Assembly: GCA_951812725.1 (NCBI GenBank)
Contig: OX638330.1
Span: forward strand, 1,178,001-1,242,000
Length of the DNA: 64,000 nt
Direction: 5' to 3'
DNA from: an uncultured Caldilineaceae bacterium
GTDB taxonomy: Bacteria > Chloroflexota > Anaerolineae > Caldilineales > Caldilineaceae
Under the pieces are notes generated by a model that was not told the origin of the DNA, ran no database searches, and was given only the letters and a program-made list of their open reading frames with translations. Below are positions 1-64,000 of this stretch, piece after piece; position 1 is the first letter of the stretch; every line of letters begins with the position of its first letter. The translations under genes and the position numbers were made by a program.

Positions 1-1292
1 TTGTTGTCAAAAGGGATGCGGAAGTCAAACATGAAGGCTAAGACGCCAGCCTTGTGTTTGTGCAAACGGTCAAGCAGGTTTTTGGGCGGCGACTGTTTGG
101 GTCGGCCGATCGGTTTGCGTTTTGGCTTTGGCGGGGCAGGGTTGTCGGCAAAACCCTCGGCAATGAGCGCATCGTACTCGGCCTCGTAGTAGGCCAGACG
201 GTCTGGCGGCAAGGTCGTATGCCGTGTTGAGGTTGATGCGACTTCGTCTTTGATGTCGCACAACAAGCGCTTCATCTTCTTGGCCCATGCCTGGTCGTAC
301 TGTTCGATGATGAAGTTGAGGTCGCGCAGGTGATGGACGTTGCAGAGGCTATGCTGACAGTCGCTAAACTTGAAGTAGGAGCGCCAGTAATCATGCAGAG
401 CAACGCCTTTGAAATGGGGCAGGACGCCTCCGGCTCGCATGCCGATATGCCCGCGTTTGGCATGGACGTGGTACTGGGTCAGTTTTTCTGTGCTGGCCAC
501 GTGCAACCACTGCAACCGCTCGACGACACGCATGCCGCTCTCATCGAAATGGACGACAGGAGCAGCGATCAGTTGTTGGCGAATCTGGGCCAGACTCCTC
601 TGTGTGCGCTTGGCAAGTCGGTAAACAGAGGCGAGTATCACCGGCTCCGAAGGCGCATCCCCGTAGAGCGCAGTCAGCAACTCTCTGATGCGGGCGAAAG
701 GGATGAACTGTTGGCTGTAGAGGTAGCAGGCAAACGCCTTCAGACGCAGACCATACTGGGTCGGCTGCGTAACGTGAGAGGGAAACTCTCCCTTTACGCT
801 CGCACCACAGCCAGGACACTGCTTTACTTCCGCCTGATGTTCCGTCACTTCGATGCGGGCCGGCGGAACGTCGAACACCTGCCGTTTCTCTTGCCGCGTG
901 ACTGCTTCCGCTCTCAGATCTGTCTGGCAGTGCGGGCAATCCGCCAGCGCATGGACGATGACATGGTCCGGCTCCGCCACCTGCATCAAGGTGCGCCCTT
1001 TGTGCCCGCGTTGCCCACCACGCAGCCGCTGGCCAGAGCGGCGCAGACTCTTGCGCCTGCCTTTCTTCGGACCATCGCTGCTCGGCGGCTTGCCGCTGTT
1101 GTGACTGTCTTTCGCCAGTTGATCCTGCAACTTCTGGATCAACTCCTGCTGCACTGCCACCTGCTGCTGCAATTGCTGCACCAACTCCTGTTGCGCACCA
1201 TATTGCTGCTGCAGAACCAGAATCAGCTCGATCAGGCTCTCTCGGTCTATTCGCTCTAGCTGCTCTCGGTCCAACTGGTCCATTTTGCTCAT
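1..1292 (-). CDS. IS66-family transposase, C-terminus beyond the window
   Basis: An open frame of 430 codons runs from ATG at 1292 off the left edge. Residues about 7-60 form a Leu/Gln-rich coiled coil (LZ_Tnp_IS66 type). A zinc-finger pair follows, CPHC at 119-122 and CPGCG at 159-163. The DDE catalytic domain shows HFDESG with Asp250 and a second Asp at HD 300-301, followed by the family-typical CNVHHLRDL. The frame stops being visible at IPFDNN, just before the Asn-Asn-x-Ala-Glu segment that carries the third catalytic residue in this family. No frameshift or stop is seen, so the copy may be active. It catalyses cut-and-paste type transposition of its own element. Confidence 0.93.
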   Translation of the reverse strand, partial: MSKMDQLDREQLERIDRESLIELILVLQQQYGAQQELVQQLQQQVAVQQELIQKLQDQLAKDSHNSGKPPSSDGPKKGRRKSLRRSGQRLRGGQRGHKGRTLMQVAEPDHVIVHALADCPHCQTDLRAEAVTRQEKRQVFDVPPARIEVTEHQAEVKQCPGCGASVKGEFPSHVTQPTQYGLRLKAFACYLYSQQFIPFARIRELLTALYGDAPSEPVILASVYRLAKRTQRSLAQIRQQLIAAPVVHFDESGMRVVERLQWLHVASTEKLTQYHVHAKRGHIGMRAGGVLPHFKGVALHDYWRSYFKFSDCQHSLCNVHHLRDLNFIIEQYDQAWAKKMKRLLCDIKDEVASTSTRHTTLPPDRLAYYEAEYDALIAEGFADNPAPPKPKRKPIGRPKQSPPKNLLDRLHKHKAGVLAFMFDFRIPFDN

Positions 1293-1363
1293 GTCTCTTA
1301 CTCTACATCAGCCAAGAGCATACGTACATTAGCTCTTTTTCTTTACATAGGCTTAGTAGTTAC
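1..1363 (-). mobile_element. IS66-family insertion sequence, one end visible
   Basis: The element carries an IS66-type transposase read leftwards and continues beyond the left edge. Its visible end is placed at about 1363, because read from there on the minus strand it begins GTAACTACTAAGCC, and IS66 elements typically begin with GTAA. To the right of this point a response-regulator reading frame starts abruptly at codon-level homology. The eight bases 1364-1371 (AGTTTTTT) would be the target duplication expected for IS66; the second copy would lie outside the window. An alternative end is at 1346, where the minus strand also reads GTAAAG, so the exact terminus is uncertain. Confidence 0.75.
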
Positions 1364-1364
1364 A

Positions 1365-1979
1365 GTTTTTTGGGCCAAGTCGGGCGCAGAGGCCCTCGAG
1401 CTGACGCGCCGCGAACAACCTGATCTGATTACGCTGGACATTCGTCTGCCAGATCTGAGCGGCTATGACGTTTGCCGGGCACTGCGCTCGCAGAACCAGC
1501 GCCAACCGATCTTGATGTTGACTGCCAAAGACGAGGAGCTGGACAAGGTGCTCGGCCTGGAGTTGGGAGCGGACGACTATATGGTCAAGCCCTACGGGTT
1601 GCGCGAGCTGGTATCGCGGATTCGGGCTCTGTTACGCCGCGCCTACGGCGACTTGGCAGCCCCGTCCGATGATGAAATCCAGCGCTTCGAGGGTCTTGAA
1701 ATTGACCTGACTAGGTTGGAAGTCAGGCTGGACGGGGCCGCGATTGACCTGACACCCACCGAATTCCGGCTGCTGCGCTACCTTTCGGCACGGCAGAATG
1801 TACCGGTCAGCCGCAGCAGCCTTGTCGAAGCGGTGTGGGGTTACGAGAGCGACGTCAACAGTGACCGCACGGTTGATGTCCACATCCGGCATCTTCGTCA
1901 GAAGATTGAATCAGATCCGGCCAAACCGACGCGAATCGTTACGGTACGCGGGATCGGGTACAAATTCCAGGGACAATAG
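1365..1979 (+). pseudogene. OmpR/PhoB-family response regulator, 5' end removed by IS66
   Basis: The remaining 204 codons hold most of a receiver domain and a complete winged-helix output domain. The phospho-acceptor Asp is in TLDIRLPD at remnant residue 25; in intact receivers it is near residue 52-54, so about 28 residues are missing, including the N-terminal acidic pair that binds magnesium. The conserved Thr/Lys positions (MLTAKD, YMVKPY) and the DNA-binding end (RTVDVHIRHLRQKIE, GIGYKF) are present. In-frame codons before 1365 belong to the IS end. A PDZ protein and a histidine kinase lie downstream on the same strand and probably formed a unit with it. A shorter product starting at TTG or GTG inside is possible but would lack a working receiver. 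Confidence 0.85.
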
Positions 1980-2087
1980 ATTACGCAATGGCGCGAGCTA
2001 AGGAGGGCGACCGGCGAAAAGACAAAAACAGACGACAATGCCGTTTGGGGCTAACGGCAGATTCCCCTTCCTCCAAATAAAGGCTCA

Positions 2088-2109
2088 TCCTTATTCGCAA
2101 GAATAAGGA
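2088..2109 (+). other. GCAA-loop hairpin between regulator and PDZ gene
   Basis: A perfect nine-base stem (TCCTTATTC / GAATAAGGA) closes a GCAA tetraloop. It lies 108 bases after the regulator stop codon and 142 before the PDZ gene. There is no T-run after it, so it is more likely an RNA stability or partial-termination structure than a simple terminator. Confidence 0.4.
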
Positions 2110-2250
2110 CCCATGGAGGCCGGCAGAAATTCCCATCCTATATTATGAAACCTTAATCCAAAAGCAACCGGCAGTTCAAAAAAGGTCGCTACAATGGAAT
2201 GCAGGGCAGCAAACTTCATTCAATGTGTAGCATGATATAGGAGGAATGCT

Positions 2251-3498
2251 ATGAAGCAACTTAGTCGAATGACCGGCGAAAAACCACTTCGCGCCAAGGT
2301 CCACAGAAAAGTCTGGATCCTATTGTCGGTGGCTATGCTGGCTCTTCTGGCCTGGGGCGGGACAGTTTCGGCCGCGAGTTTAGCGGAGCGAGTCAAGCCG
2401 GAACCAGGTGTCTTGATAGTAGCCGTTGGAGATGAGACCCCAGCCTCCGAGGTTGGCCTGCAACGCGGCGACATCCTGCTGGCTATTGACGGTGATATGG
2501 TCAACACGGCTGCCGAGCTGAGACACGTCATCCTGATGCGCGATCCCGGCGACACACTCGAACTGACGGTGAAGCGCGGCGACGAGGAGCTGACGCTGAC
2601 AGTCACCCTGGCCGACAATGACGGCTACCCGTTGCTTGGTGTGGCCTCCAACGTTGCAGGTGATGTCCGAATGCGTAGCTCTCGTTGGCGTTCCAGCGGA
2701 ATGCGCGGCTTTGGACCCTCTTATGGCAGGGATGGGAACCGAGCCATGAAGGACTTCCGTTTTGGCGGAGGCGATGGCGCCACGGTAATGGAAGTGCAGG
2801 AGAATAGCCCAGCTGCAACTGCAGGTCTGATGGCCGACGATGTCATCACCGCCGTGGACGAAACTGAAATAACCGGAATGAAAGACCTGGTCGAGGCAGT
2901 AGCGGCTTTCAACCCCGGCGACGAAGTCGAGTTGACCGTAGATCGTGACGGAGAAAGTGTCAAGTTGAACGTGACCCTCGGCGCCCACCCCGATGACGAG
3001 GGAAGAGCCTTCTTCGGCGTTCGAATCTCTCTTGGAGACCGCTTCCAGCCCAACAGAGACCAAAGCGATTTCGGTCGCCGGCAGCCCGATGGCAACCGCT
3101 TCAGTTTCCCATTCTCGCGCGGCCGCTTCTTCTTCGGCGAGATGCCTGAAGGTGCCCTTGTTATGGCCGTGCAGGAGGAAGGCCCCGCGGCTCAGGCGGA
3201 ATTGCAAGGCCGCGATATGATCACCGCTCTGGACGAAACAACAATCAGCAGTTACGAAGACCTGGTGGCGGCGCTTGCCGACTACAGCCCAGGAGATGAA
3301 GTGACTCTGACTGTTGACCGCGATGGCGAAGCCATAACGACAAGCGTGACACTTGGCGCCCATCCCGACGACGACTCGAAAGCCTATCTGGGAGTGTCAA
3401 TAATGCCCCTGGAAAGGTTCCGAATGCGAATGCAGGAAAACAGTGAGCAAGCCGATGAGAAGTCTCAGCGCCAGCACGCATCGGGGAGCGATTCTTAG
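2251..3498 (+). CDS. Secreted or membrane-anchored protein with three PDZ domains
   Basis: 415 residues. The start is fixed by a strong AGGAGG six bases upstream of ATG. A basic N-terminus and a hydrophobic stretch (about residues 21-42, ending in an AxA-like site) form a signal peptide or anchor, so the PDZ domains act outside the membrane. Three PDZ-like repeats are visible at about residues 50-120, 170-245 and 295-370. Each has a GLxxGDxI- or AxLxxDxI-type core and ends in a PGDEV-x-LTVDRDGE strand pair; repeats 2 and 3 are close copies. There is no protease domain, so it is not a DegP/HtrA enzyme. It sits between a response regulator and a sensor kinase, which suggests it senses or presents peptide ends in the envelope for that system. 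The partner is inferred only from position. Confidence 0.88.
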   Translation: MKQLSRMTGEKPLRAKVHRKVWILLSVAMLALLAWGGTVSAASLAERVKPEPGVLIVAVGDETPASEVGLQRGDILLAIDGDMVNTAAELRHVILMRDPGDTLELTVKRGDEELTLTVTLADNDGYPLLGVASNVAGDVRMRSSRWRSSGMRGFGPSYGRDGNRAMKDFRFGGGDGATVMEVQENSPAATAGLMADDVITAVDETEITGMKDLVEAVAAFNPGDEVELTVDRDGESVKLNVTLGAHPDDEGRAFFGVRISLGDRFQPNRDQSDFGRRQPDGNRFSFPFSRGRFFFGEMPEGALVMAVQEEGPAAQAELQGRDMITALDETTISSYEDLVAALADYSPGDEVTLTVDRDGEAITTSVTLGAHPDDDSKAYLGVSIMPLERFRMRMQENSEQADEKSQRQHASGSDS

Positions 3499-3709
3499 AC
3501 CGACAGTTTCTGCCCAGGGCGACCAGCTCGAGTAAGGTCTGAGAAGCACGAAGGAGTGCTTCGGTCACAGAAGCTGGCGCCGTCACATTAACACCCCGCT
3601 CTTCGGCTGTCTGCTGAACCGGAGAGCGGGATTTGTCAAGCCAGACTGCTGCCACCAGGGATGCGTCGAGAGTTCTCGATGAGTCCCTTTCTGGCGTAGA
3701 GGGGCGCAA

Positions 3710-5440
3710 ATGCTACATTCTATCCGCTGGCGTCTGATCATCAGTTATACTGCACTAACTATTCTTACAATCCTGCTGATTGGCATTGTCGCTCTCAGTC
3801 TGGTCAGGCGTTATATGGCCGACCGCGAACAGGAGACCTTGACCCACAACGCTGAGGCAGTGGCTCGCATGGCGCGTCCTCTCCTCGTACGCGGGAACCA
3901 GCATTCTCGACTGCAGCAACTTGCAATTTCGTCCGGGTTTCTCACAAATACTGACGTGAAGATCCTCGGCGGAGACCGGCAGGTTGTCGCTTACTCACAG
4001 ATGAGTCCCACCCAACTTGATTATATGCCCGCCTTTATGAGGCTGTTGCGTGAACTATCACCAAGCGCTAGAGCTACACTGCAAGACGGTCCTATCAGCC
4101 ATGTAATTGTCGTATCGGGCCCCGGTCATCCGCGGGGGATGTTTGCGCTCGAAAATGATGATGATGGCAACCTTCAGACCAACCAGACAACCGCCCTGTC
4201 ATTGGAAAGGCGACCGGGTATTCTAGGGGATCGGCTAGTTTTCGTGGATCCCGCCGCCGAATCAGCGTCCGTCTGGAACACGGCGGCTACGCCGGTGGCG
4301 ACGCGGAGCTTCCGGCCATCCAGGAGACTCTGGGGGGTGGTCTTTGGCACCGCCGGCGCACCTGTGCAAGCCGCCGCCGGAGGGCCCCAAGTTACCTTTC
4401 CGGTCTACCAGGACGAGGATGTAGTTGGGTACGTCCAAATGACAAACCGATACCCGCTGTTCGCCGAGCCGCTTCTCGCGATTCGTCGTTCCCTGATGGT
4501 GGCCGGACTGGGTGCTGTCCTGGTCGCTGTTCTACTTGGGTTTCTGATGAGCAGGACGTTGACAGCTCCGCTGATGGCGCTGGAGAGCGCCACCCAGCAG
4601 ATGGAAGGGGGCGATCTGGCAGTCCGGGCGCCTGAAACCGTTGGTGAAATCGGCGATGTTTCGCGTCGTTTCAATCGCATGGCCGCGAGGTTGCAGGCAA
4701 CATTCGCCGACCTGGCCTCCGAGAGGGATGCTCTGCGCCGTTTCATCGCCGATGCCTCCCATGAACTGCGGACGCCGCTAACCGCATTGAGACAGTTCGT
4801 TGAGATCTTGCAAGGACAGGCAGGTGGTGACCCTGGGACCCGCTCCGAGTTCCTGGGGGAAAGTCAACGTCAATTGGAACGCTTGCAATGGATTACCGGC
4901 CATCTGCTAGACCTCTCGCGCCTCGATGGCGGCGTGGCATCGCTGGATATTGCCCACCACGATCTGACCAGTCTATTGGAGGAAGCGCTCTCGCCGTTTC
5001 GATCTCTGGCTGAATCCAAACAGATCGAACTGCGGGTGTCTGTGCCCGAAGGCCTTGAGCTGATCTGCTGTGACAGGGCAAGTCTGGGCATGGCCCTGGC
5101 CAACCTCTTGGACAATGCCCTCAAATATACTCCTTCCGGCGGCGTGGTGGAGGTAACTGCCTCAGAGGAAGGGCAAACAACCTTGCTAACCGTCCATGAC
5201 AGCGGACCGGGCATTCTGCCGGCCGACCAGGAACGCATCTTCGAACGTTTCTACCGCGGCGGAGGCAGTGAACACCTTCCCGGAGCAGGACTGGGGCTGG
5301 CTATAGTCAAGAGCGCGGTGGAGGCGCATGGTGGCCGCGTACGCTTGGAAGACGGGGAGGGTGCAACCTTTACAATGGTCCTTCCGACTACTCCGTCACA
5401 AGCCAGGGAGGAGGGCTCCACACACGGTCTTCCCGGTTGA
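3710..5440 (+). CDS. Sensor histidine kinase (HAMP, HisKA, HATPase_c)
   Basis: 576 residues; ATG is preceded by GAGGGG at good spacing. Membrane segments lie at about residues 10-32 and 262-282 around an extracytoplasmic sensor region of about 225 residues without a recognised domain. A HAMP domain follows (about 283-335), then HisKA with the phosphorylated His351 in DASHELRTP. The ATP-binding domain has its N-box (NLLDNALKYTP), G1 (DSGPGI) and G2 (GAGLGLAIVK) boxes. All residues needed for autophosphorylation are present. The natural target would be the OmpR-type regulator at 1365-1979, which is truncated here. The kinase may therefore be an orphan in this strain or act on another regulator. 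Confidence 0.93.
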   Translation: MLHSIRWRLIISYTALTILTILLIGIVALSLVRRYMADREQETLTHNAEAVARMARPLLVRGNQHSRLQQLAISSGFLTNTDVKILGGDRQVVAYSQMSPTQLDYMPAFMRLLRELSPSARATLQDGPISHVIVVSGPGHPRGMFALENDDDGNLQTNQTTALSLERRPGILGDRLVFVDPAAESASVWNTAATPVATRSFRPSRRLWGVVFGTAGAPVQAAAGGPQVTFPVYQDEDVVGYVQMTNRYPLFAEPLLAIRRSLMVAGLGAVLVAVLLGFLMSRTLTAPLMALESATQQMEGGDLAVRAPETVGEIGDVSRRFNRMAARLQATFADLASERDALRRFIADASHELRTPLTALRQFVEILQGQAGGDPGTRSEFLGESQRQLERLQWITGHLLDLSRLDGGVASLDIAHHDLTSLLEEALSPFRSLAESKQIELRVSVPEGLELICCDRASLGMALANLLDNALKYTPSGGVVEVTASEEGQTTLLTVHDSGPGILPADQERIFERFYRGGGSEHLPGAGLGLAIVKSAVEAHGGRVRLEDGEGATFTMVLPTTPSQAREEGSTHGLPG

Positions 5441-5517
5441 AGCAGAGTATTGGGTGGCGAGGCATGCCCCAAAGGGCCAAGAGTGCTGGTCACGTCTGTA
5501 TTAATAGAGTAAACACA

Positions 5518-5552
5518 AGGCCTGGCGGAGGGTTACACGCCAGGCCTACTTT
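5518..5552 (+). terminator. Probable terminator after the sensor kinase
   Basis: A perfect ten-base stem (AGGCCTGGCG / CGCCAGGCCT, 5518-5527 with 5538-5547) has a ten-base loop and is followed by ACTTT. It lies 77 bases after the kinase stop and could also serve the converging gene at 5681-6043. Confidence 0.65.
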
Positions 5553-5680
5553 CCTTCACTTTTCCGACTTGCTTTACTGAATAGTCGTTTCCACGAGGCA
5601 CGCACTTCTCGTTGCCAGCCAGAGCGTCAACCGCACCGCAGCGTCAAGTGCCTGCCAGGACTCCCCTATGTCGATTCGAC

Positions 5681-6043
5681 TTAGGTCTGCTCTTGACCGT
5701 TCTGAATGAGGTTCGTATCCTGGTACTTCTTCCCTTCTTCTATCAGCATCACAGGGATCCCGTTGCGGATGGGATAGCGGTAGCCATTGCGGGGATTGAG
5801 CAGGAACTTACTGTCGTCCATCAGTTGCAGCTCTCCTTTATCTTCCGGATCGACCAGAATGTCCAGGAGCTGCGGGCTGACTTCGCCGCCCAAGGGCGCG
5901 TCCTCCAGGGGGGTAACCGGCGTCTCCGGCAACACGCCGCTGCCAGCGCCTTCTGGCTGTCCGCCTCCAATGGCCTGCTTTATTACATACACCACGCCGG
6001 CGGCAAAGCCGACGAAGAAGAGAAACTTGAACAGTTTTTTCAT
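5681..6043 (-). CDS. Membrane-anchored Trm112/UPF0434-like protein lacking the zinc cysteines
   Basis: 120 residues, starting at ATG 6043 behind GGAGG. An upstream in-frame ATG exists but has no ribosome site. Residues 5-25 are a single membrane helix (FKFLFFVGFAAGVVYVI). Residues 59-105 match the Trm112p-like fold seen in YcaR/UPF0434 proteins: LLDIL at the start and YPIRNGIPVML at the end. Family members usually carry CPxC in the first strand; here the positions read DPED (residues 65-68), and the second Cys pair is also missing. Zinc binding is therefore unlikely. The membrane anchor is also unusual for this small cytosolic family. Function unknown. Confidence 0.7.
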   Translation of the reverse strand: MKKLFKFLFFVGFAAGVVYVIKQAIGGGQPEGAGSGVLPETPVTPLEDAPLGGEVSPQLLDILVDPEDKGELQLMDDSKFLLNPRNGYRYPIRNGIPVMLIEEGKKYQDTNLIQNGQEQT

Positions 6044-6796
6044 TGCGGGCCTCCATCGATCGTTTCTGGACCGGGCCATCCTAAGTCCTGCAATCGTAGC
6101 ACACCCAAAGCCGTCAAGAAAATCCAACGGCATGCACTTAAACATTAGCCATTGGGTGGGACTGCTGTCACCAAGGTTATCAGTTTCTACGCCTGGTTGG
6201 CAGGTTCTACCTGTCTCAGATAGACTGGTTCCTTTCGAAAAATTGGACAGTTACTGTCTAATTCTGGAGTGGTGAGAATTTTGTTTTCGTTCATCAGCCT
6301 CCCTTCAGCATTTTCCTTGCCCAGCCCTTCAGTGCTTGCACCAGCGGGGATACTGTCGAGACGTCGTAGGTTGGCGGCGAGTACACTACTGGATAGAGGC
6401 ACTGCTGCGAAGACGACGCGGGGGTGGCGAAAGATGGTTTTTAGGGGGGCCTTGCCTGAGGATTCCTCCGAATAAGTAAGGGCCGAAGGCCCGACCGCCC
6501 AAGAGCAAGGAAAGGGTGTAGATGAGTGGGGTGAAAGAGAACGGAAGTCGAAGTAGTCATAGAAGCGAGTCGTGAGTAGTTGGGAGGCTGGGACTTTATC
6601 GGGTCGGCGACATTGAGCGCAAAGAACCAACACCCTTTGCTGGGAGGCGCCAGAATTTAGCCCGACTCTTTGCACCATCGAGGCCTTTACGGTATAGTCT
6701 TCAAAATAGCGATAGCATGGGAGACTAAGATTTCCCTGTCCCTTTCTTGTTTCAGCGGCCGAAAGTCTTTCTTCAACTTGGCGCAGAGGATGTCGC
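6044..6796. other. Intergenic region between divergent genes, holds repeat copy A
   Basis: This 750-base stretch separates the Trm112-like gene from the small gene at 6797. I see no convincing coding sequence. It contains copy A of the double-hairpin repeat (6433-6502), with further similarity to other copies on both sides: AAGACGACGC before the core and CAACACCCTTTGCTGG near 6629-6644. Confidence 0.5.
6433..6502 (+). repeat. Double-hairpin repeat, copy A (divergent)
   Basis: The copy has a TGGTTTTT lead and a G-run. Its first small palindrome (GAGGATTCCTC) occupies the place of the GGGGCGCAGCCCC hairpin of other copies. The second hairpin is GGGCCGAAGGCCC, followed by the constant GACCGCC. 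Copies B-E lie near 15.8, 31.8, 42.2 and 53.5 kb in the same orientation. This is the most diverged of the five. Confidence 0.75.
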
Positions 6797-7108
6797 ATGG
6801 AAAAACAAATAACCGGCGCCGACGATCCCTTTCAAATAGAACTGAATTCCTTTTCTCAGGCGCAGAGCGCGGCCGCTCATGCTGTTCGCTACGTGGCTAA
6901 TTCTGAGTTCAACCAGGCCGTACTTTTTTTTGAAGATGGGAGCTACTTGCAGTTTGAACACAGGGGCCGAGATAGCCGCTGGGCGCAGGCTTCTGCGGAA
7001 AGGACACAGGCGGATCGCGCCTGTGTCGCAATGAGCCACTTCCGACTAAACGCCCTCCATCTGCAGCTCTATTTTGAAGATGGCAGCGATGTCGCATTCA
7101 CGATCTGA
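6797..7108 (+). CDS. Small hypothetical protein (103 aa)
   Basis: ATG follows AGAGGATGTCGC, a weak ribosome site. The protein contains two similar short segments, AVLFFEDGSYLQFEH (residues about 42-56) and HLQLYFEDGSDVAF (about 88-101), which look like two copies of a beta-hairpin with an FEDGS turn. There is no signal peptide or membrane helix, and I recognise no family. It is followed after 36 bases by another small gene on the same strand, so the two are probably co-transcribed. The internal duplication and clean codon use favour a real gene. Confidence 0.6.
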   Translation: MEKQITGADDPFQIELNSFSQAQSAAAHAVRYVANSEFNQAVLFFEDGSYLQFEHRGRDSRWAQASAERTQADRACVAMSHFRLNALHLQLYFEDGSDVAFTI

Positions 7109-7144
7109 CTTTGCGCAGACGCTGATTGGCGAGGAGATAGATTG

Positions 7145-7342
7145 ATGGCGAGAATTGATGAAAAAGAAGAGTTTAGCAGCTGGCTGTTAGCATTGCAGGC
7201 CGGGGCGCTGACTGAAATGCAGAAAGGCACGCTGCAGCAACTGGTCGATGACGGCAAGGCAGATTCTTTGGAGGCGGCGGCCCGCTTTCTCGACTGGCAG
7301 GACTCGGTTATCGATCCGACCGAGCATTTCTACGGGCACTGA
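7145..7342 (+). CDS. Small hypothetical protein (65 aa), helical
   Basis: ATG at 7145 is preceded by GAGGAGATAGATTG, a good ribosome site. The protein is acidic and predicted helical (EEFSSWLLALQAGALTEMQKG, then LEAAARFLDWQD) with no membrane segment. I do not recognise the family. It directly follows the 103-residue gene and ends 28 bases before a strong terminator, so the pair forms a short transcription unit. Confidence 0.6.
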   Translation: MARIDEKEEFSSWLLALQAGALTEMQKGTLQQLVDDGKADSLEAAARFLDWQDSVIDPTEHFYGH

Positions 7343-7369
7343 AGCGCGAATCTCCTTTGACCTGCGTGG

Positions 7370-7413
7370 AAAGGGCAGCGAGCAGTGGATAGTTTTCTGC
7401 TCGCTGCCCTTTT
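7370..7413. terminator. Strong bidirectional terminator
   Basis: A perfect 16-base stem (AAAGGGCAGCGAGCAG paired with its complement, 7370-7385 with 7397-7412) has an 11-base loop. It runs into TTTT on the plus strand and TTTCC on the minus strand. It sits between two converging genes (ends at 7342 and 7430) and can stop both. Confidence 0.9.
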
Positions 7414-7429
7414 GACCTACGACGTAACA

Positions 7430-10400
7430 CTACTGTTCAAAATCCTCGGGATACAGCGAAGCCAAAATGTAACTGTCCAGCGGCAGGAATGCTACCGCCA
7501 ACTCCTGAACCTCTGCTGCTGTAACCGCCTCGACACGGCTTTGCACAGTTTCCAGGTTTAGGAAGTTCTCCAGATTTACATTTTCTTCCGCGGCGAAGTA
7601 TTCCAAAACGCTCAGCCAGTAATTGTTCTGTTCCAGCTGTTCTTCGCGCTGGCGCACGATTTGCGCTCTAGCCTTCTCCAGCAGATCGTCTCGGGGCCCG
7701 TCTACCTGTACTTCGGCAATCAGCGCGAATAGCGCATCCACCAATTCCTGAACTCTGCCAGGATCGCTGCCAAAGTAGAGGGAGATTTCGTAGAGACTGT
7801 CCGGGTCGGGTACCATCGAGGCGGAAGCACCATAGGCATAGACTCCGCCAAGAGCCTCTCGCAACTCTTCCCGCATCAGGATATCGAGGATTGTTTCCAA
7901 CATGCGCAGATGCAACCGATTATCCAATGAGTCTTCGCCGGGTCCAGTGAAAAGGATAGTCGTCAAGCTCTGCTCATCCTGTCCGCGATAAACCGGAACC
8001 TCCACCACTCCAACGGGCGGGTCCGGGGCTACGTCGCGCCAAGTCTCAGTCCGGTCGAGTGACGGCAGGTTGCCAATGTATCGCTGCGACCAATCGACCA
8101 TCTGCTCGACGTCGAAATTTCCGACGAAGACAAAGGTGAAGTCACTGAAATCGGCGAATCGTTCCTGATAGATGGCGAATGCACGCTCAAGATCCAGCGA
8201 ATCGATTATGTCCAGCGTAGGAACATTGCGTCGTACCGAATCGCCGTAGCGGGCTTCGATGAAGGCATCAGTTAAGGCGCTGCGTGGGTCGAGTTCGCGA
8301 TTCCGCAACGACTCTGTGTACTGGTCCTTCAGCGTGGCAAAGGCGTCGTCATCAGCGTTGGCAGCAGTGCCGTACAGGTATATAAGCTGGAACAGCGTCT
8401 CGATATATTCCTTACCGGAATAGCCGTGGAATCCTTCTTCAAGTTCGCTGATGTAAGGGGCGACTGAAACCGACTTGTCAGCCAGTAGCCGCTGCAACGA
8501 TGCATAACTCACGTCGCCGACGGCGCTCTGGCTGACTATGCTGTCAATGAAATCCGCCTCAGGATAGTCTTCATCGGTGACCAGTGAGGAACCGCCGGGA
8601 CTGAAAGCGCTGAACAGGATTTCTTCCTCCTTAAAGGAGGTCGGTCTAAGCAGTACTCTGGCACCGTTTGCGAGTGTGAGTTCGGTGATGTTGTAGGTCT
8701 CATCCGTCTGCCGCGAAAGAACCTCAACCGGCTCCGGTATCACGGTCAACAAGGCCGAGACGGCCTCAATGTCCTGGTAGGCGTCAACCTGCTTGATTCG
8801 AACTTCTTCGAAAACAGTTGCAAGTTCTTCCTGGGTGGGCAGGCTGTCGGCATCCCGCTCCGGGCCGACTACGAACACAGAGCGGTTGCTGCCACCTACA
8901 TACTGTTCCGCCCTTTGGTTCACATCGTCGCGGCTGATACCTTCAAGCAATCGTTCAACCAAAGCAAATTCCACGGCAATGCCTGGCACGGTTTCGTTCT
9001 CAAGGTAGTTGCGGCTATATTCGCTGGCCAGTGAATGATTGCGCAGGTTTTCACGGTCATTGAAAAGCCGTTCATATGTGTTATATATGTCCGACTTGGC
9101 TCGTTCAACTTCGGCGGCTGTAAATCCGTGACGGCGCACCCTTTCCACTTCGGTCAGGGCAGCATCCAGGCTTGAGAGGACTTCGCCTTGGCGCACCTGC
9201 ACGCCAACTACCTGATAGTTGACACCCCGTATCAATTGCCCCTCATTGACAAAAGCCCCCAGAAACGGCGATTCAGCCTCTCTGGTGATATCGTCGAGCC
9301 GGAAATTGAGCATGGTATAGAACAGATTGCCGATCAATCTATCGCGAAAAACTCCGGCATTGTTCAGGTCAGCGGCGGCCTGTCTGTAGATGATCTGGGC
9401 AAGTGTAACTGGGAATTCCGGATCGGTGAGGATCAGATAGCCTGTGTCTTCGTAGTCGGGCAGAGAATAGGAAACCCTGGGCCGGACGGTTTCCGGAGCG
9501 GTCAACCCGCCGAAATGCTCAGTAATCTTGGATTCGATGGCGTCAACGTCGATATCGCCCACCACGATCACAGCCATAAGATCAGGCCGGTACCAGTCCT
9601 GGTAAAATCTGCGCAAAGTATCTGCCGGCGTGTTTTGGACAATTTCCATGTCACCAATCGGCATGCGGTCGGTGTAGCGGGATTCGCCCAGCAGAAGCGG
9701 GAACAGTTGTTTGTTCAACCTGCCGCTGGCATTTTGGTCTCTTAAGCGTTCCTCTTCCAGGATGACACCGCGTTCACTTTCCACTTCTTCATCGGAAATA
9801 GTCGCCCGGCTAGCCCAATCCTCCGCAACCTGGAACGTCGTCCCAATTATGTCTTCGTCGTCAGTCGGGAATTCTAGAAAATAGACCGTTTCGTCAAAAG
9901 AGGTGTAGGCGTTTACGTCCGGCCCAAAGGACATGCCGACGCTTTCGAAGTAATCTATGAGCGCCTGTTTAGGGAAGCGTTCGGTTCCGTTGAACATCAT
10001 GTGTTCAAGAAAGTGTGCTAGACCCAACTGGTCGTCATCTTCCTGCACTGAGCCTGCATTTACCACCAGCATCAGTGTGGCGCGATTGGCAGGCTCTGTA
10101 TTATGGCGGATGTAATAGGTCAGGCCGTTGTCCAGTTTCGCTTTGCGAATAGCAGGATCCATGGCAATGGGCGCATTCATGTCAAGCGTATCGCTGTCGA
10201 GATCCAGAAATGCTTGCGCCTGTTCCTGTTCTACTGCCGCCGGTGTCGGCGACTGCGCCTGTTCCGCGCTGGACTCTGTCGCTGCCGACGAACTCGGGGA
10301 GGAAGAATCGATCCCTTCGCAACCGCTTGCCAGCAATGCCAAAAGGACAAGAAGGCCAGCAAGAAGCTTTACGTTATTCAACTTGCGTCTGGTTGTCGTT

Positions 10401-10456
10401 CTGTCCTTCTGCCTGGAGGAGGACTCCACTGCCGATATTGTCGCGTCTTTCTTCAT
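7430..10456 (-). CDS. M16-family zinc metallopeptidase, lipoprotein, two-module
   Basis: 1008 residues from ATG 10456, which has AAGGAG six bases upstream; a GTG 24 bases earlier is less likely. Residues 31-46 are a lipoprotein signal ending in LASGC with Cys46 as the lipid site, so the enzyme should sit on the outer face of the membrane. The inverted zinc motif HFLEH lies at 148-152 (His148, Glu151, His152). The distal Glu is in the SERGVILEEE segment about 75-80 residues later. The second half (about 560-1008) repeats the M16 fold without HxxEH, as in pitrilysin/PqqL-type enzymes where it only helps close the chamber. The likely role is degradation of small peptides in the envelope. It stands alone, with the terminator at its 3' end. 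Confidence 0.93.
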   Translation of the reverse strand: MKKDATISAVESSSRQKDRTTTRRKLNNVKLLAGLLVLLALLASGCEGIDSSSPSSSAATESSAEQAQSPTPAAVEQEQAQAFLDLDSDTLDMNAPIAMDPAIRKAKLDNGLTYYIRHNTEPANRATLMLVVNAGSVQEDDDQLGLAHFLEHMMFNGTERFPKQALIDYFESVGMSFGPDVNAYTSFDETVYFLEFPTDDEDIIGTTFQVAEDWASRATISDEEVESERGVILEEERLRDQNASGRLNKQLFPLLLGESRYTDRMPIGDMEIVQNTPADTLRRFYQDWYRPDLMAVIVVGDIDVDAIESKITEHFGGLTAPETVRPRVSYSLPDYEDTGYLILTDPEFPVTLAQIIYRQAAADLNNAGVFRDRLIGNLFYTMLNFRLDDITREAESPFLGAFVNEGQLIRGVNYQVVGVQVRQGEVLSSLDAALTEVERVRRHGFTAAEVERAKSDIYNTYERLFNDRENLRNHSLASEYSRNYLENETVPGIAVEFALVERLLEGISRDDVNQRAEQYVGGSNRSVFVVGPERDADSLPTQEELATVFEEVRIKQVDAYQDIEAVSALLTVIPEPVEVLSRQTDETYNITELTLANGARVLLRPTSFKEEEILFSAFSPGGSSLVTDEDYPEADFIDSIVSQSAVGDVSYASLQRLLADKSVSVAPYISELEEGFHGYSGKEYIETLFQLIYLYGTAANADDDAFATLKDQYTESLRNRELDPRSALTDAFIEARYGDSVRRNVPTLDIIDSLDLERAFAIYQERFADFSDFTFVFVGNFDVEQMVDWSQRYIGNLPSLDRTETWRDVAPDPPVGVVEVPVYRGQDEQSLTTILFTGPGEDSLDNRLHLRMLETILDILMREELREALGGVYAYGASASMVPDPDSLYEISLYFGSDPGRVQELVDALFALIAEVQVDGPRDDLLEKARAQIVRQREEQLEQNNYWLSVLEYFAAEENVNLENFLNLETVQSRVEAVTAAEVQELAVAFLPLDSYILASLYPEDFEQ

Positions 10457-11462
10457 TATAGACTCCTTAGGTTCTCTCACGTTGGAATTAAACCTACCGC
10501 CGCTTACCAGTGTAACATTTGAATGTGAAGATCCTGTTGCCTTTTGCCTTAGGTACCTTAATCAAGGGGAGTAACACCAGACATCTCTTTGCGCTACTAA
10601 CGGCCGGAGCCACCGACAGGCCGTTACCCTGCAAATGCTGTAAGTCACTTATCTGGACCTGGCAGGTTTTTTCTGGGTTACATTGGCGTGTGGATTTCTC
10701 CTCAATGACATCTGAACGGCCCGAGAGACAGCAGGGAAACCTTCAATCTGATCCTAATGATTCGCCAACGAACTTTGGCACCGGGTTAATGGTGGCGTCG
10801 GCAAGGTTACACGGGGCGAGGCGACGCAAATTGAATGTTTGACCCAAAAAAGTATACGTGATCTGCAGACCAATCCCAAAAAACTAGGGAAAAAAAGAGG
10901 TCTTCCCCTATTCGTTTCAGGCGACACATCCAAAAAGGCCGGGCCACTGGGGAGCGACGGTACTGCAAAAAGTAGGATCTTCAAGGTGGTGAATAGGAAC
11001 GAGCCTGAGAATGTAGTCCAATGCGGGACTTCGAATCACTTTTGCCCACTAAGATCAAGTTTCACGAACGGAATCTGTAAGCCATGTGTCTATCGAACCC
11101 AATGCTGAACTTTGAATGGTGCTAAGTAATTGTAGACCGGCTCCGTATGTAATGACGCTCGCGGAACGCGGTCTCAGAATATGGGAGTCTGGGGATACCT
11201 GAAAAGCACTTCCTTCTAAGGACAACCAGACAGAAGCAGCTTGACAATTCAAGCTCGTCTGCCATACAATGACGAGCAACTAGAAACCAGTTGGAAGTCA
11301 AAAGGGCAGGACTGGAGTGTTCCTTCGTTTCCTCTCCTGGCCGCCCCCTTGTAGCAGCGGATAGGTTAGTCATTGATTGGGCTCAGACCGCTGCTTTGGA
11401 TTACCGGCTTCATCCAAGCCGTCACACCGGCGGCGAACCCGCAAATAGGCAAGGAGACGACT
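10457..11462. other. 1-kb intergenic region between M16 peptidase and nirA
   Basis: The two flanking genes are divergent. No credible coding sequence is seen. It holds an eight-base inverted repeat TAACGGCC/GGCCGTTA (10598-10605 with 10619-10626) and a sigma70-type promoter at 11241-11270 for the rightward operon. The rest is AT-richer than the genes. I looked for known riboswitch cores and found none that I could support. Confidence 0.5.
11241..11270 (+). promoter_or_regulatory. Sigma70-type promoter for the nirA operon
   Basis: A perfect -35 box TTGACA (11241-11246) and a -10 box TACAAT (11265-11270) are separated by 18 bases. The predicted start is near 11277, leaving a leader of about 185 bases before the nirA GTG. 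Confidence 0.6.
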
Positions 11463-13721
11463 GTGTCGAACATCGGATGGAAAGACGTTCTTTCGGAAGA
11501 TATGCCCGTTGAACTGGCCCACGAGATCGATATTTTTGAGGGCCAGATGGAGCTGATGGGCCAGGGGAAACTTGACGAAAAGGTTTTTGCCGAAACGCGT
11601 CTGCGTCGCGGCGTGTACGGCCAACGATACGACAATGGCCAGCGGCACGACGGTTTCGAGAGCCGGGAGCTTGCATTTGAGGAATTGGAGCGCATCAAGG
11701 GGCCCGATACGCTTTGGCATGCACCTGGGATGCAGCGCATCAAAGTGCCTAGCGGCGGACTGACACCGAAACAGCTTGATGTGCTAGCCCAGGTCGCCGA
11801 CGAATATTCCGACGGCATTTTGCACATCACCACCCGCCAGGATATTCAGCTGCATTTCGTGCATATCGAGGATACGCCGGACATGATGCGCCGATTGGCC
11901 TCGGTTGGCATTACCACTCGAGAAGCCTGCGGCAATTCTGTCCGCAACGTGACCTGCTGTCATCTTGCCGGCGTTTGCCGTACAGAGGTCTTTGACGCCA
12001 CACCCTACTCCAACGCCTTTGCCGATTTCCTGCTCGGCCATGACGATGTGCAGGATTTCGGGCGCAAGTTCAAACCGGCCTTTTCGGGCTGCGAAAGCGA
12101 GGCTTGCGGCCTGGTGATGATGCACGACCTTGGCTACCTCGCCCAGATCCAAGAGGTGGACGGCAAGCCGAGACGCGGCTTCAAGGTCTATGTGGGTGGC
12201 GGCTTGGGAACGGTACCCCACCAGGCCAAAGTGCTGAGCGAATTCACGACGGAAGAGGAGATTCTGCCGCAGGCACAGGCAGTGTCGCGCGTTTTCGCTC
12301 GGCTGGGCGAAAAGCGGAACCGAAACCGCGCCCGCATCAAGTTTCTCGTGGCTAAGGTTGGCATCGAAGAGTTCCGCCGCCTTGTTGAAGAGGAGCGTAA
12401 GACGCTGCCTCACGATGACCGCTGGACAGCCTATCTCGATACGCTTCCCCATTACGAAGAGAAGCCGTCGAGGCCGCCGACTTTCCTGAACGGCCAGGTG
12501 GGCTCTTCCGAGTTCAACCAGTGGTTTGCGACAAATGTCTATAGCCAGCGCCAAGACGGGTATAGCGTTGTGACCGTAAACCTGCCCTTGGGTGATCTGA
12601 CTTCGAAGCAGACGTGGGAACTGGCCGACGTCGCCCGTAAATACGTCGGCGACAATGTTCGATCCACCGTGGAGCAAAACATCGTCCTTCGTTGGGTCTC
12701 CGACTCTGACCTGCCCAACCTGTACGAAGAATTGAAAGCAATCGGCCTGGGCGACTCCGGCGCCGGCACTATTGTCGACATTACGGCCTGCCCCGGTACC
12801 GATACCTGCAAACTGGGCATTGCCTCTTCGCGGGGGCTTGCCGGTGAACTCCGCACACGATTGACCGTCAAGAGCGCCTCTTTGCCTGACGCAATCAAGG
12901 ACCTGAAGATCAAGATCAGCGGCTGCTTCAACTCGTGCGGCCAGCATCACGTGTCCGACATAGGGTTCTTTGGCAACAGCCGCCGCTCCGGCAATTTCAA
13001 GATGCCTCACTTCCAGGTAGTCCTGGGAGGCATGTGGCGTGAGAATGCCGGCAGTTACGGACTGGCTGTGGGCGCGGTCCCCTCCAAGACCGTTCCCGAG
13101 GTAGTCGATGTAATCACTAACCGTTATGTGGAGGAAAGGTCCAAAGGGGAAACTTTCCAGGAGTGGATCGGCCGTATTGGCAAGAAGGAAGCCCGCAGTA
13201 TGATTCAGCCCTTCATGAAACTGCCTGACTTTGAGCAGCAGCCGGAATTCTTCTCGGATTGGGGCGATCCCCGCGTATTCAGCCTCGGCGATATAGGCAT
13301 CGGCGAATGCGCCGGCGAGGTTGTCTCACTGTTTTCAATGGAGATCTCGCCGGCAGAATCGGAAGCCTTCGAGGCACAGGTCGCGCTGGATGAGAACGAC
13401 CCGGCGCGGGCGGACGCGATGGCCTATTCGTCGATGGTCAAGGCAGCCAGAGCGTTGGTGCGGACCCAGTTCCTTGACGTGGGCGACAGTCCTGATCGTA
13501 TTGTAGAGGAGTTCAAGAGCCGCTTTTTCGACACTGAACTCTTCTTCGATCAGTATGCGAAGGGAAAATTCGGCCAGTACCTGTTGGACCGGCACAATAA
13601 CCCCAATCCGAACCCCGACAACGATTCCGCCCACAGGCTGATCGAGGAGGCCCTGCTGTTCATCGAGGCCACTCATGTCTGCGAATCCAAAGTCGGCGGC
13701 AATGTCCTGATTGAGATTTAA
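11463..13721 (+). CDS. nirA: Ferredoxin-type nitrite/sulfite reductase, siroheme and [4Fe-4S]
   Basis: 752 residues. GTG at 11463 is chosen because AAGGAG lies six bases upstream; reading could go further up but without a ribosome site. Two pseudo-symmetric halves are visible, each with a ferredoxin-like start (WHAPGMQRIKVPSGGL; YSVVTVNLPLGDLTS). The cluster/siroheme ligands are Cys443-x5-Cys449 (TACPGTDTC) and Cys488-x3-Cys492 (SGCFNSC). The enzyme carries out the six-electron reduction of nitrite to ammonia or sulfite to sulfide; the sequence alone does not decide which. About 190 residues after the usual end (from about 560) form an extra C-terminal domain with DPARADAMAYSSMVKAAR, which may be a helical accessory part. 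It is the first gene of an operon with the two genes downstream. Confidence 0.9.
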   Translation: MSNIGWKDVLSEDMPVELAHEIDIFEGQMELMGQGKLDEKVFAETRLRRGVYGQRYDNGQRHDGFESRELAFEELERIKGPDTLWHAPGMQRIKVPSGGLTPKQLDVLAQVADEYSDGILHITTRQDIQLHFVHIEDTPDMMRRLASVGITTREACGNSVRNVTCCHLAGVCRTEVFDATPYSNAFADFLLGHDDVQDFGRKFKPAFSGCESEACGLVMMHDLGYLAQIQEVDGKPRRGFKVYVGGGLGTVPHQAKVLSEFTTEEEILPQAQAVSRVFARLGEKRNRNRARIKFLVAKVGIEEFRRLVEEERKTLPHDDRWTAYLDTLPHYEEKPSRPPTFLNGQVGSSEFNQWFATNVYSQRQDGYSVVTVNLPLGDLTSKQTWELADVARKYVGDNVRSTVEQNIVLRWVSDSDLPNLYEELKAIGLGDSGAGTIVDITACPGTDTCKLGIASSRGLAGELRTRLTVKSASLPDAIKDLKIKISGCFNSCGQHHVSDIGFFGNSRRSGNFKMPHFQVVLGGMWRENAGSYGLAVGAVPSKTVPEVVDVITNRYVEERSKGETFQEWIGRIGKKEARSMIQPFMKLPDFEQQPEFFSDWGDPRVFSLGDIGIGECAGEVVSLFSMEISPAESEAFEAQVALDENDPARADAMAYSSMVKAARALVRTQFLDVGDSPDRIVEEFKSRFFDTELFFDQYAKGKFGQYLLDRHNNPNPNPDNDSAHRLIEEALLFIEATHVCESKVGGNVLIEI

Positions 13722-13730
13722 GCCCGGCCT

Positions 13731-13764
13731 GTTGACAGTCGCTTTAGTGCCAGCGACTGTCAAC
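13731..13764 (+). other. Inverted repeat between nirA and the next gene
   Basis: A perfect 13-base stem (GTTGACAGTCGCT with AGCGACTGTCAAC) has an eight-base loop. There is no T-run; instead TATAAT follows at 13769-13774. It could be an operator, an mRNA-stability element or a processing site between nirA and the downstream pair. A related GTTGACA/TGTCAAC palindrome recurs at 62120-62147. Confidence 0.5.
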
Positions 13765-13795
13765 GAGCTATAATTCACTGCCGCTGGAGCATAAG

Positions 13796-14404
13796 ATGAT
13801 TGCACCCCAACGCCTGTGCGTAAAGTTTTATTTTGAAGAGCTTTCGGTCGACGTCGATACTTTCATTCCTGTCTTTCACCGCTGGATACGGGAAGATGTC
13901 GTGTCGAACGAGATGCTGCTCGACGTGGCCGACTACAAACATATCCCGGACGGGCCGGCGATATTTCTCATCGGTCACGAGGCTGACTATGTTATTGACT
14001 TTACCGACGGCAGACCCGGCCTCCTGTATGTCCGCAAACGTGACGCTGGTTCCAGCTTGTCAGATGCTCTGGGCACGACGCTGACTCAGGCGTTGAACGG
14101 GGTAAAACTGGCAGAAAACGATGTGGAACTGGCTGGCAAATTGAAGCTGCGAACCGACGGCGCCACCATTGTTCTCTTAGACAGACTAAGCTACCCCAAC
14201 GCCTCCTCCAATGGCGACGGCGCCAGTTCCGCCGCCGATGCTGCCCAGGCCCAACTCGCAGAAAACCTGACCGCGCTATTTGGGAGTGATGCCACCGTCA
14301 CTCGAGTGGCTAACGACGAACGCGAGCCTTTGACTTTCGAACTGAGCGCGCCATCCGCTCCAAACGTGGACACTCTTCTTAGCCAACTGGAAAGTGTGAA
14401 CTGA
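13796..14404 (+). CDS. Hypothetical protein in the nirA operon (202 aa)
   Basis: ATG is preceded by a weak GGAG. The N-terminal 90 residues look like a compact alpha/beta domain (KFYFEELSVDVDTFIPVFHRWI, then IPDGPAIFLIGHEADYVIDF). The middle is Ala/Ser-rich (SSNGDGASSAADAAQAQ) and the C-terminus contains LFGSDATVTRVANDE. No membrane segment or metal motif is seen. I do not recognise a named family. Its place between a siroheme reductase and a TrpD2-like protein suggests a role in the same process, perhaps in cofactor or substrate handling, but this is inference from position only. Confidence 0.7.
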   Translation: MIAPQRLCVKFYFEELSVDVDTFIPVFHRWIREDVVSNEMLLDVADYKHIPDGPAIFLIGHEADYVIDFTDGRPGLLYVRKRDAGSSLSDALGTTLTQALNGVKLAENDVELAGKLKLRTDGATIVLLDRLSYPNASSNGDGASSAADAAQAQLAENLTALFGSDATVTRVANDEREPLTFELSAPSAPNVDTLLSQLESVN

Positions 14405-14454
14405 GCAGCGTTCTCCTCTTCCCATCTCTCACAGGGCAGTAAGGACAAATCCGG

Positions 14455-15519
14455 ATGCTGGCCACAACTGCTGAATCCCGTTCCATCTATGAAACGGACC
14501 GGGATCCGGACGCCTTTATCCCTTTCATAAAGGCGGTCGGCCGCGGGGAGAAACTGAAGCGTGACCTCACCTATGAGGAGTCGGTAGAAGCTCTGCGCCA
14601 GATCGTTGAGCAGACCTGCTCACCGGCACAAGCTGGCGCATTCCTGATTACCCAGCGGGTGAAGGGAGAGGCCGTTGATGAGATCCGGGGATTTACCGCA
14701 CTGCTGCGGACGGAAACGATCACCCAAATCCATCCGAGCGTGGAGGGGTTGCTCGACCTAGCCGTGCCCTACGACGGCAAGGTCAAGAGCGCGCAGCTGG
14801 CGCCAGCCGTTGCCATCGTTCTTGCAGAGGCCGGGATGCCGGTAGTGCTGCATGGCGACGAAGACGTACCTACCAAGGCCGGTATCGGGCCGGGGCCGGT
14901 TCTGCGTGCAATGGGTGTGGCCGACGACCTTGATCCGAAAGATGTGCAGCGCATGATTGAATCGGTCGGCGTCGGCTACTTGGCGGCTGCCCGTTTTGCC
15001 CCTCAGTGGCACGCACTGCTACCTTTGAGACGTCAGTTTGGCCTTCGAACTGTTCTCAATAGTGTGGAAAAGTTGCTTAACCCCGCCAATGCACCCTATC
15101 AGGTAAGCGGTTTCTTTCATGGGAACTACATCGAGCGCCTGCGGGACGTACAGACGGGAACCAAGCGCAGCTTTATCGTTCAGGGGGAGGAGGGATCGGT
15201 TGAAATGGCGGTCGGGCGCAAATCACATGTATTTGCCGAAGACGCGGCCAACGATTTAATCCTGGATCCTGCTTCCCTTGGCCACACAGAGCGCGTGCGC
15301 GTGCCCGCGCCGGCTGACGCCGCAGGCCATGCCGCGCTCAACGCGGCTGTTATCGCCTCGTCCCGTTGTGAGGCGACCGAGCAGGTTTGTCTGACGGTTG
15401 GAGTCATTCTTCATCTCTTCGATCTGGCCCAGAGTGTTGCCGACGGCATTGACCGGGCCCGCAATATCCTTGTCACTGGCGCCGCGCAGGCCCGCCTGGA
15501 ACGAGCGAAGGCGACGTGA
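14455..15519 (+). CDS. TrpD2/YbiB-like glycosyltransferase-family protein
   Basis: 354 residues with AAGGA upstream of ATG. The order of elements follows the anthranilate phosphoribosyltransferase fold: a helical N-terminal domain (LTYEESVEALRQIVEQTCSPAQAGAFLITQRVKGE), then a nucleoside-phosphorylase-like domain (VVLHGDEDVPTKAGIGPGPVLRAMGV; LNSVEKLLNPANAP). The phosphate loop of true TrpD (KHGNR-x-[S/T]) is altered to LHGDEDVPTK, as in TrpD2/YbiB proteins, whose E. coli member binds nucleic acid rather than making tryptophan. No other trp gene is nearby. It is co-directional with nirA and probably in its operon, so it is unlikely to be the biosynthetic TrpD. Confidence 0.8.
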   Translation: MLATTAESRSIYETDRDPDAFIPFIKAVGRGEKLKRDLTYEESVEALRQIVEQTCSPAQAGAFLITQRVKGEAVDEIRGFTALLRTETITQIHPSVEGLLDLAVPYDGKVKSAQLAPAVAIVLAEAGMPVVLHGDEDVPTKAGIGPGPVLRAMGVADDLDPKDVQRMIESVGVGYLAAARFAPQWHALLPLRRQFGLRTVLNSVEKLLNPANAPYQVSGFFHGNYIERLRDVQTGTKRSFIVQGEEGSVEMAVGRKSHVFAEDAANDLILDPASLGHTERVRVPAPADAAGHAALNAAVIASSRCEATEQVCLTVGVILHLFDLAQSVADGIDRARNILVTGAAQARLERAKAT

Positions 15520-15744
15520 AGGGCCCAAGGATCCAAGTTTCCGAAGACGGTTGTTGAACGGCGCGAACCGCTACCTCACTTTCCCCTTTCCCATTTCTCC
15601 CTTCTTTTGCAACAGAAATAAGTCACATACTGTTTTGTCCTGACCGTCCCTTTATTCTCGGCGCCAGACAGGCGATCCGATTGGGTATTCGGTAAGAAGC
15701 CGCGACGTCTGTTGAGCAGCGCTGTCGGGAAGAAGACGTAACGT

Positions 15745-15893
15745 CGGTGAGGCATGCTTTTGGAGGAGGGCGTTACGGGAGGTGTGCCTCCACAAGAGAG
15801 GGCCGAAGGCCCGACCGCCCAAATGCTATTGGAGAGCAGAGTGAACCAAATTGAGGGTCAACACCTTTGCTGGCAACGTTCAGGGTTGCGAGT
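15745..15893 (+). repeat. Double-hairpin repeat, copy B with right-hand extension
   Basis: The core is 15745-15825. Its first hairpin is GGAGG-TGTG-CCTCC instead of the GGGGC-GCA-GCCCC of copies C-E, so the sequence differs but pairing is kept. The second hairpin is GGGCC-GAA-GGCCC followed by GACCGCC. Similarity to copy C resumes at 15862-15893 (CACCTTTGCTGGCAACGTTC and on). That part overlaps the 3' end of the cca-type gene, so the last codons of that gene are repeat-derived. The rest of 15520-15879 shows nothing else. Confidence 0.8.
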
Positions 15894-17565
15894 TGACTGC
15901 GGCTGAGGGGTTAAGTTTTTCTGCGAGCAGTTCTGCCAGCGCCAATGCCTCATTCTCAGAGGTGATTTTGCCCGCTGCTTGTGCCTCTGCCAGTTCACGC
16001 ATGATGTCTCCCACTTTTGGGCCAGGCGTCAACCCCAGATGCTTCATCAAACTGTGGCCGTCTACGAGCGGCTCGGTCAGATGTTCGGCCGCTTGCGAGA
16101 ATGCATAGGAAATCAAGCCTTCCATTGAGACGAGGAAGCGGCCCCACTCATCCCCGCGCTCGTGCCCGGTCGCTTGCCTATCGGAAATCGCCTGGAGCGT
16201 CACATCCAGCCCATCGAATGGCTGTTGCCCCCTGCCCGAATGTATACCTGAGACCTGTGCAAACTGGTGGCCGGCGACGACGCTGCCGGCGTCGCGAAAG
16301 AAGCGGTAAGCCGCAACCGGGTCGATGCGGGGGTCCGCAGGGGAGAGCGCCTCGAACAAATCGCGTGGATTACCATGCAGCGCCGCGACTCGCTCAGCCA
16401 ATAACACTTCTCGCCTGCTGAATCGGAGGTTAGCGATCCGATGGGCGGCTATCTGAGCACTCAATTGGTGGTGGCCGGCGAAGCGCGGCCGCTCGATTCC
16501 GTTCTCGATCACAGTTGAGTAGCTGCCTGGCTTGCCAGTGTCGTGGAATAGCGCATGCCAAGTGAGCCATCCGGCGCGGTCGCGGCCGGCCGCGATGTCG
16601 GCGCTGAAGTGGGTGCGCAGCTCCTCTGCCCATGGGTCTAGAGTCTGACTCAGGCTACTGTCTCCCGGGGACGGGCCTCCTCGCAGCCAATCTCGCAATT
16701 CGGCGGCGTAACGAACGGCTAGAAGGGTGTGCTCGTAGGCGTCGAGATGGTGACGTGAAGACTGGGTCACACCTTGCAAGGCCTCGACCTCCGGAAACAG
16801 CTGGGACAGAAGGCCGAGCTCGTGCAAGTCGCTGATGCCAACGTCGGGGCGAGCGCAGTCCAGAAGCTTCCACAACTCATGCCGCACTCGTTCGGCGCTG
16901 ACGGAAAGAATCGTTTCGGCGCTCGCGAGAATCTGTTTTCGCGTTTCAATCTCGACTGTGAATCCCAGCTGGGCGGCAAGGCGCACGGCCCGCAGGAGGC
17001 GGAGCGGATCATTAGGCAGGCTTTCGGGCGTTACACGGCGCAGCCGTCTTGCCGCGACATCGCGCATGCCGCCGCAAACATCGAAAAGCCGAGGCGAACT
17101 GTCGATGGGGAGTTCCAGTGCGAGCGCATTGGCGCTAAAATCACGCGCCAGCAGGTCGGACTGCAAGTCGCCTCGCAGGGCCGCGGCGTCACATTCTATC
17201 CTGCGGCCGTCGGCACCGTCCCCTATAAGGCGGGCGACATCTCGGGCTTCATCCAGGGGATAGAAAGCCCAGCCGAGTCTGTCCGCCACTCTTCGCGCGA
17301 CTGGCAAGACGGGGCCACTCAAAACCAGGTCCAGGTCTGTTGTCGCGGCGCCTGGGTTTTGGGAGAGGGGGTCAGACGCGCGGCCGGCATCCCGGTTTAT
17401 GTTGGCAGTGATTGGGTGAGACCAGCCTGGAATGCAAGATATGCCCAGGAGGTGATCCCGCACCGCGCCGCCGACGATGTAAATCGGCGCCCGCTCTGCC
17501 ATGAATGCGTCTAGCACCTGTTGTATGGCGTCAGGTGGGTTCAGGTAGGGAGTATTTGGAAGCAT
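15880..17565 (-). CDS. tRNA nucleotidyltransferase/poly(A) polymerase family protein with HD domain
   Basis: 561 residues. The class II nucleotidyltransferase head shows YIVGGAVRDHLLG and the metal pair in DLDLVL, then the RRDFSANA-like motif as ARDFSANAL. The RNA-binding neck follows (PLRLLRAVRLAAQLGFTVE). An HD-type domain comes later (HALFHDTGKPG). Together these match the CCA-adding or poly(A)-polymerase family; CCA repair of tRNA 3' ends is most likely. An insert at about 43-66 (IPGWSHPITANINRDAGRA) between the GG and DxD motifs is longer than usual. The last about ten residues lie in a dispersed repeat. No clear Shine-Dalgarno is seen at 17565. Confidence 0.87.
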   Translation of the reverse strand: MLPNTPYLNPPDAIQQVLDAFMAERAPIYIVGGAVRDHLLGISCIPGWSHPITANINRDAGRASDPLSQNPGAATTDLDLVLSGPVLPVARRVADRLGWAFYPLDEARDVARLIGDGADGRRIECDAAALRGDLQSDLLARDFSANALALELPIDSSPRLFDVCGGMRDVAARRLRRVTPESLPNDPLRLLRAVRLAAQLGFTVEIETRKQILASAETILSVSAERVRHELWKLLDCARPDVGISDLHELGLLSQLFPEVEALQGVTQSSRHHLDAYEHTLLAVRYAAELRDWLRGGPSPGDSSLSQTLDPWAEELRTHFSADIAAGRDRAGWLTWHALFHDTGKPGSYSTVIENGIERPRFAGHHQLSAQIAAHRIANLRFSRREVLLAERVAALHGNPRDLFEALSPADPRIDPVAAYRFFRDAGSVVAGHQFAQVSGIHSGRGQQPFDGLDVTLQAISDRQATGHERGDEWGRFLVSMEGLISYAFSQAAEHLTEPLVDGHSLMKHLGLTPGPKVGDIMRELAEAQAAGKITSENEALALAELLAEKLNPSAAVNSQP

Positions 17566-17626
17566 TGCCGAAAGTGAAAGGACCCGTCACAGCGTGTTTC
17601 TTGCCCCTTCCGTAGTCAACCTACTC

Positions 17627-19177
17627 TCAGATCAACGCCTCGATCAGGAGAGGTCCCGGTTCTTCAATTCCCCGGCGCAAAGCCGCCACAAACTCGTCGG
17701 CGCTCGCGGCGCGGACAGCCGGCACGCCCATTCCATTAGAAATGGAAACCCAATCCAGAGTTGGAGAGTCGAGGCGCATCATGGCCTGGGCATGAGGCCC
17801 TGCTTCTGCGTCGCCGCCGACATTTTGCAGTTCGCCCTGCAGGATGCGGTAACTGTGGTTGGCGAAGATGACGTTGACAACATTCAGGGATTCGCGCGCC
17901 TGCGTCCACAGGGCCTGCAAGGTATACATGCCAGAACCGTCGCCTTCCATGGCAAACACCTGGCGATCAGGGCAGGCCACGGCGGCGCCGGTGGCGGCAG
18001 GCAGGCCCTGGCCGATAGAGCCTCCGGTCACATGAAGCCAATCATGGGGCGGCGCGGTTTGGGTGAGCGGGTAGGCCTGGCGGCCACTGGTAACGGATTC
18101 ATCGGAAACGATTGCGTTTTCAGGCATCAGCGCACAAAGGGCTGTCCAAGCCCCCTCCAGCGTCAGCGACCCGGTCGGCAGCGGCGGCCGCTCTAATGGC
18201 GCTAATGGCGGAGGGTCGGAAGGCGCGGCCAGCTCTTCGCTCAAGGCGTCGAGCGCGGCCGGAACGTCTTCGTGTTCGGCGGCAAGCAAATGAATCTGGG
18301 CGTCCGGCGGCGCCAGCCGGCTGGGGCTGTCCGGGTAAGCGAAAAACCCCACGGGGTCCTTGGCACCGACCAATACAATATGTCGTGCGCCCGCCAGCAG
18401 AGAAACCGCCTGATCTACCGGATAGGGAAGGCGAGCCACGACAGGACGGCCGGCTCCCCTGGAAACGCGCGCCGCGGCGCGATTGCCGACCACCCTGGCA
18501 TTGGCTGCCGCGGCGATGCGGTGCGCCAAGCCGCTGACACCTTCGTTACACATCACTTGATCGCCAACGAGAATTACTGTCTCTTCGCCCCGGCGCAGCA
18601 GCTGCGCAATGGCGGCTATGCGCTCCTCCGGCACTTGTGCCATCGGCGGCGGGTCTTGGGGGGGAGCCGGGCCCTCCGCCGCGTCCCAAGCAGTATCCCC
18701 CGGCAGTATCAGAGTGGCGACCTGACCTGGTGGAGTAAGGGCGGCGACGATGGCTGCGGCACCATCGCTGGCGACCGCGAGGGCATTTGGCGAAGTGCGT
18801 ACCCAACCAGAAACCGGCCGGGCCAGGCCCTCAATATCGCACGTCAGAGGGGCATCGTATTTGAGGTGATAGGTGGCATGATCGCCGACAATGTTAACTA
18901 TTGGCGAGTGGGCCTTGCGCCCATTATGCAGATTGGATATGCCGTTGCCCAATCCTGGCCCCGTGTGCAGAAGCGTCGCTGCCGGCTTGCCGGTCATGCG
19001 GGCGAAGCCGTCCGCGCAACCGGTGGCGACGCCCTCAAACAGGCACAGGACCGAGTGCATCTGCGGCACGAAGTCCAGTGCAGCAACAAAGTGCATCTCC
19101 GACGTACCGGGGTTCATGAAACATGTGTCCACGCCGCCGTCGTACAGTGTGCGAATGAGAGATTGAGCGCCGTTCAT
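17627..19177 (-). CDS. Thiamine-diphosphate enzyme, acetolactate synthase/benzoylformate decarboxylase-like
   Basis: 516 residues with GGAG upstream. Three domains are in the POX/IlvB order. The N-terminal PYR domain has the activating Glu in LFEGVATG (about residue 49). A central Rossmann-like domain (about 190-330) follows. The C-terminal PP domain has the TPP motif GDGSGMYTLQALW ending in NHSYRIL, a GDG-x-NxS variant. The central domain shows no clear FAD signature, as in simple decarboxylases of the MdlC type. The substrate cannot be named: a 2-oxo acid is decarboxylated or joined to an acceptor. No small regulatory subunit (ilvH/N) is next to it, which argues against the biosynthetic acetolactate synthase. 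Confidence 0.85.
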   Translation of the reverse strand: MNGAQSLIRTLYDGGVDTCFMNPGTSEMHFVAALDFVPQMHSVLCLFEGVATGCADGFARMTGKPAATLLHTGPGLGNGISNLHNGRKAHSPIVNIVGDHATYHLKYDAPLTCDIEGLARPVSGWVRTSPNALAVASDGAAAIVAALTPPGQVATLILPGDTAWDAAEGPAPPQDPPPMAQVPEERIAAIAQLLRRGEETVILVGDQVMCNEGVSGLAHRIAAAANARVVGNRAAARVSRGAGRPVVARLPYPVDQAVSLLAGARHIVLVGAKDPVGFFAYPDSPSRLAPPDAQIHLLAAEHEDVPAALDALSEELAAPSDPPPLAPLERPPLPTGSLTLEGAWTALCALMPENAIVSDESVTSGRQAYPLTQTAPPHDWLHVTGGSIGQGLPAATGAAVACPDRQVFAMEGDGSGMYTLQALWTQARESLNVVNVIFANHSYRILQGELQNVGGDAEAGPHAQAMMRLDSPTLDWVSISNGMGVPAVRAASADEFVAALRRGIEEPGPLLIEALI

Positions 19178-19230
19178 GGGCAGAACTCCGTACAGGGCGA
19201 GAATGGGAGTGAATTCAGCTGGGATTCATA

Positions 19231-20823
19231 TTAAGTGGATTCTTCCGACTCGTCAGTCTCTAAGGCAGACTCGATTTCCTGCCAGGCCTTCTCCGCGGCC
19301 GCGGCTGTCTGTTGGGAGGGCGGCTCGTCGCCATAGCGGGCTTCGCTGTAGGCCGAGGTGATAGTCTGCACCAGCGGGCCGTCAAAGCCGGGAATGTCGG
19401 TCAGGCGGCCGGCAAAGCGAGATGGTGTTTCCGCTTGCGATCTCAGGACGTTGCGGAAATGCGCGAAGAGAAGCAACCTTTGGTAGATTGCGCGAATCAG
19501 TCGACGTGTGTCGCTCTCCCCCTCTAGAGACAAGAAAGGGTCAGGTTCCTCCGGAGCAGGACCGAATCGAGAACGCAATCGCGCCCACAGATTAGCCAGT
19601 TGTGCCTGAAGCAGACTTGTAGTCAGGACCGATTCGCGCACCTCGTCAGTCTCCTTATCCTGTCGGCTTCGCAGCTGGCGTAGAACCAGCATGAAGATGA
19701 TGAATACGCCGATTGCGACAACCAGGAGGGCAACCCAGCGGTAAGGCTCCGGCACTGCTTCGACAACCCTTTCCGGCTGTTCCGGGAATGGTTCAGGTGT
19801 AGGGGGCTGAGGTCTGCCGGCCGATTCATTTTCCTGTGAACGGTCACCGAACAAGCTACGCAGGAAGCGAATCAGATACTCGATCAAGATGAATATCGGG
19901 TAGGCGACAACTGTGATTATCCACAACAGAACGGTGCTGATTCCGCGCCAAATCAGCCCGAGCGCAGTCCAAAGTATGGCTGCATCCTCTGGCTGGATAA
20001 TCAGCCCAATCAACAGGGCAACGCCCAGCATCAATAAGATCGTTAAACCAATGCCAACCATCCAGCCGCGGTTGGGGCGCAATCTGCCCACGCGGGCGCG
20101 GCGGCGCCACCCGCCCGACTTTCCAAGGTTGGCAACACCCAACCCCGCGAGACCAGCACCAGCAAAGAAAAGAAGCAGCCCTACGGGATTAGACAGCTGG
20201 CCTTCGGCTGCGGCAAACGGGTTGACAGCCGCCCCAGGCTGGCCGCCTTGGAAACCTGAGGGTATGATCCAGGCAAACAGTGCGAGCGCGGCGCCGCCTG
20301 TAAGAAATGCCCGCCAGATCTCTTCGTGTCGATACTGACCATGACCATCCAGCGCGCCCCTCAGCCAGAGGAAGATGCCCATGAGCAGGAAAAGCGCCGC
20401 TCCGGGAACTTCAATTGGATTGTCTGGCCAGTAGATCAGGTCGTAGCCCGCGGCAAGTAGCCAGCGAAGATCCCAGACGCCAAATTCGGGTTGAAGGAAG
20501 CGCAGCCACAACAGAATTAGTAGTGCCGCAAATCCAAAGGTGGCAATGTGCCGCCGCACCTGGTTGGCCCGACGAAAGTTCCTGCGTTCAGCCATAGTCG
20601 GCATTGTCCAGCGGGCAAGTGAAAAGCTGAACACCTGCAGGACGACAATCATCCACGGTGACATCAAAGGGCCGGCGACGGAGGGGGACAGGAAGCCCTG
20701 CAGGAGTAGCATCCAGGGCCAGAGCCAACACAGGCGCATGAAACCCACCAGGACTGGCAAAAGCAGGCCCTCAACGTTATTCCACTCTACGTGCCTCCAC
20801 GGCACTGCAACTGATGAAGTCAT
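19231..20823 (-). CDS. Polytopic membrane protein with C-terminal DUF4129
   Basis: 530 residues. About eight to ten hydrophobic helices fill residues 10-330. A Pro/Glu-rich linker and one more helix (about 365-385) come next, then the cytosolic DUF4129 region (FRNVLRSQAETPSRFAGRL to EARYGDEP). DUF4129 is usually found at the end of TgpA-type transglutaminase membrane proteins. Here the transglutaminase Cys-His-Asp core is absent, so this is the membrane scaffold without the enzyme. It forms a cluster with the DUF58 and MoxR genes immediately upstream in transcription, a common trio in envelope-stress or chaperone-like systems. No strong ribosome site at ATG 20823. Confidence 0.82.
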   Translation of the reverse strand: MTSSVAVPWRHVEWNNVEGLLLPVLVGFMRLCWLWPWMLLLQGFLSPSVAGPLMSPWMIVVLQVFSFSLARWTMPTMAERRNFRRANQVRRHIATFGFAALLILLWLRFLQPEFGVWDLRWLLAAGYDLIYWPDNPIEVPGAALFLLMGIFLWLRGALDGHGQYRHEEIWRAFLTGGAALALFAWIIPSGFQGGQPGAAVNPFAAAEGQLSNPVGLLLFFAGAGLAGLGVANLGKSGGWRRRARVGRLRPNRGWMVGIGLTILLMLGVALLIGLIIQPEDAAILWTALGLIWRGISTVLLWIITVVAYPIFILIEYLIRFLRSLFGDRSQENESAGRPQPPTPEPFPEQPERVVEAVPEPYRWVALLVVAIGVFIIFMLVLRQLRSRQDKETDEVRESVLTTSLLQAQLANLWARLRSRFGPAPEEPDPFLSLEGESDTRRLIRAIYQRLLLFAHFRNVLRSQAETPSRFAGRLTDIPGFDGPLVQTITSAYSEARYGDEPPSQQTAAAAEKAWQEIESALETDESEEST

Positions 20824-20920
20824 CTCTAAGAATTATGTAAAGTGCTATCAAGAAAGGAAGCGTAAAGAAGGAGCCCTTGTAGTGCAACCCCTGGGGTCGC
20901 GGCTAGCTGACGCCAGGCAT

Positions 20921-22183
20921 TTACCCGGCCGGGACGGGCGCCTCCACTTCGGGCATCTCCTGCTCCGCTTCGAAGGACAAGTCTGACAGGGCCTGCTCGG
21001 ACAGGGCCTGCTCCGACAGCTGCTGAAAGGTTACGCCTGGGATAGCTCTCTCAAGAGTCAACCCACCGATGCCCAGCAGAGTGACCGCAAACCCTCGACG
21101 ATGCAGATCAGCCAAAACCCGGCGCAGATTGTCGGAGAGGGTCGCGCTGATCAAAACGATCGATGTGCCGTTGCGAAGGTGGTCGGCCTCCTGTAGCAGA
21201 ACTCTCTCTATCGTTGTATGGGGCACGCCCACGCAGTAGGCAAGCGCTTCCAGGACGCGTGTGAGTTGCCTTGGGTGCGCGCCGGGCAGAATTCGCACGC
21301 GCTGGCCCGCGTACATCATGCTATTTGCGAAGACTCCGAAAGCATCGCCGCGCAGCTGCGCCCAGCGGGCAAGGGAAGCGCCGGCGCTGATGGCGAATTC
21401 GCGCAACGCCGGGTCGATCCCTTCAAATCGGTGATTGAAGGTGCGGATGTTGATGAAGATTGCCAGTGGGCGTGAGGCGGACGGCTCGAACTGCTTGGTC
21501 TGCAGTTCCTGGCGGCGAGCTGTGGCCTTCCAGTGAATGTGGCGAAAGTTATCGCCGGGAAGATACTCGCGAACGCCGCTCACGCGCAGAGGGTCGTCGA
21601 TCAGCCGATTGCGGCTCTGGTAGTCTCCAAAAGGGTGGCGGGCGTCCAACCCCAATTCAGGCAGTGTATACAGACGGGGATAGACCAGAAGCAGCGTGGT
21701 ATCCGAAAAGTCTTTGAACTGGCTGCGGAATCCAAAAATGTCGCCACAGACGAGTTGGACTGGCCCGAATCTCCAGGCGCCGCGCTGTGTGCCGGTGACC
21801 GTATAGCGGCGGATGACCCGCTGGTAGAGACCGAGGGAGAACAGGTTAACCAGGACGCGCCGGCTGGGAAGAAAGTGCCGGGCTCGTTCATCGGGTTTCA
21901 AGTCGAGCGCAGTGGGGATATCGTCCTCGCAGCGCAGCCAAGCGAGGGGCAACGGTTTTGCGTTGGTTACTTCCAGCCGCAGGTCCGTTTCTTCGCCGAA
22001 AAAGAGGCGTTCTACGCTGAACCTTCGATGGTAGGTCACCTCGGAAAGGCTGTAGCGACTCCAAAGCCAAACCACCAGCCCCAGCAGACCGAGAATTAGG
22101 GCCATTGTAAAGATCAGGCTGTTGCGCGTAAAAAGCGCCAACACCAATATGACTACTGCAGCCATCCAGCCTGTGCGCCCCAT
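20921..22183 (-). CDS. DUF58-domain membrane protein
   Basis: 420 residues. Two N-terminal helices (about 5-40), a beta-rich segment (YHRRFSVERLFFGEETDLRLEV), then the DUF58 signature LPGDNFRHIHWKATARR near residue 215, followed by a vWA-like fold without an obvious MIDAS triad. The start ATG overlaps the MoxR stop in TAATG, which means translational coupling. DUF58 proteins work with MoxR ATPases in maturation of metal- or envelope-associated complexes. The C-terminus has two tandem EQALSEQALSDL-like repeats (about residues 393-410). Confidence 0.9.
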   Translation of the reverse strand: MGRTGWMAAVVILVLALFTRNSLIFTMALILGLLGLVVWLWSRYSLSEVTYHRRFSVERLFFGEETDLRLEVTNAKPLPLAWLRCEDDIPTALDLKPDERARHFLPSRRVLVNLFSLGLYQRVIRRYTVTGTQRGAWRFGPVQLVCGDIFGFRSQFKDFSDTTLLLVYPRLYTLPELGLDARHPFGDYQSRNRLIDDPLRVSGVREYLPGDNFRHIHWKATARRQELQTKQFEPSASRPLAIFINIRTFNHRFEGIDPALREFAISAGASLARWAQLRGDAFGVFANSMMYAGQRVRILPGAHPRQLTRVLEALAYCVGVPHTTIERVLLQEADHLRNGTSIVLISATLSDNLRRVLADLHRRGFAVTLLGIGGLTLERAIPGVTFQQLSEQALSEQALSDLSFEAEQEMPEVEAPVPAG

Positions 22184-23280
22184 TAGCTTGAGACGGTCGA
22201 GCGCCCGTCGACAGCGGTAACTGCGTCTGCAGTTTCGGAGGAGATGTCCATGTTCAGCCCCTCGTCCTGGCTTGGGTCGAGCGGCTCACCCGAAGGCGGC
22301 GATTCTGACTCGGTCGGGCTATCCTGCCAGTTTTCCTCTACAGGGACGGGCACATTGGAAACAATGCCCTCCAACACGCTGGCGACGGAGGTGCCATGCA
22401 AACGGGTATCCGGCCCGGGAATCAGCCTGTGGCGCAGGACAGGAAAGGCAAGCTGTTGGATGTCGTCCGGCGTGACATACGTCCTTCCCTGAATGGCGGC
22501 GAAGGCCTGAGTGGTGCGGTAAAATGCGAGGCTGCCGCGCGGGCTTACACCCAGGTCCAGAGCGCTCTCGACGCGGGTGGCCTCAACGAGATCGAGAAGA
22601 TAATCCTCTAAGACAGGATGGACGTGTACATCGCGACAGATAGTTACGGCACGGCGGATGTCTTCGGCGTTGACTATAGGCTGGATTCGGTCCAGCGGGT
22701 TGTCGGCGCGAAAGCGGTGCAGAATCTGGCGTTCCTCTTCGCGTTGGGGATAGCCCATCGCCACCTGGATCAGGAAGCGGTCCATCTGCGCTTCAGGTAG
22801 AGGGAATGTACCTGCCAACTCGACCGGGTTCTGGGTCGCCATAAGAAAGAAAGGGTAGGGGAGCGCATGGCTGATACCGTCGACGGTGACATTGCGTTCT
22901 TCCATGGCTTCCAGCATGGCGCTCTGGGTACGCGGGCCAGCGCGGTTGATTTCGTCGGCCAGGACTACACCGGCCAGAATGGGACCGGGGCGGAATTCAA
23001 AATCGTCTGTCTTGCGGTTATAGACGCTGACGCCGACGATATCCGACGGGAGGAGATCGGGCGTGAACTGGATGCGTTGAAAGCTGATTCCCACGGAGGC
23101 GGCGAGGGTCCTGGCCATCATCGTCTTACCAATGCCGGGGACATCTTCCAACAGTACATGACCTTCGCAAAAAAGGGCGACCAACAGTTGATCGACTGTC
23201 TCGTCTTTACCCACGATGACCTGGGCGACGTTTTCGCGCAGCCGTCGGGCCAGGTCCTGTACAAATGCGATGTCTGACAT
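22183..23280 (-). CDS. MoxR-family AAA+ ATPase
   Basis: 365 residues; AGGAG lies five bases before ATG. Walker A is GIGKTMMA (about residue 48), Walker B is VVLADEINRAGP, sensor 1 is MATQNPVELAGTFPLPEAQMDRFL, and the arginine-finger region and sensor 2 (SPRGSLAFYR) follow. This order defines the MoxR subfamily (COG0714). The last about 55 residues are an acidic Ser/Pro-rich tail not typical of the family. First gene of the MoxR-DUF58-DUF4129 operon; it is expected to remodel or activate substrates held by the DUF58 partner. Confidence 0.93.
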   Translation of the reverse strand: MSDIAFVQDLARRLRENVAQVIVGKDETVDQLLVALFCEGHVLLEDVPGIGKTMMARTLAASVGISFQRIQFTPDLLPSDIVGVSVYNRKTDDFEFRPGPILAGVVLADEINRAGPRTQSAMLEAMEERNVTVDGISHALPYPFFLMATQNPVELAGTFPLPEAQMDRFLIQVAMGYPQREEERQILHRFRADNPLDRIQPIVNAEDIRRAVTICRDVHVHPVLEDYLLDLVEATRVESALDLGVSPRGSLAFYRTTQAFAAIQGRTYVTPDDIQQLAFPVLRHRLIPGPDTRLHGTSVASVLEGIVSNVPVPVEENWQDSPTESESPPSGEPLDPSQDEGLNMDISSETADAVTAVDGRSTVSS

Positions 23281-23579
23281 GACTGCTCCTGAACTGACTG
23301 CACCACGTCAACTTTAGCCTGTCCCGGTGCAGTCAGGGGAAAGACTGATGCGATTCTGCCGCCGGACCAACAACACAAAATTCGGCCAGAATGGCCGCTG
23401 GAGCACGCTAGTTATGGTGGGCCCCGTAGTCATTTTTGGCAGCGGTCAGATGAGCATGCTTTGGGGGGAGTATAACAGTGCGCAGACCGAACGGCAAAGG
23501 AGAGCGGTGTTCAGAATTGGGCTCTCTGAGCATCGAGTTGGGCACGTTCAACACCTGATCACCAAGAGGAAAGGGCTGA
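23281..23579. other. Intergenic, upstream of moxR
   Basis: About 300 bases between the moxR start and the 3' end of the dehydrogenase gene, both on the minus strand. It should hold the moxR operon promoter. I find no coding sequence, strong hairpin or clear -35/-10 pair. Confidence 0.3.
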
Positions 23580-24542
23580 CTAATGTCGAATTCTTGAAAG
23601 CGGTTCTTCCCCTGCCCACACGCCCTGCAGGTTTTCGAAAATGAATTCGCCTCTTCGCTGCCAGGTGTCGTAGGTGACTCCGGCGATATGCGGCGAAAAG
23701 ATGACATTGTCAAGACTTAGAATAGGGTTATCAGGGTCGGTCGGTTCGTCATGCAAAACATCCAGCCCTGCGGCGCGAATAGTGCAGTTGTTCAAGGCTT
23801 CGGTGAGTGCGCCCTCGTCTACTACCGGGCCGCGGCAGGTATTGACGAGAATCGCGCTTGACTTCATGCGCGCCAGTTCAGCCGGCCCGATGAGATCTCG
23901 GGTATGCGCATTCAGGGGTACGTGGAGGGTGACGATGTCCGAACGCTCCAGCAACTCCTCTAAAGTTACCCGCTCGACTTGTAGACGGTGTTCCTCCTCA
24001 GCGGTCACTGGAAATGGGTCAAAATAGAGGACTTCGGCTTGGAAGGGGACCAGCCGCTTGGCCACTTCTTTGCCAATGTGGCCGAGGCCGACGATGCCTA
24101 CGGTCTTGCCGTGAATCGTGAAGGTCGTCATGCCGCTGTCGATATCTTTCCAACCCTGGTTGCGCACATTGCGGTCCATCTCTGCCAGGCGGCGGTACAC
24201 GCTCAAAATTAGGGCGAAGGTGTGCTCGGCCACGTCAATTGAATTTGTGCCGCCGTTGTTGGCAAGCGGTATCCCCAGCTCAGAAAGCAGGTCCAGGGGC
24301 ATGTGTTCGAAACCGGCGCTGACAAGCTGAACCAGTTTCAGCCCCTGCGCTGCTCGCAATACCGATTCTTCCAGGGTGCTGGGAAAGAGGATCAGGAAAT
24401 CGGCGTCGGCGGCCTGGCGCGCCTTTTTTGCTTCTGGCAGATCGTGGGGTAGGACGGCAACATCCCAGTCTGCGGGGGCCGGAGCAACTATTTGTTGGGC
24501 TAGTTCGGTTACAAGACTGGTGAATAAGATGACTTTGGGCAT
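23580..24542 (-). CDS. D-2-hydroxyacid dehydrogenase family, NAD(P)-dependent
   Basis: 320 residues; AAGGAA lies seven bases before ATG. The family plan is clear: a split substrate domain, the NAD Rossmann motif GIVGLGHIGKEVAKRL (about 145-160), the dinucleotide acidic end at YFDPFP, and the active-site region with Arg in VNTCRGPVVDEGAL. The distal His is in FSPHIAGVT. It reduces a 2-oxo acid to a D-2-hydroxy acid or the reverse. It opens the 3' side of the sugar-acid block (lactonase, dehydratases, aldolase), where it may interconvert a hydroxy- and oxo-acid end product. Confidence 0.88.
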   Translation of the reverse strand: MPKVILFTSLVTELAQQIVAPAPADWDVAVLPHDLPEAKKARQAADADFLILFPSTLEESVLRAAQGLKLVQLVSAGFEHMPLDLLSELGIPLANNGGTNSIDVAEHTFALILSVYRRLAEMDRNVRNQGWKDIDSGMTTFTIHGKTVGIVGLGHIGKEVAKRLVPFQAEVLYFDPFPVTAEEEHRLQVERVTLEELLERSDIVTLHVPLNAHTRDLIGPAELARMKSSAILVNTCRGPVVDEGALTEALNNCTIRAAGLDVLHDEPTDPDNPILSLDNVIFSPHIAGVTYDTWQRRGEFIFENLQGVWAGEEPLSRIRH

Positions 24543-24626
24543 TAGTGCGTTCCTTGGTAGGCGGTGAAGTGTTCTGCAGCCAACATTTGACTCAGGTGTA
24601 ATCCGCGGGCCGCGAATTATAGTGGC

Positions 24627-25400
24627 TTAGCCTTCAAGCTTCCAAACCTGCTGAGCTGTTTTTCCGAAGATCCAGGCGCGCTCTTCGGCGCTTATGTTGT
24701 CAAGATAGGTAAGTGGAAATTCCAGCGAGTTGTCGAATCCCTCACGGGTGCTTACAGGCGGCCAATCGCTGCCCCACATGATTCTCTGGGCGCCGAATGC
24801 CTCCAACGTCAGTTCGGCCAGGGGCGGGACATCGGCAAAGGGACACGGGAGATGGCAGAATTCTCCAAAGCCAGGCAACTTGATTGTCAGATTCTCGTGC
24901 TGGGCAAGAGCGGTTATGGCAGCGAATTCGTCCAAATCAACACCAGGTTTGACTCCGCCAAGATGCTCTATAACCATCGAGAGATTGGGGAACAGGCGCA
25001 GAACTTCGGCAAACTCAGCGCTCTGCAAAATGGCGGGCCGGCTGAAAACACTGACCACCAGATCCAACTCGGCTGCAGCCCGCCAGGGGGCAAGCGGATC
25101 GCTGCCGCGCCCGCGAAAGTCTGCCAGCAAGCGGATGCCGGCGATCCCCTGTTCCGCCCAGGCGCGGACGGCGCTGCCATCGTCGTCTTCGGCCACGATC
25201 ATGGCGGCGGCCAAGCGGTTCGGGTTTGCTTCGATGGCATCTACGAGGTAGCGGTTGTCGCTGTTTCCCATGTATTGGATCAACACGGCCTGATCGACGC
25301 CTGCTCTCTCCATATGATAGAGAAGGACTTCGACCGGCTCGTACTTATGCAGGCCGATATGACAGTGGGTATCGACGATGTCAAACTCTCTTTTTGTCAT
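24627..25400 (-). CDS. Amidohydrolase (COG3618-like), possible sugar lactonase
   Basis: 257 residues, AAGGAG eight bases before ATG. The TIM-barrel metal site starts with DTHCHIG (residues 10-16). Later come IEHLGGV and IMWGSDWPP with the final metal-binding Asp. This set matches amidohydrolase-2/COG3618 proteins, which include L-rhamnono- and L-fuconolactonases and PDC hydrolases. The neighbours are enolase-superfamily dehydratases and a DapA-family aldolase, so a sugar-acid lactone is the most likely substrate. The assignment to rhamnose or fucose is inference. Confidence 0.82.
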   Translation of the reverse strand: MTKREFDIVDTHCHIGLHKYEPVEVLLYHMERAGVDQAVLIQYMGNSDNRYLVDAIEANPNRLAAAMIVAEDDDGSAVRAWAEQGIAGIRLLADFRGRGSDPLAPWRAAAELDLVVSVFSRPAILQSAEFAEVLRLFPNLSMVIEHLGGVKPGVDLDEFAAITALAQHENLTIKLPGFGEFCHLPCPFADVPPLAELTLEAFGAQRIMWGSDWPPVSTREGFDNSLEFPLTYLDNISAEERAWIFGKTAQQVWKLEG

Positions 25401-25420
25401 TCCGAGGACTCCTTGTCGCT

Positions 25421-26593
25421 CTAGACTTGGTTGACTGCAAAGCTGAGCGCTTCTTCGGTGGGTTCCGTGCCCAGTCCCGGCCCCTGGGGAAGCGTGAAGT
25501 AGCCGGCTTTGCAGTCCATGGCGCTGCGAATGAAGCGTTTGTTACGGTCGAAAATTGAGTGCTGGTACTCATGCATTGCAAAGTTGGCTAGCGTGGCGGC
25601 TACGTGAAGGCTGGCGGCCTGGGCGATACCAATGTTGATAGTGGCGTGGGGCATCACCTGGCAGTTAAATGGCTGCGCCAGTTCGCAGATGCGCCGGTAC
25701 CCGGTAATTCCGGTATGGGCCATTTCCGGCTGAATGACGTCCATGCAGCCAGCTTGCAGGCGCGGAAGGTATTCATGGACTGTGCGCCACTCCTCTCCCA
25801 GCCCGATCCGGGTGCGTGCTGCGCGGGCTACGCGGGCCTGCCCGGCCTGATCTTCGGGCGCGACCGGCGCTTCGGCCAAATACAGGTCAAATTCGCATAG
25901 CCTATCAATGAGTTGGATTGCTTCCAGCGCGGTGTAGCGCCAGTGGAGATCAACTAGAATCTTCGGCGCGGGGCCAACCTTTTGGCGGATGGCTTTTATC
26001 TCGGCGACCTCGCCTTCGTCAGCGACGACAGCGGCGTATTTCAATGCGGAGAAGCCGCGGTCAATCCATTCCCTGCCCAGTGCGGCCCGCTCCGCCTTAG
26101 TCGCGCCGGGCAGCCCGGAGACGTATACAGGCAGTTGCTCATGGCGCAGGCCTCCCAACAGCTGCCAAACAGGCTGCCCCAATAGCTTGGCACGCAGGTC
26201 CCAGAGGGCGATGTCGAGTCCGGCGATGGCGTCGAGGGCGTAGCCGCCAAAATGGCCACGTACACGCTGCAAGTCGTACAGATCCTCATAGATGCGTTCC
26301 ACGTCGTGGGGGCAGCGGCCAGTGACGAAGGGGATCAACAACTCCTCAAGAATTGTCTGCGCCACCTGCGGCGCCACAACCCCGAAACATTCGCCCCAAC
26401 CGACTGTACCGTCGCTGGCAACTGCCTTCACGAGAAGAGTCTGGTCGTGGACTGGGTAGACAGTGCGGTTGCCCGGTCGGACGATGTAGCCCTTTGGGTT
26501 GGGGAGGTTGTCGTCCTCCAGCGGGCCCAGGTAGGGTAAGTCGCGTGGAATAAGAAGAGGATACAGTTCGATTGATGCAACTGTTGTATTCAT
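25421..26593 (-). CDS. Enolase-superfamily enzyme, mandelate racemase/muconate lactonizing type
   Basis: 390 residues. The N-terminal capping domain (WGECFGV) is followed by ALDAIAGLDIALWDLRAKLLGQPV, the hallmark segment of the family. The barrel has the metal ligands in LVDLHW, AEAPVAPEDQ and GEEWRT, and the final acid/base region QPEMAHTGITGYRRI with MPHA. It removes a proton alpha to a carboxylate, most often to dehydrate a sugar acid. Its pairing with a lactonase and an aldolase on the same strand suggests an acid sugar dehydratase. It is only distantly similar to the second family member at 27827. Confidence 0.88.
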   Translation of the reverse strand: MNTTVASIELYPLLIPRDLPYLGPLEDDNLPNPKGYIVRPGNRTVYPVHDQTLLVKAVASDGTVGWGECFGVVAPQVAQTILEELLIPFVTGRCPHDVERIYEDLYDLQRVRGHFGGYALDAIAGLDIALWDLRAKLLGQPVWQLLGGLRHEQLPVYVSGLPGATKAERAALGREWIDRGFSALKYAAVVADEGEVAEIKAIRQKVGPAPKILVDLHWRYTALEAIQLIDRLCEFDLYLAEAPVAPEDQAGQARVARAARTRIGLGEEWRTVHEYLPRLQAGCMDVIQPEMAHTGITGYRRICELAQPFNCQVMPHATINIGIAQAASLHVAATLANFAMHEYQHSIFDRNKRFIRSAMDCKAGYFTLPQGPGLGTEPTEEALSFAVNQV

Positions 26594-26668
26594 AGGATGG
26601 GGGGACTTATCGTTTGGGATTGAGACTTACGGCCCTCGACTTGGCGAGACTGGTCTTTCTGGCTCTGG

Positions 26669-27568
26669 TTAAGAGGACAAGAGCGGCTCTATGTCCTGCC
26701 AAATCGCGTCAAATTCTTGCAAGTCCTGCTGGTCCAGGTAGGCGCCGGGAATGCGGCTGGCAGTGGAAGTGAAGATGCCTCGGCGTTTGAAAACCTGTTT
26801 GTACACGGCGACACCGTGCATGCGCTCGAAGTTCAGGAGAGGCAGCAGTCGGTTGAACAGGGCCCGGGCGGCGGGCTCGTCATTTGCCTCCAACAGTTGC
26901 CAGATCCTGGTGTGGATGTCCACAGACTGGCTGGCCGGCATGTTGCCGCACGCCCCCCGCCGCCATTCTTCGATCATGTAGATACCGCCCTGCCCGCCAA
27001 AGACCCCATTGCATGCGTCGCCGGCCGCGGCGAGCGTGCGCGAAATGGCGCGCGGCTCCGGTAATGTTTCTTCTTTCAGATACTGAACGCGCTCCAGCTC
27101 CCGACACATGCGAGCCAGCAGGTCTGATGACATTGGGGTGCCGATTGGACCCATAAAGTTCTGAATACAGATCGGGATGTTCAGGGCTTCGTCGAGAGCC
27201 TGATAGTAGTCGTAGCAGCCGCTTGCATCCGGATGTAAAATGTGGGGCGGCATGGCCATGATGCCGTCGGCGCCTACATCCTGGGCGTAACGGCCGAGGG
27301 CAACGGCCGGAACCGTGTGGCCATGGGTTGTGGCGGCGACGACCGGCACTTGTCCGTCGGCTTCTTCTACGACGATTCGGATCCAGCGTTGGCGCTCTTC
27401 GTCGGACATAGCGGCGAACTCGCCGGCGTTGGCAGGGCCGACGAGACCGGCGGCGCCGGCCTGAATGCAGAAATCGACTTGCCGGCGCAGTGCGGCTTCA
27501 TCCAATTCCAGGTTATCGGTAAACGGGGTGACGACAATTGCATAGATGCCGCGCCAAATCTTGCTCAT
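26669..27568 (-). CDS. Dihydrodipicolinate synthase (DapA)-family aldolase
   Basis: 299 residues, GGAG eight bases before ATG. The (beta/alpha)8 lyase pattern is complete: GLVGPANAGEFAAMSDEER in place of the GTTGE motif, the Tyr region in GCYDYYQALDEAL, and the Schiff-base Lys in YLKEET. The substitution of TTGE by PANAGE is typical of catabolic family members rather than lysine biosynthesis. With the adjoining dehydratases it may cleave a 2-keto-3-deoxy sugar acid to pyruvate plus an aldehyde. It could also act on other 2-oxo acids. First gene of the minus-strand catabolic run. Confidence 0.87.
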   Translation of the reverse strand: MSKIWRGIYAIVVTPFTDNLELDEAALRRQVDFCIQAGAAGLVGPANAGEFAAMSDEERQRWIRIVVEEADGQVPVVAATTHGHTVPAVALGRYAQDVGADGIMAMPPHILHPDASGCYDYYQALDEALNIPICIQNFMGPIGTPMSSDLLARMCRELERVQYLKEETLPEPRAISRTLAAAGDACNGVFGGQGGIYMIEEWRRGACGNMPASQSVDIHTRIWQLLEANDEPAARALFNRLLPLLNFERMHGVAVYKQVFKRRGIFTSTASRIPGAYLDQQDLQEFDAIWQDIEPLLSS

Positions 27569-27756
27569 CAGATATGCTCCGGCTCTGTAACTGTTTTCTG
27601 ACCGGCCGACTTCGCCATAGGTGAAAAAAGGTTAACTGTTGTTGCCATAAGCGCATGCGCGATTTGCGGACCTTCGGGGGGTGGGCGAGTATCGCCCAGA
27701 GCGTTCAGCTGACCAAAATCGGCAGCGTGTTCCGGATCAACAAAAGCACCAGGATA

Positions 27757-27784
27757 TTGCCCTGAGACTCCTGCTTAGTATACT
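27757..27784 (+). promoter_or_regulatory. Candidate promoter with palindromic -10 region
   Basis: TTGCCC and TATACT are 16 bases apart. The -10 is embedded in the palindrome TAGTATACTA (27776-27785), which could be a repressor site. It points to the dehydratase gene starting at 27827. Confidence 0.35.
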
Positions 27785-27826
27785 ACATGTGGGTAACCAC
27801 TCAATTAATAAGCGAGCGAAAAGACC

Positions 27827-29014
27827 ATGAAAATCACTGCTGTAACGGTATCCCGGCTGCAAGGTGTTCTGGACTATGACGGGGAGTTCTGGGAGGAGCG
27901 GCTGGTGCGCCCTCTCGACATTTACCCTGAACATAAGTCTGAAGGCCCGCACGAAATGTTTGTCGTCGGCGAAGGCCGCTATAATATCACTGCGTATTTT
28001 GTCGAAATCGAGACCGACGAAGGGGTGTCCGGTATCGGCGGACCCCTGCCCTTTGACCAGGCTTTCGTCATTCAGACGCAACTGGCGCCGCTTCTGATCG
28101 GTCACGACGCGCTGGCGACTGAAAGACTGTGGGACCGAATGTACCGAGCCCAGGTGCATGGCCGCAAGGGCACTGAGATGATGGCGCTCAGCTCGGTGGA
28201 CTGCGCGCTTTGGGACTTGAAGGGCAAGTGGTTCGACGCTCCGGTCTGTCAATTGCTGGGGGGACCGACCAGGACTGAAGTACCTGCCTACGCCAGCGCC
28301 TTGGGCTATTCGCTGGATCCGGAACTGGTGCAGGAGCGGGCAAAGCAGTTCGTGGAGGAAGGCTTCAGGGCGACGAAGTGGTTCTTCCGCGACGGCCCCA
28401 CTGACGGGAAGATGGGCATGGAGCGCAATTTGCGGCTGGCACGTACGCTGCGCGAAAGTGTTGGACCGGACGTAGACATTATGTTGGATTGCTGGATGAG
28501 TTGGGATGTTCCCTACACGGTGCAGATGGCCCGTCGCCTGGAAGAGTACGCCCCTCGCTGGATCGAGGAGCCGGTACTGCCCGATAAAATCGAACAGTAC
28601 GCCCAGATCCGCGCTGCGGTGAATATTCCCATTAGCGGAGGCGAGCACGAATACACACGCTGGGGACTGAAACAACTGATGGACGCGGGTGCGTGCGACG
28701 TCTACCAGCCTGACATCTACTGGTGCGGCGGCATTTCGGAGATACAGAAGATTCTGGCCCTGGCATCTGCCTACGATGTGCCGGTGATCCCTCATGGACA
28801 CTCAACGCCGGCCAGTATACACGTCATCGCGGCCTGGCCCGAGCCGACTACGCCAATGCTGGAATACCTGATCAAGTGGAACGAAGTCCACCAGTTCTTT
28901 CTTAAGAATCCGCTTAAGCCGGTCAATGGCAGTGTAAGCGTACCTAGCGCGCCGGGCATTGGCATGGACCTGGATGATTCCAAGATTTCGCAACGCGAGG
29001 TAGTTACGTTCTGA
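27827..29014 (+). CDS. rhmD: L-rhamnonate dehydratase-like enolase-superfamily enzyme
   Basis: 395 residues. The sequence carries the features of RhmD: KWFFRDGPTDG, the metal Asp in MLDCWMSWD, the Glu ligands in WIEEPVLPD and SGGEHEYTRWG (with the catalytic His after Glu), DVYQPDIYWCGG, and the general-base His in PHGHSTPA. RhmD turns L-rhamnonate into 2-keto-3-deoxy-L-rhamnonate. The specificity loops are typical of the rhamnonate subgroup but cannot be proven here, and related acid sugars are possible. It is divergent from the minus-strand aldolase/lactonase run and ends 15 bases from the converging TPP gene. Confidence 0.82.
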   Translation: MKITAVTVSRLQGVLDYDGEFWEERLVRPLDIYPEHKSEGPHEMFVVGEGRYNITAYFVEIETDEGVSGIGGPLPFDQAFVIQTQLAPLLIGHDALATERLWDRMYRAQVHGRKGTEMMALSSVDCALWDLKGKWFDAPVCQLLGGPTRTEVPAYASALGYSLDPELVQERAKQFVEEGFRATKWFFRDGPTDGKMGMERNLRLARTLRESVGPDVDIMLDCWMSWDVPYTVQMARRLEEYAPRWIEEPVLPDKIEQYAQIRAAVNIPISGGEHEYTRWGLKQLMDAGACDVYQPDIYWCGGISEIQKILALASAYDVPVIPHGHSTPASIHVIAAWPEPTTPMLEYLIKWNEVHQFFLKNPLKPVNGSVSVPSAPGIGMDLDDSKISQREVVTF

Positions 29015-29029
29015 CTCTGGGCGAAGCGG

Positions 29030-30688
29030 TTAGCGCGGGGTGGTGGGATAGCCCACGGGATCGATGTGGGCTTCAATCAGGAAAGGCTTTTGCGCGGCTA
29101 TGGCACTTGCCATGGCCGCGTCGCATTCGTCCGGGGAAGAGACGCGGGCGGAGGCGATGCCGTAACCGGCAGCGATGGTACAGAAATCGGGGGAGGGAAA
29201 CTCGGTACCGTAGGGCTGCTTGCCCTGGCGCAGCTGATGCGAGCGGATCAGATCGATGGCGTTGTCAACCGCCACGACAACGGTCACCGGCAGGTTTAGC
29301 CTGGCTAGGACGCTCAGTTCTCCCAGACACATGAGCAGCCCGCCGTCCCCGATCAGGCAGGCGGCCGGCCGGTCCGGTTGGGCCAATGCTGTACCGATTG
29401 CGGCCGGCAAACCGAAGCCCATACATGACAGACCGTTGGATAGCGCAAAGCTGTTGGGGCTCAGGGTCGGCCACTCCAAGCTGCCAAAAATTTTGTGGCT
29501 TCCTACGTCCACGGCCAGTAAGGCGTCTTCCGGCATGTGACGACGCATACCCGCCAATAGCTGCTGAGGAAGCAGCAGTCCGGGCCGAGGATTGGGCACG
29601 GTTACGGCCGCTAGTTGCGTGCGGAATGCACTCACTCTCTGCCGGCCCCATTGGGGGTCGGTGGAGAAGCCGCTGTCAGCCAGTTGCAACAGGGCCGCGG
29701 CCATCGGTCCAACAATCTCCGCGGCCGCAGGCAGCGTTGGATCCTGATTGGGCCAATTGGCCATCCATATCAGCGGAGCGTTTTCTGCTTCTCCTTCGAT
29801 TCCAGCTGCACCTGACTGCGGGAGGGAGAATGGCTTGACCAACTCTACGACGTCGAAACCTACTGCGAGGACACAGTCCGCTTCGTCGAGCAGTTGGTAA
29901 ACGGGGTCGCTGCGGGTCAGGCCGATTGTGCCTGCGCTGAGGGGGTGATCATCGGGCAGCGCGCCTTTGCCTTTGGGAGAGACGATGACCGGTGCGTTGG
30001 CCGCCTCGGCCAGAATTCTCAGCGCGATGTAGGGGCCCTCCGGCTCCAGGCCCAGCCCGGCCAAGATTAGTGGACGGGAGGCGCTCGAAAGAAGATCTCG
30101 AGCACGGGCAACCTCTTTCGGGTCAGGCAGGGCAATCGCGACATTTGAATCTTCCCTGCCGTGCGACGGCACGCCTGCCGGCGCGGCTTTTGCCGGCAGT
30201 TCAGCCTCCTCATTGCTCACTTGCAGATGCACTGGTCCGGGTCGGCCTTGCATGGTCATGGCAACTGTTGGCGGCACCTCGGCAGCTGCATTCTGCGGGG
30301 TAACTTTGAGGGTGCGCTTAGTGATCGGCCCGAAGACGGCTTGCAAGTCCACCACCTGGTGTGTGTAGGCGGGCAGCAGCGCGTCCGGCTTCTGCGCGGT
30401 GATCAGGACGATAGGCGCGCGGTCCAGCCAAGCGTGGCCAATGCCGGGCACTGCGTTCAGCGCGCCCGGGCCCAGTGTGGTGAGGACGCAGCCTGGTGTA
30501 CCAGTGGCACGCGCGTGGGCATCGGCGGCAAAGACTGCGCTTTCCTCATGGTGCATCAGTTCAAAGCGGATGCCGAGTCTTTGCAATGCCTCAAGGACTG
30601 ATACGACTTCGCCGCCGGGCATGCCGAAGACGAGGCGGACGCCGGCATCATAGAGGGACTGGGCGATTGTTGCGGCGACAGTGGACAT
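29030..30688 (-). CDS. Thiamine-diphosphate enzyme, acetolactate-synthase-like large subunit
   Basis: 552 residues. The PYR domain has GMPGGEV and the catalytic Glu in MHHEESAVFAADA (about residue 49). The central domain follows, and the PP domain carries GDGGLLMCLGELSVLARLNLPV with NAIDL. It resembles catabolic IlvB-like enzymes more than the biosynthetic one, and no small subunit is adjacent. It shares little with the TPP enzyme at 17627 beyond the common fold. Next to sugar-acid enzymes it could act on pyruvate or another 2-oxo acid released by aldol cleavage. Confidence 0.85.
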   Translation of the reverse strand: MSTVAATIAQSLYDAGVRLVFGMPGGEVVSVLEALQRLGIRFELMHHEESAVFAADAHARATGTPGCVLTTLGPGALNAVPGIGHAWLDRAPIVLITAQKPDALLPAYTHQVVDLQAVFGPITKRTLKVTPQNAAAEVPPTVAMTMQGRPGPVHLQVSNEEAELPAKAAPAGVPSHGREDSNVAIALPDPKEVARARDLLSSASRPLILAGLGLEPEGPYIALRILAEAANAPVIVSPKGKGALPDDHPLSAGTIGLTRSDPVYQLLDEADCVLAVGFDVVELVKPFSLPQSGAAGIEGEAENAPLIWMANWPNQDPTLPAAAEIVGPMAAALLQLADSGFSTDPQWGRQRVSAFRTQLAAVTVPNPRPGLLLPQQLLAGMRRHMPEDALLAVDVGSHKIFGSLEWPTLSPNSFALSNGLSCMGFGLPAAIGTALAQPDRPAACLIGDGGLLMCLGELSVLARLNLPVTVVVAVDNAIDLIRSHQLRQGKQPYGTEFPSPDFCTIAAGYGIASARVSSPDECDAAMASAIAAQKPFLIEAHIDPVGYPTTPR

Positions 30689-30708
30689 GGGGAGGAGGGT
30701 GTCCTTAG

Positions 30709-31596
30709 CTAGCGACCAAAGTATTTGCCGACGAGGAGTTCCAAGCGGTCTATGACTTCAGGCGGAACAGCAGTCTTGTTGGTGATCAGGGCGTCCTGCA
30801 GTGCACTGGCATGGGGGGAAGGCCCGCTGCCGGCCAGCAATTTTATAGCGTTGGCAACTGCATCGACAGCCACCTCTGCGTTGCGCAAAAGTACCCTGAT
30901 TACTGCTTCGACTGTAACGACCTCTTCGGTTTCGTGCCAGACATCGTAGTCGGTCACGTGGGCCATGCAGGCATAGCTCATTTCGGCCTCTCTGGTGAGG
31001 AAGGCCTCAGGGGTCGTGGTCATGCCGATAATATCCATACCCAGCTGTCGGAAGACTAAACTCTCGGCGCGTGTGCTGAAACGGGGCCCTTCTATTGTGA
31101 CGAAATTGCCACCCATGTGAACTGTTGCGCCGGCCTGTTCAACTGCCTGGGAGCAGACGGCGCTGAGGTAGTCGCAGAAAGGGTTGGCGACGTTCACGTG
31201 AACCACCAGGCCGCCGGTGCCAACATCCGGGTCATCGAAAAAGCTGAGCGCCCGCAGTCTCGTGCGATCGAATATCTGATCGGGGATGACGATATCGCCG
31301 GGACGGAGCCTTTCCTGCAGGCTTCCACAGGCACTGACGGCGATAAGATACTCGACGCCCAGCATTTTGAAGCCATAGATGTTGGCGCGCTGGTTTAAAC
31401 GCGTCGGGCTGATGCGATGTCCACGGCCGTGGCGGGCGAGGAAGGCGACTCGCTGGCCGTGCAGAGTGCCAACAATGTAGGCATCTGAAGGTTTGCCAAA
31501 TGGCGTATCGAGTTCGACTTCTTCGACGTCTGACAACGACTCCATTTGGTAGACGCCGCTACCGCCTATAACGCCGAAGCGAATTGGTTCTGGCAT
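30709..31596 (-). CDS. mtnP: S-methyl-5'-thioadenosine phosphorylase
   Basis: 295 residues. ATG 31596 is chosen over an upstream in-frame start because GGAG lies eight bases before it and the protein then begins in the family way with FGVIGGSGVYQ. Phosphate and purine-site motifs follow: RHGRGH, SACGSLQ, IEGPRFSTRAES, and MTTTPEAFLTREAEMSYA with the Met/Thr pattern of the MTA branch. It splits methylthioadenosine (a by-product of polyamine and SAM chemistry) with phosphate, feeding methionine salvage. It follows the TPP gene on the same strand with a 20-base gap. Confidence 0.93.
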   Translation of the reverse strand: MPEPIRFGVIGGSGVYQMESLSDVEEVELDTPFGKPSDAYIVGTLHGQRVAFLARHGRGHRISPTRLNQRANIYGFKMLGVEYLIAVSACGSLQERLRPGDIVIPDQIFDRTRLRALSFFDDPDVGTGGLVVHVNVANPFCDYLSAVCSQAVEQAGATVHMGGNFVTIEGPRFSTRAESLVFRQLGMDIIGMTTTPEAFLTREAEMSYACMAHVTDYDVWHETEEVVTVEAVIRVLLRNAEVAVDAVANAIKLLAGSGPSPHASALQDALITNKTAVPPEVIDRLELLVGKYFGR

Positions 31597-31819
31597 GAAT
31601 TGAACTCCGTTGAAAGATGAAAAATGGGCTTGTGCCTGCCATTGTAGAGACTTAGGACTCCAGCACTGGCACTGTTTATTTCTTTCCAAAAGGTAACTAC
31701 TAAGCCACAGTACTTGACCAGCCAGTCATCCTTGGAACCATTCAGGCTCTTGGTGACGCAACTGGTGTGCAGTCGCCGCCATGCTCGCCAGCCGACACGT
31801 TGCTAAGAAGGCACACGGT

Positions 31820-31962
31820 CGGTGAGGCATGGTTTTGTAGGGGGGCGTTGCGGGGGCGCAGCCCCTACACAAGGGAGGGCGCTTGCGCCCGACCGCCAAA
31901 ATGACAACATTGGGGGGAGAAAGAACGCCTTTGCTCCCCTCGTTCAGGGTTGCGAATCAGTT
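31820..31962 (+). repeat. Double-hairpin repeat, copy C with right-hand extension
   Basis: The core 31820-31903 has hairpin 1 as GGGGC-GCA-GCCCC. Hairpin 2 is GGGCGC-TT-GCGCCC where the other copies have GGGCC-GAA-GGCCC, so both arms changed together. The constant GACCGCCAAAATG follows. The extension around 31929-31962 (CCTTTGCTCCCCTCGTTCAG and on) matches copy B. The region lies between the mtnP start and the 3' end of the next minus-strand gene; nothing else is seen in 31597-32007. Confidence 0.85.
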
Positions 31963-32007
31963 GCGGCTGCGTAGATACTCCAAAAGTGGAATGACAGCGG
32001 CTAGCGC

Positions 32008-32484
32008 TCACCTGGTTGCCAACAGTCCCGCGGCTGTGCCGAGGACTCCGGCGCGGCCGCGTTTGTTCAGCACGGGGAAGCGGATACGAGCGACGCCTCC
32101 GTCCTGCAGCAGGAACACTTTGCCTTTGCGCTCATAGTTATGTTGCTCCACATCGTCTGAGAGCAATGGCCAGACAGAGAAGTACGCGATCTGGCCAGCT
32201 TCGTCGTAGCAAACCGTGCCTGCGGGCAGCGGCTCACCTTCCTCAAAAGGGATTTCGATTCCGGTCGCGCGCAGCCAACGACCAAGACCCAGCCTTTTGT
32301 GATCCTGCATGCTAACGCCAACCAAACGATAGGCGGCGATGTGGGCTACAAGATCTGCGGTCGTCCAGTTGTCCACTTCCGGTGTGCGCCCGGAAATGCG
32401 CAGGTCGATCACATCCTTACGGCGCAACCAGAGGGTCCGGAATGGTATTTGATAGGTTCTGACGTTTGCCTGAAACTCTGCCAT
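32008..32484 (-). CDS. Hypothetical protein (158 aa)
   Basis: The start ATG 32484 overlaps the stop of the upstream membrane protein in TAATG, a coupled start; the frame is open further upstream but without function. A helical segment (WTTADLVAHIAAYRLVGVSMQDH) is followed by a beta-rich part (ETGTVCYDEAGQIAYFSVW-like, KGKVFLLQDGGVARIRFPV). No membrane helix or metal motif is seen, and I do not recognise the family. It probably forms a unit with the membrane protein and thioesterase genes upstream. Confidence 0.6.
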   Translation of the reverse strand: MAEFQANVRTYQIPFRTLWLRRKDVIDLRISGRTPEVDNWTTADLVAHIAAYRLVGVSMQDHKRLGLGRWLRATGIEIPFEEGEPLPAGTVCYDEAGQIAYFSVWPLLSDDVEQHNYERKGKVFLLQDGGVARIRFPVLNKRGRAGVLGTAAGLLATR

Positions 32485-33293
32485 TATTTTCTCAATAGAA
32501 TGGAAATATCGCTTAGGCCGTGCAAAAGCAGACCTGCAAGTCCCAAAGTCATCAGTACCGGTCCGTATCCGATGTCGGGCATTTTTCCGTACAGGTCGGC
32601 CAGCGTCGGCAGGATCCATCGAAACTGGGCTAATGGAAAATAGATTGCGGCGCCGGTGAGTCCTACTGCGAGAAGGCCGCGCCCAAGGGCGATTGGCCAA
32701 ACGATTCGACCAAGGCAGCCGCGGCGATTCGCGTTTTCTGGGCTGTTGCCTATGGAAGCCAGGAGCGTACCCGGCGTCAGCAGGAGCGCGGCCAAAGGGC
32801 TGAGCGCGACAAGAGCCAGACAAGAAAGCAAGGCCGCGGTCTGCAAGCGGTACTCAGGCGCGAGCAGTAGGTGCGGTGTCCAGGCAGGCGGCAACAGATT
32901 CAACGCGGCGAAAAACGAGAGCAGGAGGAGGCCGATGCGCACTGGCCAACCGTAGGTAGGTTGGCTTCCTCCGATGCCTGCACTATGGTTCGGCTCGGAA
33001 TCTGCAGGGGGATCCGCCAAGTCGCGGCGAAATGCGTTCAGGCTGAGGCTGACACTGACCGCGACAAGCGGCAAGTAGAAACCTTCGCGCCAGAGACGGA
33101 TATCGCCTTGTTGTACGGGGTGCAGAAACTTTACGATTTCCCCCAAATCCAGCCCCAAAACTGCCAGCCCTGCCGCTTTATGCGAGATCCATGGTCGAAG
33201 GTAGCCTGCGCTGGTAAGCAACGCACCGGCAGGCAGCAGCCATTTATTGACGAGCTTCAACGGTCGGCCGGAGAGGCGTTCAAAGAGGCGCAT
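32484..33293 (-). CDS. Polytopic membrane protein of unknown function
   Basis: 269 residues from ATG 33293, 19 bases after the thioesterase stop; a longer frame starts inside that gene and is less likely. About six hydrophobic helices alternate with short loops, starting at WLLPAGALLTSAGYL and ending at GYGPVLMTLGLAGLLLHGL. A Pro-rich loop lies near residues 95-115. No enzyme motif is visible. Its stop is coupled to the next gene. Confidence 0.68.
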   Translation of the reverse strand: MRLFERLSGRPLKLVNKWLLPAGALLTSAGYLRPWISHKAAGLAVLGLDLGEIVKFLHPVQQGDIRLWREGFYLPLVAVSVSLSLNAFRRDLADPPADSEPNHSAGIGGSQPTYGWPVRIGLLLLSFFAALNLLPPAWTPHLLLAPEYRLQTAALLSCLALVALSPLAALLLTPGTLLASIGNSPENANRRGCLGRIVWPIALGRGLLAVGLTGAAIYFPLAQFRWILPTLADLYGKMPDIGYGPVLMTLGLAGLLLHGLSDISILLRK

Positions 33294-33312
33294 CCAATGA
33301 GCGCAGCAGGAA

Positions 33313-33804
33313 CTACTGCGCTTCCTCCTTCTGTCTTCCTGCGCGTTCAAGCCTCTGGCGTTGCCGTTCCCGACCCTCATCAAAACGGCGTCGTTCCTGT
33401 TCGTTTGTCAATTCGAGACGCGGGACCTCGGTTGGCAGGCCGTTGTCGTCCAAGGCCACAAATATGTAATAGGCACTGTTTGTGTGCGTTATTCCACCGG
33501 TGAGCAGGTCTTCGGCTTCGACAATTACCTCGACTTCCATCGAACTGCGGCCAATATAGGTGATGCGCCCACGCAGTCTTAGCAACTGGCCCACCCGCAC
33601 CGGCTCGTGAAAAGCCATGCTGTCGACGGCAACGGTAACGGCAAGGCGCCGGGCATGGCGCGCGGCTGTGATGCCTCCGCATTCATCGCACAGTTTCAGA
33701 ATCACACCACCGTGAACGTTGCCCAGCAAGTTGGCGTGTTCGGGATTCATTATCTGACTAATACGGGTTGCCGAATCGGCAACAGTTCTGCGGTTAGAAT
33801 TCAT
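33313..33804 (-). CDS. Acyl-CoA thioesterase, hotdog fold (YciA/BFIT type)
   Basis: 163 residues. The hotdog core is plain: MNPEHANLLGNVHGGVILKLCDECGGITAARHA holds the catalytic Asn/His-Gly-Gly and Asp/Glu region, followed by VDSMAFHEPVRVGQLLRLRGRITYIGRSSMEV and the ITHTNSAYYIFVALD strand. It splits acyl-CoA to free acid and CoA. A charged Arg/Glu/Gln tail of about 30 residues (NEQERRRFDEGRERQRQRL) extends beyond the fold. Confidence 0.9.
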   Translation of the reverse strand: MNSNRRTVADSATRISQIMNPEHANLLGNVHGGVILKLCDECGGITAARHARRLAVTVAVDSMAFHEPVRVGQLLRLRGRITYIGRSSMEVEVIVEAEDLLTGGITHTNSAYYIFVALDDNGLPTEVPRLELTNEQERRRFDEGRERQRQRLERAGRQKEEAQ

Positions 33805-33848
33805 GCGCTCGTAGTTCCTGGATGCTTGCAGTGAATTGTACCATATTG

Positions 33849-34988
33849 TCAGGCCAGGGCCCGTTCGTAGGCATCGAGAAGATGGCGCAGACTTCGCTGC
33901 CAGGTAAAGGCGCGTGCATGGGCCTGGCCAGCAGCAGCCAACCGGGCGCGCAGCTCTGGTTGGGTAGCAAGGCGGGTAATGCCGCCGGCAATGCTAGCTA
34001 CAGACTCGGCATCGACATAGAGTGCGCCATCGCCGCCAGCTTCGGGTAAGCAGGAGTTGTCGGCGGTGAGCACCGGCGTCCCGCAGGCCAGAGCTTCGAT
34101 GACAGGAAGCCCGAAACCTTCGTATAGAGAAGGGTAGGCAAAGAATTCGGCGGCGGAATAGAGGGCCGGCAGGTCAGAGTCGGCAACGAATCCGGGGAAG
34201 TGAACATCTTCTTCCAGTTTCAACTCCCGCACTGTGCTGAAGATTTCGTCGAAGAGCCAACCTTTTTTGCCGCCGATGACGAGTTGGTGCGGGAGTGCCG
34301 CTTCCTGCCGGGCCGCGTGAAAGGCGCGAATCAGGCGGGCAAAGTTTTTGCGGGGTTGGAGCGTGCTCAAACCGAGAATGAAGGGGCGGTCGTCGAAGCC
34401 ATACTTTCGCCGTGTCGCCTGCAGCGCGTTCTGGTCGGTCACGCGGCGAAAGAAACTGTGGTCGACAGCACCTTGTACGACGCTGATCCGTCCTGCGAGT
34501 TGCGGCCACAGCTCTTCCAAATCGTGGGCGGTGTGGCCGCTGTCGGCTATGACGTGGTCGGCGCGGCCGATGCTTCGGGGAACGACTATGTTCAAGTAGT
34601 GGTGCAGGGAGGGCATTGCCGCTTCGGGATAGCGCATGAAGGCGAGGTCGTGCACGGTTAGCATCTTTGTCTTAGCGCTGACCGGCGCCAAGACGAAGTC
34701 GGTAGCGTGAAACAGATCGATTGCGCCCCCGGTCAGCCATTCGACGCGGGGAAACGGGATCTTCAGGCGGTGCCAGATGCGGGTAAGGTTTCGCTCCGAA
34801 ATGGAGGGAAAAGTGTGCAGAGGGAGCGGGGCTGTGGTGCGCTGACTTGCAGTAACGGCGCCGGCAACGAAAAGGGCGAGGTCGTAGCCGGGATTATGCT
34901 GAACCAGTGCGTCAATCTGCCCGCGAATGATGCGGCCTATGCCGGCGGACTGGCGCACCGCTGGTGTGTAATCGATTACAAGCTTCAC
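33849..34988 (-). CDS. Glycosyltransferase family 4 (GT-B)
   Basis: 379 residues. GTG 34988 is preferred because it overlaps the GtrA stop in GTGA; an ATG 18 bases upstream is the alternative. The acceptor half contains HDLAFMRYPEAAMP and ADHVIADS. The donor half has LSTLQPRKNFARLIRAF and the E-x7-E motif in YPSLYEGFGLPVIEALACGTPV. It transfers a sugar from a nucleotide donor to a lipid-linked or cell-surface glycan. Together with GtrA and the O-antigen-ligase-like protein it forms a surface-polysaccharide group. Confidence 0.9.
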   Translation of the reverse strand: MKLVIDYTPAVRQSAGIGRIIRGQIDALVQHNPGYDLALFVAGAVTASQRTTAPLPLHTFPSISERNLTRIWHRLKIPFPRVEWLTGGAIDLFHATDFVLAPVSAKTKMLTVHDLAFMRYPEAAMPSLHHYLNIVVPRSIGRADHVIADSGHTAHDLEELWPQLAGRISVVQGAVDHSFFRRVTDQNALQATRRKYGFDDRPFILGLSTLQPRKNFARLIRAFHAARQEAALPHQLVIGGKKGWLFDEIFSTVRELKLEEDVHFPGFVADSDLPALYSAAEFFAYPSLYEGFGLPVIEALACGTPVLTADNSCLPEAGGDGALYVDAESVASIAGGITRLATQPELRARLAAAGQAHARAFTWQRSLRHLLDAYERALA

Positions 34989-35467
34989 AGCTCTTTGAAC
35001 GTCCAAAGCCTGTTTGCGGCGAAGTTCCAGAACATTACAACGCCGATGGCGAAGAGTTTGGCGGAATTGTAACTCATCGTGAAGCCCATTTCGGCACTTG
35101 ACAGCCAGTCAATCCAATAAGGGCGCAGGAGTTCATCAGAAAAGCTAAAGACCAGCTGGTTGATTCCCAGACCCACGACGCTTACCAGGGCGAATTTCGC
35201 CATTTGCAAGCGGCTATTGTGGATTCGACTCTCAGGGTAAGTCCACCAACGGTTGAGAAGGAAATTTTGGAGGACTGCCGCACAGAAACCGGTGCCGTTA
35301 GCGAGATTGGATGGGAAGCCGGCGAAAACGATCAACAGATTCAGGATGGTAACGTCGGTTACCGCTCCAAGCGCGCCGACGAATGCGAACTTGACGAACC
35401 GTTTCGTCTCTTTGCGTCTTCTGCTTCCCGGAGGCAGAAGTTTGGCCCCGCTCAATTGGTAATCCAT
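34985..35467 (-). CDS. GtrA-family membrane protein
   Basis: 160 residues with four predicted helices in the GtrA pattern: RFVKFAFVGALGAVTDVTILNLLI, FCAAVLQNFLLNRWWTY, FALVSVVGLGINQLVF, and KLFAIGVVMFWNFAANRLWTF. The double NRxWTF/NRWWTY motifs are diagnostic. GtrA proteins help move undecaprenyl-linked sugars across the membrane. Overlaps the glycosyltransferase start by four bases. Confidence 0.92.
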   Translation of the reverse strand: MDYQLSGAKLLPPGSRRRKETKRFVKFAFVGALGAVTDVTILNLLIVFAGFPSNLANGTGFCAAVLQNFLLNRWWTYPESRIHNSRLQMAKFALVSVVGLGINQLVFSFSDELLRPYWIDWLSSAEMGFTMSYNSAKLFAIGVVMFWNFAANRLWTFKEL

Positions 35468-35528
35468 TCTACTGTTGTGTCAGCACAATTATACTGAACC
35501 TGTCTCAAGTCTTTATCGATCATTGTAC

Positions 35529-37157
35529 TTAAATTGGTGTCGGCGCTGAAGCCGCCTGGCATGTCCCTAGAAGAGGTTCAGAAGCGGAGGCCGATCCGGT
35601 AACTGTCAGTCTGTTTTTTGCCAGGGCAACTGCGGCCCCAAGCCACAGCGCAACGTGCAGATACATGCCTTGCACGTACAGGTTATCGAACAGATGGTGG
35701 ACCGAGAGATGGGCGACAACGCCTATGACACCGAGGAATAGTGCTGCTGTCCACGCTGAGGACGGTATGGCAGTCCAGGGCGGTGGTTGTACAATTCCCC
35801 GGCGGACGAATTTCTCGTTCTCTGTGTGGAGGATGCGCCGGCGCGTGCTGATCAGCCAAAAGACCACACCTGTCCAGAGCGCCAAATAGGCAAACATCCC
35901 AAGCAGTCCATTCTCTGCCAGTACGTTGAGATAGATGTTGTGGGCGTGGCCCAAGGGCTCTTCCCAGCGGGGCAATCGTACTTGTGGATAGACGGCTGCG
36001 TAGTTGCCAGGGCCCACGCCCAGCCACGGTGACAGCTCCCACATGCGCAGGGCGGCAATCCAGTGGGCCAGTCGTTCGATCACGGAGAAGTTTTCATCAG
36101 TGACAGGTTGCTGGACTACTTCCCACATACCCATGCCCAGGTAGGCAGGCAGGTCAGACAGACGATCGGTCAGCGAACCTGGAATGTAGCGAGTCATGGC
36201 GGGGCCAAGCAGCAGCAGGGCGGCGGTCCCAGCGAGGGCGGCTACTTTGATCAGCCGTCCGCCATAGATGAGTATGACAACTGTCATGCTGACGGCGGTA
36301 CCCAGCCAGGCCCCTCTGCTCCAACTGGCCAGCAGACCCATGCCGATGATAGCTGCCGCTCCCCCGTAAAGGACGGTACCGGTGAGGCTCTGTTTGAGGC
36401 CGGTGCCCGAAAGCTTCACGAATGAAGTGAGATTCAACATGAAAAGCGCAACTGCGACAGGCAGTGTAAGCCCCAGATAGCCGGCAAAGGGATTGGGCTG
36501 GCCGAAGGTGCCCGCCGCCCGCATAAAGCGGCCCAGCAGCAGGAAATTGGGCGGTCCGATCCTGAAGACAAACTGGTACATTCCGAGTGCGGCCTGCAGC
36601 AGGGCGCCGGCCAAGAGGCCCCAAACCAGCCAACGCACTTGACGCGGCGTCAGCGCCTCCTGAATTAACAGAATCGCTATCAGCATCTGCAGCCACTTGA
36701 TTACACCTTCAGACGCTTCTCGTACATCAATCGCATTGCGGAAGGAAAGCAGGAGCGCCAAGAGATAGATGATAAAGAGCAAAGGCAGAAGACCTGTGTT
36801 CAGTCGCAGCCGGTTCGTTCGCACGCCATTTGCGAACCACAGAAGGACGGCAGCCCCCAAGATGCAGTCTGCAATGCTTATTGGACCGATCTTGAATCCG
36901 CTGGCGAATGGCAGAACGACAGCAAGCCCCAGCCAGGTCAGATGCGGGAAACGCAATAGGAGCAGGGTCGCGCTGACAGCGGCAATTGCCGCGGCCGACA
37001 CGAGCAACGGCATTTCGGCCAGCAGCCATGCTAAGCCTAGAAGCGCCAGAAGCGCTGCCGAAATGCGCACATTTCTGGCGGCAATGTAGGGCGGAACTGG
37101 CGGAATGGCTGATCCGCCGCCTTTAAGTGGTAGCCGCGCGGTCCGACCCCACATCAT
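35529..37157 (-). CDS. O-antigen ligase/polymerase-like membrane protein
   Basis: 542 residues with about 11-12 helices. The large outer loop near residues 330-400 ends in the family motif GHAHNIYLNVLAENGLLGM, seen in WaaL/Wzy-type proteins. It joins or polymerises lipid-linked glycans on the outer face of the membrane. It follows the tRNA/terminator region and heads the glycan group with GtrA and GT4. Two adjacent ATGs (37157, 37154) are possible starts. Confidence 0.88.
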   Translation of the reverse strand: MMWGRTARLPLKGGGSAIPPVPPYIAARNVRISAALLALLGLAWLLAEMPLLVSAAAIAAVSATLLLLRFPHLTWLGLAVVLPFASGFKIGPISIADCILGAAVLLWFANGVRTNRLRLNTGLLPLLFIIYLLALLLSFRNAIDVREASEGVIKWLQMLIAILLIQEALTPRQVRWLVWGLLAGALLQAALGMYQFVFRIGPPNFLLLGRFMRAAGTFGQPNPFAGYLGLTLPVAVALFMLNLTSFVKLSGTGLKQSLTGTVLYGGAAAIIGMGLLASWSRGAWLGTAVSMTVVILIYGGRLIKVAALAGTAALLLLGPAMTRYIPGSLTDRLSDLPAYLGMGMWEVVQQPVTDENFSVIERLAHWIAALRMWELSPWLGVGPGNYAAVYPQVRLPRWEEPLGHAHNIYLNVLAENGLLGMFAYLALWTGVVFWLISTRRRILHTENEKFVRRGIVQPPPWTAIPSSAWTAALFLGVIGVVAHLSVHHLFDNLYVQGMYLHVALWLGAAVALAKNRLTVTGSASASEPLLGTCQAASAPTPI

Positions 37158-37257
37158 ACCTGCGTCCCCCTCCTGTCTTTGTCTTGCATGACATTCCGAC
37201 AGCTAACTAGATAGCCGGGCAAGGATCACTGTATGACCAAAGAGAATATCTGATCAA

Positions 37258-37288
37258 AGAAAATTCCCGGACACACTATGCCCGGGAA
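37258..37288 (-). terminator. Terminator after tRNA-Ser
   Basis: On the minus strand TTCCCGG pairs with CCGGGAA across an 11-base loop and is followed by TTTTC. It lies seven bases past the tRNA 3' end. Confidence 0.75.
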
Positions 37289-37294
37289 GTGAGG

Positions 37295-37382
<88 letters not shown>

Positions 37383-37390
37383 GAAAGTGT

Positions 37391-37414
37391 TCGTGCCGAG
37401 CCGGCCCGGCACGA
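37391..37414 (-). terminator. GC-rich hairpin between HAD gene and tRNA
   Basis: A perfect eight-base stem (TCGTGCCG/CGGCACGA) with an eight-base loop lies between the end of the HAD gene and the tRNA 5' end. A short CTTTCT follows on the minus strand. It may end the HAD-side transcript or insulate the tRNA. Confidence 0.5.
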
Positions 37415-37550
37415 GAGATACTAGCACACACAGTAATCACTGTACAATTCTTCGACGAATTGTCGGAATGTATCTTCAATACTGGCGCGACCGGGTTGAG
37501 CGCGGACAGCGAGTGTTTCGCAAGCCTTCGCCAGGACGACCGGCCATCTC

Positions 37551-38246
37551 CTAAAGCAGGGCGTCGGCCAACTCGGTGAAGTTGGTTACGGTAAGCGCGG
37601 GCAGGAAGGGCGAGTCCTCGACCGGCAGTTGGTAACGGTTCACATAGGCTGCTTGGAATCCGCAGGCGCGGGCACCGACGCAGTCGAAGGCGTTGGCTGA
37701 AACCATCATGCATTCCTGGACTTCCAGAGTGAGCAGATGGGCCGCCCGGCGGTAGACACCAGGATGGGGCTTGAAGGCGCCGTTGCCCGTGGCGGAGATG
37801 ACGTCGTCAAACGGGAAATGCACGCGATTTTGAACCAGATGATCCAGGTAGTGGGGGTCTCCGTTGGAGAGCACGACCAGCCGGTACCGGCTGTGGAGCC
37901 GTTCCAGCGCGGGGACTACTTCCGGGAAAGGGGTGAGACCTTGCCAGGCGGCCATCAGCTCCTGCACGCGATTCTCTGTTGGCGAAATCTCGTTCAGTCG
38001 GAACACGTAGTGAAGGGCTCGTCGCACTGTTTCGAGATAGCCAGCGTGGCCCACCATCATGATCGTGTCCTGGTACTGCTCCAGCCGCTGACGCACACGC
38101 CACTGGTCCCAGAATGTTTCTGGCGATGTGGCCGGCGCCTCTCTATTGAGGAGCTCGGTTATTGCGGGTTTGAGGCTGCCTCCCAAGTCCAGGATAGTGC
38201 CGAAGAGATCGAATGTGAGGGCTTGGGCAGTGTCAGTCGGGGCCAT
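37551..38246 (-). CDS. HAD-superfamily hydrolase, haloacid-dehalogenase type II-like
   Basis: 231 residues. Motif I is FDLFGTILD with the nucleophile Asp, motif II is VVLSNGDPHYLD, motif III is the Lys in GAFKPHP, and motif IV lies in MMVSANAFDCVGARACGF. The dehalogenase type II family has SNG and SxNxFD at these places, as here, so a 2-haloacid dehalogenase-like role is possible; many family members are phosphatases. It is 18 bases downstream of the LarA-like gene and probably co-transcribed. Confidence 0.87.
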   Translation of the reverse strand: MAPTDTAQALTFDLFGTILDLGGSLKPAITELLNREAPATSPETFWDQWRVRQRLEQYQDTIMMVGHAGYLETVRRALHYVFRLNEISPTENRVQELMAAWQGLTPFPEVVPALERLHSRYRLVVLSNGDPHYLDHLVQNRVHFPFDDVISATGNGAFKPHPGVYRRAAHLLTLEVQECMMVSANAFDCVGARACGFQAAYVNRYQLPVEDSPFLPALTVTNFTELADALL

Positions 38247-38264
38247 GAGTTTTCCCTTGGCGTC

Positions 38265-39497
38265 TCAAGAGGTCAGAGTTTCGGCTATTGGAGGGAGCAG
38301 GGCGCCGTCGGAACTGAACTGAACGTCCTGTGCCGGGCCAACTCTGGTGAGAGACGGCTTTTCGGCGGCCTCTTCCAGGAGCGCGGGCGAAAGCCAGAGT
38401 GTCTCCAGCTCGAGCGTGTTTTGGATCCAGACAACGCGGGCAGCGGCGGCATCTTTGCCCATCAGGCCTGTCTCGATGATTTCCCGGTCGGTCGGTAGAG
38501 TGACGGGCTGTTTGGCGGCGGCGAAGTTGCCGGCAGTGAGACAGTTCGTATAGGTGGCGTGCCAGTCGATCTTGGCCCGTAGTCGTTCAGGGATGAGATC
38601 GGCCAGGCCTACGCCGGAGGCATTGCCGTGGCTGCCAGGCGTCAGATCAAGGACGGCCAGGACGCGAAAGTTGGGTTCCCTGGGGCCGCCGTTGCGTCGC
38701 CACATCCCGATGATGTTGGTATCCATGCCGGTGCCGCTGATATTCTTGCCCATCTCCTGCACGACCAGCATATCCAGGTCGTTGAAGGGGATGGAAGGCT
38801 GGAGTGCCTTGGCCTGTCGTAGTAGCGGCGGCTCCTCTTGGAAGATTTTTTCGCCGGGCAAGACTGAAATTTCGGCCGGCGCGTGGCGGCCGTTCTCGAC
38901 GATGGCGACACCGGCTACGACCGGCATTGTCTTCAGAACGACCTGCGCGGCCTGTGGAATTGCGGTGACGGCATCGTGAGCGTGGAGCGTGGCCGCGCCT
39001 CGCTTTTTGCCCAGGCCGATGGTCATGATCTTGCAGAGGCCGCTTTCGTGGTCGGCGCGAAATGCGGTGTGGGCCTTGACGCGATTTACAGGGATGACGG
39101 CATCGGCCTCGGCTGCGTGACGATCCCAGTAGACCGGCATTCCGTCAGTTTCGCCGATCTGCTTGACTTCCAGGCTGCTGTGAATAGGAACGCCAAGATC
39201 GGCCATTCCGTAGCCGACGAGGACGGCATGCTGGCCTTCGGCAGTGCCGCCGCCGTGACTACCCATTGCCGGGACGAGGAACGGCTCGGCGCCAATTGCT
39301 TGCAAGGACTCGACGACCGCCTGTACCACTTCCCTGTAGCAGGAGATTCCGCGGCTGCCTACGGCCACAGCCACCCGCATCCCCGGCCGAACGCGTTCGG
39401 ACAGTGCGACTGCGTTGAGGCCGTTCCATACTGCGGCCGATACATTGTCAACTTGCTGTTCGGAGACGGACTGCCGCACTGGCGCGAGTTGAAACAT
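38265..39497 (-). CDS. LarA N-terminal-like protein (DUF2088)
   Basis: 410 residues. ATG 39497 is chosen for the GGAGG five bases upstream. The N-terminal part resembles the nucleotide-binding half of lactate racemase LarA (GMRVAVAVGSRGISCYREVV, and LVPAMGSHGGGTAEGQ). In LarA a Lys and several His bind a nickel-pincer cofactor; here only the N-terminal type fold and a long unrelated C-terminal half are clear. No larB/C/E genes are nearby. It may isomerise or sense a hydroxy-acid but the activity cannot be stated. Confidence 0.75.
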   Translation of the reverse strand: MFQLAPVRQSVSEQQVDNVSAAVWNGLNAVALSERVRPGMRVAVAVGSRGISCYREVVQAVVESLQAIGAEPFLVPAMGSHGGGTAEGQHAVLVGYGMADLGVPIHSSLEVKQIGETDGMPVYWDRHAAEADAVIPVNRVKAHTAFRADHESGLCKIMTIGLGKKRGAATLHAHDAVTAIPQAAQVVLKTMPVVAGVAIVENGRHAPAEISVLPGEKIFQEEPPLLRQAKALQPSIPFNDLDMLVVQEMGKNISGTGMDTNIIGMWRRNGGPREPNFRVLAVLDLTPGSHGNASGVGLADLIPERLRAKIDWHATYTNCLTAGNFAAAKQPVTLPTDREIIETGLMGKDAAAARVVWIQNTLELETLWLSPALLEEAAEKPSLTRVGPAQDVQFSSDGALLPPIAETLTS

Positions 39498-39522
39498 TGG
39501 GACCTCCCTGGCTAAGATTCGT

Positions 39523-40615
39523 TTATGTGCCAACCTGTGTTTTCAACCACGCCTCGATAAACGGGTCCAGTTCGCCGTCCAAGACGGGCTGAGGCGAGGC
39601 GGTCTCTACATTCGTGCGCAAGTCCTTCACCATCTGATAAGGGTGCAGGACATAGGAGCGGATCTGACTTCCGAAGTCGGCCTGGACATTTTCTCCCTTT
39701 AGACGGGCCTTTTCGGCGGCTATTTTTTCCTGCTCGATTGCGTAGAGCTTTCCCCGTAGAATTCTCAATGCAATTTCCCGGTTCTGCGTTTGGCTGCGTT
39801 CGTTCTGGCAGGATACGACAATACCGGTCGGCAGGTGATGGAGGCGGACTGCGGTAGCGTTTTTCTGCACGCTCTGGCCCCCGGCCCCACTGGACAGGAA
39901 GACATCCATCTTAAGGTCATTTGGGGCGATTTCGATTTCGATGTCTTCGTCGATATTGGGCATGACTTCCAGCTTGGCGAAGGAAGTATGGCGGCGGTTA
40001 CCAGCGTCGTAGGGGCTGAGCCGTACGAGGCGGTGCGTACCGTGTTCCGCCTGAAGATAGCCGTAGGCGTATGACCCATCGACGGTGATGGTGACACTCT
40101 TGATTCCGGCCTCTTCACCTTGGGTCATGTCGGTGATTTCGGTGGCGTAGCCTTTCTTTTCGGCCCAGCGCAAGTACATGCGCTGTAACATTGCCGCCCA
40201 GTCCTGCGCCTCGGTGCCGCCTGCACCTGCATGGATGCTGATGATGGCGCTGCCTGAGTCGTATTTGCCATTGAGAGCCAGTGTGAACTCCCGTTTTTCC
40301 AGCTCTGCATCGAGCGCGTTGGCCTCTGCCTCCAATTCTGCCAGCATTTCGGCGTCATCTTCGGCCATTTCGGCAAGATCAAGGGCGTCTTGGGTACGTT
40401 GTTCCAATCCATCCCAGACTCTTATTTGTTCCTGCAGGGCGTTCAACTCCTGCATCTTCTTCTGTGCGGCCCTTTGATTGTCCCAGAAGTCGGGGGCTAT
40501 CGACTCTTCTTCCAGTGCTTGTGTCTGCTCAACTTTGTTGGGCAGGTCAAAGCCGCCTCCGGATCGTGTTGACTCGCTCGGCGAGCAGATGCAGACGGTC
40601 AGTCAATTCGCCCAT
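39523..40615 (-). CDS. prfB: Peptide chain release factor 2, with programmed +1 frameshift
   Basis: The protein is encoded in two frames. ATG 40615 begins 22 codons that end at CTT-TGA; shifting +1 at TGA (skipping base 40549) continues into a long frame of 341 codons, total 363 residues, normal for RF2. The GGQ motif that triggers peptide release is at 245-247 (SSGAGGQSVQ). The stop-codon recognition tripeptide, usually Ser-Pro-Phe, reads Ser-Pro-Tyr here (200-202). It lies 17 codon-sized steps from no other translation gene but is followed upstream by ftsY. It is needed for termination at UGA and UAA. Confidence 0.95.
40546..40561 (-). promoter_or_regulatory. RF2 autoregulatory frameshift site
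   Basis: On the minus strand the site reads GGAGG, three bases, then CTT TGA C. The internal Shine-Dalgarno-like GGAGG and the slippery CTT before an in-frame UGA are the known signals by which low RF2 promotes +1 shifting at its own message. Confidence 0.95.
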
Positions 40616-40716
40616 TTGTCATTATCTCCTTTGATGAATGATGGTTAACATTCCGGAGCCGCCGGATGCTAGAGGTTGGACCCTTGCAGGCGGCCCCCAT
40701 ATGAGGGTCGGTCCGG

Positions 40717-41667
40717 TTACTCACCCAACAGACCTTCTACGAATGCCACCGGATCGAACTCTGCCAGATCATGTAGTTTTTCCCCTGTACCGACGAAGCG
40801 CACAGGGATACCCAGTTGCTTCTTAATATTGAGAACGGCGCCGCCCTTGGCAGTGCTGTCCAGTTTGGTCAAAATGATACCGGTTACGCCGGAGGCTTCT
40901 TTAAAACCTTTTGCCTGCAGGATGGCGTTTTGGCCGGTGGATGCGTCCAGCACTAGCAATATTTCGTGCGGGGCCCGGTGCACTTGTTTTGCAGCCACCC
41001 TGCGCATCTTTTCCAATTCCTGCATGAGATTGAATTTGTTCTGCAAACGGCCTGCGGTATCTGTGATGAGGAGGTCGGCCTTGCGGCTCTCCTGGCTGGC
41101 ACGCATGGCGTCGAAGAGCACGGCGGCCGGGTCGGAACCGGGGGCTTGGGCGATGACTTCCACGCCGGCCCGTTCGCCCCAAATCTGGAGCTGGTCGATG
41201 GCAGCTGCCCGGAAAGTGTCTCCGGCGGCCAGAACAACCCTTTTGCCTCGCTCTTTGTAGCGCAACGCCAGCTTGCCTATGGTCGTGGTCTTGCCTGAGC
41301 CGTTAACACCAACGACAAGAACAACGGTGAGGATGCGCGGTTCTTCAATCAGCAGCGGTTCGTCAGCTTGCAGGAGCTTGACCATCTCCTGCTTGAGGAT
41401 AAGGTATGCATCCTGGCTGCGTTTGACGCCTTCCTGTTGAACCCGGTCGCGGGTGGATTCGACGAGCTCGACGGTGGTGTCCATGCCGACATCAGCAACG
41501 ATCAGCGCCTCTTCCAACTCCTCCCACAGTTCATCGCTGACTTCGTTCTCCTGAAAGAGCGATCCGATCTGACTGAATATGCCTGAACGGGTTTTTTGCA
41601 GGCTTTCTTCTATTTTTTCGTCGTCGGCCGATTTATCTTCCTGGCGGCCAAACAAGCGCCTGAGCAC
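40717..41667 (-). CDS. ftsY: Signal recognition particle receptor FtsY
   Basis: 316 residues. GTG 41667 is chosen because GGAGA lies seven bases upstream and the protein then starts LRRLFGRQ. The N domain is about residues 20-110. The G domain carries [35 protein letters not shown] and [10 protein letters not shown], and ends in [16 protein letters not shown]. It docks ribosome-SRP complexes at the membrane with Ffh (49078-50469, same window). There is only a short acidic A region. prfB lies 101 bases downstream. Confidence 0.95.
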
Positions 41668-41995
41668 GTAATTCTCTCCGTGAAATGAGCTTGTTGCGCG
41701 GTTATCGGCAATTATAGCACGCGGCAGAACCAAAGAGAGAACAGAGTCCGCCTTTCGCGTCGGCGCTCATCGGCGTTCAATTCTAAGACGGGGTGTTCTG
41801 CGTCATGCTTATTGCGTTATGGCATTCAAGATAGGCGGGATTACTTAACGTTATAGGCGGGAAGACTCGTGATATCAAATGGGATCTACATTATTGCTCG
41901 ATGACATCTCTTGCGTATTGACAGATATGCAACAAGAGTAGGTTGGCTACTCTTAGACCCGTCGAGCAGCCGTGGGAGAAACTCTAGACTTATGT

Positions 41996-42026
41996 GCAGG
42001 GGCGCCCACAAAGGGTGCTCCTACGG
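41996..42026 (+). repeat. Short hairpin repeat, family 2, copy 1
   Basis: AGGGGCGCCC and GGGTGCTCCT pair (with two G-T wobbles) across ACAAA and are followed by ACGG. A second copy with the same plan (GGGCAGGC-ACAAG-GCCTGCCC then CTACGG) lies at 53410-53436. Confidence 0.55.
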
Positions 42027-42148
42027 TTAGATGGGAGGCGACGCAAGCAAGGGAGGAAGGTACCCACAGAGGGGATCTTTGCGGGTACGATTTTGGTTGG
42101 CAGGCGCCATTCAGGGTGAGCGGCACGGCTGCGCTGAAGGCGTTAGGT

Positions 42149-42230
42149 GGGTGAGGTGTGGTTTTGGAGAGGGGCGTTGCGGGGGCGCAGCCCCTGCACA
42201 AGGGAGGGCCGAAGGCCCGACCGCCAAAAT
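42149..42230 (+). repeat. Double-hairpin repeat, copy D
   Basis: TGGTTTTGG lead, G-run, then hairpin 1 (TGCGGGGGC-GCA-GCCCCTGCA, nine pairs with one G-T), ACAAGGGA, hairpin 2 (GGGCC-GAA-GGCCC) and GACCGCCAAAAT. It is almost identical to copy E and the same orientation as all others. Confidence 0.88.
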
Positions 42231-42467
42231 ACTGAGAGTGAAGGAAGAGGAGTGGGAGAACACCTATGTTTGCTTTGCTACGGGGCGCATACTGGCGGCG
42301 CCTCTGTAGTTTCGAAATGTTCTGTGACTGATATAGGGCCGCGAAGGGCGTGTTGGCTTGTTCCGGTTGTCTGACTGTATACTGAAGCCAAGGGGTTCAG
42401 GATCCCTGGAGGTGACGGCTAGATCGGAGGCCGTGTCAAGCCTCGATCCCTTTCAGAAAGGTTGCAA

Positions 42468-43634
42468 ATGCTGGTGTCGAGAGAAGAGTTGGAGCAGAGA
42501 GAAGAACGGGAACTGGCCGTCTATGCGATGCGCAGCTGCCAGAGCCGCGGGCGGGTTTTTCCGGCGACCGAGCATCCGTATCGCACTGCTTACCAGAGGG
42601 ACCGCGACCGTATCATCCACACGACCGCGTTCCGCCGGCTTCAGTTCAAGACCCAGGTATTCGTTTACAGTGAAGGCGACCACTACCGCAACCGGCTTAC
42701 GCACACGATTGAGGTGGCTCAGATTGGCCGCACGCTGGCGCGCGCGCTCTCTTGCAATGAAGATCTGGTCGAAGCGATCTGCCTGGCCCACGATCTGGGT
42801 CATCCGCCGTTCGGCCATACTGGTGAAACTACGCTCAATGAACTGATGGAAGGGCACGGCGGCTATGATCATCAGAAGCAGACCTATCGCGTCATCACCA
42901 AATTGGCGTTGCGCTACCCGGACCATCCGGGGTTGAATCTGACATACGAGGTGCGGGAAGGCGTGGTCAAGCACGACACCGACTATGACATTGTTGATGC
43001 TCGAGATTACAACCCGGATGAGATGGGCACGCTGGAATGTCAGCTAAGCAATCTGGCTGACGAGATTGCTTATAACACGAGCGATTCAGATGACGGTCTG
43101 CGGGCCGGAATATTGAGCCCCAGCGCTTTTCTTGACCTGGCGATCAGCCGGCGCGTGCTCGATTCGCTGGGTGAATCGGCGACATCGATCGACTTGACGC
43201 AGCCGCTGGACCGCTACCGGTTTATCCGGCGGCTGGTGGGAATTGAAGTAAGCGACGCGATTCAGGCGACGGCCGCTAACCTGCAAGCCGCTGGCGTGCA
43301 GAGTCTGGCTGATCTACGGACGCGCGGAAAGAATATGGCGGCCTATTCCGCGGCAATTGCGGAAGAGAACAGGGAACTGAAGCGGTTTCTCTTTGATCGG
43401 TTCTATCGTCATTACCGGGTGGCGCGGATGGCGGCAAAAGCGGACCGTACCATTCGTTCGCTATTTTCGACATTTGTCGAGGAGCCGGCTCAACTACCTC
43501 CGGAAGCGCAGGAATCTGAAACGGCAAATGGCGGCGATCTGCATCGTGTGGTCTGTGATTACATTGCGGGGATGACGGACCGCTATGCTATCGCAGAATA
43601 CCGTCGCCTGTTTGACCCGGAAGAAGGAGTTTGA
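42468..43634 (+). CDS. dgt: dGTP triphosphohydrolase family HD protein
   Basis: 388 residues from ATG 42468 (AAAGG upstream); TTG two codons earlier is less likely. The HD metal site is His80 (RLTHTIE), His108-Asp109 (LAHDLGHPPFGHTGE) and a later Asp in NLADEIAYNTSD. The N-terminal TEHPYRTAYQRDRDRIIHTTAFRRLQFKTQV segment is a family hallmark. It cleaves dGTP or other dNTPs to the nucleoside and triphosphate, controlling dNTP pools. It ends 30 bases before a converging gene. Confidence 0.92.
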   Translation: MLVSREELEQREERELAVYAMRSCQSRGRVFPATEHPYRTAYQRDRDRIIHTTAFRRLQFKTQVFVYSEGDHYRNRLTHTIEVAQIGRTLARALSCNEDLVEAICLAHDLGHPPFGHTGETTLNELMEGHGGYDHQKQTYRVITKLALRYPDHPGLNLTYEVREGVVKHDTDYDIVDARDYNPDEMGTLECQLSNLADEIAYNTSDSDDGLRAGILSPSAFLDLAISRRVLDSLGESATSIDLTQPLDRYRFIRRLVGIEVSDAIQATAANLQAAGVQSLADLRTRGKNMAAYSAAIAEENRELKRFLFDRFYRHYRVARMAAKADRTIRSLFSTFVEEPAQLPPEAQESETANGGDLHRVVCDYIAGMTDRYAIAEYRRLFDPEEGV

Positions 43635-43664
43635 CCGCCTCGCCGCGTTTTGTTTGTCCCCAAC

Positions 43665-45293
43665 TCAGTCAAGAATATATACAACGAGAGTGGCGCTCAG
43701 CGAGCGGAAAGGCTGCGGTGTCCGCTCGCTTTCGAGGAAAGTTACACTCTTGATCGTGCATTCCAGCAGGATGCTGTCAGAGCTGATAGTACAGGTCAGG
43801 CCTGGAACGACTTCAAGAGGTGTGGATGTGACAGCGCCGCCGACATCGGCGAGGCCGTCCAAGCCGGTAAGGTCTACACCGGGCGAGACGAGGGGCTGGC
43901 TGAAGCTCTGTACGGCGGAGCGGTCATACAGCCAGATATCGAGCAGCCGCACCTGGTCCATTTCGGCGGCGGCGCGATCGACAGATTCGTTGATTCCCAT
44001 GCCACAGGCGCCCAGAAGCTCACCGTCGGCCGTGTTGATGGTGAAGCTCTCATCGTAGGACTGGACGCCGAAGGCGTAGTTCGCCTCAAATTGGCCTACA
44101 ATCTGGCGTGAGGTCTGGTCTGCTGGCTCTTGGTCAGTATGGCTGCGACCCGTGTCTACGATAGCGGGGTCCAACCTTGGGGCATGGTCAGATTCCAGAC
44201 TCGTTTCCTGCTGTTCTGCGGGACTTACGGGCGCGGCGTCAGGCTCCTCGATTGTTATTCCTTCGATCGGGCCGCCTGGATCAGCTTCCGGCGTGTCGAC
44301 GCGTTCCGGAATTGGTGGCTCGGCTGAAACCGTTGGCCAGTCGTCTACGCGGAGACCCGTGTCGCCGCTCGCAAGGTCTTCGACGGATTCTGCGCTTTCT
44401 GCGGTTGGAGGCGCGACATCGGGATGACGCTCGTCTTCCCATGCGGCGGCATTCTTGTCTTCAGCCGACTCGTCCGCGGACCACTCATCCTGCAAAGCAT
44501 CACGGAATTCGCCAATCTGCTCGGTTTCGTCTTCCTGAAGCGCCGGAGCGGCGGTTTCCGGGGGGGCATACTGCGACGTACTGATTGGATCGGGCTCTTC
44601 GTCGACCGACAGGGCTGGCGATTCCTCGCTAACCGACACCTGGCTGCCCCACTCCTCTGGTTCCGGGATTTCATCGTATGGAATCGTCGCCTGGTCAGGT
44701 TCCTCGCCAGTTTCGACATGGGGTTCGGTGTCGGCTTGGAAATGGGGGGAGGGCGGCGGCGGTTCGAAAGAGCGGGGCGCGGCGACCGCCTGCTCCCGGA
44801 AGACTGGCTCTTCAGGGCTGGCCGGCTCTTCGGTTTCGCGCTCTCGGTGCAGCCAACTGAGGGTAGGGCGCTGTCTGACCTGTCTACCGGCGAGAGGGGG
44901 CGGCTTGGCGCGCGACTCTTTCGGCGCAGCGGCTTGTTTGGAGCGCCTTCTGCTGAATGGCAGGGGAAACGGTTGCTGGGAGGGATCGTTACCTTGAGAC
45001 TGGCGCAAAAGCTGGTAACCGATGACGACGGCGCCGGCCAGCAGGAGCGCGGCGGCCACGTACAGCAGTCCTTGATTTAGCCAATCCAGGACGGCGGAAT
45101 AGCTTGAGTCTGTTGCCGCGCCAGCGCCGGCAGGGGCTTCGACAGTCTGGGCTGGGGCGGACGCGGCGGGCTGCGCCGCGGGCTGCTCTGTCCACTGCAC
45201 TGGCCAGACCCACCAACCGATAAACAGGCCCAGGGTCAGCCCTACCAACCCCGACATCAGGATGTGGACAAGTGACTTGTGACGGTCGATCAT
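43665..45293 (-). CDS. Large acidic membrane-anchored protein of unknown function
   Basis: 542 residues from ATG 45293. Two membrane helices (about 10-30 and 72-95) flank a short Ala/Pro-rich stretch. Then comes a basic patch (FSRRRSKQ) and a 270-residue disordered linker rich in Glu, Asp, Pro and Ala. The last 140 residues are a folded beta-rich domain (FEANYAFGVQSYDESFTINTADGELLGACGMG to SVTFLESERTPQPFRSLSATLVVYILD). I do not recognise it. The topology places the acidic linker and the domain in the cytosol or outside, depending on helix count. It is last in the ffh-rpsP-khpA-rimM-dprA-manC run. Confidence 0.75.
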   Translation of the reverse strand: MIDRHKSLVHILMSGLVGLTLGLFIGWWVWPVQWTEQPAAQPAASAPAQTVEAPAGAGAATDSSYSAVLDWLNQGLLYVAAALLLAGAVVIGYQLLRQSQGNDPSQQPFPLPFSRRRSKQAAAPKESRAKPPPLAGRQVRQRPTLSWLHRERETEEPASPEEPVFREQAVAAPRSFEPPPPSPHFQADTEPHVETGEEPDQATIPYDEIPEPEEWGSQVSVSEESPALSVDEEPDPISTSQYAPPETAAPALQEDETEQIGEFRDALQDEWSADESAEDKNAAAWEDERHPDVAPPTAESAESVEDLASGDTGLRVDDWPTVSAEPPIPERVDTPEADPGGPIEGITIEEPDAAPVSPAEQQETSLESDHAPRLDPAIVDTGRSHTDQEPADQTSRQIVGQFEANYAFGVQSYDESFTINTADGELLGACGMGINESVDRAAAEMDQVRLLDIWLYDRSAVQSFSQPLVSPGVDLTGLDGLADVGGAVTSTPLEVVPGLTCTISSDSILLECTIKSVTFLESERTPQPFRSLSATLVVYILD

Positions 45294-45330
45294 TTTCCAG
45301 CCTATGTCTAACGGCGCATCCAACGCGCAG

Positions 45331-46407
45331 TTACAGGAGTTCGCTGCGTTTGGCGGCCTGCAGTTTGGCGACGACCTGTTTGACCTGCTGAATACTGCCT
45401 TTCTTTGCAATTAACAGGGCGTCGCCGGCATCGATCACAATAAGGTCGTCAACATCGATCAGGGCTACAAGCTGCTTTTGCGCAGCAACGATGTTGCCCC
45501 GGCTATTCAGTTGAAGGATTTCCCCTTCGACCGGAATGTTGCCATCCTCGTCGTGGGGAATCACGGTTTCAAGCGCATCCCAACTTCCCATGTCGTTCCA
45601 GCCGACCTGCATCGGCACTACCGCCACCTCTTGCGCGCCCTCCATCAGGCCATAGTCGATTGAAATGTCGGGCATGGTCGGCCAGACTTCAGCCAGCACG
45701 CTGTCGTGCTCGTTGGCGGCGAGGGCAGAGGCGATGCGGTCGATGGCGGCGAACAGTGCGGGCATCTGTCTTTCATACTCGGCCAGTAACCGCTTTACGC
45801 GGCTGACGAAGATGCCGCCATTCCAATAGTAGGCACCGTCGGCCAAGAACTGTTCTGCGGTGGCTTCATCGGGCTTTTCCAGGAAGCGTTTCACGGGGAA
45901 GGCGGGGAGGTCGCCAGCCACGGGAAGGGGCCGTCCTTCGCGCTGGATGTAGCCATAGCCGGTGTGCGCTTTGGTTGGCTCGATGCCCAGCACGGACAGG
46001 TAGCCGCGGCGGGCGCAACGCTCCGCCTGCCGCAGGGCGTTCTGAAAGCCGTCAGAGTCCTGGATGAGATGATCGGCGGGGAGAACGGCGACCACTTCGT
46101 CCGGGTCGCGCAGCTGCAGGTGGGCGCAGGCGAGGGCAATGGCCGGGGCAGTATTGCGTCCGTCGGGCTCGACCAGGATATTTTCGGGGGGCAAGCCGTC
46201 CAACTGGTCGGTACACAAGCTGGCGTAGCGGCTGCCGGTGATGACATATATGTCACCGGTGGCCACCAACCCTTCCAACCTGGCGACGGTAGACTGGATC
46301 ATAGTCTGGCCGCTGCCGGTGATATCGGTGAACTGTTTAGGTGCGTTTTTCCGGCTGCGGGGCCACAGACGTGTCCCAACACCACCGGCAAGGATAACTG
46401 CGTACAT
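45331..46407 (-). CDS. manC: Mannose-1-phosphate guanylyltransferase
   Basis: 358 residues. The nucleotidyltransferase signature AGGVGTRLWPRSRKNAPKQF starts at residue 8, with the acceptor loop VLPADHLI and the sugar-phosphate motif FLEKPDEATAEQFL followed by YYWNGGIF. The C-terminal left-handed helix ends at QVKQVVAKLQA. There is no phosphomannose-isomerase domain, so it makes GDP-mannose only. The product feeds glycosyltransferases such as the one at 33849. Gap of 37 bases to the acidic membrane protein gene. Confidence 0.93.
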   Translation of the reverse strand: MYAVILAGGVGTRLWPRSRKNAPKQFTDITGSGQTMIQSTVARLEGLVATGDIYVITGSRYASLCTDQLDGLPPENILVEPDGRNTAPAIALACAHLQLRDPDEVVAVLPADHLIQDSDGFQNALRQAERCARRGYLSVLGIEPTKAHTGYGYIQREGRPLPVAGDLPAFPVKRFLEKPDEATAEQFLADGAYYWNGGIFVSRVKRLLAEYERQMPALFAAIDRIASALAANEHDSVLAEVWPTMPDISIDYGLMEGAQEVAVVPMQVGWNDMGSWDALETVIPHDEDGNIPVEGEILQLNSRGNIVAAQKQLVALIDVDDLIVIDAGDALLIAKKGSIQQVKQVVAKLQAAKRSELL

Positions 46408-46419
46408 TGTCTTTAAGGT

Positions 46420-47502
46420 TCAGTTGGCGCGGACATACTGCATCAGGCCAACCTGACGCACAAGGCCCTTGAGTTCCATCACGGCCAGCAGACTGCTGAC
46501 CTGTGAGGTGTCCAGAGGGGCCGCCCGCACGATGTCGTTCATGTGCTGCGGTTCGGTAGAGATATGTTGTAGAATCAACGCTTCATCTGGCGAAGCTGGC
46601 ACTGTGCCGCGGGCCTCTCGATGGGCGACTGCCGTGGGCAGTTGGAGACGCTCCAGCAGATCGTCAACCGAGGTGATAGGAATGGCGCCGTCCTGAATCA
46701 GCCGGTTGCAGCCATCGCTGCCGGGGCTCAGGATCGAGCCGGGCACGGCAAATACATCGCGGGACTGTTCGGCGGCAAAGTCGGCGGTGATGAGCGCGCC
46801 GCTGCGCTTTGCCGCTTCGACGACGATCACCGCCAAGCTCAATCCGCTGATGATGCGGTTGCGGGGCGGAAAATTGCTGGCTTCGGGGCGAGTGCCGAGG
46901 GCGTATTCACTGATCAGCGCGCCCTGTTCGATGATCTGCATGGCCAGCCTTCGATTGCGGGCGGGATAGATCTGGTCGACGCTGCTGCCGAGGACAGCGA
47001 GTGTGCGGCCGCCGGCGTCAAGGGCGGACTGATGGGCGATCGCGTCTACGCCGAGCGCCAGCCCGCTGACGACGGTCACGCCGTGGCGGGCGAGGTTGGC
47101 CCCCAATTCGGCGGCCACTTCGCGTCCATAGGGTGAGACGCGCCGCGTGCCGACAACGGCGACTGCAAGTTGGTCATTTTGTTCAAGCTGGCCGCGCATG
47201 TACAGGAGCGGAGGGGGCTGAGGAATCTGAAGCAGATTGGCGGGATAACCGTCATCCTCCCGGCTGAAAACCTGGTATCCGCGGCGGAGGACCTTTTCCA
47301 GCTCCGCCGACGGGTCCAATTGCTTCCGGGCAGTCACCAGATTCCCGATGCTGCGACGGTCGAGGCCTGCTGCTTGCAACGTTTTGGTTGGCGCTTTCCA
47401 AGCCGCGGCGATGGTGCCGCAAGTTTTCAAGAGGGCGGTCAGCCGTGCAGGGCCGATGCCGGGCACGCGGTTGAAGGCAATCCAGTAGGCTCGGTCGTCC
47501 AT
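46420..47502 (-). CDS. dprA: DNA processing protein DprA/Smf
   Basis: 360 residues. ATG 47502 is preferred since it gives the usual start MDDRAYWIAFNRVPGIGPARL; an ATG 39 bases upstream is possible. An HhH-like N-terminal SAM domain is followed by the extended Rossmann fold with VVGTRRVSPYG, VSGLALGVDAIAH and SEYALG, then NRIISGLS. A short winged helix ends the protein (EALILQHISTEPQHMNDIVRAAPLDTSQVSSLLAVMELKGLV). It loads RecA on incoming single strands in natural transformation. No other competence gene is in the window. It follows rimM directly, where trmD is usual. Confidence 0.93.
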   Translation of the reverse strand: MDDRAYWIAFNRVPGIGPARLTALLKTCGTIAAAWKAPTKTLQAAGLDRRSIGNLVTARKQLDPSAELEKVLRRGYQVFSREDDGYPANLLQIPQPPPLLYMRGQLEQNDQLAVAVVGTRRVSPYGREVAAELGANLARHGVTVVSGLALGVDAIAHQSALDAGGRTLAVLGSSVDQIYPARNRRLAMQIIEQGALISEYALGTRPEASNFPPRNRIISGLSLAVIVVEAAKRSGALITADFAAEQSRDVFAVPGSILSPGSDGCNRLIQDGAIPITSVDDLLERLQLPTAVAHREARGTVPASPDEALILQHISTEPQHMNDIVRAAPLDTSQVSSLLAVMELKGLVRQVGLMQYVRAN

Positions 47503-47559
47503 GGTCAATTGACAGCGCTCAGAATGATGCGGCAGGTGCATGCGGGAAGGGGAAACGGG

Positions 47560-48177
47560 TTATGGCACTTCATCTTCGAGCAGCCCTGGCTGGAGGCGGA
47601 CGGTCAGGATTCCGGCCTCGACGTCGACGGATCGGACCACATCTGCGAGGGCAGGAATCAGCAGATCGCGGTCGCGATTAACGCCCGGTTCGGGTTGGAT
47701 GATGTACACTTCGTTGGCGCCGGTAAACAGTACGTCCGCCACTTTGCCCAGGCGCTTTTGGGTTTCAGTCTGCACGGTGAGACCGACAATGTCATGGACC
47801 CAGAAGACGTCTTCATCCAACTCCATAGCTTCTTCTTCGGGAATGTACAGCCACTCGCTGTACAGGTCTTCGGCCTCAAATCTGTCCGAGATGTCAGAGA
47901 AGCGGATCAGAAAGACGCCCTTATGAGGCCGGGACGTTTCGATCTCAGCCTGGGCCAACTTTTCTCCAATGAAGAGTTGCTGGCCGGGGGTGAAGCGTGT
48001 GTCAAAGTCGGTGTGGGACTCGACTTTCACCTCTCCCTGCAGGCCGTGCGCGCCGAGGATGCGACCGACAGCGAGGTAGCCGTCAGGAATAAAGGCTGAG
48101 CGCCGGTGAAAGCGGTTGGCGCGTGACGAGCCAGCCTTGCCGGATCGACGTTGCTTGCGCTGGGATCGTGTTTTCAT
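47560..48177 (-). CDS. rimM: Ribosome maturation factor RimM
   Basis: 205 residues from ATG 48177. A basic N-terminal extension of about 30 residues precedes the core. The RimM domain begins YLAVGRILGAHGLQGEVKV. The C-terminal PRC-barrel has DVFWVHDIVGLTV and LIPALADVVRSVDVE. It helps fold the 30S head near S19. Two small inverted repeats (48188-48201 and 48225-48247) lie just upstream in its leader, which may matter for its expression. Downstream partner is dprA. Confidence 0.92.
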   Translation of the reverse strand: MKTRSQRKQRRSGKAGSSRANRFHRRSAFIPDGYLAVGRILGAHGLQGEVKVESHTDFDTRFTPGQQLFIGEKLAQAEIETSRPHKGVFLIRFSDISDRFEAEDLYSEWLYIPEEEAMELDEDVFWVHDIVGLTVQTETQKRLGKVADVLFTGANEVYIIQPEPGVNRDRDLLIPALADVVRSVDVEAGILTVRLQPGLLEDEVP

Positions 48178-48418
48178 CCTGACTGGTCCTGCATCTGCAG
48201 GGTCCTCTCGCTGCCCAACTGCCGGTACCTGCAAATGCAACAGGTACGGGAATGGGACGCAAATCGAATTTTCGGAGAGCTGCCCCCGCCCATCACTACC
48301 CTATCATGGGTCCGCCGCATCCTGCGAAAACGGGGAAACGGCGGACCTTTATGCGGTCATAAAAAGGGGCAGGCGCAAGGGGTCTGCCATCTGTGGAGGA
48401 AGTGGCCTGTCGGGGCGG

Positions 48419-48646
48419 TTACATAATCTTCAGGATTACATCACGCGACTGGCGGACCGACGCCACTTTCAGGACGGAACGCATGGCGTTGGCCACTCTG
48501 CCATTCTTGCCGATCACTCGCCCGGCATCCTCCGGCGCAACCTGAAGCCGCAGAACCACTCGTTCCCGGTAGGCGCGCTCGGAGACGTGCACATCATCGG
48601 GCGCCTCCACAAGAGCTTTCGCCATGAATTCAACAAGTTCTTTCAT
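48419..48646 (-). CDS. khpA: KH-domain RNA-binding protein KhpA
   Basis: 75 residues, a single KH domain with the GxxG loop in GRVIGKNGRV. It is the usual size and sits in the usual place between rpsP and rimM. KhpA acts with a second KH protein as an RNA chaperone in cell-division and sRNA control. The gap of about 240 bases to rimM is longer than usual. Confidence 0.93.
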   Translation of the reverse strand: MKELVEFMAKALVEAPDDVHVSERAYRERVVLRLQVAPEDAGRVIGKNGRVANAMRSVLKVASVRQSRDVILKIM

Positions 48647-48661
48647 AGGATGCTCTCTTTA

Positions 48662-48973
48662 TCAGGCGGCTTCCATCTCGGTCGGAGCCGACTCAGTTTC
48701 GTCGGAATCAACAGCCTTCAACTTGCCGTTTTCATCGGTGATCCCGGTTTTTTTCAACAGGCGGGCGACGGCTTCGCTGGGTTGGGCGCCGACAGCCAAC
48801 CAGTGGCTGGCGCGTTCGCTTTTGATGTTGACGGTGGGGGGATCGGTCATTGGGTCATAGGTACCAATGTTTTCGATGAAGCGGCCGTCGCGCGGGCTGC
48901 GCTGGTCGGCGATGACGATGCGGTAGAACGGTTTCTTTTTTGCGCCCATGCGGCGCAGACGGATGCGGACCAC
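48662..48973 (-). CDS. rpsP: 30S ribosomal protein S16
   Basis: 103 residues from a GTG start; AAGGAG lies nine bases upstream. The S16 hallmark starts [19 protein letters not shown] and continues [19 protein letters not shown]. The C-terminus is extended by about 20 acidic residues ([14 protein letters not shown]). It is in the conserved ffh-rpsP-khpA-rimM order. Confidence 0.97.
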
Positions 48974-49077
48974 TGATTACGGCTCCTTGGTTACTGACAG
49001 AATATCAATCCGATGAAAGTGACGCCGGTAACGAAATCGGCGAGCGTTTACGATGTTTGGCGACGTTGTCGATGCGT

Positions 49078-50469
49078 TTATGACATGCGGCCCTGGCGCA
49101 ACGAAGCGAGAAGCCCTTCGGAATTTGGTTCGCGATGGCGACGCCTGCGCCGCTTCTTCTTTTTTCCGCCCTGGTCGCCGAGCATGCCGGCCTGCTTCAT
49201 CATTTTCTGCATATCGCGAAAACGTTTGATGAGCTGGTTGACGTCCTCGACGGTTGTGCCGCTGCCGCCGGCGATGCGGCGACGCCGGCTTGCATTGAGC
49301 AGGTTGGGCAGGCGCCTTTCCTGCGACGTCATGCTGTTGATGATGGCTTCGATCTGCTTGAGGTCGGAGTTGACTTCCTGGGCGTCGAGCTGCTTAGCCA
49401 TTTGGCCCATGCCGGGCACCATTTTCAAGAGATCCTGAATGGAGCCGAGGCGTTGAAGCTTTTGCAACTGGTCGCGGAAATCTTCAAAGTCGAACTGGCC
49501 TTCGGCGAGCCTTGCTTCCATGGCGACGGCATCTTCTTCGCTGATGCCATCCGAGGCGCGTTCGATGAGTGTCATTACATCGCCCATGCCGAGAATGCGC
49601 CCGGCGAGCCGGTCCGAATGGAAGGGTTCGAGGCCGTCCATTTTTTCGCTGGTGCCGAGGAATTTGATCGGGACGCCGGTTACGTGGCGGATGCTGAGCG
49701 CGGCGCCGCCGCGGGCGTCGCCGTCGATTTTTGTCATAACCAGCCCGGTGACAGGCACACGTTCGTGGAAGCCCTCGGCAACCGTGACTGCTTCCTGGCC
49801 GGTCATGGCGTCGACCACGAGGAGGACGTCGGCCGGACGGGCGATCAGGCGAATCTGCTCCAATTCCTGCATCATCGATTCATCGATCTGCAGACGGCCG
49901 GCGGTGTCGAGGATTAGGGCCGTATAGGCTTTTTCTCTGGCAGTTCGCAGGGCGTTCTTGACGATGCTGCTGGGAGCGACGTCGGTGCCTTCGCTATGCA
50001 CCGGAATGTCGATCTGGCGGCCAAGCGTTTCCAGTTGGGCGATAGCGGCGGGGCGGTAAATGTCGGCTGCAACCAAAAGGGGGCGCTGGCCCTGCTTGCG
50101 GAGGCGCAGAGCGAGTTTGGCGGCCATGGTGGTTTTGCCGGCGCCCTGCAGACCCACGAGCATGAGCACATTAGGCGGCGGGCCGGAAAGGTTTAGGGGA
50201 GCCGGTTCTCCCAGGAGCTTGACGAGCTCCTCGTTGACGATTTTGACGACTTGCTGTGCCGGGGTGAGGCTTTCCATCACCTCGATGCCGATGGCGCGCT
50301 CTTTGACGCGCCCGACGAACTCTCTGACAACCTTGTAGTTGACATCTGCCTCGAGCAGAGCCAGGCGGACTTCGCGCAGGGCCGCGTTGACGTCGCGCTC
50401 TGAGAGCTTGCCGCGGGTGGCCAAGTTGTCAAATACGCCCTGCAGTTTGTCGGACAAACTTTCGAACAC
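49078..50469 (-). CDS. ffh: Signal recognition particle protein Ffh
   Basis: 463 residues. GTG 50469 is preferred because it gives the normal start FESLSDKLQGVFDNL; TTG ten codons upstream is possible. The G domain has GLQGAGKTTMAAKLA, DIYRPAAI, DTAGRLQID and TKIDGDARGG. The Met-rich M domain has MVPGMGQMAKQL and the RNA-binding segment RRRRIAGGSGTTVEDVN. A lysine/arginine run (KKKKRRRRRHRE) lies near the C-terminus. With the 4.5S RNA (not found in this window) it targets nascent membrane proteins to FtsY. Confidence 0.96.
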   Translation of the reverse strand: MFESLSDKLQGVFDNLATRGKLSERDVNAALREVRLALLEADVNYKVVREFVGRVKERAIGIEVMESLTPAQQVVKIVNEELVKLLGEPAPLNLSGPPPNVLMLVGLQGAGKTTMAAKLALRLRKQGQRPLLVAADIYRPAAIAQLETLGRQIDIPVHSEGTDVAPSSIVKNALRTAREKAYTALILDTAGRLQIDESMMQELEQIRLIARPADVLLVVDAMTGQEAVTVAEGFHERVPVTGLVMTKIDGDARGGAALSIRHVTGVPIKFLGTSEKMDGLEPFHSDRLAGRILGMGDVMTLIERASDGISEEDAVAMEARLAEGQFDFEDFRDQLQKLQRLGSIQDLLKMVPGMGQMAKQLDAQEVNSDLKQIEAIINSMTSQERRLPNLLNASRRRRIAGGSGTTVEDVNQLIKRFRDMQKMMKQAGMLGDQGGKKKKRRRRRHREPNSEGLLASLRQGRMS

Positions 50470-50509
50470 GGAATCTACCCTGCTTGCTTCTGGCGGCAAC
50501 TGTACTTCT

Positions 50510-50554
50510 ATTATACCGAAACCGTATTATACGTTAGAACGGGTGTGTCAGCAA
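50510..50554 (-). promoter_or_regulatory. Promoter for the ffh operon
   Basis: On the minus strand TTGCTG and TATAAT are 17 bases apart (50549-50554 and 50526-50531). A second perfect TATAAT lies 16 bases further on (50510-50515). Two tandem -10 boxes suggest overlapping starts near 50519 and 50503. Confidence 0.6.
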
Positions 50555-50723
50555 AATTGCGGGTTGCTGACGGCAGCCACGGTTTATTGAGGCGCGTCCG
50601 TACCCACAAAGTCTATACTCAAATGGGTAATTCTGCTAATAGTGATATGGGCAAAGTAGAGGCGAAAGAGGGGTCGGTGAAAGATTGGGGGGGAGGGGCG
50701 CGCGAGTGCGGCGACCATTCTTT

Positions 50724-51338
50724 CTAGTCGGCGACGGGCTGGTTTTCCTGCTCCTGGGATGTCGAGGTGCGAACGTAGACTTCGTGGATGCGCTGGACGG
50801 CAGTGACGTTGGTCATTATGGCCAGAAGCCAGAGGACAGGCAGCACCAGGCCCAGGATCAGGGAGGCTATCAGCAGGACAAGGCGTTCGGGCCGCTGGAG
50901 AAATCCTACATTGCATTCGATATCGAGGCCTTCGGCTCGTGCGCGTGTATAGCTGACGGCCCAAGAGCCTACCAGGGTAAGGAAGATCAGGAGGAGTGGT
51001 GTCTGGGCGTTGTTCTGGTTGGCGTAGTAGACGGCCAGGCCCAGAAAGGTGATGCTCTCCGAGTAGCGATCGAGGGTGCTATCCAAGAAGGCGCCAAATT
51101 TGGTTTCAGACTCACTGAGGCGGGCCAGGGTGCCGTCGACCATGTCCAGCATCGCGGCTGCCCAGAGGATGAAGCCGCCGATGAGGAGGTAGCCGGTCGC
51201 CAGTAGGGCGGCAGAGCCGATGGTCAAGGCGAAGCCGGTGAACGATATCATGTTCGGGGTGACGCCGATGCTCTGCAGCCAACGCGCAAAGGCGGTGACG
51301 CTGGACATGAGCAGTGGACGAACATGCTTGGCCATCAT
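50724..51338 (-). CDS. CDP-alcohol phosphatidyltransferase family protein
   Basis: 204 residues with about five to six helices. The diagnostic motif DG-x2-AR-x8-G-x3-D-x3-D is complete (DMVDGTLARLSESETKFGAFLDSTLDR, split over residues 64-91). The enzyme joins a CDP-diacylglycerol group to a small alcohol, such as glycerol phosphate or inositol phosphate; the acceptor cannot be told. ATG 51338 or 51335 may start it. Confidence 0.9.
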   Translation of the reverse strand: MMAKHVRPLLMSSVTAFARWLQSIGVTPNMISFTGFALTIGSAALLATGYLLIGGFILWAAAMLDMVDGTLARLSESETKFGAFLDSTLDRYSESITFLGLAVYYANQNNAQTPLLLIFLTLVGSWAVSYTRARAEGLDIECNVGFLQRPERLVLLIASLILGLVLPVLWLLAIMTNVTAVQRIHEVYVRTSTSQEQENQPVAD

Positions 51339-51424
51339 GGGTCGAGATTTTCCTGGGCATCTGGAATTGGAGGACTAAACCTGCGTGGGTTTGTAGTATA
51401 CATGGCCTCCAAGTGGTTGGCAAG

Positions 51425-52030
51425 GAAGGGCTGGTAGGCGGGGAGGGGGAGTGTCTGAACTGTGATTTGGGGGGATTTTTCTGATGGGCTGTGATTTTCG
51501 TGCGTATGGAGGGGGACGGGGGGGGGGGGTTGGGGCCGGGGTCTGGACGGGCGTTGTCTGAACGGGGATTTGGGGGGATTTTTTTGATGGGCTGTGATTT
51601 GCGCGCGGACGGAGGGGGAGGGGGGATAGGGGCCGGGGTCTGAACGGGGATTTGGGGGGATCTTTTTGATGGGCTGTGATTTGCGCGCGTACCCGGGAGT
51701 GAGGGGGGATGGGGTTTGATTGCTGGCGCGGTGGGGAGGGGGGAGGAACGCTTTTGGGGGCGTTTTGTTCGTGTTGCACGAGAGTTTACAAGAGATCGGC
51801 TAGAGATTGGGGGAGAAATCTGGGGGGGTTGTCAGAACTGTGATTTTGGGGGATTTTATTGATGGGCTGTGATGGACTGCGGCGGGGAGGGGGCGGAATT
51901 GGGGGGTTTGGCGGGTTTTGGGGGGCGGGAGGGAGTTGTGGGGGGGTTGTGGAGAAGGTTGCGGGGAGATGGGGGCTCTTTGGGGTTTGTGATGGGTAGG
52001 GGAATACGGCTGCTGCCCAGGGGGAACAGT
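51425..52030 (+). repeat. G-rich repeat field with four copies of a GATT-type unit
   Basis: A unit of about 50 bases recurs at 51453-51504, 51554-51608, 51639-51690 and 51829-51873. It starts TGTCTGAAC, has GGGATTTGGGGGGATTTTT in the middle and ends TGATGGGCTGTGATTT. Between copies are runs of four to twelve G on the plus strand. These G-runs could form G-quadruplexes. Two further copies lie on the other side of the gene at 52057-53082. No gene is seen in 51339-52056. Confidence 0.85.
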
Positions 52031-52056
52031 ATTGGTGGGTATATGTTATTTGTTTG

Positions 52057-53082
52057 TTATGCCCCTACTGCAACTGCGGGGGCGGTGGTTAGGGGTGGAC
52101 CGGTGTTCTCTTGGGCTTCGAGAAAGTCTCCAAGCTCGTCCAATTTCTCGTTGTGTTTCTCTATCCTTGCCCTTTTTCGTTTGTAGGCTTCGTCTTCAGA
52201 GAGTTCCCTGGCTTGAAGCATCAGGTCCTTGATTTTGTTGCGCTGGTCTGCCATGACTTCCTGCGGCGTTTCGTCGTTGCGGCTGAAACGGGAGGTGCTG
52301 ACTTTGACTTTCACGCAGGCGGGAAGCTTGGTGAAGGGTTTGCCGGTCAGGGGGTCGAACGGGGCTGAGGGGTCGCTGGCTAAACGGGCCTGGGTCTCTA
52401 AGACATCTTTGTCCATGGTTTCCAACAGGTCGGTGATCTCGTGAACATCGGGAAGGCTGGACTTTGCAGGGTCATATTCGTCGAACTGGTTCTGCATTTC
52501 TTCGATTAACTGTTGTGTGAGGTCGAGGTTCCGGTAGCCGAAGCGGTGTCGGCCTTTGTCGTTGAGGACCACTTCGGGGGGTTGGTCGGGGTTGGAGGGC
52601 TCATTGTAGTCGGCGAAGCCCTGGGCGACGAAGGATTCGGCGCGGTACTGGTCCTGTTGGGCGGTGATGTTGTCGACGGCTGCGAGAAAGTCGAGGTTGG
52701 CGGGTGCGCCGGTGAACTCGGCGGCGGCGGCCTGGGTTTCTTCGGTGCGGATGCGCTCCATTTCCTCGTCGGCGCGGTGGTAGAGGTCGACCAGGGTTTT
52801 GGCGCTGCGACAGGCGGCGTTGCAGGCGGCGGGCGAGATTGTTCCTTCCAGTACTCGCTTCATGCTGTCGTGAACGAGGTCGATGGCTTGTTTGAGGCGT
52901 TCGGGGAGGCATTTGTCGAGGCGGGCGGCGGTGGCGGAGTTTTTGCCGCCGCGGGCGCGCCATGTGTGGACCTGGTCGGGGGCGGGACCGTGGGCGATGC
53001 AGAGGCCGTCGTATTTCTTGAGGCCGATTCCCTGACAGGGGCTGCCGTCTTTTCTGATTCCTTTACAGGGGGTTTTGGACAT
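52057..53082 (-). CDS. Unknown protein with N-terminal Cys/His motif, between repeats
   Basis: 341 residues; AGGAG lies nine bases before ATG. The N-terminus has a zinc-knuckle-like pattern, Cys6-x9-Cys16-x11-Cys28-x2-His31 (CKGIRKDGSPCQG ... LCIAHG). Related C-K/R-A-x-T/N-x2-G-x2-C patterns are seen in phage- and element-associated proteins, but this similarity is from memory. A helical region (about 55-110) and a coiled, charged C-terminus (KRKRARIEKHNEKLDELGDFL) follow. The middle holds ETMDKDVLETQARLASD and a DPLTGKPF turn. The gene sits alone, with four repeat units on one side and two on the other, so it may be cargo of a mobile or repeat-driven unit. Function unknown. Confidence 0.72.
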   Translation of the reverse strand: MSKTPCKGIRKDGSPCQGIGLKKYDGLCIAHGPAPDQVHTWRARGGKNSATAARLDKCLPERLKQAIDLVHDSMKRVLEGTISPAACNAACRSAKTLVDLYHRADEEMERIRTEETQAAAAEFTGAPANLDFLAAVDNITAQQDQYRAESFVAQGFADYNEPSNPDQPPEVVLNDKGRHRFGYRNLDLTQQLIEEMQNQFDEYDPAKSSLPDVHEITDLLETMDKDVLETQARLASDPSAPFDPLTGKPFTKLPACVKVKVSTSRFSRNDETPQEVMADQRNKIKDLMLQARELSEDEAYKRKRARIEKHNEKLDELGDFLEAQENTGPPLTTAPAVAVGA

Positions 53083-53240
53083 TGTGGGTTACTCCTGGGA
53101 TACGGGTGTATCTGGTTGTGCGGCTGGAGGGCCGGCGATGGTGAGTGGTTGGTTGGGCCGTGCAGGGAGAGAACACCTGTACGGATTCGTTATTATAACA
53201 CGGTTTTTGGGCGGATTTGGACGAATTTGGGACGGGGATT

Positions 53241-53362
53241 GTCTGAACTGTGATTTGGGGAGATTTTCTTGATGGGCTGTGATAGTCGCGCGGCCAGCGT
53301 TCGAGGGAGAATTGGGGGATTGTCTGGACGGGGATTGATGGGATTACAGGGATTGGCTGTGA
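53241..53362 (+). repeat. Two further GATT-type repeat units
   Basis: Unit 5 (53241-53292) closely matches units 1-4, including GTCTGAACTGTGATTTGGGG and TGATGGGCTGTGAT. Unit 6 (53321-53362) is shorter, with TGTCTGGACGGGGATT and GATTACAGGGATTGGCTGTGA. They lie upstream of the 52057-53082 gene, in the same orientation as units 1-4. Confidence 0.8.
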
Positions 53363-53409
53363 GTGGGAGTGGGGAGATTAAGGTGGGGATTTCATGCCAG
53401 GAGGGACGA

Positions 53410-53436
53410 GGGCAGGCACAAGGCCTGCCCCTACGG
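53410..53436 (+). repeat. Short hairpin repeat, family 2, copy 2
   Basis: GGGCAGGC and GCCTGCCC pair perfectly across ACAAG and are followed by CTACGG. Same plan as 41996-42026. Confidence 0.6.
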
Positions 53437-53489
53437 GGGCGGGGGGGGCACTGCGGTGGATGGAGGACAGTGTCGGGAACAGAGTGAGA

Positions 53490-53574
53490 CGGTGGCGAGA
53501 GATGTTTTTGTAGGGGGGCGTTGCGGGGGCGCAGCCCCTGCACAAGGGAGGGCCGAAGGCCCGACCGCCAAAAT
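53490..53574 (+). repeat. Double-hairpin repeat, copy E
   Basis: Hairpin 1 GGGGC-GCA-GCCCC, hairpin 2 GGGCC-GAA-GGCCC and tail GACCGCCAAAATG, almost identical to copy D. It lies 42 bases from the 3' end of the phosphoesterase gene. Confidence 0.88.
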
Positions 53575-53616
53575 GCACCTGGAAAGAGGAAAGATACAGG
53601 CTGGTTTGGAGCGGGA

Positions 53617-54405
53617 TCAGGACAGGTTGTCGTAGCTATGCACGGTTATTGGATTGGCGTAGAGTTGGCCGCCGCGCAGGGAACAGAGCGTGAAGCCCCA
53701 GCCGTCTTTGGCATTGATCTCGTGTTGGGAGCCCGGGTCGATCATGTAGGCGACGGCAGGCGATGTGATCGAGATTGTTTCGTGAAAGGAGGTGAGGTGC
53801 GGGTAATGGATGTGGCCGCTCAGAATGGCGTGGACATGATGGCCGGCGATTGTTTGCGCCAACGCATCGGGGTTGCGGAGACAGTGTTCGTTGAGCGGCT
53901 CGACAGTGCTGAAAACGGGCGGATGATGGACGGCGATGAGGTTGCCAAGAGGGGCGGGCTGCCGCAGTTCTTCGGCGAGCCAAGCCAATTGGGCCGCATC
54001 AAGGTCGCCATAGACGGCATCCGGCACTTTGCTGTCCAACATTATCACGCGTAGTCCGGCAATCATGGCACTATGGTAGTAGCGCTGGGATTCTTCAGTG
54101 GCTTCTTCCCCGAGGACGACGCGTCGGAATGGGAGGCGCCGATCGTGGTTGCCTAATCCAAGAATGAGGGGCACGTCGAAATCTCGCAGCTCGTCCAGAA
54201 GTGTGTTCAGTCTTTTATACTCCGCGTCGTCGCCGTCGTTAGCCAGATCGCCACTGAGGACGAAAAAGTCTGGGTTGATGGTCATGTTGCGGATTATTCT
54301 GATTACGTTGCGCAGCTTTTCACCCGGTCGCTGGTCTTTGAGAAGGTCATCTGGCTCCGGCAAGATATGCAAGTCGGACAGGTGCACAAAGGTTAGGTCG
54401 GTCAT
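53617..54405 (-). CDS. Calcineurin-like metallophosphoesterase (CpdA-like)
   Basis: 262 residues; ATG 54405 is chosen because the family begins at this point with FVHLSDLHI. The metal motifs are all there: DLH at 10-12 region, GDLANDGDDAEY, GNHDRR, AVHHPPVF and GHIHYPH. This set is typical of class III cyclic nucleotide phosphodiesterases and related enzymes. The substrate may be cAMP or another phosphodiester. The gene faces away from ettA. Confidence 0.9.
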   Translation of the reverse strand: MTDLTFVHLSDLHILPEPDDLLKDQRPGEKLRNVIRIIRNMTINPDFFVLSGDLANDGDDAEYKRLNTLLDELRDFDVPLILGLGNHDRRLPFRRVVLGEEATEESQRYYHSAMIAGLRVIMLDSKVPDAVYGDLDAAQLAWLAEELRQPAPLGNLIAVHHPPVFSTVEPLNEHCLRNPDALAQTIAGHHVHAILSGHIHYPHLTSFHETISITSPAVAYMIDPGSQHEINAKDGWGFTLCSLRGGQLYANPITVHSYDNLS

Positions 54406-54562
54406 GATGGTTGCGCCCTTCCAGTTGGGGTTATATAGTGTGGGGTCATATAGAGGCTGGGCGACGTGATACGGTGCCGGCCAGGGCCAAAAGGGTCCTG
54501 CGAAGTCCAATGATAGCCTCAAAGGCGCTGGTCTACAAACGAAAGTCAGGAACAGAGTTCAA

Positions 54563-56242
54563 ATGAGTGACAAAGTTATCTATTCAATGGTTGGCGTCGG
54601 CAGGAGTTATGCTCCGAACATGCGGGTGTTGCGAGACATCAGTCTGGGGTTTTTCCTGGGGGCCAAGATAGGCGTGCTGGGTCTGAACGGGGCGGGTAAG
54701 TCCACGCTGCTGCGCATAATGGCTGGCGAAGAGAGTCAATATGACGGCGAGACTATCCTGGCGGAGGGATACACGCGGGGGTTTTTGCCGCAGGAACCGG
54801 TACTCGATGCGTCCAAGACGGTGCGTGACATAGTCGAAGAGGGTGCGCAGGAAGCGGTGGACGCGTTGGCCGAGTTTGACGCCATCAATGCGCGGTTCAA
54901 TGAGGACCTTTCGGCGGAAGAGATGGACGAGTTGATCGAGCGGCAGGGGGTGGTACAGGACAGGCTGGATGCGCTGGATGCGTGGGACCTTGACAGCAGG
55001 CTGGAACTGGCGATGGACGCGCTGCGGTGCCCGCCGAGTGACACGCCGGTGGCGGTCCTGTCCGGCGGCGAGCTGCGGCGGGTGGCTCTGACGCGGCTGC
55101 TGCTGAAAAAGCCGGACATTCTGCTGCTGGATGAGCCGACAAATCACCTGGACGCGCAGTCGGTTGCGTGGCTTGAGCGGCACCTGCAGGAGTACGAGGG
55201 TACAGTGATTGCGGTGACACATGACCGGTATTTTCTTGACAACGTGGCGGGCTGGATCCTGGAGCTGGATCGGGGTCACGGCATTCCGTGGCGGGGCAAT
55301 TATTCGGGCTGGCTGGAGCAGAAGCAACAGCGGCTGGCGCAGGAGGAGAAGCAGGAAGGGGCCCGCCAGAAGACGCTGCAAAGGGAGCTGGAGTGGCTGC
55401 ACATGTCGCCCAAGGCGCAGCAGACAAAACGCAAAGCCCGCGTTAACGCGTATAACGATCTGCTCAGCCAGGAGTTTGAGAGAGCGCGGGAGGAAAGGGA
55501 GATTTACATCCCGCCCGGGCCACGCCTGGGGGAGGTGGTGATCAGGACGGAGGCGCTGGCAAAGGGATTTGGCGAGAATCTGCTGTTCGAGGATCTGACG
55601 CTCGACATTCCGCCGGGCGCGATCGTGGGCATCATTGGGGCCAACGGCGCGGGCAAGACTACATTCTTCCGGCTCATTACGGGGGAGGAAAGGGCGGATA
55701 GCGGCGATGTGGAGCTGGGCGGGACGGTGTCGCTGGCCTATGTAGGCCAGAGCAGAGAGAGTCTTGATGCGGAGAAGAGTGTTTGGGAGGAGATTAGCGA
55801 CGGGAATGAGCTGCTGAGGTTGGGCGAGCAGAATGTAAATAGTCGCGCTTATGTGGCCCGATTCACTTTCAGCGGGCAGGATCAACAGAAGAAGGTGGGC
55901 GCGCTATCGGGTGGGGAGCGCAATCGCGTCCATCTGGCCAAGCTGCTCAAGAGCGGCGCCAACGTTATTTTGCTGGATGAGCCGAGCAACGACCTTGACG
56001 TTAACACGCTGCGGGCGTTGGAGGATGCGTTGGAAACTTTCGCGGGGACGGCGATGGTTATATCGCATGATCGCTGGTTTCTGGACCGCGTTGCCACGCA
56101 TATTCTGGCCTTTGAAGGGGACAGCAACGTTTTCTGGTTTCCTGGCAATTACAGCGAATATGAAGAGGACAGGCAGTCTCGTCTGGGCGCGGCGGCGGCG
56201 CGGCCGCATCGAATCACCTATCGGAAGCTGAGCCGCGCGTGA
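54563..56242 (+). CDS. ettA: ABC-F ATPase EttA, translational throttle
   Basis: 559 residues; AGGAA upstream of ATG. Two ATP-binding cassettes have Walker A motifs at 40-48 (GLNGAGKST) and about 358-366 (GANGAGKTT), signatures LSGGE at about 166 and 449, and D-loops with LDEPTNHLD and LDEPSNDLD. The arm in the first cassette and the inter-domain linker (SPKAQQTKRKARVNAYN) match EttA. It binds the ribosomal E site and gates the first elongation steps in response to the ADP/ATP ratio. No membrane partner, as expected. Ends nine bases before a converging gene. Confidence 0.95.
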   Translation: MSDKVIYSMVGVGRSYAPNMRVLRDISLGFFLGAKIGVLGLNGAGKSTLLRIMAGEESQYDGETILAEGYTRGFLPQEPVLDASKTVRDIVEEGAQEAVDALAEFDAINARFNEDLSAEEMDELIERQGVVQDRLDALDAWDLDSRLELAMDALRCPPSDTPVAVLSGGELRRVALTRLLLKKPDILLLDEPTNHLDAQSVAWLERHLQEYEGTVIAVTHDRYFLDNVAGWILELDRGHGIPWRGNYSGWLEQKQQRLAQEEKQEGARQKTLQRELEWLHMSPKAQQTKRKARVNAYNDLLSQEFERAREEREIYIPPGPRLGEVVIRTEALAKGFGENLLFEDLTLDIPPGAIVGIIGANGAGKTTFFRLITGEERADSGDVELGGTVSLAYVGQSRESLDAEKSVWEEISDGNELLRLGEQNVNSRAYVARFTFSGQDQQKKVGALSGGERNRVHLAKLLKSGANVILLDEPSNDLDVNTLRALEDALETFAGTAMVISHDRWFLDRVATHILAFEGDSNVFWFPGNYSEYEEDRQSRLGAAAARPHRITYRKLSRA

Positions 56243-56251
56243 GAGGCGGCG

Positions 56252-58156
56252 CTATAGCTGGCCTGCCAACTCTTGCGCTTGCTCCCGCAGGCGTTCTCTC
56301 TGCACACGCGACGCGGGGCAGCCGAGAGTCTGGGCGATCTGCTGCGCGTCGAGCGCGGCCAGTTGCGAGAAGGTAGTAATTCCGGCTTCCTGTAACCGTT
56401 CGGAGAAGACAGAACCGATGCCCACGATGCGGGTGAGATCGTCGGGCGGATCCTGAGAGGTGGCATCCGCGGGCAGAGAATCGATATCCTCCTGCGCCGG
56501 GGTTGTGGGCGGCCCTGGCCCTTCCTCACTAACCGTAGCGTCTTCGTCAGGGGACTCGCCCGACTCTGCCGGTGATCCAGCAGGACCGGGCATGTCTTCG
56601 ATGGGCGCGTCGGAGGCGGTGTCGGATGCTTCATCGCTGTCAGGGGCAGTGAAATCACCTTGTGGCTCGGGGGCGTCCGAGCCTCCTGTAGGTACGCCAT
56701 TTGAAAGGCGGCCGGAACGGCGGGCCACGTGCACAATCACAGCGCCGGTGCCGGTCGAGCCGACGAGCAGGGCTACAAAAAAGCCCAGACAGGGGAAGAT
56801 CGCCCAAGCGAATGTTGTTACGCCGGTGATGACCAGCGAACTGAGCCCGACTGAAACGAGCGGATTCCAAGAGAGGCGGTCCTGCCCGGCCAGAAGCTCA
56901 TCCAGGCGACGACCCAGAAAGTAGCAGGTGGCAGTCCACCCGCATAGGAGCACGAGGGCGAGCAGGGCCAAGATAGGCAATGCCAGCAGAGCAAAGCAGA
57001 TGGTAATGGTCAGGATGGCAACGAGAATTGCTGATCCCATGACCGCGATCGCGCCGGTGGCGAAACTGAGAGCGGGCTCTTTTTCGGCGGTCTTTGAGAC
57101 TGCTCTCACCTGTTTGGGCAGCAACCAGCCGAAGAGCAGGACAAGCCCGGTGATCAGTAGGGTCCACAGGAAGGCCTGAACCAGCTTTCCGAGGAAGACA
57201 AGGAACCAGGGTGTCCGAGTGGAAGCCGCACGGGCACGCGCTGCGGCTGCTGCTTCAAGCGCCGTTTCGCGTTGTAGCTCGGCCTGCTCGCGCGCCGCTT
57301 CTGCCAGCTCCTCCGCCGCTTCCTCTGCTGCTTCTGCCGCGTCCTCTGCCGCTTCTGCCAGCTCCTCCGCCGCGTCCTCTGCGGCTTCTGCCGCCTCTTC
57401 CGCTGCTTCTTCCGCTGCTTCTGCTGCGTCCTCTGCGGCTTCTGCCGCCTCCTCTGCTGCCTCCTCAGCTGCTTCTGCCAGCTCCTCCGCCACTTCTGCC
57501 AGCTCCGCCACTGCACTTTGATGCCGTCTGGAGCTGGCCCGAACCCGCTCGCCCAGCCCGCCTGCATCGACGACAGGGGGGACCGGTGGATCGGGCTGCT
57601 TGGGTGGGTCGGTGAAGGCGAGTGGTGCTGGCGCCGCTGAATAGAGATCAGGTTGCGCCACGCCGTTCGTGTAGATGCGCCAGCTTGTGCCGCCGGCTAC
57701 GTGCGCGTCCGGATCTTGCTCTATCCGCCCGCCGACAACTCTGACATTTCCGCCGACGCGTGCGTGTCCGGCCAAATCAACGTCGCCGCCTATGACAGCA
57801 ACATTGCCCCCGATCTCCGAGGAATCCTCTACATCCGCATCGCCGCCGACTACACTGACATCGCCGCCGACCTGAGCGTGCCCTGTCAGGACAGCGTCTC
57901 CGCCTATAACAACAAGATTGCCGCCGATCCGCCCTTCCAAAGTCAGATCGTCGCCTACGACAAGCAGATTTCCGCTGACGTATTCGTCCTGCTCAATCTG
58001 TACGTCTCCGCCGAGGATGGCGATATTAGCGCGGATTTGCCTGCTACTGGAGGCGGTTTTTCCCTGTCTGAATGGCGTGAAAAGGTAGATCAGGGCTATT
58101 ATGGCAATGACGAAAGCGAAGACTGTCCAGCATCCTGTCTTGCGCACAGACCTCAT
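56252..58156 (-). CDS. Bactofilin-like membrane protein with Ala/Glu coiled repeat and HhH tail
   Basis: 634 residues; GAGAGGA seven bases before ATG. After an N-terminal helix (about 10-27) there is a right-handed beta-solenoid with repeated GGNLVVIGGD, GGDVSVVGGD, GGNVAVIGGD and GGNVRVVGG turns (about 60-150), as in polymer-forming bactofilins. A low-complexity Ala/Glu run of EEAAEEAAEAAEDAAE type fills about 215-290. Three to four helices follow (330-475), then an acidic linker, and a C-terminal helix-hairpin-helix domain (ILRI-like IVGIGSVFSERLQEAGITT; about 570-634). The combination is rare. It may scaffold the envelope from a membrane base. Function unknown. Confidence 0.8.
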   Translation of the reverse strand: MRSVRKTGCWTVFAFVIAIIALIYLFTPFRQGKTASSSRQIRANIAILGGDVQIEQDEYVSGNLLVVGDDLTLEGRIGGNLVVIGGDAVLTGHAQVGGDVSVVGGDADVEDSSEIGGNVAVIGGDVDLAGHARVGGNVRVVGGRIEQDPDAHVAGGTSWRIYTNGVAQPDLYSAAPAPLAFTDPPKQPDPPVPPVVDAGGLGERVRASSRRHQSAVAELAEVAEELAEAAEEAAEEAAEAAEDAAEAAEEAAEEAAEAAEDAAEELAEAAEDAAEAAEEAAEELAEAAREQAELQRETALEAAAAARARAASTRTPWFLVFLGKLVQAFLWTLLITGLVLLFGWLLPKQVRAVSKTAEKEPALSFATGAIAVMGSAILVAILTITICFALLALPILALLALVLLCGWTATCYFLGRRLDELLAGQDRLSWNPLVSVGLSSLVITGVTTFAWAIFPCLGFFVALLVGSTGTGAVIVHVARRSGRLSNGVPTGGSDAPEPQGDFTAPDSDEASDTASDAPIEDMPGPAGSPAESGESPDEDATVSEEGPGPPTTPAQEDIDSLPADATSQDPPDDLTRIVGIGSVFSERLQEAGITTFSQLAALDAQQIAQTLGCPASRVQRERLREQAQELAGQL

Positions 58157-58326
58157 CTGATAGTCCTCTCGGCCTCAAGAGATACAGCAGTTTTCCAGCC
58201 AATGCTTGCACGATCCTGTTTTTGGACTGAATCAATATTCATGGGCAAGCGACTCGACAGGGTGCTGGTGGTTCGACATTGCTGACAATTGGAGATCCTC
58301 ACGACGCCCTCTTCCTCCAGATTCCC

Positions 58327-58920
58327 TTACAACCGAGACCGGACCGGTTGGGTGCTGCGCTGGATGAAGATGCACCATACAGCCAAGGCCCCAACAACGA
58401 TGACCAAGTAGACAGAGGCTATGCCCAAGGTTGTTGAGGTAGACGCAGATTCCAGGATGACCTCCCATAGCGACTGCCCCACCACGCCTGCAACTGCCCA
58501 TGCTTCGGCCAGGAACTGGCCTGTTGCCGCGAAGCTGCCCAAATTGGTATAGATTAAGGCGCCGACCAGCGAGCATGCACCAACCAGGCCAAGTGCCCAG
58601 ACGAGCACGGTCAGCACGGTCAGCACCAAGCCGACCTGTAAGTTACGCTGTCGTTCCTGGCGGGCAATCCGCGCGGCCACCTGATGGGAGAAGTTCGGCG
58701 CCAACTCCGGCACAGGCGCGGCATGCAGCCTCTGATCGATAGCCTGCCACAGCAGCGACTGTGTGCGGCACTGGTTACACTGTTCCAGATGCCTATCGAG
58801 CCGCACCTTTTCCTGTTGGTCCAACATCCCATCCAATTTCAGCGAGATCAACATCAGATAGTCGCTGTGGTCCGGGGACTCGAAAGGTGACGAAGGTACT
58901 TTGGTAAGTTTGTCCGCCAT
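58327..58920 (-). CDS. Anti-sigma factor with ZAS zinc motif
   Basis: 197 residues. ATG 58920 is five bases after AGGAGG; an immediately preceding ATG is too close. The zinc motif is His44-x3-Cys48-x2-Cys51 (HLEQCNQC). Three hydrophobic helices follow at about 95-125, 140-160 and 168-188. It is the partner of the ECF sigma gene 17 bases upstream on the same strand and holds it at the membrane until a signal frees it. Confidence 0.9.
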   Translation of the reverse strand: MADKLTKVPSSPFESPDHSDYLMLISLKLDGMLDQQEKVRLDRHLEQCNQCRTQSLLWQAIDQRLHAAPVPELAPNFSHQVAARIARQERQRNLQVGLVLTVLTVLVWALGLVGACSLVGALIYTNLGSFAATGQFLAEAWAVAGVVGQSLWEVILESASTSTTLGIASVYLVIVVGALAVWCIFIQRSTQPVRSRL

Positions 58921-58937
58921 CATTTCCTCCTGAACTG

Positions 58938-59675
58938 CTACGATCCGGCGCCACTGGTGAGGGCCCAGTGCAAGGGAATGGCTTGCGCCGTCCATCTATC
59001 CTCGTGGTCTGCAGTCTTTGCCGACGAATCGAACTTTGCGGCCGGCTGGTCTGGTCTGTCGTTGCTTCTTGTGGTGGCTTGCGCTGTAAGTTGGGCAGAA
59101 GCCGAGTTTGTTTCCGCTGGATGCGGTTGTTGGGCGGCCTCGTATATTGATGCGAGTTTCTTGCGGGCACGGAATAGCCGGCTTTTGACGGCCGGCACGG
59201 AGATATCCATTACGTCTGCGATTTCCTGGTAGGTGCAATCATTCCAATAGCGCAGGACCAAGGGTGTGCGATAGTCGGGCTCGAGCTGACTGACCAGGGC
59301 CTGCATCTCTTCTGCCTGTTCAGCTGCCAGTGTCTCCTGCTCGGGCCCGGCGGCATCGCTCTGGAGAGTGAAGACGACGGGCGATTCGTCGAGCCCGACA
59401 AACTGGACGCGGCGTTTGCGCAGCCTGTCGATACAGTGGTAGTTGGCGATTGAAAAAAGCCAGGTACTGAACTTGCGTTTGGGATCGTACTGTTCCAGCC
59501 GGGAATAGGCGCGCAGGAAGGTTTCCTGAGCGGCGTCTTCGGCCTCAGTTGCGTCGCCGAGCATACGATAGGTTAAGGCAAAGACCGGTCTTTGATAGGT
59601 TTCTATCAGGAGGCCAAAAGCGGCTTGTTCACCGGCTCTGGCGCGATCCAACCAGTCTTGTTCCTGTTCATTCAT
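58938..59675 (-). CDS. ECF-family RNA polymerase sigma factor
   Basis: 245 residues. Region 2 has DAAQETFLRAYSRLEQYDP with FSTWLFSIANYHCIDRLRKR; region 4 has YWNDCTYQEIADVMDISVPAVKSRLFRARKKL. The protein has about 60 more residues after region 4 than minimal ECF factors. It recruits polymerase to a small regulon, probably of envelope functions given its neighbours. The adjacent anti-sigma gene is transcribed with it. Confidence 0.93.
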   Translation of the reverse strand: MNEQEQDWLDRARAGEQAAFGLLIETYQRPVFALTYRMLGDATEAEDAAQETFLRAYSRLEQYDPKRKFSTWLFSIANYHCIDRLRKRRVQFVGLDESPVVFTLQSDAAGPEQETLAAEQAEEMQALVSQLEPDYRTPLVLRYWNDCTYQEIADVMDISVPAVKSRLFRARKKLASIYEAAQQPHPAETNSASAQLTAQATTRSNDRPDQPAAKFDSSAKTADHEDRWTAQAIPLHWALTSGAGS

Positions 59676-59744
59676 TCGTCAGTACCTTTGCACGCTTATT
59701 GTCTACTACGCACTATGCTGTGTAAAGTTTCGCGGGGCTTTGGT

Positions 59745-59774
59745 TTGTCGTGCCAATTGGTCTGGGTATATAAT
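59745..59774 (+). promoter_or_regulatory. Promoter upstream of the chelatase gene
   Basis: TTGTCG and a perfect TATAAT (59769-59774) are 18 bases apart on the plus strand. The start would be near 59781, about 230 bases before the chelatase ATG. No other gene lies in 59676-60011. Confidence 0.6.
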
Positions 59775-60011
59775 GTATCGGATTACCGGCGCTGCTACCT
59801 GCCATTGTCCTGACCGGAGGCTGACCAATTCCTGCCTGGCTAGATTCTGCCTCTGGCAGGTGTGCTGCCCAACGGTTGGCGAAGGCAAGGGCTGCAGTGC
59901 CACAGAATCGGCAATTCAGCCGGGATTTCAGATGGCGAGCGGGATGTCGGTCGGGGACAAGCACGAAGTCATCTCGTCTGCCGGCTGAAACCTTGAAAGG
60001 AACGGACTACG

Positions 60012-61130
60012 ATGCAAGTTATTTATCCATTCACCGCGATTGTGGGCCAGGAGCGCATGAAGAGAGCGCTCATTCTGAACGCAGTTCATCCGCTGATTGG
60101 CGGAGTACTGATCAGGGGTGAACGCGGCACGGCCAAGTCGACTGCCGCCCGGGGTCTGGCAGCCCTGTTGCCGGCGATAGATGCGGTGGATGGATGCCCC
60201 TTTGCCTGCTACCCGGATAACACGCTGGGCCTGTGCCACGTTTGCGAAGCAGGCGCGCGCAACGGCGAGTTAACGGGCGGCCAGCGGATCACGCCATTCA
60301 TTGATTTGCCGGTGAGCGCAACCGAAGACCGGGTGGTTGGCACGCTCGACATTGAGAAGGCGATTCGCCAGGGAGAGCGGCACTTTGAGCCGGGTATTCT
60401 GGCGGCGGCCAACCGGGGAATCCTGTATGTGGACGAGGTCAACCTGCTTGACGACCACGTAGTGGATCTGCTGCTGGACAGTGCGGCGATGGGCGTAAAT
60501 GTTGTTGAGCGTGAAGGTATAAGTGTTCAGCACCCCGCTCGATTTGTGCTGGTCGGTTCCATGAATCCTGAAGAGGGTGACCTGCGACCGCAGCTGCTGG
60601 ACCGTTTTGCCCACGCGGTGGATGTTGTCGGCATCGACGAGCCGCGGGCGCGGGTGGAGATACTGCGGCGGCGGACGCGTTTCGAAGCGGACGCGGACCG
60701 CTTCCGGGACGATTTTTCCGAGGAAGCAACGAGCCTGGGGGAACGGATCATACAGGCCCGGCGCCACTATAACAATGTGGGTTACACGGACAAAGACCTA
60801 TATACAATCGCCGCGCTGACGAGCAGTTTCAATGTGGACGGTCACCGGGCGGACCTTGTTATACTCAATACTGCGCGTGCACAGGCCGCATTTGATGGAC
60901 GTGACTCGATTACTGACAGGGACATACTACTGTCGGCGGAACTGGCGCTTCCACACCGCATGAAGAAGCAGCCCTTCCAGGACACGGCCCTACAGCCGGA
61001 GCAGCTTGAGGCGAATATGCGCCAGGCGCGCGCCGAGGCCGAGGAAAATGAAGAGTCGATGGAAGAGGCGGACGGCGATGCGGCATCAACGGAAAAAAAA
61101 GTGACGAGGGTGATGACTCAGAGGAGCTAG
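60012..61130 (+). CDS. Magnesium/cobalt chelatase AAA+ subunit (ChlI-like), zero-frame product
   Basis: 372 residues; AAAGGA upstream of ATG. Walker A is GERGTAKST at 36-44, Walker B ILYVDEVNLL at about 138-147, sensor 1 in VGSMNPEEGDLRPQLLDRF, and ChlI-type inserts FIDLPVSATEDRVVGTLDIEKA. The last residues (after EKK at the A8 run) are KVTRVMTQRS then stop, which look like out-of-frame coding. The next frame (-1) continues into an acidic linker and a vWA domain. The zero-frame product alone would be a ChlI-like ring ATPase; the -1 product would be a 686-residue ChlD-like fusion. Substrate metal (Mg or Co) is not decided by sequence, and no other chlorophyll or cobalamin gene is in the window. 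Confidence 0.9.
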   Translation: MQVIYPFTAIVGQERMKRALILNAVHPLIGGVLIRGERGTAKSTAARGLAALLPAIDAVDGCPFACYPDNTLGLCHVCEAGARNGELTGGQRITPFIDLPVSATEDRVVGTLDIEKAIRQGERHFEPGILAAANRGILYVDEVNLLDDHVVDLLLDSAAMGVNVVEREGISVQHPARFVLVGSMNPEEGDLRPQLLDRFAHAVDVVGIDEPRARVEILRRRTRFEADADRFRDDFSEEATSLGERIIQARRHYNNVGYTDKDLYTIAALTSSFNVDGHRADLVILNTARAQAAFDGRDSITDRDILLSAELALPHRMKKQPFQDTALQPEQLEANMRQARAEAEENEESMEEADGDAASTEKKVTRVMTQRS

Positions 61131-61137
61131 ATTCCTC
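61093..61137 (+). promoter_or_regulatory. Candidate -1 frameshift site in the chelatase gene
   Basis: Eight A bases (61093-61100) allow simultaneous slippage of two AAA codons by one base, from GAA AAA AAA GTG to GGA AAA AAA AGT. A hairpin GAGGA-GCTAGAT-TCCTC (61121-61137) begins 20 bases after the run and overlaps the zero-frame stop. Programmed -1 shifting is known in chlD-type genes. An assembly error or a true mutation in the A-run is the alternative. Confidence 0.6.
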
Positions 61138-62071
61138 GCCGGAGAGCGGAGAAGGCGGCGTAGCACAGCCGGATGCCGCTCCCCAACAGAGTTCATCACC
61201 CGGAGACGAAAAAGGGGCTCGCAAGCCGGTCGACGTCGGCGAGATGTTCGAGGCACGCAAACTGGATACGCCGCTCGACAAGATGACGCGCGAGAAGTCG
61301 GGCAAGCGCTCCTACAGCCGTACAGATCGAAAGCGGGGCCGCTATATCCAGGCGCGGCCGGCACACGACAAGCTCGACGATATTGCCTTCGACGCCACGC
61401 TGCGAGGCGCCGCGCCCTATCAGAAGGAACGGCACGAGAGCGGGGAGAGCGATCTGGCGTTGCAGTTGCGGATGTCCGACCTGCAGCGTAAGATCCGGGT
61501 GCGGCGAACAGGCAACCTCATTCTCTTTGTGGTGGACGCCAGTTGGTCGATGGCGGCCAGCGAACGGATGGAAGCCACGAAGGGCGCGATTTTCAGTCTG
61601 CTGGTAGAAGCATATCAACGCCGCGACCAGGTGGGACTGGTGGTATTTCAGCGCGACAAGGCGCGGATAGTGCTGCCGCCGACCAACAGTGTCGAACTGG
61701 CGGAGAAGGCGCTGCAAGATCTTCCCGTGGGGGGCAAGACCCCGCTCAGCAGCGGCCTGTTGGCGACCTGGCAGGTGGTAGAGAATGCTCGGCGGCGCGA
61801 TCCTGAACTGCGTCCGCTGGTGATGCTCTTGACGGACGGCGCCGGCAACGTAAGCATGACGGGCATGCCGGCCCAGGAAGAGGCGATGAAGATGGCTTCG
61901 CTGTTTGCGATTGAGGAAGTGCGCACCATCGTCATCAATATGGAGCACATGGCGTTTGATCGCGGGCTGGCGCAGGCACTGGCCGAGCAGATGGGCGGCG
62001 TTTGTTATAATTTGCCGGATCTGCGGGCGGACACGCTGCTGAACACGGTTAAGCGGGAGATTGGCGGGTAG
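61100..62071 (+). CDS. Chelatase acidic linker and vWA domain (ChlD-like part)
   Basis: 323 codons in the -1 frame relative to the AAA part. The first 45 residues (SDEGDDSEELDSSPESGEGG onwards) are the acidic, Pro-rich linker found between AAA and vWA domains in ChlD/BchD proteins. This makes an independent start at ATG 61244 less likely, since no good ribosome site is there. The vWA domain has the MIDAS motif DASWSMA, Thr in KTPLSSG and Asp in TDGAGN. The domain binds magnesium and links the ATPase ring to the metal-inserting subunit. It is best read as the second half of one gene with 60012-61130. Confidence 0.85.
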   Translation, partial: SDEGDDSEELDSSPESGEGGVAQPDAAPQQSSSPGDEKGARKPVDVGEMFEARKLDTPLDKMTREKSGKRSYSRTDRKRGRYIQARPAHDKLDDIAFDATLRGAAPYQKERHESGESDLALQLRMSDLQRKIRVRRTGNLILFVVDASWSMAASERMEATKGAIFSLLVEAYQRRDQVGLVVFQRDKARIVLPPTNSVELAEKALQDLPVGGKTPLSSGLLATWQVVENARRRDPELRPLVMLLTDGAGNVSMTGMPAQEEAMKMASLFAIEEVRTIVINMEHMAFDRGLAQALAEQMGGVCYNLPDLRADTLLNTVKREIGG

Positions 62072-62119
62072 GTGGAGGTTGAATTCACGGACGCCAGCCG
62101 CCAAGTCACCGGAAAGAAT

Positions 62120-62147
62120 CTGTTGACAAGCCATCAACTGTCAACAG
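62120..62147 (+). other. Inverted repeat upstream of the TPR-like gene
   Basis: CTGTTGACA and TGTCAACAG pair (nine bases) across a ten-base loop, 30 bases before the next start codon. The GTTGACA/TGTCAAC arms match those of the hairpin at 13731-13764, so a shared binding protein is possible. TTGACA could also act as a -35 box, but no good -10 follows. Confidence 0.45.
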
Positions 62148-62177
62148 GCAATAAATTCGCATAGCGAGAAACGCTGG

Positions 62178-63542
62178 ATGACTACTGACACACGCGGGCA
62201 AGGCAACGCGGCCGCTCTGAAAGGTTCCTGGGAGGCGCTGCACGCAGAGGCTGTGGCTCTTTCACGGCAGGGGAATGACGAGGCGCTGGGCAAGTACGGT
62301 TTACTGGTGGAACGGCTGGCCGGGCTGCCTGAGGCGCGTCGGATGGCCAAGGATCAGAGGCTGCAAGTTATTCTTGATCAGAGTATGCTCGGCCTGCAGT
62401 CGCACTATGCCAGGCGCAACCGTCTGGACGAGATGGCGACGGCCGACGACAGCGTTTTGGAGAAACTGAGCGAGGACGCCTTGTCACTGTGGCGGGAGAA
62501 TCAGGCGCGCGCTTACTGGTGGCAAGGCCGCCACGCGGAGGCAGCTTCGATCGTGCGGGCTGAAGGGGATAAGCTTCCCTTTGACGTGGACTTGCGATGG
62601 CTACTTTTCTCGATCCTCATCGATGACGGTAAATTGGATGAGGCCGAAGGGGTGCGGGGTACTCTGGTCAGCGAGTTGCAGAAACTGTTCAGCTCGCAAG
62701 GTTTGGCGGAGGCCCTGGTCGAAGATGTGGACGTCCAGATGAAGGTAAAGGAGCGGCTGGCAGGGGAGGGCGAGAATAACCAGGTGTCGCTCCAGTTCGG
62801 GCTGATGCATTTTCTGCGCGCCAATGTAGAGTTGGAGCGCCGGCGCTGGCAGGAGGCGGTTGATGCGTTCGGCAAGGCTACCAAAGTGTCGGAGGCCTAT
62901 AGCGAGCGCTGGCATCTGTTATACCGGCCGCTTGTACTCAACAATCAGGGCCGCCTGGCGCAGCGGGCGCTCAATCGCGAAGAGTCGCCGGCTTCGCAGG
63001 GGTTCTGGCGGGGTCTATCCGGTTACTACGCGGGCGACCGGCAGGGGGCTTTGACGGAATGGCGGCGGGTGGCCCAGATTCCGCTTGAGAAAGTTACGCT
63101 GGCGTCAGTCGGTGACTGGATTCTGGCCCACTACTATATTGAAGCTGCGCAGGATACGTCAGCAGGCGAAGAGGAAACGGCGGCAGTTGCGGACGCAGAA
63201 AGCTCTGACAACGGCGAGGACCAGAGCGGCAACAAGCTTTCACAAAATGTCAGTCAAGGGTTGCAAGTCGCTCTGAACCTGCTGGGGCAGCAGGAAACCC
63301 GACGGGACCCGCTCGTATTGGGACTGGCGGCGCTGGGATGGGGAATGAACGGCTACAGGGAACACCTGCACCGCAACCTGCGTCATGCGGTCGAGCAGCT
63401 GCGGGCGTCGCTTCAGGACAATAAACTTTCCGTCTTCAACTGGTATTTTTTCCGTGATCTGCTGCCGGCGGAGGATTTTGCCGAGGTCGAGACGTACTTC
63501 CACAGACCTAAGACTGAGGAAAGCGGGCCGCGAGAAGCGTAG
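62178..63542 (+). CDS. TPR-like helical repeat protein, unknown function
   Basis: 454 residues. Pairs of helices with TPR-type spacing recur: ARAYWWQGRHAEAASIVR, LRANVELERRRWQEAVDAFGKATKV and LSGYYAGDRQGALTEWRRVAQI are the clearest. An acidic linker (about 325-352, GEEETAAVADAESSDNGED) separates the last helical block. No signal peptide or membrane helix. It starts 106 bases after the chelatase and could be co-transcribed; a role as an adaptor to the chelatase is possible but unproven. Confidence 0.75.
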   Translation: MTTDTRGQGNAAALKGSWEALHAEAVALSRQGNDEALGKYGLLVERLAGLPEARRMAKDQRLQVILDQSMLGLQSHYARRNRLDEMATADDSVLEKLSEDALSLWRENQARAYWWQGRHAEAASIVRAEGDKLPFDVDLRWLLFSILIDDGKLDEAEGVRGTLVSELQKLFSSQGLAEALVEDVDVQMKVKERLAGEGENNQVSLQFGLMHFLRANVELERRRWQEAVDAFGKATKVSEAYSERWHLLYRPLVLNNQGRLAQRALNREESPASQGFWRGLSGYYAGDRQGALTEWRRVAQIPLEKVTLASVGDWILAHYYIEAAQDTSAGEEETAAVADAESSDNGEDQSGNKLSQNVSQGLQVALNLLGQQETRRDPLVLGLAALGWGMNGYREHLHRNLRHAVEQLRASLQDNKLSVFNWYFFRDLLPAEDFAEVETYFHRPKTEESGPREA

Positions 63543-64000
63543 CGAGCAAGATGCCGACGCGAATTCCTCTTTTTCGCACCGGCGGTAAGTACCTAGGTTC
63601 CGTTGACATTTTGGGAAGGCTGTTCAGATGTAAACAAGAACTGAAAGCCTGCAGGCCTGTTAGGGATGTTTCTCGCTTGAATGTTGAAATGGACAAAACC
63701 ATTTGATCCGCGAAGTCACGCGAAGGGTCGCGAAGAACACCTTTTTGTCCGCAGAGGACGCGGAGAACAACAGAGGCGTATCGAATTTTCTTTGCGCAGC
63801 TGCGCCGCCCTTCGACGATCAGGCGTAATTTGCACCCGGAAGTCGTTGTTCAGACAAACGTCAACGAGCCCTAGTTGCAGGATAGCCTTCACCCTCGATT
63901 TCGGTACGCGTGTAGCACACCTCCGTAGGGAACCGGCCTGATTCGCTTGCGCCACTTCGCCCAGGTACTCATAAGATGGGGCCAGAAAGGGCTTTCGGCG
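63543..64000. other. Right-edge intergenic region with CGCGAAG triple repeat
   Basis: No credible gene in the last 458 bases. CGCGAAG occurs three times with a ten-base period (63709, 63719, 63729), followed by TCCGCAGAGGACGCGGAGA. Similar text is common between genes in many environmental genomes (from memory). What lies at the far right edge cannot be told. Confidence 0.4.

Follow-up and report, generated by a model that had tools for sequence, protein, structure and literature searches.

The window, by which we mean the whole 64,000-nucleotide stretch analysed here, contains an open reading frame (ORF) of 341 amino acids between two clusters of GATT repeat units. The features of the locus and its two flanking genes are as follows.

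50724-51338: CDP-alcohol phosphatidyltransferase-like gene in the flank, its name read from sequence
51452-51498, plus strand: GATT unit 1, 3' of the gene, from a separate dispersed and tandem repeat family
51555-51601, plus strand: GATT unit 2, 3' of the gene
51638-51683, plus strand: GATT unit 3, 3' of the gene
51775-51816, minus strand: degenerate 10/11-bp iterons of the CTCTTGTAAACTCTCGTGCAA type, the 3' end of the cassette
51830-51873, plus strand: GATT unit 4, between the stop codon and the iterons, also found in paralog L002
51994-52018, minus strand: conserved motif GGCAGCAGCCGTATTCCCCTACCC of the 3' block
52040-52056, minus strand: AT-rich motif CAAACAAATAACATATA, directly past the stop codon
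52057-53082, minus strand: ORF of 341 aa, with an N-terminal C-x9-C-x11-C-x2-H knuckle, a helical region and a variable C-terminal half
53083-53228, minus strand: conserved 5' flank of ~146 nt, common to copies L003 and L004
near 53190-53200, minus strand: TATAAT-like box in the 5' flank, a putative promoter as read from sequence
53240-53284, plus strand: GATT unit 5, 5' of the gene, missing from the otherwise matching L002 flank
53321-53361, plus strand: GATT unit 6, weak, 5' of the gene, found in L002
53445-53600, plus strand: additional dispersed repeat, found elsewhere too, 3' of GATT arrays
53617-54522: metallophosphoesterase-like gene in the flank, its name read from sequence

An earlier note on this DNA had described six GATT units in one orientation, four 3' and two 5' of the gene, and all six were recovered, five of them strong and one weak (77% over 30 nt); G-runs between them are evident by eye. 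The Cys/His motif given there corresponds to C6, C16, C28 and H31, residues that are unchanged across 15 family members. The note had assigned the protein to no recognised family, and we agree: no Pfam or NCBIfam model scored above its cut-off, the top Pfam match being DUF5763 (E 0.0033; 17.3 bits against a cut-off of 26.3), and a comparison with PHROGs likewise gave nothing above cut-off. The zinc-finger or DNA-binding fold for which it had proposed a structure prediction was not recovered; the AlphaFold model is of middling to low confidence (pLDDT 74, pTM 0.39), and a fold search against the PDB with this low-confidence model returned no match at E <= 0.001. Matches to PDB sequences were TAL-repeat or coiled-coil chimeras only and were discarded. 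Neither Pfam, NCBIfam nor the fold search revealed a recognisable catalytic motif or fold in the protein, and an Rfam scan of seven loci found only an unrelated cobalamin riboswitch.

Copies of the gene and their sites

The source genome, a single contig of 5.95 Mb with an estimated contamination of 6.5%, holds eight dispersed copies of the gene, the window copy included, with 40-100% identity. Among the 60 relatives searched, mostly draft MAGs, the gene was found in 13 of the 16 other species of the same Caldilineaceae genus, with one to 18 matches each, and in none of the 44 genomes outside the genus. The phylum sample beyond the genus yielded the N-terminal domain alone. The named relatives are Caldilineaceae MAGs, and the genus is presumably sponge-associated, judging from MAG names and general knowledge. 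Match counts in draft genomes exceed the true copy number, because two contig-end matches of genome G007 are pieces of one copy with 141 identical bases in common; 16 of the 18 matches in that genome lie at contig ends, as expected of a multi-copy repeat that breaks the assembly. The copies have no conserved neighbour or operon, and those of one genome are scattered over the family tree.

The check for presence or absence and for empty sites that the note had proposed gave a positive answer at the level of species. The genes flanking the window copy adjoin without a gene copy in 12 other species, where the gaps measure 176-1016 nt; in the source genome the corresponding positions are 2293 nt apart, and a full copy therefore cannot fit in the shorter gaps. 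Where the source genome has L002, the gene is absent from the closest relative G010 (flank ~97% identical), in which about twelve GATT units form an array of 1.1 kb; G012 is likewise without a gene copy at this site. The G010 contig stops at the G-rich edge of the window site. Copy L007 is common to G010 with full synteny, and L006 is common to G012. No precise insertion with a target-site duplication was recovered among the compared draft genomes, and rearrangement breakpoints adjoin some of the gene copies.

Two candidate routes of site-specific insertion were discarded. Integration at a tRNA did not apply to the L001 and L008 junctions, which contain no tRNA, and the L008 site, considered as an att hot spot, has a breakpoint common to three genomes that is an operon start and more simply a rearrangement boundary. 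The homology of the three genomes stops at this same point (L133 8094, L288 8269, L149 5470), and two of these loci carry different gene subfamilies there. The cassette is thus far known from one genus only, and it is dispersed and variable in presence, unlike ordinary chromosome. To this extent the repeat-enclosed cassette proposed in the note stands; its GATT units as ends do not, with GATT near six of about 50 copies.

The 3' block and the GATT repeats

The 3' block begins after the stop codon with the AT-rich motif; part of the family then has a GGCAGCAGCCGTANNCCCCTACCC-like motif, and a C-rich stretch and the 10/11-bp repeats of the CTCGTAAACG type follow. Of 44 copies, 31 have an AT-rich motif like that of the window copy no more than 260 nt from the stop, and the iteron array often ends in an inverted half-site (AAACGCTCGT/ACGAGCGTTT). 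A loose three-iteron pattern was matched on the coding strand downstream of 35 of the 44 copies and on the opposite strand of none, with a mean of 1.7 and a maximum of 5 in shuffled sequences; it is permissive upstream, since 11 of 52 upstream windows also match. With a stricter iteron profile, matches were found in 27/44 downstream and 0/52 upstream windows, and there were none in 387 kb of control genome sequence. Iteron arrays occur in 16 of the 17 genomes of the genus, none of which had the reversed pattern. Genomes G003 (81% complete) and G005 contain iterons and lack the gene, and G004 has neither.

Four of the 12 exact iteron loci in the source genome are at gene copies. A 535-bp miniature element accounts for five solo iteron loci; it has terminal inverted repeats (TIRs) of the TAGGGCTCGTTGACATTT type, TA at both ends and the iterons inside, and its right end is degraded in one copy. 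The five copies are L253, L266, L231, L233 and L247 (G000 near 3.828 and 5.873 Mb; G010 C65 and C117; G007 C29), and the likeness between the G000 and G010 copies, ~95%, is confined to the element. A TIR common to this element and the cassette was considered and was not found flanking the gene cassettes; two different vehicles therefore carry the same iteron array.

GATT units were counted by a 16-mer core (TTGATGGGCTGTGATT, up to three mismatches) with shuffled sequences as the control (n=100). The window has five matches, all at this locus, unit 6 escaping the pattern; the shuffled mean was 0.53, and 0 of the 100 shuffles reached five. A GATT profile matched near three of the eight copies in the source genome and nowhere in 387 kb of control sequence. 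The joint occurrence of repeat and gene in relatives, which the note had suggested searching for, was not borne out as a rule: GATT lies within 600 nt in 2/44 downstream and 5/52 upstream windows, corresponding to six different copies among the roughly 50 tested. Every match near a gene copy is antisense to the gene, in one relative orientation. GATT was also found in each of the 17 genomes of the genus, the three gene-less ones among them. Since few copies have GATT nearby and gene-less genomes contain it, GATT cannot be a general border; around some copies it is enriched and keeps one orientation, yet it belongs to a separate family. A repeat spread widely with no link to the gene, which the note had named as counting against its own reading, is largely what we found for GATT, but this does not hold likewise for the iteron block, a feature absent from the note. 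The 3' block, not GATT, travels with the ORF.

G010 has GATT tandem arrays with an ~80-bp period far from any gene copy. Two long arrays of this period, L140 (G010:C15:29679-30800) and L141 (G010:C15, ~58.5-60.4 kb), are followed by a fixed dispersed repeat. GATT and iterons alternate in some arrays (L230, L242), and L242 (G005:C159) and L240 (G005:C44) consist of tandem compound units with GATT-like and iteron-like stretches by turns. A different tandem repeat (CCACGGAGGGCCACGGAGAACTGCAAC) fills the intergenic regions in the flanks of L003, L004 and L006. An older GATT array most likely surrounds the window cassette.

Possible origin and spread of the cassette

The N-terminal ~115 amino acids occur by themselves in 6 of 399 other Chloroflexota genomes. 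Several of these relatives have a gene for an integrase, resolvase or primase a few kb away, and on one phage contig a relative is located directly 5' of genes whose products are the large subunit of a terminase, a portal of the Mu type and a Mu F-like protein. A PHROGs scan gave no small-terminase match. The surroundings of these relatives suggest that the N-terminal part might be an accessory domain with a DNA-binding role in phages and integrated elements, which is a lead and not proof. Elsewhere, a phage ORF (L181 4974-5363), two genes before a terminase-like gene, fuses the Cys/His knuckle to a region that looks HNH-like by eye, and two N-terminal-only relatives in G402 (L187 and L189), with equal scores and the same printed protein, lie near a serine recombinase.

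Sequence divergence is unevenly distributed within and around the copies. Between L001 and L002, dS is 0.04 over the N-terminal 130 codons and 0.30 in the C-terminal part, and the C-terminal half is the least conserved part of the protein. The C-terminal part is ~64% identical between some G007 copies, whose flanks reach 82-94%. L005 and its G010 counterpart match at 97.5% over the gene and 3' flank and diverge on the 5' side just ahead of the start codon. The two G010 copies cluster together in the tree, yet each is syntenic with a copy in G000. Such mosaics agree with copies having recombined or undergone gene conversion. The product is probably functional, as dN/dS values of 0.10-0.29 in five syntenic or near pairs point to; the ratio is 0.47-0.96 in other pairs, being near 1 for L001 versus L002 and roughly 0.5-0.6 in some others.

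The reading we prefer, which we consider about equally likely to be right or wrong, is a dispersed single-gene cassette encoding a DNA-binding protein together with its cognate iteron array, for which GATT arrays would be one landing place. The cassette would consist of the ORF for a largely helical protein with the Cys/His knuckle and of the conserved 3' non-coding block ending in iterons. Protein-bound iteron arrays typically have repeats phased at one helical turn and a last half-site in inverted orientation, and the protein most likely binds its own CTCGTAAACG iterons as cognate sites. Its ancestor might have been a DNA-binding protein encoded by phages or integrated elements. Recombination, homologous or of another kind, among the dispersed copies and the repeat arrays between genes could spread and reshuffle the cassette, the GATT arrays being one type of landing place. 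Homologous recombination accounts for the mosaics and rearrangements, and less well for the new sites; hidden transposase activity or particle-mediated transfer may be alternative routes of movement. The reading builds on the observed multiple copies, the variable presence between species, the strand-specific pairing of ORF and iterons, the iterons found apart from the ORF, the mosaics and the purifying selection on several copies. Iterons in the two gene-less species G003 and G005, the dN/dS near 1 between L001 and L002 and around 0.5-0.6 in some other pairs, the weak structure model that matched no fold and the failure to recover an exact insertion with a target-site duplication count against this reading.

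The window copy has GATT on both sides, L002 occupies the place where G010 has a GATT array, L001 and L002 have GATT-bearing flanks in common, and all GATT matches near copies keep one orientation relative to the gene. Such an arrangement could imply that the flanking GATT units are the ends of the cassette and that the gene moves by homologous recombination between them, but the few copies with GATT nearby and the presence of GATT in every genome of the genus, gene-less ones too, make this unlikely. A single multi-copy ORF with flanks in common, and with subterminal direct repeats ending in an inverted half-site, is also what an autonomous transposon might look like, the ORF being a new kind of transposase and the iteron block one terminus. 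We regard this as rather unlikely in view of the missing catalytic motif or fold, the iterons at a single end (no profile match in 52 upstream windows), the TIRs and target-site duplications that were not seen, and the poor conservation of the C-terminal half, the expected place of a catalytic domain.

An ordinary lineage-specific family with a host role, whose products might for example be regulators using the iterons as operators and whose copies would have arisen through the common rearrangements of a repeat-rich genus, would agree with the purifying selection on several copies, the spread of one genome's copies over the tree and the rearrangement breakpoints beside copies. The three species entirely without the gene, the lack of conserved neighbours or operon and the contig breaks at multi-copy matches leave it rather improbable. 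We see only a slight chance of a minimal packaging parasite, in which a small-terminase-like gene with pac-like iterons would travel between cells in phage or gene-transfer particles and, with no integrase or transposase of its own, become fixed through recombination in intergenic DNA rich in repeats. If the preferred reading of a gene with its own iterons is true, the cassette would be a dispersed element without a recognised transposase that bears an apparent array of its own binding sites, and it would contribute to rearrangement and assembly breaks in this presumably sponge-associated genus. The protein and repeat would make a testable pair, possibly representing a phage-type DNA-binding domain turned into a stand-alone selfish gene.

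Comparison with known systems

A literature search found no paper on DUF5763 or on the GATT or iteron repeats. The likeness to DUF5763 (PF19067) is a weak match on the N-terminal Cys/His motif, below the Pfam gathering cut-off, and the model has 39 positions, the cassette protein being ~300 residues longer. TA-flanked TIRs are a feature of IS630/Tc1-like MITEs, and the 535-bp miniature element of the same genomes resembles MITEs and bears the same iterons, whereas its terminal inverted repeats are missing from the gene cassettes. As to insertion sequences, no recognised transposase was found in the cassette protein by Pfam or NCBIfam. The small terminase TerS usually sits directly before the terminase large subunit, and the likeness to small terminases, or to PICI-encoded TerS with a pac site, concerns one phage N-terminal relative before TerL, not the cassette itself. 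The cassette protein differs from TerS in having no small-terminase match in PHROGs, and the cassette differs from satellites in having no integrase, capsid or other satellite gene.

The RAYT/REPIN systems offer a further comparison, in that a repeat family both accompanies a gene and occurs apart from it at scattered places in the genome (PMC3116915). RAYTs are tyrosine transposases of the IS200/605-like type, and REPINs are inverted doublets of REP sequences (PMC3116915). The cassette protein, in contrast, has no recognised transposase domain by Pfam, NCBIfam or fold search, the same searches giving no match to a Y1 HUH (IS200-type) transposase. Its repeats are direct 10/11-bp iterons, of which the last half-site alone is inverted, rather than hairpin doublets, and the cassette gene is itself multi-copy. 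As with RAYTs and REPINs, the putatively cognate iterons lie both near the gene and dispersed elsewhere.
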